64,000 bases of DNA, from contig NC_058499.1 in the NCBI RefSeq assembly GCF_020382885.2, positions 14,741,872 through 14,805,871 on the forward strand, written 5' to 3'. Each line of letters opens with the position of its first letter. Positions within the stretch are counted from its first letter, which is position 1. Source of the DNA: Scatophagus argus. Lineage: Eukaryota; Chordata; Actinopteri; Scatophagidae. Of this stretch, positions 1 to 64,000 are shown one piece after another. Below the pieces are notes generated by a model. That model had not been told where the DNA came from and did no database searches. It saw only the letters and a program-made list of their open reading frames with translations. Position numbers and translations under genes: made by a program.

Positions 1-182
1 TTTCAATCAAAATACAAGAATTCTAATTTTTCTTTTTTTTTTTTTTACTGTTTTTACTAACTAGTACTGTAAGAGCATAATCTGTACGGCTCCAAACACA
101 CCAAAGTAAAGCACGATCATTTCACAAGAAACAACTGTGACAAAAAGATATCAACATTAGCAACATAATGTTCAATACTCAC

Positions 183-3100
183 TGATACATTTCAAGCTGG
201 GCCATTTTAGAGATGTGCAGCCACGCAGGTTGAGATAGATCACAAACGGGCGATAGCTCTGCAGAATCTGCTTCACTGTGCTGTCTGTTATCCAGTCTTT
301 CTCCACAGAGAAGTTGACCTAACAGGGACACACATTAGGTAACATTTACACTTCGGTTTTAAGCATCACTTTAAACACTACTGCTACGAATTAAATACAG
401 GAAGAAAGTTCTCATTACAGACCTGACTCCACAATGTGCCTGATTGGATGATAGCTTTCCATGTGCAACACACCTCAGCACAATTTAGCCAGTCTCGCAG
501 TTCTAAATATTTAAAGATCTGCAGAGAATCATGACATTTGATCATTCAGAACGTTTGAAATATTTCAATATCCTCTCTATTTATTTCTTTTTTTCCACAA
601 GAATTACGCTGAAAGTAAGGTTGATACTTTTTCACAAACTGAAGGTTTTTAAAATCAGAAAATATATGTTGGTGGAACATGTCTTGCTGACATACATATA
701 AAGTGAAAAGAGTGCCAAATGATGTGGGAGAGTAAACCGCAGATTAAATCAATGAAGCAACTTCAAGACTGATCACATGATCAATATTTGGTCTTGTAGG
801 TTTTAATCTGATATAAATGGGTGTGGAAATGTTTGGCCAGTGTCAAGAGCACAGGACTCACTGCCACCTCTGCCACTTTGGAAGGCAGTGTAATGTAAGT
901 GAACAAGTAGCCTCTTTCTTTCTCCAAACATAGTCATGCTGAAGCACTTTCCAGGAGAGGTGTTGGACAGATACACCAGAGCACATGAAGCCAACACTGT
1001 GCTCTCTTAGCAAGCGCAAGTGAACCCAAAACAAACAGGGGCTACAAGTGGTAAGAGCAAACAAAGTCAGAAAGATGTTTACTGGAGTTTTAAGCATGTT
1101 TGTAAATTACAGAGCCACTGGTATGAGAGTCCTCCAGTAATTATGTAAGATCTACAATTTAAATGCAAAAAGAAAAAACTATCAGGAACAGATCTTGTGA
1201 GAAAGTTTTGGCATAAATACAACCCTTTCTGTGGCCAAGGGTCATAGGTATACTCAGCTATAATGAGCTGCAACTGACATCAATCAACTGCCTCACAGGG
1301 ACTGGAAGCATGTTTACAGTACAGACCACTTTAGAGCCTTAAGTCTTATGTAATATATATGATCTCATCGCTGCTTAGGGAGCAGAGAAGTGAAGCTGCA
1401 CCAGCTTTAAATCCAGGGCTATCATCATTGTGTGGGAACTAATCAGGCTCATCAACTATAAAGTAAATACATGAAAAAAGTGGCTGAGTGACACATGAAT
1501 GTGGTGTAGTTTAAGAGGAACTACCTTCAGTGAGAGGCTGCTAGGGAGCGCTGACAGTCTGTCACATCCTTCTCCAATCTGGTGAATGTTGCTGATTTCA
1601 ATAAAGCCTCCGGCATGCAGCCTCTATGACATTCACACAAACACAAAAACAAAAAAATCTAGAAAACTGCTTTAATTCATTCTAATTTATTATTTTTCAA
1701 ATTTTTTTTTTTTACAAAAATTCCAAATAAAGTATACCTGAAAGTATTCTTTTGTCCTCTTTGAGTCCAGTGTAACATTACGCCATGCAGTTATGATACG
1801 TTTAAACCGGCCAGCGCTTACAAGTCTCTCAAGTTTCTCAGTGGCAACTAGTTGGGTAAGAAAATAATGTCGTTTCAAATATTCATCACTGTTAAGTATT
1901 TACATCTGTTTTTTTAGCAGAGGATAACATGTGGGAAAAACTAGCATGACAATATCATGATCACAAAGCTGAATTTCACTGAATCTCATGACAAGTTTAG
2001 AAAATTGAGTAAAGGAGGAGCAAAGTGAGTCAAGTCTCAGAGTTGAAGAGTGGAGGGTGAAGGGGACAAAATGAGTCACACGAGTGTGTGTACAGAGTGG
2101 GGAAGAAATGAAACATATCTGGATACATTTCTTAACCACACTGCATGTTTTCTCTGGCTATACACATGAGTCACAGCTTACAGTTAGTCCATATTAGTTA
2201 AGTCAAAACTCCTCATGATCACTTTATCATTCAGAAATATGTAAGTAATCACCTACCAGCCTGTGTCTTCTTGTGCATTTTTACCCAGTTTGACCATTTG
2301 GTGAGTGCAACCTGTTGGCATTTCCTCTCATAATGCCTCTTTGTGAGGTCCATCTTCAGAGCCAGCTCTGTTTTTCCTCTCTTATGCTGCACAGTAAACC
2401 TCTTCCACTTCCTGTCCCCAACAGCAAACACAGTTCATCATTAATTCAGTGGAAAGGTACACAGGCAGACTGCCAGAAACCTGTATTATCTCCACAGGAC
2501 AGGAGACAGTAATACTGAAATGATATTACATCATCTCAAATAGGTTGTTTTCTAAAAATCACCTCAAATGAAGCAGGTCTGGACATTCTGACAGGACAGA
2601 GTGGCTGACTGGCCAGTGATGCAGGAGTCTGCACTGACAAAACAGGTGAAAACTAATCCTCATGACTCATGTTAACAATGAGCCAGAACAGGACCTTCAG
2701 TCACATGGGTCAAATGTCTGCTTAGAGTTACATCTGAGTCACTCTCTCTTGGCATCATGAATGGTTTTAATATCTTATATGTTTGTGGAACAGTTTCACT
2801 GGCTTTAACTTTTTGCATGAGAGGTTAGTGGAATATGTTAAATCTGTCTTTGTTTTAAATAACATTAAGCCCTAAGCCATGCAGCCCTTTGAGTAAATGT
2901 TCCACCTGTGGTTAGTTGATTTTCACACAGCTGTCTATAATCACCCAGTTGCAATCAGTGTAAGCAGAATCTGAAGTTTTGCTCTCAAACTTTCTGAACA
3001 AAGAGAGGACAGAGCATGACTGATTGCTATCTGAGCTGTTACATCTAATCAGTGGGTGCACGTGGATGCTGTGGTAGAACTCACTGCCATGATTCTTCCA

Positions 3101-6100
3101 TTTGGGTGTGTAAAAAAAAAAAAAAAAAGTATTTCTTGCTAAATCTGGACTATGTTACTTTATTCTTTCTGACTTTAATGTGTTCCAGGCTTTCTTGGCT
3201 TTGCACTCTGTTGTTATGGGGATGCATTTCTCCTCAAAAAGGTAAGAATTTTAGCATTATTCCAAACCATGTTCAACCATACAAATTAAACCTCATGACT
3301 TCTTATTCCCTGAAAGGTTACAATGTTGCACATGGCTACTCTGTCGACAATGTTGGACTCGGTAGCCATGGAGGTGTGCTTGGTCCAGAAACCTTCAACC
3401 AGTTTAATTCTGGAGCCTCTTTAAGCACAAACTATCACTCTGTTAGTCCAAAGGAAGAGAAGCAAGCTACAAGACGCCAAAGCTTTGTTTCCTCTCAGCG
3501 AGAACAAGTCCAACATGAGAACAGTGAGGATGCTAGCTCTGTTCCTAGTCTCAGTGAAGAAATGGTACAAAGCAAGCCACAGTTTTCAGTGGACCCCTCT
3601 GCACAGGCTTATGAAAGCTCTGGTTTTCAACACCCCTTTGGCCTTTTAGTAAAGGGCACACAAAAGAAAACTATGGAGGGCGTCAGTTTCCCAACAATCA
3701 AAGATTTCAGACAGTTTATAGAAAGCTTGAAAGGTGCCTTTTTAACCCCAGGAAGTGACTTGGGAAGACATTTTCAAACTGCACGGGAGATTATTAAAAA
3801 CAAAATGGCTTCTAATGCTCAACATATTGAGGGTGAGCCTGAAACAGGCTATAAGTCTAATTCTGCCCACGATGCCGTCAGTGAAAATGGAGTCGGGAGT
3901 GCCCCTATGAAGGCAGTGTTTGAACCAAGCCAACAGAGCACCAGTTACCAAATGCCAAGCGAAAGTGTCTCTGTCCCTGATCCTGTCGACTTCACTGCAA
4001 GTCCTGGTTCTGCAAGTGTTCATGAGTACCACAGCTCAGCCTCTGCTTTCTACACATTCCCTCGGTTAACAGCCAAAGACCATGTTTCAAGTAATTCTGA
4101 AAGTTTTGACCATGGCACCAATTCTGGGGAAGACACTAATGTTTTCACAAGTGCTCCTGAACAAATACCTTTTGACTCATTCTCTGAGGATTTGTCTTTC
4201 AGTGACCATGTGACCGCATCCCCTGTCAACCATCTAAAAACCCCATCTCAAGATTTCAGCTACTATTCAAGTAAGACATCTGATGTAACACCTCTAACCT
4301 CTGAGAATAATGTCCAACAACCAAAACCTACACCTCACAGTAAAGATTATTTAACAGTATATCAAGAACTGTCTGGTGGTTTTGAACTTGGGAAGGATTT
4401 CCAAAGTGAGGAGCTAGGAAGAGGGACTCAAGCCAATGTCCTGTTTTCACCAAAACCTCTATCTTTGAGTTCCTATGGCAAAAGTATATATGTCAATGTA
4501 CCAAGAAGTCAATTCCACATCCCAGATTATTTAGCAAAAAACAGGAAAAAAACAGTCCCATCATTTCTGCCATATCAATCCACTGTTGGAAAGGAATCAA
4601 AGGTTACAAACTACACTCCCACTAGTCACCCCCCTGTATCTAATAATTTTGTTTCTTCAACGTATAATCTTCCACCACAAAGTAGTAGTGATCATGTGAG
4701 TATTCAGTTACGCAGCCCAGATGATGCTCAAAGTCAGACTTTCAAAAGGAAGCAGCCAGTCAGATCCCACCAAGTGTTTACTGTGAATTCCTCCAGCTCT
4801 CTTCAAGGCTCCAGCAGACATGACAGCTTCATCAGAGACCAGAGAGTCAGTGTTACTCGTCCTTCCATCCTAACTGACCAGGAAAAAGACCTTTCTGAGC
4901 AGAATCCAGTCTCTGCCATTCAGGAACCAAGAGAAATGACTGACAATACCCTGATTCCCATTACCGATGGCTTTGATTCAACTTGGAGCAGGACCCAGAC
5001 TTTCATACAACCGACCAAGGTACGAAAGCTTCCAGCCAATGTGAATAAAGAGCCTGGCAATGTGGCCTACTGGCCTCCTAATCCACTGTCTGCATCCAAA
5101 GTTTCTGGCTCTACTTTAAGGAGTGTCTTGTGGAGGAATGGTGGCAACACAAACAGGTTGTTTCTTCAAACAGGCCCCGGTATGTCAAAGTCATCCGTAA
5201 ATAAATATGTTGTGAAGTCCAGAAATGGCTATGTAAGGAGCAAAGTATATCTATCAAAGACCCATTACACACCACATCAGCTGGATGGAGACAAAACTGG
5301 CAAACACCAACAGAAACCTGCTCCGAGGCAACATAAATATAATAACTCTGTATCCCACAAAACAAAAGCATTGAAAGAGAAGTAAGGGAGAATCAGCACC
5401 TTTTCAAATGAGAGAAAACGGTACGTAAGAAAACACTTAAATATTTTGCTTGTGAACGTCACTGTTGTGCTAATGACTGAGAATTTTTATAATTGAAACA
5501 TTTCTCACCTCTCAAACCTTCTAAAGCTGCTCTATTTATCCTTCATTTGACATTAGGATCCTTAAAAAAAAAAAAATTACATGGACCCAAAGGCAGCAGG
5601 GCCAGATGTTTCGGTAAGAAATGTTAGAAAATCACATGATTGTAGAGGTAAAATGGCTACTTTGTCAACATGTAGAACTGAAAGCAAATTAAAAATCTAT
5701 AGCTCTTATGTCTAAAGGACACAATGCTGCCACCCAGCACAGTAAGTGCTTGAGACTCAAGATTGAAAACGGATGTACATAGTCTGCATTGTCTTAGCAA
5801 CCCAATTAAACTGGTGTTTTATTCTGAGAATATATCATTTTCACACCTAAACTGAAGTTTGACATTGTTTCATTTTTGTTTTTCAATAGGATGTGCTGCC
5901 ATCTTCAGCTGGGAGGAAACTCAAGTCTCTGCTGCTCTAAACAGTAAAGGCATTAAATATTTTAAACAATTTTCTGTCACTTGTCTTGATTGTCACATAT
6001 AAAAAAAATCAGTTAATCAAACTCATATGTCAATCATGACTGCAATACTGCAGGCCTACCTGAAGTAAGAACTTGATAAATGTTTTCTGTAACAGTGGTA

Positions 6101-7601
6101 GGCTTTCTCAAACAGACAAAAGGGCAGCTAGAAAAGAAAACAACAATTATCAAGAAAACACTAAACTCAATTTCATTTGAGTCTGAACAGTTTGTCAGAA
6201 ATCTGGGGCTCGGTCTTACTTATGATGGTATATGTGCTATTTAACCATACTGTACCATGGTGTCTTCTTGGTCTGTATAGGCAGAGTCCATCGTCCTATG
6301 TTGCAGAGAAGTTGTTGCAGAACGCTGTTCTATATAAGCAACAAACTTGTGCCTCCAAAAGAATAAAAGTGCATTAAAACAGATCACATCTAGAGAAAAC
6401 CTTTGTGTAAAATTAATGAGTTATTAGTGCAAGAAGTAATTCATGTTATGCTTAACCTGATCAGGAAAAATATTAAGTGGATGTACACAGTGCAACCTGT
6501 ACCATCTTCATATTCAGATTTGCTTAACATGCACCAGACCAGAAATGTGCTGATGTTGCTCACACAGTGAGCTGTACAAACAGTACATTGACATGAAGGT
6601 TATAAATCCAGTGCAGTCCTTTCTCAGTCATTACGTATACAAATTCATGAACTGTTACTTCACATACTATTTACACAGATTCTGAATTCTTGAATATGTA
6701 TATACAGTGCTTAATGTATAATTAACTTTAGGACTTAAAAGACGCATTAATCCCAAGACTTGTGCACAACCAAAGTCTAATTTTGCATTACATGTTTTCT
6801 AATATGGATGCATTCCTTAGTTAAACTGTTTTAAATGTACATGATCTGTAACTATTTCAAGTTTGGAAAAAAAAAAAACCCAAAAAATTTTCACCAAAAA
6901 TCCAAATTGACAAAAATCATATAGTATTCTCCATTAAAAATGTGGTCAAAAATGAATTATACCTTTAACAAAGTGGTATTAAGTGTTGAGAAGATTGGTG
7001 CTTAGGATCCCCAGAAGTCCAAGAACATATATGAAGGTTAGAAAACACATGCATCCACACAAAGTTCTCAATTATTGCCAATATTCACTTAAAGGAGCAA
7101 GGATAGTGTGACAGAAATACTATTTCTGTATTTGGAGACCATGACATTCATTGTTAGCAGGAAAGGAAAACTGGAGAAAGTGAGCCACCAAGTGTCTGCC
7201 TCAAGGAAAGTCACAAGACAGGAGGTCTACCTACCAGTCAACACCCTGAAGATTATCATGTCCTTGAAAGGCCAAAAGTGCGTTTTTCAGAAACTCTATT
7301 GGGTCATGGGGGCACGACTGGCATGAAGCTGTCAATAAGGCCTATCGTCAAAGAGGGTGAAATTAAGATGTCAATGATATTACTGAAAATTAATATTCGG
7401 GTGGCGATAGTCAAAAAAATGAACTGAATGTGTAAAAACAATTGACATGAACTCATGTTCTCTGTAACGTTACCGTTACAAGCAGCTAGCATAACTAATT
7501 AACCATATCAACATCACAACGTAGCATACCTTATATATTTGTGGCAGGCAGTGTTTCAGTTCGCACTCTTTCGGAACTGGTCTTGCGTTTGCTTCAGCCA
7601 T
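183..7601 (-). CDS. fbxl13: F-box and leucine-rich repeat protein 13 (DRC6), N-terminal part, cut by the left edge
   Basis: Nine coding exons read right to left: 7601-7530 (ATG at 7601), 7317-7235, 6352-6256, 2633-2563, 2411-2257, 1847-1738, 1623-1525, 518-423 and 318-183. All have AG/GT borders and compatible phases, giving about 306 codons before the window ends. Residues about 220-262 form an F-box: LSALPSSLSLK, then IFKYLELRDW, then CTWKAIIQSGTLW. The last exon enters the LRR array (FVIYLNLRGC). A basic Trp/Lys-rich region (RKWKRF, KWSNWVKMHKK) precedes the F-box. FBXL13 is known as the animal counterpart of the ciliary nexin-dynein regulatory complex subunit DRC6 and as an SCF substrate receptor. 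The F-box and LRR exons are secure. The first three exons rest on phase agreement and a CPHDPIEFL motif and are less certain. The head-to-head arrangement with armc10 matches the human neighbourhood and supports the name. Confidence 0.88.
519..1524 (-). other. fbxl13 intron
   Basis: Between the F-box exon (518-423) and the exon 1623-1525. The small minus-strand ORFs around 800-1270 do not match F-box or LRR sequence and lack matching splice phases. Confidence 0.55.
2903..2941 (+). promoter_or_regulatory. Possible core promoter of the nested gene
   Basis: A TATAAT-like box at 2936-2941 and an E-box CACCTG at 2903-2908 lie about 240-275 bp upstream of the chosen ATG. Their position suits a promoter, but both motifs are short and could be chance. 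Confidence 0.25.
3178..5385 (+). CDS. Unrecognised secreted, Ser-rich, cysteine-free protein nested antisense in fbxl13
   Basis: A single reading frame runs open from about 3052 to a TAA at 5383-5385. I place the start at ATG 3178 because it opens a typical signal peptide (MCSRLSWLCTLLLWGCIS). Codons upstream of it read through an A-rich tract and look like UTR. A GT-AG intron probably lies at 3242-3316. It is 75 bp, a multiple of three and free of stops, so the frame survives either way: about 710 aa spliced or 735 aa unspliced. The mature chain has no cysteine that I can find. It is rich in Ser, Gln, Asn and Pro, with N-glycosylation sequons NYT, NSS and NNS, and ends in a basic tail (HKTKALKEK). 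No known domain is visible. Length, uninterrupted coding and signal peptide argue for a real gene. I cannot name it and infer only a disordered extracellular or matrix-like protein. Its expression site is unknown. Confidence 0.72.
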   Translation: MCSRLSWLCTLLLWGCISPQKGKNFSIIPNHVQPYKLNLMTSYSLKGYNVAHGYSVDNVGLGSHGGVLGPETFNQFNSGASLSTNYHSVSPKEEKQATRRQSFVSSQREQVQHENSEDASSVPSLSEEMVQSKPQFSVDPSAQAYESSGFQHPFGLLVKGTQKKTMEGVSFPTIKDFRQFIESLKGAFLTPGSDLGRHFQTAREIIKNKMASNAQHIEGEPETGYKSNSAHDAVSENGVGSAPMKAVFEPSQQSTSYQMPSESVSVPDPVDFTASPGSASVHEYHSSASAFYTFPRLTAKDHVSSNSESFDHGTNSGEDTNVFTSAPEQIPFDSFSEDLSFSDHVTASPVNHLKTPSQDFSYYSSKTSDVTPLTSENNVQQPKPTPHSKDYLTVYQELSGGFELGKDFQSEELGRGTQANVLFSPKPLSLSSYGKSIYVNVPRSQFHIPDYLAKNRKKTVPSFLPYQSTVGKESKVTNYTPTSHPPVSNNFVSSTYNLPPQSSSDHVSIQLRSPDDAQSQTFKRKQPVRSHQVFTVNSSSSLQGSSRHDSFIRDQRVSVTRPSILTDQEKDLSEQNPVSAIQEPREMTDNTLIPITDGFDSTWSRTQTFIQPTKVRKLPANVNKEPGNVAYWPPNPLSASKVSGSTLRSVLWRNGGNTNRLFLQTGPGMSKSSVNKYVVKSRNGYVRSKVYLSKTHYTPHQLDGDKTGKHQQKPAPRQHKYNNSVSHKTKALKEK
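3242..3316 (+). other. Short in-frame intron of the nested gene
   Basis: The donor is GTAAGA directly after codons CAA AAA G. The acceptor follows a pyrimidine-rich stretch (cttcttattccctgaaag). Removal joins G to GT, giving Gly-Tyr-Asn-Val, so the frame continues. At 75 bp it is near the lower limit for fish introns and encodes 25 codons without a stop if retained. Confidence 0.6.
5386..5957 (+). other. Probable 3' UTR of the nested gene, possibly spliced, with poly(A) signal
   Basis: After the stop there is a strong donor (gtacgtaag) at 5421, an acceptor at 5555-5556, a second donor (gtaaga) at 5614 and a second acceptor (tttcaatag) ending at 5889. ATTAAA at 5952-5957 could be the poly(A) signal. 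The pattern suggests one or two 3' UTR introns. Only transcript data can confirm it. Confidence 0.4.
5958..6255. other. fbxl13 intron remainder, nothing recognised
   Basis: AT-rich sequence between the likely end of the nested gene and fbxl13 exon 3. I see no further exon or repeat. The introns at 6353-7234 and 7318-7529 likewise hold nothing I can identify. Confidence 0.5.
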
Positions 7602-8616
7602 ATCTTGTTGTGCCAGTGACTGTCACATTAGTTGTACAGATACCGCTTTTCTTACTAACTAGCTTAGTTTAGGGATGTCAGATTTTGCATGGTACTCCAT
7701 CTTCATTTAGAAATTCAACGTTGCCAGGTAACGAATTAAAACTTTACAAACGATAAATGTTGGACAACTAATCAATGCATTTAATGTATCAAGATTTTAA
7801 TGTGGCGTGGTGTACAAAGTCAACAGTGTGACGCTCATGACGACCAGATAAAAGACTGCACGTGTTAACAATTGTTGAAAAATAAATATATTTTGATATC
7901 TACAGGTTTGTATATGGCTGGAAACTCCTCGTTCATCACCCAGCGAAAGATTTGGTCGGCCATCACGAGCTGCCCGCTGTGTTGCCAGATTGGACGGCAT
8001 ACACTTTGACATACACAGCAAACCGTAATTTCATTGTTTATCACAGCTAAAATCAAACCTTGTCATTTTAAGTTTGCAGCTGTACATATGTGACAACATT
8101 TTAACGTGTAATGTGAAATTATTTCAAATGCGCTTGTTATTTTTGACAATAACATTATTTATAAATCTTGTAACCGTAAGTCTGAATTTGCCTAATGATG
8201 CTGACAAAACTGAAGAGCAGCGGGGCTGCTTATCCCCCCTCCCCGAGTTCTTATCTTACACACTTACATTATATGAAATCCCTTTCCTAAATGATCCTTA
8301 AAAATTTGTGACACTTTTATGACGATTTTTGCGGATTCTGGGCTCCAATCTGGCAACAACAGCTGCCCGGAACAACGGAACACAACATTGTTGACAACTG
8401 TGGCTTGTCAGCAAACTTCTCCAGTTTTCAGAACAATGAATCTGTCCAGATACATTTGGCTGGGCTTTGTAGCGGTTTTTATGGGTTGTCGTCAATGCTA
8501 GCCAACTAAAGAGTCTGGTTAGTTAACGGGTGAGTCAACACATTTGACTCATTTCAGCGCATCTGTAGCTTAACATTAGCTAACAGGCAGAGCTTAGCTA
8601 AAGACATAGTAGCAGC
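7602..8616. promoter_or_regulatory. Shared divergent promoter region of fbxl13 and armc10
   Basis: About 1 kb separates the fbxl13 ATG (minus strand) from the armc10 ATG (plus strand). The genes are transcribed away from each other, so this interval must hold both start sites. I see no clear TATA box, as is usual for housekeeping and ciliary genes. A roughly 100-bp block at 7910-8010 is open on both strands but I cannot assign it to a gene. The sequence CCAATCTGGCAAC occurs near 8345 and in inverted orientation near 7980. Confidence 0.55.
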
Positions 8617-10510
8617 ATGGGTGATAGTATTAATCCCAGGCTCAGCAACATGAAAGCATTGCTTGGGATAGTTGCCGGAGCTGGAGCTTCTTATGGGATA
8701 TACAAACTTATCAGCGGGGGGAGCTTCAAGAGAAACAAAAAAAGTGTCACCAATGAAAGTCCTGGTGTCAAGAGCAGTCAGCCCAGCGATGTTAATATAC
8801 AGCGAGGCAGCCTGTTGGCAAGAGTGTCTGGATTGGATGTTGTCAGTCACCGACCTGATGTTGCATCAGGTGAGAACCGTAAAGATCTTAAAGCGGAATA
8901 ATCCTCACGGTAACTACATCTAAACCTATGCGATTGTTCCAGCAAAGTATGGTCACTTCTTTGATATCAGATTTTACAAAATCATATTCCGAGCTTCCAT
9001 TGCAGACACATTTGAAATATTATTAAATGTGAGTTAAAAGTCTTATTTTGCTCCATAGGTGACATCACCTACGAGTCCCCTGGCAACCTGGAGCCACAGC
9101 ACTTGAAAATGTTGCTGTCATGTCTGCAAACCAGCCGTAATCCATCTGACAGATGTCGGATCCTACTTACGTTGGGAAATGCTGCTGCCTTCACTGTGAA
9201 TCAGGTGATTAACTTTGTTCAGTGAATATTAAATGAATGTGGCCTCTTATACTGATTGCGCCAGTGGTGTGTTAATATTAACTGGTTGCTCTAATGTAAC
9301 ATTTTAAGTTAGCTAATTGCTAAAAGTTGTGTCAATCTTGTGTTTTGTTAGTGGTCGTCATATGCCTTGGGAGAAATATCAGTTTTTCAGCTATGCAATA
9401 TCTCTTCTCTTTTTCTTTTTCCCACTGATCCTCCAGAATCTAATACGGGAATTTGAAGGCATTCATATCATAGCTGGTTTCCTGTCTGATCCTGCAGCGG
9501 AGGTTAGAGTGCACACTCTGAATGCTTTGAATAATCTATGTATGAACATCCCAAACCAGGAACAAATAAAGGTATGTTGTCACATTATAGCAAATGTCAT
9601 GCATCCTTACTGAGCACAAGATTCATTTTGACATAAGTATTCATGTCCATTTTTGTGGAAGATAGGTTTCACATAAACATTACGCTTGTCTTGCAGGTTT
9701 ATGTACCACAAGTGCTGGAGCTGATTGAGATGTCACCAGTGAATTCTGACCTTCAGCTCGGTGCTCTCAGACTGCTGACAAACCTCTCAGTCACAGATAA
9801 ACATCAACACTTGCTGAGGGAATCAGTTACGCTTTTACTCTCCCTACTTGTTGTGAGCAATGAAACATTACAGGTTAGTATCTTTTGAGGTAGCACCAGG
9901 CTGGCCTTCTTCGCATTTGTACAGAATCAGTTGTCAAAGGCTATTTAAAAAAATATGTCATGATTATTGTGTTTGTGTTTTGGTATATTTGAAAGGTTGT
10001 AGCTCTTGTTGGAAAACAGTTAAAGCCATTATAACTGCAAACACAATAAGAATTCAGTATTTGCACTTCAGGTCCAGGCTTCGAAAGTCCTTGTGAATCT
10101 TTCATCTAATCCGGATATGATGGATGACATTGTCCAAGCCCAGGTGAGAACAAAGGGATGTGATCATCCTGATGTAAAACAATGATTTGCATGTTTATAT
10201 ATAATGCTAATAACATATATAGTAATTCAGTTTTTTCCTTCTCTGCTTTTTGCTGTAGGCACCAGCTTCTGTTGTGCTGCTGTTCGATGCACGAACAGCC
10301 CCTGCAGTGCTTCTGCGACTGCTGATGTTTGCAGGGAACTTAAAGGCCTGGAGACCCTCTGCCCAGGTGGCTGATGAACTGAGACGGAAGAAGGATTGCC
10401 TCTTCCGGGTCATGCTAGATGAGCCATCTCAGCTCCACAGCAGATTGGTCCAGCTGCTCTCACACCCTGATGGGGAGATCCAGGCCCAGGTGGCTCGTAT
10501 CTTGACATAG
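8617..10510 (+). CDS. armc10: Armadillo repeat-containing protein 10
   Basis: Six exons (8617-8869, 9059-9204, 9437-9571, 9697-9873, 10072-10143, 10259-10510) join in phase to 344 codons plus TAG, close to the usual length of about 340. An N-terminal hydrophobic segment (MKALLGIVAGAGASYGIY, residues about 12-29) with little before it fits a signal-anchored outer mitochondrial membrane protein. The rest carries armadillo repeats, seen in ALNNLCMNIPNQEQIK, GALRLLTNLSVTDKH and VLVNLSSNPDMMDDI. ARMC10 is known for roles in mitochondrial transport and fission and as the ancestor of the mammalian ARMCX/GPRASP family. The start is the first ATG and is followed at once by the membrane anchor. Exon borders are all standard GT-AG. 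Confidence 0.96.
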
Positions 10511-12384
10511 GCCTCCCTCTCTGCACTCTTGACCCATGTACAGCTTTAGCTTCTGCACACTTTTCCAAAGCCATCAACCTATCAGACTTCCGTTTAAATT
10601 TTAAATCTGTTGACATTAACCTTACAAAAGAGCAGGCTGTGCAGCCCCCAGCTGATGCTCAGCTTACACTCCCACGCTCTCAGTATCCAAGATGAATATT
10701 ATTACCACACATCTACACAACTAAATGATCTGTTTCACCTTACCAGCCACTTCCCTGATTTCCAGCTTCTTAACACCACAAGTATTTGATGAGCAACGAG
10801 TGATTAGGAAGCAGCCGGTCAGTCAGTAGAGTGTAAAACAGAACACTTCTCCCTGTTTTGTTCCTGCCAGCAAGAGTTTTGTCAGAGACAATTGTACTTC
10901 AAAGATCCACAGTGCCCTTCCTTCTGAGAACCTCACCTGCTTTCTCTGAAGACGTATTCCAGGTGAAATTGCCACTGCCAAACATTTTCTAGAGAATGTG
11001 TCAGAGTGACCTGTGCAGCATGACTCAACTAGGTGGAGAGCTGAAGAGGTTTCCTGCCGCATACCTGAGCTATGCCAGGGAGACACGAATGAATGGTTTT
11101 GCTGCAGCTCCAGCCTTCGCTATTGCGTCAACATGTTGGAAGATCCTGATCTTCTTCTATGTGTTTAATTTGAGAATCAGTGCATCATGACTTTAGAAGA
11201 GCCAAAATGAGGTTACCCCAAAGCATGGCTGGCCTCGTATTCTGTGCCCATGTGAGAAATTCAGTGTGTCAGTTCACCTGGTAAGGATGCAACTTGGGTC
11301 AACTTTGACTTTGAAGGTGCACCAACCACAGCTGCCTAGTATTAAACCCCAGGATTGGTCCAGGACGTACTGTTGGGGTTGCATCTTTCTGCTTGGAAAC
11401 ACCTGCAAATCCCTCAGGGAGGAGCTGGAGGAAGTTGCAGGGGAAAAGGATGTCTGGACTGCAGTGATTGTTTCAACTATAACAAATATTGTGCAGACGT
11501 GCAACCTGAAAATAAATAGAGGAGGGTCTGACCTTTGACAAAACAGCATGTAATAATAAAAACAATAATAATAATTTTAAGTGTTAAATGGTAGTTGAAT
11601 TGCAATAGCGATTGAATGTTAAATTCAAGCCTTATTACTGTAACTTATGCCCTTGCTGTGAGTGACAGTGTAGCTGAAGGACTGGAGCTGTGAACTGATC
11701 TGCTGATTTGTTAACAATATTTACAGAAAGGAGGATGGGTGTAGGTGCATACCTCGAATTTGCATGAAAAAATGTGAAGATTATCTTGGAATCAATTTTT
11801 ATTGCAAGGATTTTATGGCATAAGCCAATCCAGGAGTAAAATGCTGCACATTTTCATGTTTTGAATCCAAATCCTAAATATCTTCTCAGGCAATATGGTT
11901 TACCAGAATAGATACAGCAGGAGGCTGATTTACTTATGACCTAGATTATCTTATTTATTTAATGAAGTTAGTCAGCATTTTGCCTCTGAGAAATATGTTT
12001 GTTATGTCTGTTTGAATGGTTCAATAAATACCCTACATGAGAGGTTCTGGATATCCACAGCCTTATTTCTCCTATTTATATTCAACTAGCAATATTGACT
12101 GAAGTTGTGACAGGTTTTGCTGTTTGTTGGATGGCATGCTATGCAGTTGGATCTGCATTTTCACTTTGTCAATTAGTCTGCATCCACCATCTTGAAAACA
12201 GTAAGAATTCTTGCCCTGATATGATGGAGACAGTCTGTTTCATAATTACATTTTCAGCGGGTTCTGAACATTATTGTAAGGGTCTTTTTTTCTGGTGTCC
12301 CTCACAACTCTAAGGCAACTTTAGCTTCATCTCACTAACAGTGCTGCTATTAGAGACATAACAAGAAAACTGAACACATTTCTT
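10511..12384 (+). other. armc10 3' UTR and intergenic sequence
   Basis: No coding exon is visible. Candidate poly(A) signals AATAAA lie near 11512, near 11554 and at 12023-12028, so the 3' UTR may be 1.0-1.5 kb. ORFs of 90 codons or fewer here lack family features. Confidence 0.5.
12023..12028 (+). terminator. Candidate distal poly(A) signal of armc10
   Basis: AATAAA within tcaataaatac, about 1.5 kb after the stop codon. Earlier AATAAA copies near 11512 and 11554 are alternatives. Confidence 0.35.
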
Positions 12385-12985
12385 TAAGTCTCAGGCCACT
12401 GCTTTGGCTTCCAGTGTGTTAATGAATACAGTTTAAAATACTGCTGCTTGTCTATTAATGAAACAGGCCTTGGACCAAAACACATCTGATTTTTTCTTTT
12501 ATCCTATGAATTGTCTCAGCCATATTATCTGGGAGGGCACACTCCTAACTGTTTCCAGAGTCCAAGCTAAATGTGTAGAAGCAACAGACTTTCTCAGGTG
12601 AAAATCCAACGTAAGAGGGCATGACAGCTGAAAGTCACTCAAATACAGCTCACCATTAGGCTTATTGTAAAGTTTGTAATGCAGGCCCCCTGTGAGAAGT
12701 AAAAAATAAGTCTGAATGACATTGATGACATCGGCAGACTGCTGGTGTGGTGTCACCAGGGTTATTTTCTCAGATTTCACAGTTTTCACACACTGAGTAG
12801 AGCTCTTCATGGATAAGATGACCCCTGAAGCTCTTATCATCCACCTTGCATTTACATCATTTCTATATAGTATTCATTTCTAAAGGCTCCATGGTCTTAT
12901 TTCCTTGAATCTTTCTAATTATGTATAACACTTTGAATTGCCCTTGTGTATGAGCTGTGCTTTGCAAATAAATTGTAATGTAGGA
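12385..12985 (+). mobile_element. Degenerate 3' end of a LINE (L2/Rex-like) retrotransposon
   Basis: Broken translations resemble the C-terminal part of fish LINE reverse transcriptases: a WLPV motif, then FKILLLVY, then GLGPKHI, with stops and frameshifts between. The 3' end carries the typical LINE tail region (cactttgaattgccc, then tgtgctttgcaaataaa). Only about 600 bp remain, as expected for a 5'-truncated insertion. It is clearly inactive. The minus-strand 113-codon ORF here is a shadow. The family was recognised from memory, and a repeat-library search would settle it. Confidence 0.72.
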
Positions 12986-13129
12986 GAGTAAATACGCATA
13001 TCCGGTTACAGTGATTTATTTAAACAAAAAAAAAATCAAAATCACCAGTTCCCTTGGATAAACCCGTGATTTCTATAATGTGATGATGAATTTCCACAAC
13101 ACGCTTTAAAAATGCTGATGATGATGATG

Positions 13130-13411
13130 CGTTCAGGTCTTTGTCTCCTCCCTCCCTCCCTCTCTCCCAGGCCTACACACAGCCTCCCCCCACCCCCGGA
13201 ACAAACGAGATGACCGTCGGTGGATCATCCTGTGCTCCATCAGAGTCACACTGAGGATCGGCGAGTGCAGGCTGGCGGACGCAACCCAGCGCACGGATCA
13301 GCAGGCGGGTGGCAGCAGTGCAAAACAATTCGGATTAGCCGCGTCAGCTATGAACATCCATAACGTTAAGTAGAAGTAAACGCTCGCACACCACACAGTA
13401 ACGCGTCGAGG
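13130..13411 (+). promoter_or_regulatory. GC-rich 5' UTR/promoter of dennd5b
   Basis: Local base composition shifts to GC-rich, with pyrimidine runs (cctccctccctccctctctccc) and a C-rich block near 13186-13199 just before the first coding exon. No TATA box is evident, consistent with a CpG-type promoter. The exact start site cannot be read. Confidence 0.45.
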
Positions 13412-16400
13412 ATGAGCGGGGCTGCAGCGGCCACAGGATCGGCTTCTTGCCGTTTCGCCCACTATTTTGTTGTGTGTGGAGTGGACACGGAGACGGGCCT
13501 GGAGCCGGACGACGGAGCAGGTAGGTCAGATGGTCTGCAAACATGGGCGAAACAAATCCACACTACAAAAGAAAACACACACACGAGGATATGTGTCATG
13601 TTATGCTTCATGTAAAAGCGTTTAACATTTCATGCCCATGAAATGACATCCTTTTCGGTATGTTTCCATTAGACGTCATGTTTGTCGTCCTTTCAAAGCT
13701 TTGTTGACAACATAAAATCTGCCTTTGCAGACTACAGCCCATGTACGACCACTTACATTTTATTTCAAATAAATCCCACGATCATTTGCTAATAAATTCT
13801 TTTGTAATGGCTTAAAAACATGCATCGCTAATTGAAGATCAGGTTGCTTTTAGTCTAATAAAAACACAAAATCCCATAGGATGCAAATGTTTTTTTTATG
13901 AACGTTAAGCAGTTTGACAGAATTTATTTTATCACCCTATAACATTGTCCTTTGTGTAATCTCTGCTTGGGGACAATACATTACAGTTCTGTTCATCGTG
14001 TTTTGATCATATTTTCAAGACAGAAGTGAGAATATAAGCTTTGTTGCTTTCTGCAAGTCATCCACTGCTACATCTGGAACACAGGCGAGAGAAAGGGTTG
14101 AACAGAAGAAGGACAACTGCATCACATCCTGCCCAGTAAAGCTGGAGCAGAGATGGATCATCCACACAGTGGTTCATGGTCAACATGGGGCTGAAATACA
14201 CTGAACTGTATGTGGTTTGTCTTTCTTTCTTTTTTATTTTTTATTTTAGCTGTCTCATCATTTTCCTGCTCTCAAACCCTTTGTTTTAGCCAAACACATC
14301 TGTCCGTTATTCACCAAAAGCCAGAGGTGGTGGAGGAACACTGTGGTGTATCTTGAACGTCACTTCCAGGTTTGAGTTGCAGGGCTCAGTCACACCCTGT
14401 ATTCGCTCTGTGTTCTTTGTAGCAGAAGTGTATCTCATGTACATCCTCAGGGGAAAGATGGCTGTCGCTTTTTTTTCTTTTCCTTCTGCCATGCTGTTTT
14501 TTTTCTTCTAATATATAGTGTGTAGTATAGCAAGCTATATTTAGGATGAGCTCTGTATCATGTTGGAGCTTTGCTGCAGATTATTTAGTGCTCTAACTTA
14601 CCAGTGGGGACTTTGATAGCCTGCTCCCTGCAGTGAGTGATAGCACTGCTGGCTGGTATATCTGAGCTCCACCAAGCTGCTTATGTAACAGCAGGTCATC
14701 GCAGATCCACTGCAGCAGGGGGGCTCCGCTGCTTTCACTGTTTCTTTACATAGATATCTTCTATAAGCTGCAGCCAAGCAAAAGATGTTTACTCTCGCAT
14801 GTCTACCAGCCTTAGGAGTGTTTTGGCCGTGTGAGCTCGTCTCTTTTTGTGTACGTATGTATGTATGTGGGTAATTAGCGAATGCCTACAGACAAACAAT
14901 CTGCTCTTGTTGGCTTCTCAATAGACGCCACTGTGTTTTCTGTAGCCTAATCAAATTTCACGTGACGTTGCCCGTTGGCACGCTGAACGGCCGAGGTTTC
15001 AGTGCCGGCTCAGGCCTGATGACTGTCACAGGGGGATGACATCAGTGGAGGCTGAGAACTCCCTGAGAGCTGCCTTACAATGCTGAACTGACTGAAAAGA
15101 GTTGCATGCATTTTGCATTTTTCTTAGTCACACATGCGCTTCTTGAAGGCAGAAATGTTGGTCTGATGTATTGTATTTTTGGGTACTGAACACTTACTTT
15201 TATCTTTTATTTTAAGTACATGAGCCCAGCATCACATCGGTGTCTCAGACATGAGATGAAGAGCAAAATTTGTCATTTTTTTTCTTGTCTCACCTTCAGT
15301 GGACGGACAGGTCTGTGATGTAACGACAGGATGGCTTGAACTGCCAGAAAGACATAACTCCTCATTAGTCAGTGCCAGCTGACATGTGCTGTCATTTTAA
15401 TCTCTTTCCTCTTTTTATATCTGTCCTCATCTGCTCACGTAATGGTGTGATGGATAGGATGGTGGGGGTGATGCAGTTGGTGAAAATGACAGATGTCTAC
15501 CTTTATGGGTGCTCAGTCATTGATTAAATGGGCCTGTTTTAGGGATGGGAGACCATTATGGGTGATGAGTGTTTGTGATGAATGTCTTAACTGTGATGAT
15601 GAATATGAAACACTTGTTTTTTTTCTCCAAAAACACCAACAGATTGATGTTATAGTGACAGTGATGAGGACTTCCTTGTACTGATGATTAGAGCTGAGGT
15701 TGATTGGAAAAAGAATGTCATCAATTTTCTTTGGTCATCAATTAATTCATTTTTTTAAAAGCAGAAATGCCAAACTTTAACACGTTCCAGCATATCAGCT
15801 GTGAAATTTTCTTTGTCTGCTGTGATTATAAACTGTATACATTTGGGTTTTTTGGACTGCTGGCTGGACAAAATAGGCAACTTGCAGATGTCACCATTTT
15901 GTTTTAGGAAACTGATGGACAGTTTTCACTCTTTGATGGACAAAATTATTAATCAATGAAACAATAAATAATAATTATTTGCAGCCCTTTGGATGAGGTT
16001 AAGTATCATGCTCCTCATTAGTACACAGACATTTTCTGCTGTGTGTATGTCAATGTGGTAAGAGGCAGAAACACACTAATTACAGCCTATAGCCTAACTG
16101 AAACAGGCATTTAAGCCTTCATTCAAAGGGTAAAACAAACCTCCCTCTTACTCTGTTCTTTTAACGCGGTGAAAGAGAGAGAGAGAGACCACTTGAATGT
16201 GTCGTATCTCTTCGGTGGGAGCTCGTATCAGGAGGACTGTAGATTTTAATTGGGTCATCTGATGAAACTCTGTGTGACGTAATGGCTGACAAGCCTTGTC
16301 TTTAGGGCTGTCTTTGGGGCCGTGCTGTTCTTCTGCGAGTCTTCGATTCTGCCTCTCAGCTCCCACACCAGTTTGTATCCATGGCGAAGAACACTGACTC

Positions 16401-19400
16401 CCCCTCTTGTGACCGTCATCTATTAGCTTGTCTTCCACCTACCGGTCTGACTCAGTTTAACTTGAAGTGGTGCTCCTGTCTCACTCTGCCTGTGGCGCAG
16501 TTTCCTCTCTCGGGGTGCCGTGCGTCATCTCGTAGGCAGGTGAGGCGGATGTTCCTGAATGCTGAATGTGTGCGTCAAAGCTGGCAGCTGAGAGAAGACT
16601 GTTTTTTGCAGTGGTTTTTGTTCATGTGGCTGTGATGATGTGAGGTACGGCTGAACGCGAAGTCTGACAGATCATGGTGAAATGGGGAATACTGTAGAGT
16701 GAAGAGGAGTGTTGAAGGGCAACCCCTCAGAAAGTTTTTTCAGCAGTTCTGTCTCATCCACTCATTCTCACACAGGCTGCATGTAACTGGAGCTGGAGGC
16801 TGACACAAGGTGCAGAGGATGGGCAGAGGAGAAACTTGAGACAGACATGACAATGCATATATTCAATGTAGAAATGTAGAGGTTTTCCTGCATGCGCTGC
16901 AGATTCAGTCCTTTCATATATGTGCAGCTGTTGATGTATGAAAAAGGAGCATATTTTCATCCTTTGCGCAGTTCCTAGATTGTAGATTTTCCCACTGCAG
17001 CATGTCAGGGATGAGGGGTGTCGTACTGCTTTCTTAGTCTATCGCTATGGTAATGAGTTGTGTTACATAACCCTCGGAAGGGTTTTTCCCTCTTTGCTGC
17101 AGAGAGGCACTTTTTTTCAGCCCGTGTCAAGCAAGGTCGTCCTGTCCGAGCTTTTTCATAAATCAAAGTTGCTGTCATTTTGTGACGTCTTCTGTTCTGT
17201 CCTTTTCCTCTTGCAACGAATGGCCTCTCAGCAGCGATGAGGTTCACAGTTCACTCCGTGCTAATACGATAATCCCGTCACATCTCTTTTTCTGTGTGTG
17301 TCTGTCTGTCTTTCAGGCGAGGCCTTCGAGCAGAGCCCCATTCGACGGTCCTTCAAGTCAAAGGTTCTGGTGCACTACCCTGAAAACACAGACAGGAACC
17401 CCTTCAATAAAGATGCTGTCAACATGGTGAGATCTCAGATTGCACACAAGGGACACTCTTCTTCAGTGTCGCTCGTTTTCTTTCACAACAATGGAAATGA
17501 TAAGGATGGACAAGATGTGTCCTGTTTGTAGGTCAGATGTTTTGTGGTTCTTCCAATCAGTGTACAAGAACACTGGTACAAATGACAAAAGAAGAACATG
17601 ATAACAACTGGAAAAAGGGTATTGGCAGCTGTTTATCTTTGCTTGTCTGCAGCCTCTCATAGAATATACTCCCTTGTCTTTTTTTGTCTAAATACACAGG
17701 ACTTGTTTATTGTTCTGTGTTGGGAAAGCAGGTCAGGATGATAAAAGCATAAGCCTCAAAAGAATTGTTAGTCAGATGGAATTAAATTATTTTTGTTCTA
17801 CTGCCTGCCTTTTTTACACACCAGAATTTGTTGTCAACAGTCTCCCAGTACAAACCATAGTATTTATTTTGCATTACTTGAAAAAGCATTCAATTTTTGC
17901 ATTGACTGGATTTTACAGAACAATATCAATTCAATAGATCAGCTTTACCAGTGTCAGGTGTCAGGTATCACCTTCTTATACAACCCCCCCCCATGGTCCC
18001 TTTTAAATTACCGTACAGCACAATTGATTGGATAGGCATACTCTGTAATGGGTTTGTGTTTACGTTGTCCCCGATAGGTTTTAGATTAGTATTCAGAAAT
18101 CAAGATATCAGAGATCATTGTTAAAGGTTGCATTTAAGTCACCACCTCATTCTAAACCTTCTTTTATGTTTTCTTCTCCCTTTCCTTTTCTTTGTTCCAT
18201 ACATTTTCCCTGCAGCTCTGTATGCCGAGGGGTCTTTCCTTTCGCACGCAGGCAGATCCACTCGACCCTCAGTTTCACTCATTCACCATGTCTTTTGAGG
18301 ATGGCACACGTTCCTATGGCTTTGTCCACACCTTCTACGAGGAGGTGACCAGTGCTCAGATAATCACTGCCATGCAGACTCTCTACCAGATGCATCATGT
18401 GGAGCACCACTCAGCTTCCTCTGCCTCCTCTCCCTCTTCCTCATCTTCGTCTGCTTCCTCCCCTTCCACCTCCAGCATGGACTCACTTGTGAGCAGCTTG
18501 GATGAGTCAGACGCTGAGTCTCTGGCCGGGGTGTCTGGTTGCCTCGGCTGTGCAGGCTCCTTTGATTCAGCACGGGACACACTATATGTCTCCAAAGCCC
18601 TCTGCCTCCTCACACCACTCCCCTTCCTTCAAGCTTCTCGACAGTTTTTGTCTCAGCTACACCGGGCTGTCGCGTCACACATAGCTCCACCTCTCCCTCT
18701 GGAAAGCTACATCCACAATATCCTGTATGAGGTGCCACTGCCTCCTCCTGGCAGGTCACTGAGGTTCCATGGGGTACAGGGACCCATCGTGTGCCAGCGG
18801 CCTGGGCCGGGTGAGCTTCCAATGGGGGAGTATCCTCTTGGAGAGGCATTCTCTCTGCTGGGTGTGGACAATATGGTGAAACTACTCACCTGTGCACTTC
18901 TGGAGACTCAAGTCCTGCTTTGCTCTAAAGGTCAGCACGCTGTTCCCTGCTCAGTTCTTAGCATGCTTGAGGTGACACTCAAAATGAGAAATTCACACAT
19001 TTTGATGTGATGAATGTGAAAATGTATATTATAATTATAATTTTAGTTGGGCCCGTAGATAGGGATATGAATGAAAAGGCTCTATTAGCAACTCATGGAA
19101 ACCGCTTCATTGAAATGCTGTTACAGCTAATGTCCTGAGTTCTTCCCTTGATACATAAAGGTGAATCATTCGTGCTGATGTCCCATCTTTCATCTCCTCA
19201 GACTACCAGCGTTTGATGACAGTAGCAGAGGGTGTCACCACCTTGCTGTTCCCATTCCAGTGGCAGCACATCTACCTGCCCATTGTTCCTGCACCTCTGC
19301 TTCACCTGCTGGATGCTCCTGTGCCATTCCTGATGGGTATCCAGCGCAGAGACGGAGCTCAGCGATCCTCCCTCCACCTTCCTCATGAGGTACAGGACTA

Positions 19401-22400
19401 AACAAGGATCTTATGTGTAAATGCATCTGAAGTTTCCTATGTGAACCTGCCACTCCGAATTTGAGACTGCAAAAATTTTCATAAACATTGAAGCGAACAT
19501 TGAAGAATCTTGAAAACTTGATAAACTGAATGCTGAACTGATGCTTTTACACTCATTTGCTGTAACACCTCTGTCCTGTATGCGTGACAATTTGTCCTCT
19601 GACTCCGGCCTGTCGAACTGAGACGGTACATTTCCTCCTCACCAGTCCAATCACTTTATGGTGTATGAATATCTCACTGAAGCCTCTTTGAAGTCGATGT
19701 GCCCCAGGAAGAAGGCAGTTGAAAGACAGCTTGGGGGGATGAAAGCAAAAGTGCAGAGCATGAGAGATCCAGAATAATGGGACTCGATGAATAATTAATG
19801 ACAGTTAGGGATCACCACTTATTTCTTGAGTTGTGAGTGGTAATTTGCAAGGAAATCAGAAATAACACAGTTTGGTTCACATGAACGAAAAAAATGCTTA
19901 AATACTTAAATGGTCCTTCTTAATATTGATATACAGGGAAAACCTTCAAAACATATGATTGTCTCCTGATATTTGAATTTAAAAAGAGGATGAAAAGACA
20001 AAGAAGTGAAGAGGTTGAAACTGCAGAGAGTAAGTGGATGTCTGCAACTGTCTGCTACAGTACATCCTCCAACTTCCCCCGAGGCTGTAAACTGAGGTCG
20101 CTGTTGAAGGTCATGTTGCTGCTGACTGCACTGTGCTTCACTGCTGCTTATGAAGCAGTATTTTTAAATCAGTGCCTATCATTCTCACACTGTTCTGTAA
20201 TTCTTTGCTCAACAGCTTCGTGGGCTCAGGTTTTTCTTGTTTACTTTCACTGGCTTTCACTGTTTGTTTGCCAATGAAAGCCTGATATTTCCTAATTTCC
20301 CCTCTTGCAGTGATAGCAGTAATCATTCGATAATCCTTCACGTACTAATATCCTCTGAGGCTTATAACGGTGAAATGCCAAGAATCTATTAATGGAAAAT
20401 AAATCTTGATCTCTGATCTTAATTGGATGTAAAAGCTTAGCCAGAATAGTCTGTACGTTTTGATTGGGTCAACATGTTATGATTATCTGAGGGAGGATTG
20501 AGTTGGAAAGTGTTTTTTTTATCTATATTTTTAAGTCTCTTGTTTGTCTCTGCTCAGGCCAACCTGTGCTTTGTGGACATTGATAACCACTGTGTCGAGG
20601 CTCCTGAGGACCTACCTGTGTTTCCAGACCAGATCGAACTAATCCAGGAACTGAGTGAGGTGCTTCTACGTTTCGGGCTCCCTCCGCAGGGCGGTGCAGT
20701 CACTAAGCCCACCACCACCTCCCCTCGCCTGAGCAGCCTGGTGCTGGAGGATCTGATGGAGGACAGAAGGAATGGGAACCTCGGAGGAGAGGAGCTGGCA
20801 GTGCTGGAGAGGCTGCAGGCTCTGGCGCGGAGGTGCGGAGGAGGAAAAATGTCAGATGGAGGGAAGACGCTGGGTCACGTATTTGAGGAGGAGGAGGAAG
20901 AGCTGAAGGCAGCGAAACTGAATATTCAGCTGAGGGAGGTGTTTGCTGCACGTTTTGCTGCCATGCTTGGCAGGTATGAGGACTTTGTCATCCACAGCGC
21001 TCTTGATTTGGACTCCTGGTTGAGCAACCGAGAGGGGACATTCAGTTTTGACAAGGTACAGTAGATTCAGTAGATTTTTGAAATCCTTTTGAAGAAACCC
21101 TATATCTTTGTCGAGATACAGACAAATATATATTGAAAGTGTTTGTGCTTTGCAACATTTCAGGGCTCCTTTCTCTCAGTGCAGCCTGCAACCCACTTGC
21201 ACTTCTTGTCCCGGTTCCTGGAGACATCCATGTTTTCTTCTTTTGTGGATGGGAAGGTGATATCACGCTGGGCAGATAGAGATCCAATGCAGCAGCTGTT
21301 TGACAACCGTCTGGAGAGGGAACGACTGTATGACACAGATGAGGAGGACTTTCGTAATTGTCGCTACAGGAAATGCACCTCGCTCTTTGAGTCAGGTACT
21401 GTGAAGGTGCTCAGGGACAAAAAAGGATGCACTATGACATACATGTTGTGGTGAGATAAGATACAAAACAGATACTGTATTCCTACCACAAGGAACACAG
21501 GACAAATTGTGTAACAAAAACAGAAATCCAACTCAGATGTTGCTGTTAATATATCGCATTACGTCCCTATCCAGGGCTTTTTTGGAAAACTTGACATTGA
21601 CATGCATATGCAGAGAAGACTGATTAACCTATGACTTCTGAAAGCAAACAGTGACAGTATACAATTGACAGAATTTTGACGCTTAATACTCACTTAAATT
21701 ATTACATGTAGTAATTAGAAGGGACTATATGTTTTCATGAGAACCTACATCAAACCAAAAGAACTCTTTTCAGCATTTAGATAGTAAATAGCCAGAAAAT
21801 AGATTGAAGCCCCAGTTGGTAGATTGAGCAGAACGATGTGATTAAAGAGGATGCTAGATTTTCTAGAGGGAATCTGTAAATCTGTTACCGTCTGGCCTTC
21901 TGTTTGGGTTTATTCTGTACAGTATGTTGATTAAGTTACTTGGATGCACTGTTGGAGGGGGACATGTGGGCCCGAACATTTAACTATTCTACTGGTGGAA
22001 ACAGTTTTTAGATGGAAATGAAAATCATATCCTATCCCTTCTGAAACATAAAAGGGAATGGATATAATCTGATATGGGGCAGAGGGGGTGAGTAACGTTA
22101 GGGAATTAGAGAGGGGTGAATTAAAATCTGTGGCAGAGGGTGAACTCTGTATGGTATACGGAGGACAGAGCTTTGTGCTTTGAAGTCCTGCCAGCCTCTC
22201 TGCAAAAAAGAAATGCACCGCTTGCATCTCAGTCTGACCACACTGTTGTTCACATTCTGTCTCTGCCTCAGAGATGTTGCTCCATCTCTTTTGATGTATT
22301 GTACTGTCAGCCACATAATCTCACACTGTGCTCTTGTGTGCCATACATCCTGGTCTTCCTCTCAGTCACTTTACAACTTAATAAACCAAGTAGCACTTAA

Positions 22401-25400
22401 TTACTTGAATACAAGATGTTCATGAGAGTTGATATAAAATGTCAGTCCCCAAGTGCTCCCTGGAAATGTATTTATCTTCACTTTGATGACTCATCTTGAC
22501 TCATTTTATCTACAGTATTGTTGGATCTTTATCAGTGCTGTGTTTGTCTTTGCAGCTCAGACCACTGAGCGCAGACTGCTGAAGGCAGACCACACAGCCA
22601 TACACCCCCACCTGCTGGACATGAGGATCGGTCAGGGGCGTCACCAGCAGGGCTACTTCCCCAAGCTGCAAGCTGATGTGCTTGCACAGGGACAAAACAC
22701 CAACAAGTGAGCCTTTGTTTTCTGCTGCTATTCAGTGATCGCCAACAACGTGTATTTGTAACCCAGCACTTCTGCAGGTGTCAAGGGGTACAAAGATGAT
22801 TCAAAGTGACAAAAATAAGCAATCAAATATGATTACAAATTGGTGCTAATCTTTTGCAAATTTATTATCAAAATAAATAGTTAACCTAACTAAAAGTAAT
22901 GGACAAACGGACTATTTAGCCAAATGGTTAAATAAATAGCTTAAACAGTAAGCTAAAGGTAACAAATAAATGGCTAAAATTGCTAGTTAAGGTAATTTAC
23001 AAAAGAATAAATAGCTAGAAATCATGGATAAACAGAATGGTTAGCTAATGGATAAATGGCTGCAGTTGGCTAAAGGTAGCAAATAAATGGTTAAAATTGT
23101 TAACTAAAGTAATTTACAAAATGGAAAAACAGAACAGTTAGCTAAAAGTATGAAGAAATGGTTGACAGATCCCTTATTGCTCAAGACTGAAAGGGTAAAT
23201 GAAAAGTAACGGATAAATGGTTGAAAGTATTAACTAAAATAAGTCATTTACAAAGGGTTAAAACTGTTATTAAAAGTAATTCACAAAAAAGTTATTAAAA
23301 TGAATAAACAGTAAAATTTGTTAGCTAAAAGGGAAGGAAAATTGTTGAAATAGTAATTATAAGCAATGGATAAATAGTTGAAATCATTAGCTAAATTGGG
23401 CAGCGGTTATTAGTCTCAGTTATCAGCTAAAGTACTTTACAAATAGTCTCCTTAAAAACAGTTGAACAAATTTTGTAACTTGACAGGTTGTGTTCATCAC
23501 ATTTGGTATTTTGAATTTTACCTTGCTGTTATCTGGATGAAAAGGTGGTCCAGTCGTGTTACAGCATCGCGCCGGACCAACCCCAAGAGATCAACAGTGA
23601 CTGAACACTCGGGCGTGGACAATGAGCAGAGACAGGTGCTTTCATCAGTTCAGACACACACACAGACAAACATACAGGCCTAAGGAAGCTACTGCCTGAT
23701 TTATATCCCTTTTGCTTATTTAGCAGAAGCACACATACGTGAGGAAGAACCTCCGCCACTCTAAGCTGCTTGACCCATCGCCTCATACACTCACTCAGAC
23801 TCATCGAGAGTTTGTTGACGGGCTGCTGAGCGAGTGTCGTCTGAAGGTGAGAGCGCTGTGGTGACGGAGGCCGAATGCTGATTTCTTAAATCGTCATTCA
23901 AGGTTAATGCCTCAAAATGTTCTCTGGCTTTTTTAGACCAAGCGGATGTTGATGGAAAGGATGGGGAAGGAGAGTGTGGAACTGGGTCAGGGAGAAGCCA
24001 ACATCACAGGCCTGCAGGAGAATACACTCATCCACGGTCTGTGTGACCTACTGGAGAGAACCTGGGGCCATGGTCTGCAGCTGAAACAGGTCAGACACGC
24101 ACAGACACATAACTGAACATGCCATTAGCTCATATGACCTACAAAAACCACCTGGAACCATGTTTCCTCACATCAGGCACACAAACACAGATGACTGTGT
24201 GAACATGATGAATATTGACAAGTATGTTTGTTCTGAACAGGGGAAATCTGCTCTTTGGTCCCATCTGCTTCATTACCAGGCAGCCCAGGGGAAGATGGAG
24301 ACACCAGCTGAGTCTCCAGGTCAGAGCAGAACCTGACTGTTTTGTTTTTCTCGTGTAAAACACTGGGCTAAGAGTTGAATGATCACGGGTGTTTAACTTG
24401 ATGTCTGTTTAGGGTCTGACCAGGGAACATTTGATGATTGCGCTTTGGTCCTGAGAGGCACGTTAATGCAAGATATGAGGTAATGAAAGCAAATGTGATG
24501 TTGTGTTTCTAAAATTAAAAACTTTGCTGCGTCATCTTCCTTTTCCATAAACCTGTATTTTGGCTGAACTTTCGATTAAGTCAAAATCTTTACTTCTTAC
24601 ATACCAATATAGTACACATACATCATATCTCCAGCATTTTGTGCCGTTCTCGTGGGATCGTGAGAAGCTGTATTTCTTGGTGACAGGCTTTGGTTTTTCT
24701 AGATGCCCACCCATCTGTTGTTCTTCCAGGTTTATCCAGACCATGAGTGAGGGTCTGTCTGAGGTGGGTCAGGCTCGGGCCTGGATCCACTTGGCTCTGG
24801 AGAAGAAAATGCTATCCCAACACCTGAAAGAGTTGCTTACAAACCAGGAGCTGCTCAGGTCACAAATGACTCATAATTAACCTAGTGACGAGTAGAAATT
24901 AATCTAATATTTCTGTATTTGCTTTAGAGCAAAGTCCATGATTTCAACTGACCTTCTTACCTTTTTTCTTGTCCCCTGACAGGCAGCTGTATAAACCCCA
25001 TGCATTCCTGCTCTGTGAGGAAGAAAGAGAGCAGTTTTTGTTCCACCTGCTCTCTCTTAACACGGTGGACTACCTCTGCTTCACACGCGTTTTTACCTCC
25101 ATCAGTAAGTCCTGTAAACTTTAAAGAGAAAATGGTAAAATTTAGGTTTATAGCTCTCAAGGACACTAAAATTTTTCTTTGGGTTGTGTTCGTGTTTGAA
25201 CACCCCCACCTCCGGCCACTGGCCACATATACTTGAATTACACACAGTATCCCATGGATTCACACAGACCTCAATTGGTAGACATTACAATTGCCCTGAT
25301 GTTGTTAAAATCCTATTTATTCTGATTACATGAAAAGAGTGTTAAGTGTGAAGTAAATGGATGATGAATGAATGAATAAATAAAACTTTGCTCTTGATCT

Positions 25401-28230
25401 CTTGTGTCTCTCCAGGTATTCCATACCGTGTTGTTATAATACCCATGAAGAAGCTGAGCATTGCCATGGCAACAGTTAACCCCTGGGTGTGTGTGTCAGG
25501 AGAACTGGGTGATTCAGGAGTTAGACAATTATCGAAGAATACACAAGAAATTTTTTTCCAGGTTTGTATCCACTACTTATCAGTAAGGTCAGCATCACAT
25601 TTGTCAGAGATACATGCAGGTTCACACATTAACCGTGGCTTGTGCTTTTCATTTCAGTGCAAGAACCTGGGCAGGCTGAGCACCCTGCAGCTGGGACAGG
25701 AGAACTCTGGTTTGCTGGCCAAGTGTCTGATAGACTGTGTGATGGTGTATAATGAGATAACTGGACACACCTACAAGTAAGATTGTCCATCTGACTTTGT
25801 TGTCATCTCTGAACACTGACTGTGACCTCACAGCACAGGGGCTAACATCCTCCTGTTTACTTTTTTGGGATCAGGATGCATGCATTGCCTTGGAAAGTTG
25901 TGGTCAGTTATCTAAACTATATATGATTTGTCATTCAAGGACAAGAACATGCCAAGCCAGTTCTCTCCTTGAAATTATTTAGAAAAATAAACTCTCCCGA
26001 CACACACTCCCTGTATAATAAACTGCATGTTTGTAAGCAGATATAGTGAAACACTATGTCTTGTCTCCCTGCAGGTTCCCATGCGGCCGATGGCTGGGGA
26101 AAGGCGTGGGTGATGGCAGCTTGGAAAGAGTTCTTATTGGTCAGCTGGTGTCACCTGGTGGTGAGGAGGATGCTGGAAGGTGGACGGGGACGCCTCCGGA
26201 GCTGGCCTCTCCTTCCCAGAGTATGCGGACAGTGCTGGGATCACTTGGCAGCCGGAGCAGTACGTACTGACAGAAAACACATTCTTTAGTACAATAGCTG
26301 ACCTACTTGCTGCTATACTCACTACAATAACAGATTCTGTTCCCAGTATTGCCTTTCTGTTTAGCTCCTGTCCACTTCCCCTCATGTCTTGTCATCCTTC
26401 ATCCTTATGTTTCTATTTTGAAATTTTCTTGATTTCTTTCACCAGGAATGCTGTCTGTTGAAGTACAAGAGGACATGAGAGAGGCAGCAAATAACCTTGT
26501 TAAACATTTCCACAAACCTGAACAAGAGGTATGCGAGTGTAATAGTGTGTCCCACCAGTTTAGTTCCTACATTCATTTAACCTGTTTGCACACAAAGCTA
26601 AATTGGTTGAAATGGCTGATGCTGACGCACTATAGGTTATCTGTAATGGGCTGTAATAACATCTTTACTGCACAGTGTTTGATGTACAAGCATTTGCTCT
26701 TTTCTGTTTACTTCATCTTTGTAAGAAGAGCCTTTTGGATTATAAATAAAGGATTTTGAAAAATTGCAGTGCCTTCTATCACCAGTATGAGAGGATTTAC
26801 TGAAGCTGAAAGATGAGCTGCTTGCTTACAGTGCTTCAATGAACTCTGTTCCCATTTCTCTCATTCCAGAGGGGAAACTTGACAGTCTTGTTATGTGGTG
26901 AAGGAGGTCTGGTGCCTTCCTTGGAGAAGTTCCTCCTGCATGGGTTCAAATCTAACCGTATTTTCCAGAGGAATGTGTTTGTTTGGGACTTTGTGGGTAA
27001 GCACTGTGAGCTTGAGTTCATTGAAAGTGATGTTTGTTTACTGTCTCCATCTGGTGGTGATGGGAGTATAAATTTTGCATATCCAATTGCATGTAACAAA
27101 GCATGACTGATGTGTTTTTCACCCTCCTTCTCCAATGTTTGTCTTGCACAACATGATTTTCTCTTGTTGCTAGTATATTAATAAGTGATGAACTGACAGC
27201 ATGGCCAACTCTTTTCCATAGAGAAGGCAGTGGTTTCCATGGAGACAACTGATCAGATGGGTGACCTGTACGGATCAACACTGACAAAGGGTCCACCTTG
27301 TGACTCACTGTGCCACTATGTCAGTGCCATCAATGCCTCGCCACGAAACATCGGAAAAGAGGGCAAGTTCCAGTTGTTCGTCTGCCTGGGAATCAGGTGA
27401 GCAGTCATAATTTGAAATATGATGGTTTAAAAACTCACGCTAAAGAGACTCAAAGATTAACACAAACAAGAAAAGGAAAACCTTCCCCCAAAATTCCTTA
27501 GCACACAAGGAAAAATCTGAGAAAATCTTGGAAATTTGAAAGAGATATCCTCTTTCCTTATATGAAACATGTAGTAGGACTGATACATGTAATTAGTCCA
27601 GTGTTATAGGTCTTGGATAAAGATTTATGTAGGCTGTGATTTTTAAATCATCCTGGTCATATTATATTGTGTTGCACAAATTGTGAGATTGTGAATAAAT
27701 ATCACAATCTACTTGCCTGAAAAGTAGATTCATCTTCATTTACAGTCATCAGATTGCCCACCCCAGACTGAAAACAGTAAGAAGAGTCTAGCAATATATT
27801 TGGGGTGTATTGTGTCCAATGTCTTTAACTTGGGTGTCCAAAGACATGACTTCTTCTGTGTCTGTGCTTTAAAAGAACTGAACATTAAGGTAAATTAACA
27901 CTGACAGCATGGCTCAAAGTGGTTTCAAGAGAAAGTACTTGGTGCAAGGTCTGTCTTGCAGTCAGCAAATGCATCTTCAGTTCAATGCAAAAGGTCATCG
28001 GTCTTTGTGAGACCACGACTGACCACTGATCTGTTATTCTTGGCAGGGACCGGCTTCTCTCTCAGTGGCTCCCCCTGCTGGCAGAGTTTCCTCTGACAGC
28101 ACGGATGTATGAGGAAGGTGCTCTGCTGCGGGACCCTGCGGCTGTACACTCCCTCTCCCGCATGCTGCACACACTCAACGAGTTTACCATCACCCTGGAG
28201 GCTGCACTGGTTAAAGGGGTTGACCTCTAA
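13412..28230 (+). CDS. dennd5b: DENN domain-containing protein 5B, Rab guanine-nucleotide exchange factor
   Basis: Coding exons: 13412-13520, 17317-17426, 18216-18930, 19202-19389, 20558-21055, 21164-21395, 22556-22706, 23545-23635, 23724-23846, 23937-24089, 24241-24319, 24413-24479, 24730-24858, 24983-25104, 25416-25561, 25658-25776, 26075-26259, 26446-26528, 26870-26996, 27222-27396 and 28047-28230. Phases close to 1261 aa; DENND5B is normally about 1270. Order: tripartite DENN module (residues about 20-610; [35 protein letters not shown]), RUN1 (about 730-920), PLAT (about 923-1035; [22 protein letters not shown]) and RUN2 (about 1085-1255; [25 protein letters not shown]). DENND5 proteins are GEFs for Rab39 and bind Rab6 in Golgi-endosome traffic. 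The 5B paralogue is preferred over 5A because of [21 protein letters not shown] and [15 protein letters not shown] Ser run at residues about 139-161 is longer than usual. The neighbour sinhcaf agrees with human 12p11. Confidence 0.95.
13521..17316 (+). other. Large first intron of dennd5b
   Basis: Bounded by donor gtaggt after GGAGCAG and acceptor tttcag before GCGAGGCC. Apart from one dispersed repeat at 15690-15990 and a short GA run near 16170, I see no exon, RNA gene or conserved block. The small ORFs are not convincing. Confidence 0.6.
15690..15990 (+). repeat. Old copy of a teleost MITE-like dispersed repeat (copy 1)
   Basis: It begins with gagctgaggttgattgg and ends attatttgcagccct. 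Inside is the typical order: a TTTGGGTTTTTTGGACTG block, a GACAAAATAGGCAACTTGCAG block, then GATGGACAGTTTTCAC. This matches a common fish element that starts and ends with 'gctgcaac'-type termini, here quite degraded. No coding capacity. Confidence 0.65.
18414..18490 (+). repeat. dennd5b: Coding Ser-codon repeat in dennd5b exon 3
   Basis: An imperfect TCC/TCT/TCA-rich tract encodes residues about 139-161, interspersed with Ala and Pro, just before the conserved [11 protein letters not shown]. It falls in the linker between DENN subdomains, where length varies in the family, so it is probably tolerated. Confidence 0.8.
22840..23420 (+). repeat. Degenerate AT-rich minisatellite in dennd5b intron 7
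   Basis: Diverged units repeat with a period near 117-130 bp: aaaggtaacaaataaatggc near 22955, aaaggtagcaaataaatggt near 23072 and aaaagtaacggataaatggt near 23202. Partial copies lie near 22891 and 23361. Shorter words (taaatggttaaa, gttagctaa) recur throughout. No coding role. Confidence 0.75.
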
Positions 28231-29455
28231 CCTCTGACAGAAGATTGCAAGAGTTCAGCCCCCTTCTCTGTCACCTACTGCAGGAACGCTAATGTGTTCA
28301 ATTATTCATCTTTCCATCTGCGGAAAAAGAAAGTACGCTCGAGAGATGTGACTTTATCATAAAAACTGGACGGTGGACTAGATAAAGTCAGCGGCAACTC
28401 GAGCTCCAAACATATTGCCTTGTTCACTGATGTAAATGTCTTATACTGTATTTGCTTCAGGAAGTAGTCAGATTTTTCCTACGCTTGTTTACACTGTGAA
28501 ATTCTGTTTCCCAAGGAGAAATAGAGAGTCATTCATAATCTCACATCTACAGTAGATACTTTCATGGCTCACATCATTGACTGCACATGACCCAAGAACA
28601 AGTACTCTTTGTCAACTGCTGTATTGCTTGCACTTGAATTTTAAAGTAAGCACCTGCATGGCCAAAATTTGTTTGTTTTATGTCTTAGTGTGTTGTGATC
28701 TGAAATATCAGGACTCAGGCCTTATTATATAATCCTTTTTCTTTAGTTCATTCACTGGATAATCTTAGTAAATATCCTCAAAAAAGATAATGCTCCCACT
28801 CTATAATGTGTCACAAAATGTTGGATCATTAACCTCATCTTATGTTATGCTTAGTTATGCTGCGTAACATCTTGCTTTTGTTGCATTGTTTATTTCGATT
28901 TGGGGTTGCATACTGCAGAGTTGTGCTGGTGGAATTCTCAGTTGGTGAAACACTGAAACCAAACCGGTGTCCTAATTGTGTCAGTTCAAATAGTCTCTGT
29001 CACTTTGCCAGAAAACCTTTTTTCCTCTCTCTCATTGTAAATATTTTTGCTTCATTAGATCATCAATAGAACTGTGCCCATTTGTTATTATGGTATAATG
29101 AATTTGTGGCATATTTTTCTGTATAAAGGCATCTTGTTTGTGTCTGTGTGTAACAATAGACTCTGCTATGGACACACTTTACTGGTTATGTGAATAATAG
29201 TCCCACTGTTTGTTTCCACACTGCTCTGTTATCTTCAGACAACGGTTAGAGCACAGGTTCTTACAGACGCTAGGTTTTATCTTGATGTCACATTTAATTT
29301 AACAGTTGAAGAATAATGAAAATGTTGTCTCCTGCACTGTCCTGCAAGCACTACGTAACCCTCAATGACCAAGCCGCTATTCGCTATCATTTAAATACAG
29401 ATTAGAGAAAGCAATAATGAATTGTTATTTATGAAATGTGTTGTCAAAGATTAAA
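28231..29455 (+). other. dennd5b 3' UTR with poly(A) signal
   Basis: About 1.2 kb after the TAA with no coding exon. ATTAAA at 29450-29455, followed by a T-rich stretch near 29487, is the best candidate poly(A) signal. Confidence 0.55.
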
Positions 29456-30250
29456 GTTAATATTGACATAACTTACATGTCTTAGTATTTTTTTTTTTTT
29501 CTCTGAGATGTCTCAAACGATGTACAACTCTTGGACAGTAAAATGATTTTCAGTTCATTATACACTCTTCACATAGGACTTATTGCCTCTGGTATTTATG
29601 ACTTTTCTACTTCACCAAATTCAACGCTGACTTAACTACTGTATACACACTGTGTTTGGCTGAGCCCTCTGACTGAGGCTCATTAGATCTGTTTGAGGAC
29701 GTTGTTGGCAGTGTCACAGTCACCACACCATACGAGAAGAGAAGGCATGTGAACGTATGTGCTATGTAATGTAATTAAATTAAAAGGCCATGAAGTAAAG
29801 TAATGCTCAAAATCAGAACTTGTTTTGCTGATTTTTCTATTAACATTCAGGAGCTGTTTATGAGAGATAAGTACATCCACTACAGAATTATATTACATTG
29901 CTACTTGTATTTATTTTTGACCACCATACTACTCCATGCAGTAACTCGGGTTAGCACTCGTTTTCGTATTAAGTGCCTCAAGTAGTGTTACATAAGAGCA
30001 GACACAGCAGTGTGTATATCCTATAACAAGTGTTATCAAACTGATGCAGTATGACTGGTTTTCTATTGACTGTCTGGGGAGAAAAAATCTGGTTGCTCGC
30101 CCTAAACCGATCATGCAGGATGGAGGCCACATTTCACCAACCTTTTATTTAGCACTAATCTGGTCACTTGTCACGCAATTGAAATCAACAAAGCGCATCT
30201 CGCTGCTAGACGCCGCCGAGCCTCCTCAAAACCGTAGGCCTCCAGACGGG
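29456..30250. other. Intergenic gap between dennd5b and sinhcaf
   Basis: AT-rich sequence with only short, unconvincing ORFs. I recognise no gene or repeat. Confidence 0.5.
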
Positions 30251-30280
30251 CCATCTGGCGTTCTGTAGTAAATCGACAGG

Positions 30281-30368
30281 CCCCGCCCCTTTGCTTACAC
30301 TCTCCAATGTGCCATAGCAACCAGGGCCGAGCCCCCTGTTCCCGCGCAATGTTCCCATCCTTATAAGG
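30281..30368 (+). promoter_or_regulatory. Probable sinhcaf promoter: GC box, CCAAT box and perfect CArG/TATA-like palindrome
   Basis: A GC box (ccccgcccc, 30281-30289), a CCAAT box at 30304-30308 and the palindrome CCTTATAAGG at 30359-30368 follow in order within 90 bp. Surrounding sequence turns CpG-rich. CCTTATAAGG matches the SRF CArG consensus CC(A/T)6GG exactly and could also act as a TATA box. The likely target is sinhcaf, whose noncoding first exon would end at the donor after 30640. Confidence 0.5.
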
Positions 30369-30389
30369 CCAGTAGAATGCAGACGCACG

Positions 30390-30640
30390 GACACGTCACA
30401 CGTCGTTTATGTAAATAGTTTGATTGAAGAAAAAGAAAAAAGCCTTCTGCCCTACTCTGAAATGGAGGTGTGGATACAACGCATGCGCACTATGTCCACA
30501 ACTATCCAGTCCCGTCCACAAGCGCAGACATCAACAAGGGAGCGGGTTACTGATGCGGGTTGATTTTCATAATAGTCACATCGTAACGACGCGCTTTAAG
30601 GACTATTACTTTGTATCAGCTCCGAGCAACTTGCAACAAG
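30390..30640 (+). other. sinhcaf: Possible noncoding first exon of sinhcaf
   Basis: The sinhcaf ATG lies directly at a splice acceptor (gcgcag|ATG, 33317), so an upstream noncoding exon is required. The best candidate ends at 30640 before donor gtaatg, in CpG-rich DNA just after the promoter motifs. The 2.7-kb intron 30641-33316 holds no other clear exon. Confidence 0.4.
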
Positions 30641-33316
30641 GTAATGAATGCAGCCTGTTTTTACGTGTTTTGTCGGGTCTTTGAGGCTTGGCGGGGTTTT
30701 AAAGTCTTAGCTGTGCTTTTCGGATGTGCAATTCAAAACAAGCTTCGAGTTGTCTCGGAACAATTGCTCTTTTTAGGCCCGCTGTAAGACCTGGTGGTTA
30801 ACTTGATGTGTTGGTGACCTTATGATCAATTCAAGTGACGGGACAAAGTGGGAGGAAGGCGAGATGAACGCGGACAATTGGCCTCATATGCAGGCATGAT
30901 GAGCAGCTGCTGTTATTATTGTTTGTTTCAGTGCGCTTGGCTGTTGGAGGGGATCGCTGCTGTTATCGCTCTCCAAATTTGACTAAAGTCGGCCATTGTG
31001 AGCGTTACACTCAGAAACCTACTTTTCTTAATAGCATTAATGCCCACATGGTAACTGTAGAGCGACTGTAGTCTACTTCACATTTACGCCTGCTAAATAA
31101 GCAAGTTGAATCTCTCACGCCCACCCGGACCACAGATGCGTCTCAGCACGCGGCCGCTGCTGTCAACAAAACAGCCACCGCAAACACAAACTACGTATTA
31201 AAGCCTTGTGAATGCCTGCTGATTAAAACATGTTGTTTAGCATCGTGGGGAAAAAATCGCCGATTCTCAGAAATCCGTCGTTTTGAACTTCGTGCACATG
31301 TAGTTGAAGGACTGTTGCAGCGACGCGGCTGTGGAATAACAAAGAGTTAAGATCAAATTACACGAATATCCGAGAACGGCTTTCCCGTCCTTTTGAAAGC
31401 AGGATATTTTCGCTTTGGAAATGTGTTAGCTTTAGTTGTTCTCACTACATGAAGTTAATGTTAGGAGGGGAAGTGGGGCATCGTCGAGCAGAGGACGGTC
31501 ATTATAAAATGGGTGCGCATGAAGCAGGTCGTGTGGCATGCCATGCTTCCTCGCAGGAGTGGGCGGTGAAATTGGCGACTTGCACTTTTCTCTCGATAAA
31601 AACTAGTGCATTTCTCGGTGTCTTTTTTCATTTTAGTAAGAGGGGGCGTTGTTCCGGTGAGTCCCGGCTGTTTTCTGGTGGATTTTTGCAGTTTATTTTT
31701 AATATTACAGTTTTTTTTGCGGAAAATCGCATCACACCCCCCTCTCCACACTGCCTCCGCCTTTGAAGTTGTTGCCATGTTGCGTTGCGTCACGTACTGT
31801 ATTTTGCTGCAGAGATCGTGTGCAGTGTACAGATGATACACTCGGAGGTGAATATGTGATTGGCAACATAGTCCAGAATATAAGCACCGAGCTACTACAA
31901 GGTTGTCTTTAAATATACCCGTAAAATAACACGTTTTATATCCCACCATATTATATATATTTCAATTATTCACTTCGCATTTTATCTGTTCGATTCTAAA
32001 TCAGTTATATGATTTGTGATCTTTATGTTCTATGTGCAGCTGCTGTGTGCGACATGACTCTCACGTGAGATAGATTATTAATCACAGTGAATCACCTGCC
32101 TGGTTAAGTACTAGCAATTGGCGTCACTTGCAAGTTGTTGTTGTTGTTTCTTTTCCATGTTTCTGCAAATAAACTTTCTGCACCAATAGACGAAAGGATA
32201 CACAGATTTATTTCGATGAAAGTTTGCAGGCCTACATTGAAATCTGGATGTTGTTACACGTTGGAGGGCTGGATGAATGTTTACAGACTTGTGTAATAAT
32301 GATTTATTTATTTTGAAATATATAAAAGCTTCACATTGCTTTAATTTTATTGCGCTTAAAATGTTAACTTGCTTACTGCTGAAAATGAACAAATATGATT
32401 TTCCAATTTTATCTAATATTTTCTCAACGAGTAAACTTATGTTATTTTCCACGCTCATGATGATTATCTTCGGCCATTACGATAGAGTTTGATGGTTATA
32501 GTATTTTCTACACTGCCTATACTGCCTGACCTCAAGTGGTATCTGATTTAGCCAGCAGAGTGAGATGTCTTTCATTATCTCTACTCTCTGTCTGCTCTCT
32601 GTGGCACCGTACTGTCAGTGGACCCCGAGGACTGATCGCAGAAAAAAAAAAAAAAAGAAAAACCCAGTCTGGGGGGCGCGGCTCACAGTTTGCCGCAGTT
32701 CAGGTCTATATGTGCTGTGGAGATTATAATTTGCCTAGCAACATAAATCATAATTCCTCTGGATAATCAGGGCGCTTGATTGTATTTCAAATGATTTCCC
32801 CCGGAAACATGTATATTCTATATTTCTCCGGCAATACACTCTCTTATATTTTGAGATTCATTTTCAAAACCCAGCAAATAACGTATCCGCTGCAGTGCGA
32901 AGGATCGGGTGGTGTGCGTGCCTGTATTTTGAGTTTCCAAAATGAAGCGTGCATCCTGTGAGCGCAGCATGGTGACATGATCTGTCTGACACGCTGTCTG
33001 ACTGTTGACCTACTTCCCCTCATGTGGGTCAAAGCGGAGAGATGCTCCAACAAAATCGCTTCCCCTGCAATGGTGGTGTTGTTTTTTTTGGTGCTCTCTG
33101 ATCGTGACAAAACACATGAATTGGGAATAAATTAAAGATATTTGTCTTAAATTAATTGACGTTAAGCTAAACTGGAAATAGCACAATAAAATATCACCTC
33201 TGATCTGAGGCAGAAATGTGCGGCTGCAGGGAGGCAGGCGGGTTACTGCAGTTATCAAACCCACACCGTTGAGAGTCTGAGACGTTGATACTGAAATCAT
33301 TCCCCCCCTTGCGCAG

Positions 33317-35140
33317 ATGTTTGGCTTTCATAAGCCAAAAATGTACAGGAGTTTGGACGGCTGCTGCATCTGCCGGGCAAAGTCTTCAAGCTCTCGTTTC
33401 ACGGACAGCAAGCGGTATGAGAAAGACTTCAGGAGCTGTTTTGGGTAAGAGTCAATGCTGAACACGTGGGGTCCAGAGAGAAACCTTCTTTTTTTTTTCC
33501 TCTGTGTCATTTCTTCACAAACTGCAATTATCTTGCAGACTGAATGAAACGAGATCTGGAGAAATCTGTAATGCCTGTGTGCTCCTGGTGAAACGATGGA
33601 AAAAGCTACCTGTGGGAACCAAGAAGAACTGGAACCATGTGAGCATGAATCAAACCACTGATAAAATGGTCGAGCTGTTACTCCTGTCATGAAAAAATAT
33701 TTATTCAGCCCTCCCCGGCTCTATTCCATACAGGTAGTTGATGCCAGAGGTGGTCCCAGCCTAAAGATAACTTCCAGGCCCAAGAAGATAAAGTCCATCT
33801 CCAAGAAAGCACGGCCGAACCAGATCAGCAGGCTGCAGAAAGAGCTCAAGAGAAGCAGTGAGTTATGTGTTTTGGCATTTGGTTACATCTCATTTATTTA
33901 GACTATTTGTCCTACCGACCACATACGCCTTTCCATGTTGCCCACCAGATTCAGATGCCCACAGCACCACCTCCAGTGCCTCTCCGGCTCAGTCTCCCAG
34001 CTACAGCAACCTGTCAGACGACGGCTCGGACACGGAGCTCAGCCCAGGATCCAGCCGCTCCCCTGTCTTCTCATTTCTGGATCTAACTTACTGGAAGAGG
34101 TAGGTCAGACAGTGAAGTGAGGCAGGGTAATTGGGTTGAAGGTTTAAAACTATTATGATCACTCAGTCACACCACTTGGATAAAGATGGTGGCATCACTA
34201 AATGACATTTGTGCCACTAGCTGATGCTGAAATCCAAGACACAATGCAGAAGGAATTTAAATAATGGATTGCCATGCTGCTCTTAATCAATACAATTAAA
34301 ATAATATGGACTACTCGCCTTGTTTAAAGGACTATTTTCAATTTTTTCTGCACGTTTTGGCTTTTAACTAAAAATTATATTTGCACTGTATTACTGCTTT
34401 CTGACAGCAATGCTGTTGTGTAAAAATCTTGTAGACTTGAAACTTGCCTGCGAAAGATAATCCGATACAGCAAATATCACGTCTTCTTTTTTGGTTGTGA
34501 AAATTACTTGATTTGTAGGACTTAAATTGCAGCCCTGACAAAGTTATGCCAACACTTTCGAAAAATACAAGAGAGTAAAAAGTTCACTTCCATCTTTTGC
34601 ATGACACTTACCCACATCCCAAGTGTGCATTGGACAAAATCCACTCTGACACCCTGATATTTGTCACATTTACACACAGTTGTATAATTACTTTTTAATG
34701 CAGTACTATAAATGACCTAATGCATGTAAAACACAGGTGTCGACATTCAATTGTTTTGGTGTTGCTTCACATGCTAGAACAGAAACACTGTCATGTTTTT
34801 GCCCAGACAAAAGGTGTGCTGTGGAATAATCTACAAGGGGCGCTTTGGGGAGGTGCTCATCGACCCCCATTTGTTCAAACCGTGCTGCCGCAACAAGCAA
34901 CGACAGCAGCAGCAGCAACAAGAGGAGGAGGAAGATGAGGAGGAGGAGGAAGACGACGAGGAAGAGGTGGAGGTAGAGGAGGGCCAGGTAGGCATGGATG
35001 TCAACGGCCAGAAGTCCCAGATGGAAGAGGAGGTGAAGGAGACGCCAGCGTGTCAGGAAAATACAGAGCCTGCTCAGCTGTGTGTTACCATGACAACATC
35101 TTCAACCAGGAGCGGGTTGGTCGTGGAGCAAGGGTGGTGA
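33317..35140 (+). CDS. sinhcaf: SIN3-HDAC complex-associated factor (FAM60A)
   Basis: Five coding exons (33317-33444, 33539-33638, 33734-33857, 33949-34099, 34807-35140) join in phase to 278 aa. The N-terminus carries the family signature MFGFHKPKMYRS and the Cys-rich zinc-binding-like region (CCICRAKSSSSRF, CFGLNETRSGEICNACVLLV). A Ser-rich linker (STTSSASPAQSPSYSN) leads to the conserved SIN3-complex segment VFSFLDLTYWKRQKVCCGII and KGRFGEVLIDPHLFKPCC. SINHCAF is a subunit of the SIN3-HDAC corepressor, which deacetylates histones, and acts in the nucleus. The mammalian protein is about 221 aa. Here the last exon adds a Gln run and a strongly acidic stretch (residues about 200-230) plus a further tail. 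dennd5b upstream matches human synteny. Confidence 0.96.
34905..34985 (+). repeat. sinhcaf: CAG then GAG/GAC trinucleotide-like tract coding for poly-Gln/poly-Glu in sinhcaf
   Basis: A run of CAG/CAA codons (six Gln) is followed by GAG, GAA, GAT and GAC codons giving more than 20 acidic residues with few interruptions. It lies after the last conserved block, so the core fold should be unaffected. Confidence 0.85.
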
Positions 35141-37066
35141 AGTCACCCCCTCCCGCCCCCGCACACATCTCTGAAGAAATCTTGAGGTGCTGTTTTTTTT
35201 GTTTTGTTTTGTTTTGTTTCTCAAGCACTTACAGAGAGAAGTTGCCTCAGATTGCCTTCAATCATAAAGCAGCTGTAAATCCTTTGGTCTTCTCCATAAT
35301 AATAATGTCTGAGGTTTGTTTATTGTTTTTAAATGGTAACTTATGGACTGTTGTGTTTCCACTTTTGTCTCTTATTTTGTATTTAATATTCTCCTACTTT
35401 CCTGACATTGGACCATTACCCGTGGTGTTTTCTATCATCTTTAGATGAAATGCTGGAGCTCCGGTTTGCTGGTACATTTAAACAATTTTATTCCAAAACG
35501 CAATAGATCCACTTACTCACAGAAAAAGGTGCTACTTGAAATTCATTACTCAACATTTCAGCTGATTTAACTCATTCTCGATGTGGATATTTCATAAGCA
35601 TAATACAATATGTTAAGATGACTAATATAATGAGATTAGTTTCACTTTCTTTGTTGAGAGTAGATATCTCTTTTGCGAAACGGTGGACATCTCGTTTTGG
35701 AATGAATGACACTTTACATTGACAGAGCACAGACCTGTACAGTATCCCTTGTGTTTGTGTCTATTCACAATGACACCCACTCCTATCAAAGACTTTGTGT
35801 TTGTAGACTGGATTAGTGTCTCTGTGTGCAAATACGTATGTGGGTCCCATTCAAATAAGGCCTATTCACAGCTTAAACAGCAAATACACCAGCCTTAATT
35901 ATGTGTTACAGACAGTGCTAGTGTTAATTCTGGATTGGTATTGAGGAACAAAAAGGGACAGAAGTTATATTTGTTGTGGCCTCAGCAACACATAGTGCAT
36001 TTTGCATGAATGGCAAGCCCACTCATCCAAAAGACCTAATGATCTGATGCATGAGTCTACTAAAATTGCATGGCCTTATATAAACTGTAAATCCTACTTT
36101 TATTTTTTTGGATCCATTTCTCTGGAGTTTTAACTTATTTTTATATGTAAAAAAAAGAAAAAAGAAAAAGGAAAAACAGAAGTGTCTTTGCATAATAATA
36201 CCACAAAATACGACAGCAAAACACATTATCGGTCTATTGTCATTCAGCAATATCAATATCAGTGATTTCCGTCATTCCTGGGTCAGTATACGGTAAAATA
36301 CTTTATACGAGCTTAAATTCTATGCCATTGCCTCTTATATACCACAAATGTGTTGTGATATATAGCCTAATATTACTTTATTTATCAAATTAAAGCCAAA
36401 GCACATTGAAATTCACCCAATGTCGAATCAATGCAGGTTTTCTATGGACACTTGTGCTTGTCCGAGGTCATTTGTATATATATGTTTATGGTATTCTAAA
36501 ATGAACACTAATATGAAATTTCATACGTGTGATGTTGTAGTTGGGAGCAGGGGGTGTGTCATGTACATACGGGGCTGGGTGAGCCATATGGCTCCTATAT
36601 GGGTTTCATTATTTATTTATTTCATATTTATTTGTATCACTGCATCCACGCTTAGAAGTGTAATACTATGAATTGTTCTCATCTTTAGCTTATACGTAGT
36701 ATGGTTTTGTACATCAGAAATCGAATGTAATTCTCACGCAGGACATTGCGTCGAATTACTGGATGTCAATATTTGTGAGATGTTGTCAAGTATTTATTTA
36801 CTCATCAGCTGAGCTGCGTGCAAACTGGCTTATTCTATACCATCACTTTGGATCTGTATCATGTAGACTGAACTGAATGATAGATTGCAATCGAACTGTG
36901 CTTTTTCCCTTTGTAGCCTGTAGCTTAACATTGTTACGGAATCGTAGGATACCTAACTCTAGACTTGCATGTACTGTTGCTATGCATTTACTTAGCTTAC
37001 AAGTTAGACAAAGCGGTTTTGTATTTTTTATACATCATGTACTTTTTTTACTTGTCTCTTAATAAA
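35141..37066 (+). other. sinhcaf 3' UTR ending at AATAAA 37061
   Basis: Long AT-rich noncoding stretch with a TTTTG/TTTG repeat at about 35191-35220. AATAAA at 37061-37066 followed by gtaattttgtgagttttctgg (U/GU-rich) is a good poly(A) site, giving a 3' UTR of about 1.9 kb. No coding exon seen. Confidence 0.6.
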
Positions 37067-38355
37067 AGTAATTTTGTGAGTTTTCTGGAAGCGTGGAGTG
37101 GGTTTATTGGTATAAAGTGGGTCAGTACATAAATTGAGCTCAGCAACATGAGACAAAAATGTGACATTTAACAGTGATAAGATTTAGAAGGATTTACTAC
37201 ATTTTCTCAAAAAGACTTTCATGGCAGTGACCTATATAATGGAAGTATGACGAGAAAAAGATAAAAGCGAATTTACAACATCTTAGACAACATACCATTA
37301 GCTCGGTTTTTCATAAGATTGATATACACTAGATCCAAAATTGAGAATGTTGTTCATCATGTACGTCACACTACTTAATTTACTTTTGTAGAATTACACA
37401 ATAATCACTTTACTTGAGACATAAAGAAGAAATATATGATGTTTATAAACTTTTAGCATAGCTCAAATTTTTCCTGCCATGCATCTGATGGCATCAATCT
37501 TCTGTCAGCTTGAGAAAAGATGTTGATAGGTCTGAATTAAATAGTAATAAACCAGATTTTGGTGTGATTTTTAAAACATCCTATAGGTTTAAGTCTGGTT
37601 TTATAATACAGTCATGATTATATGCACTTGTTTTTATTTCTTGGTATTTATTTAAAAATAATAAACTTTTTAACTGATATGTATTTTTTAATACGGTTTT
37701 TAAAAAGTTCTACACATTGGTTGTTGTCGTTATTATTATACAATAATCTTACTATGTTATTGTTATTATGGATTTCTGCATGTGTAAAACAGTGATATAA
37801 CCAGCGTGGATAAGTTAGCAATGTACATTTGTGATTTGCGCAGTTTCAAATGACAAACAGAAATGGCAAGAAAGATGGAGGAAAAAAACACCGGAAACGG
37901 TGATCTCATGACAGGAAGTTAAAAAAACACGGAAATGCTTTGTTTTTATTTAACAGCCAGCAGTCAGATTTACCTTTAGGCTGCAGATGTCGTTTTAAAT
38001 CTGTCATACAGACAGACGAATATCGACGCAAACAACCAAAGTGGCACCTGAGGTAGCGAAAATGAATTGACTCGCTTCGCTTGTCAGTTTAGCTTGCAAG
38101 CTAACGGTATCATCAGTGATCCGTCCAGCCTGCTAACAGGGGACTCTGCAGAACTGTTTATTAAGCTAATCAATATGCTCACATATAAAACGCTCTTGTA
38201 GAGGATGAAAAGTGTGTGAACGTTACTGAATATCTGTCTTTTAGTTCCATGATTAAGCTTTCCTTGTGGACTGGTGGCATCAGTGCTTATGATATTGAAA
38301 CATCATATCATGTTATTCGCAAGAGTAAATTTCTAAATGAAGTCTTTATTTGCAG
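37067..38355 (+). other. Intergenic region and kxd1 5' region
   Basis: AT-rich until about 37850. An ETS-like site (acaggaagt, about 37910-37918) and slightly more GC-rich sequence to about 38160 probably mark the kxd1 promoter and noncoding first exon. The exact first exon cannot be fixed. Confidence 0.35.
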
Positions 38356-38378
38356 CTTTTGTCGTCTTGATGCTCATC

Positions 38379-39297
38379 ATGGTGGAGCCCACAGCATCTG
38401 GCGTGTTCTGTAATAGGATGCTGAGCATGGTCAACTCTGAGGATGTGAACGCCATCATCCAGGCTCAGAGACACATGTGAGTGTCATGGAGTGATTGGTC
38501 TTTACTATAGCTTGATGTCGCTTCTCTGCCACTTTGCACTGCTCACTATAAAATGGGTGTGCTCTGTTTGACGTAGCTGAGTTCTTACATGTGACGATGG
38601 TGCTGACACATGCAATGTTCTTCGTGAATTGACCTCAGAAGATTATTGTCGCTTTGTTGAATTATCATGAAAACAGGCTCGATCGCTTTGAGAAAACCAA
38701 TGAAATGCTGATCAACTTCAACGGGCTGTCTAACGTGCGACTGCAGCAGATGAACGAGCGCTTCCTGCTCCACACCCGCACACTTGTGGAGATGAAGAAA
38801 GACCTGGACAGCATCTTCAGAAGGATCAGGTAAGTCACTACACACAGAACACAAACACACAAACATAAAAAAACCTCTGATTATTGATCTCCTCTGCTTC
38901 TTCAGGACGCTAAAAGGGAAGATTGCCAAGCAGTACCCAGAAGCATTCAGGAGTGAGTTAGTTCTTTCATTCGTTCATTGCTTTATAAACAGTAAACTTC
39001 CCCACATCAGTGTCTAGAATATCTGTTTGTCTGCCAGATATCCATGAATCACCCATCCTGGAGGACGACGATGATGAGTTTGACCCAGTTCCCCCCAGTG
39101 TGGCCACAACAACAACAACAACAGCCACCTCGGAGCAGAGCACAGAGTCTTGTGACACAAGTCCAGATGTGATCTCACCCACTGTGAGCAAATGTTCTGA
39201 AGATCTGTCTCAAGAGCAGCCTGACACGCCCACCTCTGATGTCTTAGAGACAGCTGTCCTACGGGATGAGGGTCCTGACTCTGTTCCTGCAGAATAG
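38379..39297 (+). CDS. kxd1: KxDL motif-containing protein 1 (BORC/BLOC-1-related subunit)
   Basis: Four coding exons (38379-38476, 38677-38829, about 38907-38952, 39038-39297) give about 185 aa. The signature KxDL reads K-K-D-L at residues 73-76 ([20 protein letters not shown]) within a helical, probably coiled-coil, region that includes [12 protein letters not shown] and [16 protein letters not shown]. The C-terminal half is acidic and Ser/Thr-rich ([17 protein letters not shown]), like mammalian KXD1. KXD1 belongs to BORC, which recruits Arl8 and kinesin to place lysosomes, and also binds BLOC-1 proteins. An upstream in-frame ATG lies at 38370. I prefer 38379 because of its stronger context (atcATGG) and match to the family start. 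The acceptor ends at 38355. Confidence 0.95.
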
Positions 39298-40142
39298 AGC
39301 AATCTGTGAATGGATTTTCAACTTTAAAACTAATTTAACAAGAGGTCATGTTGTATTATTTGAGTTTGTGTTGGCCTCTACAATGTCTGCTGACTTTCCC
39401 TGTCATGATCTATGAACTGTCCATGAGGACACAGGGTTTTTGTTGGCATGCTTATTTGTCGTGTGCCCGCACAGCAATGAGACAATGCAGATAATACTTG
39501 AAGTTGTCTAGTATCTCGCTATAGATGTATCCATGGGACTACCCTGAGCTAATGTCCTCCCTCATTATGTGATTATAAGCATATTTAATTTTTGTTGTTG
39601 TGGAAGAAATGCACACCTGACTGAGGGAGAAGTTTATCATGATGTCTCATTATTTATGTTACTTGAAACATAAAAGGTAGTGTTCTCAACCTGAATAATG
39701 GTAGTGAGGGTTTACAAGTAGTTACTACAATGTCATACTATTACAATATTGCAACATTGTTATTCAATGGGTGTTTATTAATTTATTCATGAATGTTGCA
39801 GCAGTTTGTAATCTAATTCTTTGCTGATCCCTGACAAGAAACCGTCTCTTTGTTTGCCTCCTCCATTGCAGTTATCAGTGATCAGAGGCAGGAAGGACAG
39901 CTGGAAACCAGCCTGTCCAGCATTCAACCAATCCTTGCTGCCCGATAAAGTCGCAGCATTGATGTAAAAGGGAAGGTCCCCCTTAAAATGGAGAGCACAT
40001 GTTATTTTTGTCATATTTCTACATCTCAGTTTTCATTTTTGGATTTGAATTGAAATTACTGAATTGAATTATCCTTTGTAAAGTAGAGAGACTAACAGCA
40101 CTGGTGTGGGCTCTTTCAAAATGTAGGCATTACAGCAATAAA
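39298..40142 (+). other. kxd1 3' UTR, poly(A) signal at 40137-40142
   Basis: Noncoding, AT-rich. AATAAA within cagcaataaataagg is the first clear signal after the stop at 39297. A minus-strand ORF of 75 codons near 39.8-40.0 kb shows no family features. Confidence 0.5.
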
Positions 40143-41178
40143 TAAGGCAGATTCAAAGTTGAAATGCAACTGCTTTGGTATTTTTGTACCCAAAAGCCCA
40201 AGGATGGGTTGGTAACATGATTAATTGCAACTTTATTTAGGGAATAGCAAAAAGCAACCGCAGTTGAAAAGGCAAAACATCCTTCTGAAAACAACAAAAC
40301 AGTCGTGAATAGTCTAAACATTTAGTCTGAGGTTGTCTCTAGAAAAAAATCCAACATGACACATTCAAATGCATTGATTATCTGCTTGGATTTTATGTAG
40401 TACGTCAAGGTCTAGTTCAGTTCAGTTAATACTATTCAATAAGGCTCCTCTGAATATGCTAAAAGAGTAGGGAGCTCCAGCACACGTGGCACAATGAACA
40501 GACAACGAGAGGATCAAGCAGTCAACAAGGACCAGGCATCTCATTTTGTCCCCCAGTGATGTAATCTGGACAAGGAAAACGCCTCCCAAACACTAATATG
40601 CACTAAATAATATCACTTCAGTTTAAAGAAGCAACCAGGGAAAACCATTAGGTTAACACAAAGTTAATGGCAAATTAGGAATCACTAAAATATTCAGATA
40701 TGATACTTCACTTCGATCTAGTTTTCAACAACGAAATAAATGTTTGCAATTTGTATTGCACTGACCGCCAGAGGGCGCTAAGCACAAACAGGCATTTTTT
40801 CAGACAATGGTGTCAAAGGACACCGTAGCTAGTCCACAAAGCACGAAACTCGCGTTTGATGATATATCGATGTATGACTGGGAAAATAAGCACTTTAACA
40901 GTGGACTGAGCTAATGGTACAGTGACACCTTTTTCACTTAAACCAGTCGCCCGAAGATATGTTTTAGGCGGCTAGCTGTAGCTAACATTAACGTCAGGCT
41001 CGGCCGCTAACAGCAGTTATGGTCGACGTCAGCACAGAGAGGAAACACACACACACGACCAAACGGTTAGCTACACACGACCGCACCACTAAACAAGCAA
41101 CGTCAGCTTGCTAAGTCTTCTGCAAAACATTCACTTTATGACGGAGTCACCTGAAGCTACATCAGTGCTGCTCCTAAA
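40143..41178 (+). promoter_or_regulatory. Intergenic gap and ergic2 promoter/5' UTR
   Basis: AT-rich to about 40.75 kb, then more GC- and CpG-rich near the ergic2 ATG (cggccgct, gtcgacgtc). A TGACGGAGTCACC motif 47-59 bp before the ATG resembles joined CRE/AP-1 half-sites. No TATA box is evident. Confidence 0.4.
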
Positions 41179-42882
41179 ATGAGGAGGCTGACCAAGAAGA
41201 AGGCTCTGACTCTGGTGAAGGAGCTCGACGCTTTCCCCAAAGTTCCCGAGAGCTATGTGGAGTCCACAGCCAGCGGTGGGACAGGTACGCTCACTCCAAA
41301 GCAAAGTGAAGCTTTCGGTGCTACATACTATCACATAATTCTACATATTCACTCTTCTGCCCGGGGAAGTGACTTTAATGTTAATCGTTTTCATACTCTC
41401 TTTAGTGTCTCTGATAGCGTTCACTCTCATGGCTGTCCTCGCCTTCCTGGAATTCTTCGTGTACAGAGACACATGGATGAAGTATGAGTATGAGGTGGAC
41501 AAAGACTACAGCAGGTGAGAAACTTAAGATGTGCAAGTTATTTCTTTTGGCTCAGTATGTTTCCTTAACTGCATCTGCTCTTCCCTTACAGTAAACTTAG
41601 AATAAACATTGACATAACAGTGGCCATGAGATGCCAGTGTAAGTACACAAATCTGTATCTTTTCGTCTGTATGTCATCACTTAATTCACATGTGGTTGGG
41701 AAAGGTGTCATGGGCTGTTTTTAACTTGTGTGCAGACATCGGCGCAGATGTCTTGGATCTGGCAGAGACCATGGTTGCTTCTGACGGCTTGAAATATGAA
41801 CCAGTGAGTTCACCTTCACTGTGCAATAGCAACTTATTTGCTGTATTATAAAGATGTGAGGAACGGTTAAATGTTTAAAAAGTTATTTTCTTTGCGTTTC
41901 AGGGGTAAAGTTCATTGTGTTTTGTCACATTTTAGGTCGACTTTGAGCTCTCTCCGCAGCAAAGATTGTGGCACATGTAAGAACCAGGTTTTTCACATGC
42001 AGTACTATTATATTTATGAACACTTCCTCATGGGATATAGTGGCATTTTCATCCAGTAATAGCATTATTTAGCTATATGATTTAAAGGCGACTGTCATTG
42101 TGGTGCAGACGGTTGATACGGCAGAGCATTGGTGGCACTGTCAGCGACTCTAAAGGACACCCAAAGGTGTTTAAATTCCCTGGGGCTATTTGGTTTTGCC
42201 TGATTTGTAGCTGAAAAGCAGGGCTAAAGTTTACATGTATGTTCTTTTATTGAAGAGGAGGCCTAAATTTATAAAATGTTGAACTGGAGTGATTTTGTTT
42301 CCTTCGTTGTTCTGTGACCATCAGGACGCTTCTGCACATCCAGGAGCGTCTGAAAGTGGAGCACTCGCTACAGGATGTACTCTTCAAGGCTGCAATTAAA
42401 GGGGGTCCTCCTGTTCAGCCTCAGAGGTACACGATCCTCAACATAAGCTTGTGTCTGTTTGGAGTTGAGAGTTGGTTGAAGACTTGATTAAAAAGATAAA
42501 CAAGGACGTTTTCCCACATCTCGTACACTGTGATTAAATTAGTGCGTCCATGTTGTGTTTGCATTCTGTTTCCCCACAGGGAGGACAGTTCGACCTCCCA
42601 TAGCGCCTGCAGGATACACGGACATCTGTATGTCAACAAAGTGGCAGGAAATTTCCACATTACTGTTGGCAAGTATGTATCTACATGGTCATTTAAAAAA
42701 TAATAAAGATTGAAGAGATTAAACATTTGTCTGAATTGTACTAATCAGACCTGACTGTATCATATCAGTGTGTTTACCTCTGAGCTTTTCATCCCTGTGC
42801 AGGTCCATCCCACATCCCCGAGGCCATGCCCATTTAGCTGCGCTCGTTAGCCATGACTGTGAGTCTGCTATTGTTATTGTAT

Positions 42883-42913
<31 letters not shown>

Positions 42914-44964
42914 CTTTATGTACAGTGACACAGCCAGAGAGTGAGATTACACCTCCTCTTTACCAGTCAGGTAAACATGGACGCTTTAACAGATTTTCGT
43001 GGAAGATACAAGATACATTTACTTTACGTATCACGGTGACGATATTCACAGAGTGCAATAACATCAGGCATGTTCACTTGATGATATATGATTATTTATT
43101 GCTTTGATTTTGCATTGTGTTACAGCTTTTAACTTTTCTCACCGGATTGATCACCTGTCCTTCGGAGAAGTGATTCCCGGGATTATCAGCCCTCTGGACG
43201 GCACAGAGAAAGTGTCTGCTGATCGTACGTCTCTGTGGTCGAACATTAATCAGTTTTTATTCGTAGTCACTCTTTTGTCGTTGCCTGGCATTTAAACCCA
43301 TTGTTTGGGGGAAAAAAAAAACATATAGTTGTGTGGTTTTTATTTTCAGCTAACCACATGTTTCAGTACTTTATCACCATCGTGCCCACCAAACTGAACA
43401 CCTACAAAGTCTCTGCAGAAACACACCAGTACTCGGTGTCCGAGCAGGTAGGTTTACATGTTGCACAAGTTTGTATATTTGTGTAGTATGCAATGTGTCA
43501 GTGTGGTGAAAATGTTTGTATTCGTCTTGTTGTTCTGCAGGACCGAGTGGTAAACCATGCTTTAGGCAGCCATGGAGTCTCGGGGATCTTTATGAAGTAT
43601 GATATCAACTCACTGATGGTCAAAGTCACCGAGCAGCACATGCCTCTCTGGCAGTTTCTTGTCAGACTCTGTGGCATCATCGGAGGCATTTTCTCCACCA
43701 CAGGTAACTCATGTCTCTCTCCCAGTAACACCTGTGATATTTTTCCACTGAGTGCCAGATGCATCCTTGAAGGACCACACTCGAGCTTCATCACGCTGTA
43801 GTCCGTACTCTAAGTGGGGCCTGCTTGAAAGCATCCTTTCATGGCTTCCAGGCAACTTTAAATTAGTTTAAATGGTAATGTAATGCATGGTAATGCAGTT
43901 GTGAGCAAGGATTGAAAAAAATCTGAGTAGGCGCATTCACAGACACTACAACATCCAAAGTGTGAACCTGCAGCAGCTTTAAATACATACAGTGAATGTG
44001 TTTATTTAAAGCTGTAAACCACCAATATACTTGAGCAGTATCTATGTCTGCTTGTTATTTGTCTGTAGATTCATTTTTAAGCTCAATAATACAACACTTT
44101 TTTGTTGCCAATTATCTAATCTTGGACGGTCGAGCATCCCTCCACATGCACCTGAACGCCTCAGCCGTTCTAAACACAGTCGTGCATGCATCTGCGTTGT
44201 CACAGGTTCCCAAACTCGGGAAAATCCGGCAGGCTGATTTCATGCTGCCGTGGAAAGGAAACGACTGCATTGAAAGATTAAAATTCTTGTGATGCTTTTG
44301 CAAATGCTCAGCTGTCACTAAATCACATTTTTTATAATGTGATATCTGCACCATATGTAGTCAGTGGGTTGAATGACACGTGACTCCAAGCCCATTCATT
44401 TACCCTGAAAAGCAAGACTTCAAAGTTTTACTATTGCCTAATTATCATACTCCAGAAACTGTCAGAAAATCACCTTTTAATTGACCTGCCAGATGATCTC
44501 ACATAAGTATTAAAGATCACAGGAGCAGCTGATGAATGTATCGTCATTGACCGTCCAGAAAATGCTGGAGGAATGACTCTGCTTGTGAGGGTAGAAGTTT
44601 AAACTTAAAACACTGGAATTAAGCAGACTGGACATGACATAATGACTCAACATCCTCTCCTATAAAGAATCATCAGCTAACTCCCATCAGTATCTACAGT
44701 AAGACGCATGTTTTTGTCACTTGTAGGAATGCTCCATGGTATCGTAGGGTTCTTGGTTGATGTAATCTGCTGTCGTTTCCAAATGGGAGTGTACAGACAT
44801 CTTAAGGTGAGCCGGTTACATGATGTGACCACAAACCAAGTAGACACTATTCATGTCTATTTTGCTGTCGTCGTTTTACATATTTTGTGCTCCTTACTCA
44901 GGAGGCTCCTCTGAGTGAGCAGGCAAACAGTGAAACTCCGGTTTCTCCACCAAACTACACTTGA
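41179..44964 (+). CDS. ergic2: ER-Golgi intermediate compartment protein 2
   Basis: Thirteen coding exons: 41179-41284, 41406-41514, 41592-41638, 41736-41803, 41936-41976, 42325-42426, 42580-42672, 42803-42858, 43126-43224, 43350-43447, 43541-43703, 44727-44806 and 44902-44964. They join in phase to 374 aa (usual length 377). The start MRRLTKKKALTLVKELDAFP is the family signature. Two membrane segments are visible at residues about 36-55 (SLIAFTLMAVLAFLEFFVY) and 312-336 (FLVRLCGIIGGIFSTTG onward). They bracket a luminal domain with YEYEVDKDYSSKLRINID, CRIHGHLYVNKVAGNFHI and a glycosylation sequon in NFSHRIDHLSFGE. ERGIC2 cycles between ER and Golgi with ERGIC3 and helps early secretory transport. 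The cytosolic tail is short and divergent. It converges with magi1. Confidence 0.98.
42882..42907 (+). repeat. (AC)n microsatellite in ergic2 intron 8
   Basis: An uninterrupted AC run begins 24 bp after the donor of the exon ending at 42858. Confidence 0.95.
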
Positions 44965-45839
44965 TAATGAGAGTTCTGACAGCTCACCGCCTTGGCCTAA
45001 CCCCAGCAGACAGCAGCGAGCTACTGGGAATATGTTTACAAGTTTCAGATGTTTTATTATGGAATATGTCCCTGCTTTGTTCAGAAATGTGTGGATATTT
45101 GTGTGATTTCTGTTTAAAAATTGTTAATGGGTGGGTGTAAGATTCAGACATCCATCTGTGAAGGATTGTATTCATTACCTCCACTAATTATGTCACTTTC
45201 ACTGGAGAGCTGGAGGACCGAACAGCAGGTTAAAAACATTATTTTTATCATTGTCAGTGAACAGATGGTTTCTGGTGTTTGAGCTCCTATGGTATACACA
45301 CCCACACACACAGAGAGAGCAGGGTTTTCAGTTATTTTGGCTAGCAGACCTTTTTGTCAGGGTTATGTGTGCTTGATAGACATCAGTCTGACAGATGAAG
45401 TGAAGAAAGGGACGTTTCTTCTGATTCTTATGTGTAGTTTGTTGTCCTCCGAACGTTTTGCTCAACTTAAAGCTGAAAAGTTGCCCACAATAAAGAAAAA
45501 TCAAACTTGTTTATGTGTGTTTTTGGTGCCTAGTGGGGACCTTTTCTGGTATCGGGACCAAAGAAAAGTCCTAATGTGGCAAAATGTCCTGTCTGAGGTC
45601 CTGGTTAGGAGGAAGGGAAGAAGTTAGGTTATAGTTAGGTTTGAGTTGGTTATGGTTACAGCTACACACAATGGATGGAAGTCTGTGCAGCATCTTGACG
45701 TGGATGGGTGCACAAATTCGTGTGCGTTCAGGGACTTCAGAGAGGAATCGTGTGAAAAGACTGGAAGGGTTTTAAATTGTTCCCCAAGTGTGGCTGCGTG
45801 TGAATGACTGTTGCACACGAGGCCGATTTCTTTAATAAA
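44965..45839 (+). other. ergic2 3' UTR ending at AATAAA 45834
   Basis: Noncoding sequence after the TGA. AATAAA at 45834-45839 followed by a T-rich stretch is the likely poly(A) site. It includes a dispersed repeat at about 45520-45720. Confidence 0.65.
45520..45720 (+). repeat. Fish 'GGGGACC / ggttaggtt' type dispersed repeat
   Basis: Contains gtggggacc, an inverted-looking gggacc...ggtcc context, a telomere-like ggttagg/tagttaggt stretch and aatggatggaagtctgtg. I recognise this word order from common repeats in fish introns. It is degraded here and lies in the ergic2 3' UTR. Assignment is from memory. Confidence 0.45.
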
Positions 45840-45905
45840 AACCCTTTCAACTTGATGTGGATTTATTTATATTTAACATTGCCTCTGGTATGGTCTCTCT
45901 CACCT

Positions 45906-46101
45906 TGAGCTGCAACTAACGATCGTCTTCATTATCGGTTCATATGTTAAAAAAGAAAGTGAAATGTGCTCATGAAAAGTTTTGAAAGCCCATGCTGAAG
46001 TCTTTAAACGCCATATTTTGTTTCAATCATCACTTCTAATCCCCAAAACATTAAATTAAAACGTGCATAAAACCAAAGCAGCCTAATTGTTGCAGCTTAA
46101 T
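45906..46101 (-). repeat. Teleost MITE-like dispersed repeat (copy 2) with visible terminal inverted repeats
   Basis: Starts gagctgcaactaacgat and ends taattgttgcagctta; the ends share AGCTGCAAC in inverted orientation. Internal words (ttttgaaagcccatgctgaa, gccatattttgtttcaatc) match, in reverse complement, the internal blocks of the repeat at 15690-15990. It sits between the ergic2 and magi1 3' ends. Confidence 0.65.
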
Positions 46102-46161
46102 CAAATAATTGCTGTAGTTAAAAACAGTCTGTAGAAAAAATATTTTACACCATGTCAAGAG

Positions 46162-46167
46162 TTTATT
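46162..46167 (-). terminator. Candidate distal poly(A) signal of magi1
   Basis: On the minus strand this reads AATAAA (tcaaataaactc). It is the last good signal before the ergic2 3' end and gives a magi1 3' UTR of about 2.6 kb. Confidence 0.45.
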
Positions 46168-48613
46168 TGACAGTATTTCAGAATATCTTTCAGTAAACAA
46201 GTTTTTTGTTTTTTAGCAAAATGTAATATATCAGTACTGTCGCATTTCATAAAAATAGTTGTTCACGTCTTTGAAACTACAGTATCAATGATACAGTAAA
46301 CCATATTTGTAGGAATACAGCTGTACAAGGTGAATAGTACACAAATAACACTACACAGTTATACTTGATCTCAATGGGGGTTTATGAACGTGCCATCCTT
46401 CACAGGTTTCAATAAAGCAGTTTTTTGTTTCTGTATACAAAATCACTCACAACAGGCAGGGGGACAGCCTGGATGGAGACGGGGGAGGGGCTGGATGACA
46501 TATTCCTTCACCTGTTCTGATCTTTGACATTTGTACATACAGTAAAGTCATTTCTAAAGCCTACAGCATGTTCTCATGCTCCTCGCTAACATGATAACCA
46601 GTTTATCACATGAACCACGGTTGTATTCGACAGTCAGCTCAGAAACATCCACCGCTGAGGGGTCGAGATCCGGCTTGATGATACTTTTAATGCACACGGT
46701 CTTACCAGGATCCCAGCCTGCAGGTGCACTGTCCTGCTAAAAGCGGTTTACCAATAGGCCCACACCAGTTCATTCGCTTGGATGTGCCATCGTGCTGCAT
46801 TCAGTTAAATCATCACAATGCACTGTGATCTTTCTCTCTCTCTCTTTTTTTTTTTTAAAAAAACATCTGTTCCTCCAATAGTCAGAAGCTCTGGTGATTC
46901 ATTTTTAATGAGCACAAACATCTTGTTCAAAGCAAAGGATGATATCAAAATGGTGAAATGCAGAAGGGTAGTGACTTCATCTGGGGTGTCTTGCTTTAAT
47001 AGCAGCATGCCGCAACTCCGCCGCCATCGAGACTTTGTGATCAAACACTCTTTTCAGTGCAATTTGGGTTTCAGAGATCACCTAAGGTCCTGGGTTCAGA
47101 TCCAGTGAGTGCTTGCACTGCCTGCAACGATGCAAACTTAACACGTTTTCTTTACACAACAGACAAATAAAGCTGAAATGGCCCAGTCTGGATAAACGTT
47201 CACAGCTTGGCTTGCCCAGGTGACTCTCTAAGAAGAGGATGTAATGCTACAGGCTACATCTGATCCCCGTCTAAGCACTAGGGGACAAGAGCAATCATCG
47301 ACATTGATAAGCTATACAGCTGAGAGTGCATCGAGATAACTGTATGTACTGCTTGGTGTTAAGTCCGAAGAAAACAGGCTCCACAACTCAACAGTTCGCT
47401 GATATGTGTGCATCGTCACTAAAGTCTGTTTTTCATTCAGTTCCCAAAACAACTCACAAGAGAAACAGCTCTGCATTGGTTTGAGTAAGGCACTCCGCCC
47501 CACCTCATATCCATCGGCCTCCCCTTCCCCACACCGATGCCCCTCTCCCACAGTGATGTGGTACACTTAGCACAGTTAAAGGCATAGAAATGGGAAATAT
47601 AGACCGGACAAAATTTCATTGAGCATTAAATGAAATACAACACGGCTTATAATTCTGCACAATGACCGCATGGTTGAGTCGTGATCAAATTGTGTACATA
47701 ACTCAGAACAGTATTATGAGTTCTTACTAAGCTTTCAGTCAGTCAAAAAGTTCAATTTGATGAAAAAAAAAAAAGTTTCTTTTTGTCTCATATGAGTACC
47801 AACTGGTCAGCTCCGCAGAGGATATCCTCTCTATATTCTACCTCTAAAAGACATGTGAGTCCTTGTTCAATGACATGGTGGTTTATATCCATGCACACGA
47901 CCACTGGCTCCCTCAGCGGTCTGGGTTTGGTGACTTGCACCGTCTTTGATATGTAGTTATAGACGAGGCCATGGAAACAGCGATCCTAAAATACTGTTCT
48001 GTGTTTTGTTTTGTTTTTTTCTCTTTTCTTTACAATGTATCTAACTACAACACTGCCTCAAAAAACACCAATGTTTCTTGAGATTACCAAATGTACATAT
48101 TTGTCACATCTTTACATTTACAGTATATGTTATATCAGTAGGCATGTGAGATCTAACATATGTCGGGTTAGCGAGGCTGTCGCTCGGGTCAGTGCCATGT
48201 CCTCCAGGAGTTTCAGTGTCTCTGCCTCCCTCTGACAGACATCTAGTCTCACTCCTCCCACTGCACGGAGAAAATGGAGCAAAATAAATCTCTTGGACTT
48301 ACATATGTCTCTCCCCCATCTGAGGTTTCGTCGCACTAACCAGTCTGAGCCAGATGCTGTGGAGCAGTTAAAGGTATATGACGTCAAAAGCATCAGACGT
48401 CGTTGCTCCATCTGTTATCAGAACAACTGAGGGTTCGAAATGCCTACATATCGATCAGTCTCCATCAGATTTATACTGTATGTTACAATAGCTGTGAGAG
48501 TTCCTCTGTTTTTTTTTTTTAAGGTGGTGGGTGTAATAATTATTTTGTAAGAACAAATGAAACATAAAATATGATCTTAGAAGTAGACGGAGAAGAAAGC
48601 AGGATAGATAGAG

Positions 48614-48651
<38 letters not shown>

Positions 48652-48763
48652 GGAGGGGGAGAGAGAGAGAGAGGGGGAAATTTACTGTTTTTATCAGACA
48701 TCCTGTGGTGAACTGAATGAGGAGCCAGACAGCGTGATCCGGTCCAAACCAGCATGATCCATT
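46168..48763 (-). other. magi1 3' UTR
   Basis: A 2.6-kb stretch without coding exons on either strand. It includes poly(T/A) runs (46847-46863, 47763-47776) and the GATA/GA microsatellite near the stop codon. ORFs of fewer than 100 codons here show no family features. Confidence 0.5.
48603..48677 (-). repeat. Compound (GATA)n-(GA)n microsatellite in magi1 3' UTR
   Basis: Runs of gata units pass into gaga runs interrupted by ggg, ending about 90 nt after the magi1 stop (transcript sense TATC/TC). Likely length-polymorphic. Confidence 0.9.
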
Positions 48764-58891
<10,128 letters not shown>

Positions 58892-61800
58892 CTGAGGTGG
58901 GAAGAGAAAACACGGTTAACCGACAGCAGAATCTGTCATGTTCTTAACAAACAACAAAATACAGACAAACGACTACAACGAAATGTATGTGCAAAGGTTT
59001 GTAAATGAGATACTGGATGTGAGCACTAAATCGTCTTCCCTTAATGTGTGAAAAAAACCTCTCAGTTAGCTGGTTTCATATTCCTGTGTTTTGACTTTGT
59101 TTGTGTAACTCTTCCTAAACGGGTTTGGTTGTTGCGTTTGTTTTCAGCATAATTACATCATTAGCTGCGGGCAAAAGCGCAGACCCCCTCCCCCCCAACA
59201 CACACACAGCTTCTCTGTAAGTCATATTTTATCTGGATGGAGGAAGCAGGGAGCACTCTAAATCACAACAGCAATCTCATCAACACAGCTCCCCTGTGAA
59301 TCCATTGAATCAAAGCCATACAGTTCATTTATGCTGCTGAGACCCAAATACATACATTTAAACATGGGGGGGGGGGGCTTTTTGTAAACATGTAGTCTGA
59401 ATCTTTACACATGTGGACAGAAAGGCTCTAACACACCCATCAAGCACACCAGGCTGATGAATCCTTTAACAGACATGGGCGCTTGTAAAATATTCTTTAG
59501 AAAATTGTGATGTGTTTAATTTATGAGATTTTCTGGGAAATGCCAGAGAGCCCTGGTTGGAATATATTTATGGAATTACTCTCCAACTATATCCACCTAC
59601 TTTTTCAGACGTGTGAGATGAAGGCCAGAGCACTCACCAGCCAAGCACAACGGCAGAGCTCAAAATCACAGAGTGAAGGGAGGGAAATTTGAGGAAAGTT
59701 AAAATCAATAGATCACTGACAGCCCATATGAAGACAAAATGAAAATGAAAATTCTGCTATTCTGCCATTCTTTACACTTTTCAATTACGTTCTTGCTTTT
59801 TTTCCACCCCCAGCCTTCCTCCTTCTGCCCACTTAAAGCATAATGACTGTGTGGAAATCTTTTCCCTTTTCAAAAACAATTGTCAGGTCTGTGAGCATGG
59901 AAGAGGACGCAAGAAAGCAAGGAAAAGAAAAATAAAAGCCTCCTTTCCATCTTTCCATGAATGGTAGTTTGAGGAGAGCTGTCCGCGGTGCTGAAATGAT
60001 TCAGCACTGTGGCAGCAGCAGAGGGAGGGCTCTGTGGGACGTTGGGAGTAATAAGCCCATTCTGCAGGGAATACAGGCCTTAAGGGAACCTTTAAAGAAT
60101 TCTAATAAGTTATTCTCATGAAGGTTTCCTTTATGATCCACTAAAGGAAACAAGTATGAACTACCTGGAAATTGTCCGCTCACATTAAGGACACACTTAA
60201 GCTCAATTTAAATGCTAATACAACACACCAGCATATGTGCTTAATGTATGGTGGACTCATATGAATGCTGATGAATTACAAATGAACGACTGGTAGAGAG
60301 GCTTCTCGTGGCCTCCCTCACGAGTCAGTAGTCAGGCAGTCTGGCATGCCGGCCTCGCAGACTATCCTGCTGAGTGCTGGATGGCCTTCAGATCAGCCTG
60401 ATTGGTTTGTGTGGCCCAGCACCCCCTTTCGTTTTTTACCCAGCTATGATCTGCATTCTCATTGGTGGCGCAAAATGTCTCCAGTCTGTGGTTGGCTCCG
60501 CTTCAAAATGGGATGTCAGGGGACGGAGCTGTGAACATGAGCAGAGCTCGGTGGAACTCTGGCACAGTGCCCACACTACAGCAGTCGGACACAGAGACAA
60601 ACACATGCATGCGCGCGTGCACACACACTCACACTCACGTAGTGGAAGTCTAACACCCTGTCTGTGTTACACAAAGCACCGATGCCCTCAGTCACACACC
60701 TGATATCATGTGCAAACTGAATTCCATTGATATTCTGTACAGAAATCCTACATCTCTGAACAGAAACATACTTAAATACCCCTGACATTTTGCACATCTG
60801 AGTCATCTGAGTCACTGTAAAGGACCTTGTCCTTTCATTCACCCTGCACAGAGGCAACACACGCACACACAGAGTCACAAAAGTTCCTTATATGTCAGGC
60901 TGATAGTCCCTGTGGGGCCGTTGTCTTGAGTTGTTTGATGGAAACTGGTGAGGATGAAGGAGGAGATGGCATCTTCAGGGGGGAGGTGATTTGGCACATT
61001 CAATTCAGCACATTGAAGGATATCTACTGCAAGCTGTGTGTACGCACATGTGAATGAATGATGACGCACTGATGTGTGAGCATCAGCCTCCTTTGTGTAC
61101 TGAATTTCAGCATCGTTTTTAAATGGCGCATCTCAAAGTGAAACATAAGGGCGTGTCTTTGCAAAGGTTAGCCACCAGATGGCAGATGTTGGCTCTGCAT
61201 GGTCATAAGATGCTCGACTGCTCAGCGCCACGTTTGATCTCAGCTGCTCACGTACACGTTATGAATGTATGCTCAGCTGTCTCACACAGGCTTTTCACCA
61301 GCGTACTGCGAGCCTGTCAAAACACGGAGAATTACGGGTAAATTCATTTTCTAAATGTTATTTAATAACGTGATGTTAAGGGCAGTGCAGCAGCCGGACA
61401 GGCTGCAGTACAAGCACTCGCTAGCGTTATCAAAGAAAGTTATTCGTCTTTTTTTTTTAAAAAAAAAAGGCTGCAGTTGTGAGCGCTTTATTTCTTGAAC
61501 TGGTGCAGCAACCACCTTTGAGAGATTAACGAGTTATTAAATTATCACCCAGAGACTAACGTCAGCGGAGCAGGAAACTCCAGCAGTAAGAGAGGAAGAG
61601 CAACCAACACACACCGCAGCGTGAAACATCGTAAACTAATAAGTCTGAGCTCGGTCTGTGCGCGTCTGTCCCCGGAGCTAACAATGCAGCACAGAGGCTC
61701 CACTGCTGAGATCAAACGTTAGTAATGTTAATAATGCTTTCCATTTACTTTTAGCTTTTATAACTTTTTAAAGTAAAACCAATGCAGAGTCGTGTTTCGG

Positions 61801-64000
61801 TGAAGTAAGGACAGCAGTGAATAGTTTGGCACACAGTATACTGGAGCAAACCTCTGAAAATAGGGCCCCCTTGTGTATTCATTCAGTCGAGTTACAACAA
61901 CAACAACACACAATCAATTCACTGGGACCAGACAACAGTTCATCCATACATCTCCTATAATGGTCAATAACGTGTGTGTATGATGTACTGTGCTAATGTC
62001 TTGGATTGCTTTTCAGGTCTACAATAATCATTTCTGTCACATTTAAATAATTAAACATGAGATGCACCCGATCCATGAAAAAGGAAAGAAGACTGAAGAC
62101 TGTATCTGTAATTCCTCTTTACTGTTCTGTTATCATCTCAGAAACACTGCAAATTAAGTCACTCCTGGAAATTCATCTTTAGAAAAACTACAAACTTAAA
62201 CAATTACATGAGCACAAAATGTGAACCGCAAAACCTGCTGCGTGGCACATCAAAAGTGAACAGTGAACTTACAGCGTAATCTTTGCCAAATCTTTTTTAA
62301 CTTTCACCCAGGCTGCTGAACTGCGCTGTGCTGTTCATCACTGTGGACCTTAGTGTGTGTGTTCTTCAGGTAGCTGAGGGCTTAGCAGTATAAGGCAGCT
62401 GTGGGTAATTATCAAGTCAAGTTTTGACCCTGCGACCCAAACACCTTTTAGAGAATGAGTGCAAGATCACATGTCGAACAAATAAAGCTTTCACGGTGCG
62501 GTTTAATTTCTATGCAGGTGGACAATCCTAGCAGAAACAGGAAAAATGGCCACAGTCCATCTTGTTCTGGCAGCAGTATAATCACTCTGAACTTCCCCAC
62601 TATGAAGTTCTCCATCATTATTCTTCTCTGCTACTGTGTAACTCCATTTTGATTTATTTTCTTAGACTGAAGGCATATGGCCATAAGCATTTTTCACTTC
62701 AAGAGGAAGGCAAAGTGCTGAATTTGTGCAGGTGTGGATCAACACTACGGCTGAATTCTCTGTTTAAAAACACAGGCAGCCAACAACAAAATCAGTCAAA
62801 ATGAAATGTCTGCTTCAAGTGGGTGGAGGAGGAGACAATGTACCACTGAGAAAGATCTAGAAGAATAGATTTCCAGACGGGCCCTCAGACTCAGACAGGA
62901 TGGTGGGTGGTCAATCATGGATAAATGTGTAGAGATACGGCTGAGAATTTGAATATCGCAACAATGAAGAGCTTTTTGGTTTCTCTTAGTTACAGTTGTC
63001 CTAAACCCAGCTTCACACACAAAAGAACTGACCATTAGTGAATCCAGAACACAAGCAAAACACAGTTTGTACAATCGAAGCATAATGATTTCAGAGACTA
63101 AAGTCGGTGCAGGTAGGCAAACAGCATCATGCCAACCAGGGCAGCTCGTTTGCCAGCTAGATGACACTCTCTGAAGTCATTTCTGTCCAAAGCACATTAC
63201 GGTAAAACAACTGCATTTATTCTGAGGATGAGTGGCCCCAGTGGGAAGGAAACTGCTTCCCCACAGCAGTGTCGGTGTCGTCCCTACCCACAGAGACAAA
63301 CTCTCCCTCTCATGCCAACTCTCCACTGCATTTTAAATTTTACCAGCTTTTGATTTTCTGTATCTTAAAAACACTTTTCTGTGTTGCTCTGGTGTGTTTC
63401 AGTGGAATGTTGACGTGACGTTGATGGCAAAGTGGCATTTGGAGAATACTGAAAACACTGAAACATCTGCTTACACTGTTTAATATCTGTGTCCATTTTC
63501 TGTATAAATCACCACACGTGAAATATATGAAACACAACATTGTCCTGTAGTTTTTTGTTTATGCAATCGTCAAGTATCCTAATTTTTTCTGACTCAACAT
63601 GAGGAAATCACTGGTCTGTGAAATAATCCTTAATTATTACACTTTGAAAAAAAAAACAACCCTGTTGTTATTTCATGAAATGCTATAATAATTTACCTAC
63701 TTTTGAACCGAGGAGAATTATTCTTCTAGCCTCTAAACTATTTCATATTCCAAAAATAAAATCTCTTCCACAGAATTGAAAAACTCCAAATAAACAGCCC
63801 CTGTGATTTGAATGTGTTCAAAAATAGAGCAGGTCTGAAAATTATCATAATCAAAATCTCTTTTGCTCTCTCAGCTCTCGCTGTCAACTCTGCTTGACTC
63901 CTTACTTGCAAAGCTGCAGCTGGGGTTGAAGATGCAACAGTAACATGACATAATTGCATCTCAATCAGAAGACAGCTTATATTTATCTGGGCAGTTGCTC
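58892..64000 (-). other. Probable large magi1 intron to the right edge
   Basis: About 5 kb in which I find no PDZ, WW or guanylate-kinase coding exon on the minus strand and no convincing gene on the plus strand. It holds a G homopolymer at about 59366-59377, short CA/CG alternating tracts near 60610 and CpG-containing sequence near 61.4-61.7 kb that could be an alternative start or enhancer, but nothing in it is decisive. Confidence 0.5.

Follow-up and report, generated by a model that had tools for sequence, protein, structure and literature searches.

Several described systems resemble, each in part, the gene reported here. Seminogelin-type (REST) genes, which are mammalian, are built of a signal-peptide exon, one large exon and possibly 3' untranslated exons; a literature search on seminogelin gene structure gave no result. 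Mucins carry Ser/Thr/Pro tandem repeats. The SCPP family (e.g. AMBN and AMELX) comprises secreted, disordered, Ser-rich chains whose loci lie elsewhere, and its acidic members have many S-x-E phosphorylation sites. SCPP introns are virtually all in phase 0, as stated in excerpts of PMC6732285 and, for the same rule, PMC5118209. As for genes nested in FBXL13, an excerpt of PMC6994161 describes mouse Fbxl13 exons 10-12 as overlapped by Lrrc17, and a part of PMC3933685 lists the nested LRRC17/FBXL13 pair for human and for coelacanth and/or zebrafish. Among the papers listed in literature searches around fbxl13, lrrc17 and armc10, in teleosts and zebrafish too, no title or displayed abstract opening concerned a nested gene such as the one below.

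The window, that is, the whole 64,000-nt stretch of Scatophagus argus DNA analysed (C7:14741872-14805871 in the assembly), holds a long plus-strand ORF within an intron of a minus-strand host gene (Table 1). Seven minus-strand exons of the host join in one open frame that starts MAEANARP, and LRR-like stretches lie further left on the same strand, the best of them just under the curated cut-off (LRR_6, E 1.6e-4). A PDB search with the joined N-terminal host peptide found nothing at E 0.001. We take the host to be fbxl13 from its F-box, its LRR-like stretches and the neighbours reading as fam185a, lrrc17 and armc10; the fam185a-reading neighbour had no Pfam match. The intron that holds the ORF is far longer than any of the other five between the joined exons, which measure 114-882 bp. 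A candidate minus-strand fbxl13 exon at about 5890-5940 was rejected, as no usable donor was seen by eye. The sequence-only reading had placed the ORF antisense in an fbxl13 intron, and this was borne out, as the ORF lies wholly inside 2412-6059 and the exons flanking this intron join in frame.

Table 1. Positions of the ORF, its predicted parts, its host and the neighbouring nested gene (window coordinates unless stated)
Feature	Position	Strand	Basis or remark
ORF, 735 codons + TAA (protein P0001)	3178..5385	+	frame without interruption
Signal-peptide-like start MCSRLSWLCTLLLWGCIS, residues 1-18	3178..3231	+	hydropathy, read by eye
Probable intron, 75 nt, phase 1, keeps frame	3242..3316	+	donor/acceptor scores
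Large coding exon, mature protein	3317..5381	+	end set by the 5381 donor, if used; without it the exon reaches the 5385 stop and continues
Predicted helical pair, residues 174-216	3697..3825	+	best-predicted part, ten-residue mean pLDDT 53-76
Basic C-terminal part, residues 601-735	4978..5382	+	25 K+R vs 4 D+E
Possible further exon	5557..5613	+	acceptor 6.73, donor 7.45; moderate scores
Possible last exon (end guessed)	5890..5975	+	acceptor 8.69, top 2.0%
Host coding exons 1-4 as read	7601-7530, 7341-7235, 6352-6256, 6127-6060	-	joined frame
Host intron holding the ORF, fourth coding intron as read	2412..6059	-	3,648 bp
Later host exons	2411-2257, 1847-1738, 1623-1525	-	joined frame
F-box exon and next exon	about 518-423, about 320-187	-	joined pair vs F-box-like, E 2e-9
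lrrc17-like gene, also antisense within the host	L002, about 6880-9880, left of the window	+	LRR_8, E 7.9e-24; one exon

The lrrc17-like gene lies between the fbxl13 LRR-like exons and the window, and its last frame ends in a stop about 120 bp beyond the left edge of the window, which leaves about 3.3 kb between that stop and the ORF downstream. Since this gene sits in the same host, the host carries two nested genes, both on the plus strand, the ORF being the second. The idea that the ORF replaces lrrc17 was rejected on the same ground. An earlier suggestion of a separate nested gene thus held insofar as the ORF is distinct from lrrc17, but the ORF does not stand in its place, as a gene reading as lrrc17 is also nested here. 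Both are same-strand neighbours nested antisense in one host, whereas LRRC17 is an LRR protein and the ORF has no LRR match and occupies an earlier host intron.

Other genes were also read in and around the window. An armc10-like gene (window 8617-10510, +; Arm_2, E 3.7e-75) stands head to head with fbxl13. It is followed by a DENN-domain gene (18156-21064, +; DENN, E 3.2e-29), presumably dennd5-like, and by a gene start at 41155-41487 (+), which reads as ergic2. A region at about 51329-55927 (-), with a PDZ exon (PDZ_6, E 1.8e-9) and DYRQPP-like repeats, is presumably a MAGI gene. Outside the window, on its left side, lies a gene that reads as fgl2, at L003:940-6718 (+; Fibrinogen_C, E 4.6e-84). 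Its upstream open frame of 1294 codons is unusually long, disordered-looking and Lys/Glu- and Pro/Thr-rich, and it had no Pfam match.

About 700 codons had been described as open without interruption, and such a frame is present in the DNA, with 735 codons and a TAA at 3178-5385 (+), inside a stop-free frame of 778 codons (3049-5385, +). For the mRNA the description probably does not hold, given the probable 75-nt intron and perhaps splicing past the stop, and a single exon spanning the whole ORF is doubtful. In 120 simulated 64-kb sequences, 40 each under Markov models of order 1, 2 and 4, the longest stop-free runs were 232, 258 and 236 codons, respectively, against the 778 found here; 1000 simulated 2208-nt strings matched to the region in composition reached a stop-free maximum of 301. 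The length of the ORF is beyond chance. Only one match to the ORF, and no second copy, was found in the animal's own genome (570.7 Mb, 48 contigs; E 0.001).

The period-3 signal was likewise strong. The signal-to-noise value of the ORF was 12.3, while none of 105 overlapping windows of presumed non-coding DNA exceeded 3.0; 68 of these lie in 39-48 kb, where the ergic2-like gene has exons, and the remaining 37 were also at or below 3.0. Among 1000 random stop-free codon strings no value exceeded 8.0. The neighbouring coding exons, when joined to 2205 nt, scored 7.8, and this control supports the signal of the ORF. A lone 798-nt DENN exon scored 2.6, so that a short exon may be coding despite a weak signal.

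Codon usage, examined both as RSCU and as log-odds against a cleaned reference of 988 codons from fbxl13, armc10 and DENN exons, failed to single out the ORF frame. The RSCU correlation was 0.42 in frame, with three of the five wrong frames higher (0.59, 0.57 and 0.44). The codon log-odds was -0.017 in frame and 0.038 and 0.012 in two wrong frames; the in-frame value fell among those of 184 windows presumed to be non-coding, which went up to 0.023. An earlier, rougher codon set gave the same outcome; two of its 18 pieces were dropped for ambiguous frame, some pieces probably include intron, and one 102-nt fbxl13 piece was in the wrong frame. GC3 was 0.376 in the ORF, as against 0.528 in the neighbours and 0.475 in fbxl13. 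G at four-fold sites was depleted in the ORF (0.083 vs 0.163-0.178 in DNA presumed to be non-coding, p 1e-4 to 3e-6), a depletion that one wrong frame shared (0.069) and the neighbouring genes did not (0.255). As codon usage is not frame-specific, the coding case rests on length and the period-3 signal. If the ORF had arisen by chance, or were a functionless gene that died recently, the indifferent codon usage and the lack of relatives in the collections searched would be understandable, but its length and period-3 signal are far beyond chance and it has no internal stop, whereas a dead gene would soon gain stops. We consider this explanation extremely unlikely, and 3178-5385 is very likely a real gene, one worth annotating and of an ordinary kind.

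The 5' end of the ORF reads, by eye, like a signal peptide, as had been proposed. Nine-residue hydropathy windows there reached +2.1, AlphaFold2 predicted a helix at residues 2-16, and all three Cys of the 735-residue ORF (residues 2, 9 and 16) fall within this start. One base past codon 21 stands the donor AAAG|GTAAGA, with a score of 10.66 (top 0.23% of 7667 GT), and the acceptor that would pair with it scored 7.46 (top 3.7% of 8484 AG). The splice scores came from weight matrices, and as a control the sites of ARMC10 scored 8.1-11.2 (five donors) and 7.1-10.7 (five acceptors). Comparably scoring frame-keeping donor/acceptor pairs at a spacing of 60-150 nt numbered four on both strands of the 64-kb window, the 75-nt intron included, and the other three may be real introns. 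Removal of the 75-nt intron joins QKG to YNVAHG. These results suggested that the intron probably separates a signal-peptide exon from a large exon, and secretion of the product is likely.

The ATG itself has a weak-looking context and is overlapped by an acceptor-like site (6.33, ending at 3188), and for these two reasons the actual start codon may belong to a different exon. The region could then be a real coding exon that is not secreted as drawn, either spliced from an upstream exon to the 3188 acceptor or serving as an alternative 3' part of lrrc17, whose like stands upstream on the same strand. This is quite improbable: the frame after the ATG is signal-peptide-like, a strong donor closes the first exon, and the last lrrc17-like frame has its own stop well upstream.

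At the 3' side, a donor at 5381 (7.34) overlaps the stop TAA and a second one lies at 5420 (7.81). An ATTAAA at 5952 is a possible poly(A) signal, AATAAA occurring only at 6362. In a splice model running from 5381 through 5557-5613 to 5890, the stop would be replaced by a tail that ends MCCHLQLGGNSSLCCSKQ and holds four Cys. Under this model, the mature protein would therefore not be cysteine-free. The earlier claim of a Cys-free mature chain accordingly stands for the ORF, which has no Cys after residue 16, and would fall if the Cys-bearing tail is spliced on. Translation of the two candidate downstream exons in either of the other two frames was rejected, as one frame meets a stop if the exon starts at 5557 and the other overruns the ATTAAA. 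The 3' end of the gene is uncertain.

The composition of the ORF agreed with its description as Ser-rich (Ser 15.2%, Pro 7.3%, Thr 6.8%) and as ending in a basic tail, with the charge counts given in Table 1. It did not agree with a description as low complexity, since only two of 724 twelve-residue windows fell below 2.2 bits, no tandem repeats were found in the ORF, and self-BLAST returned the full match with no internal repeats. Disorder, which had also been suggested, was predicted for most of the chain: AlphaFold2 run on the single sequence gave a mean pLDDT of 38.2, with 642 of 735 residues below 50, although confidence in this mode is also low for many folded proteins. FoldIndex was near neutral (-0.016, with 30% of windows 'folded'). 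Confidence was better mainly for the signal helix, for two helices (174-189 and 194-216) and for a beta hairpin at residues 647-665, itself weakly predicted.

Searches for relatives agreed with the view that the protein matches no known family, in that no significant Pfam, PHROG or PDB match was obtained. With the whole ORF, Pfam returned no family at E up to 10 and PHROGs no match. When the ORF was searched in four pieces, two gave one match each, Nuc_N at E 0.054 and Toxin_ToxA at E 0.074; neither reached its curated cut-off, both were taken as chance, and the other two pieces gave no Pfam match. The best PDB hits, at E 1.2 for the whole ORF and 0.43-1.7 and 0.36-0.54 for two pieces, were also taken as chance. 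No relative was found by tblastn in the viral and prokaryote contig collections, where fish genes are not expected; pattern matches there numbered 6 and 35 stretches, respectively.

Compared with the SCPP family, the ORF shares a chain that is predicted to be secreted, disordered and Ser-rich, with a signal-peptide-like start and no Cys in the mature part of the ORF. It differs in that the intron predicted to follow the signal peptide has phase 1 instead of phase 0, in having only three S-x-E sites in 735 residues instead of many, and in its locus, the SCPP loci lying elsewhere. A mineralisation protein of the SCPP kind is thus very unlikely.

The ORF is close to mucins in its S+T (22%) and P (7%) content but lacks their tandem repeats, has no internal repeats and has no cysteine-rich domain. 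With seminogelin-type genes it shares a signal-peptide exon and one large exon, a likeness of gene structure, and those genes are mammalian and at another locus. A further explanation is that the gene encodes a fast-evolving reproductive or mucus protein, such as an egg envelope accessory protein or a component of ovarian or seminal fluid, and not one of tissue matrix. A Ser-rich chain with a signal-peptide-like start and no significant relatives would be in keeping with this, as would the exon arrangement of mammalian seminogelins. In addition, an excerpt of PMC6994161 gives the host fbxl13 as part of the axonemal nexin-dynein regulatory complex, so that germ cells may keep this locus open. 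On the other hand, neither the Pfam search nor the Cys count of the ORF revealed a ZP domain with its conserved Cys; with no Cys after residue 16 and no Pfam match there is no sign of such a domain, and mucin-like tandem repeats are missing. We regard a reproductive or mucus protein as possible but doubtful.

The reading that we prefer, with a probability of roughly 0.5, is a real single-copy gene, antisense in the fbxl13 intron, whose product is a secreted, mostly disordered, Ser/Thr-rich chain that binds matrix or surfaces. The splicing, secretion, glycosylation, binding and matrix role that we infer for this product would fit together as follows. A short first exon would encode the signal peptide and be joined, across the 75-nt phase-1 intron, to an exon of 2.06 kb encoding a secreted, mostly disordered, Ser/Thr-rich chain without disulfides. 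This chain would probably be O-glycosylated along its Ser/Thr-rich stretches and remain extended. The basic C-terminal part could anchor it outside the cell by binding polyanions, for which glycosaminoglycans, glycoprotein coats or mineral are candidates, and the helical pair at residues 174-216 might serve for binding or self-assembly. A role in the extracellular matrix, as first proposed, or in binding to surfaces is a reasonable but unproven guess.

A bolder version would make this a second nested fbxl13 gene confined to ray-finned fish, perhaps arisen from intronic antisense DNA and not as a retrocopy, and its product the first of a new family: secreted, disordered proteins of matrix or gametes that carry a helical-pair motif and a basic anchor. 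We find this version improbable.

The function itself would be of moderate interest. If the gene is real and conserved, a locus with one nested gene already in place would also encode an unnamed secreted protein, and the gene would be a neat case of genes settling inside introns. A knockout of fish fbxl13 by deletion of its early exons could also remove this second gene.
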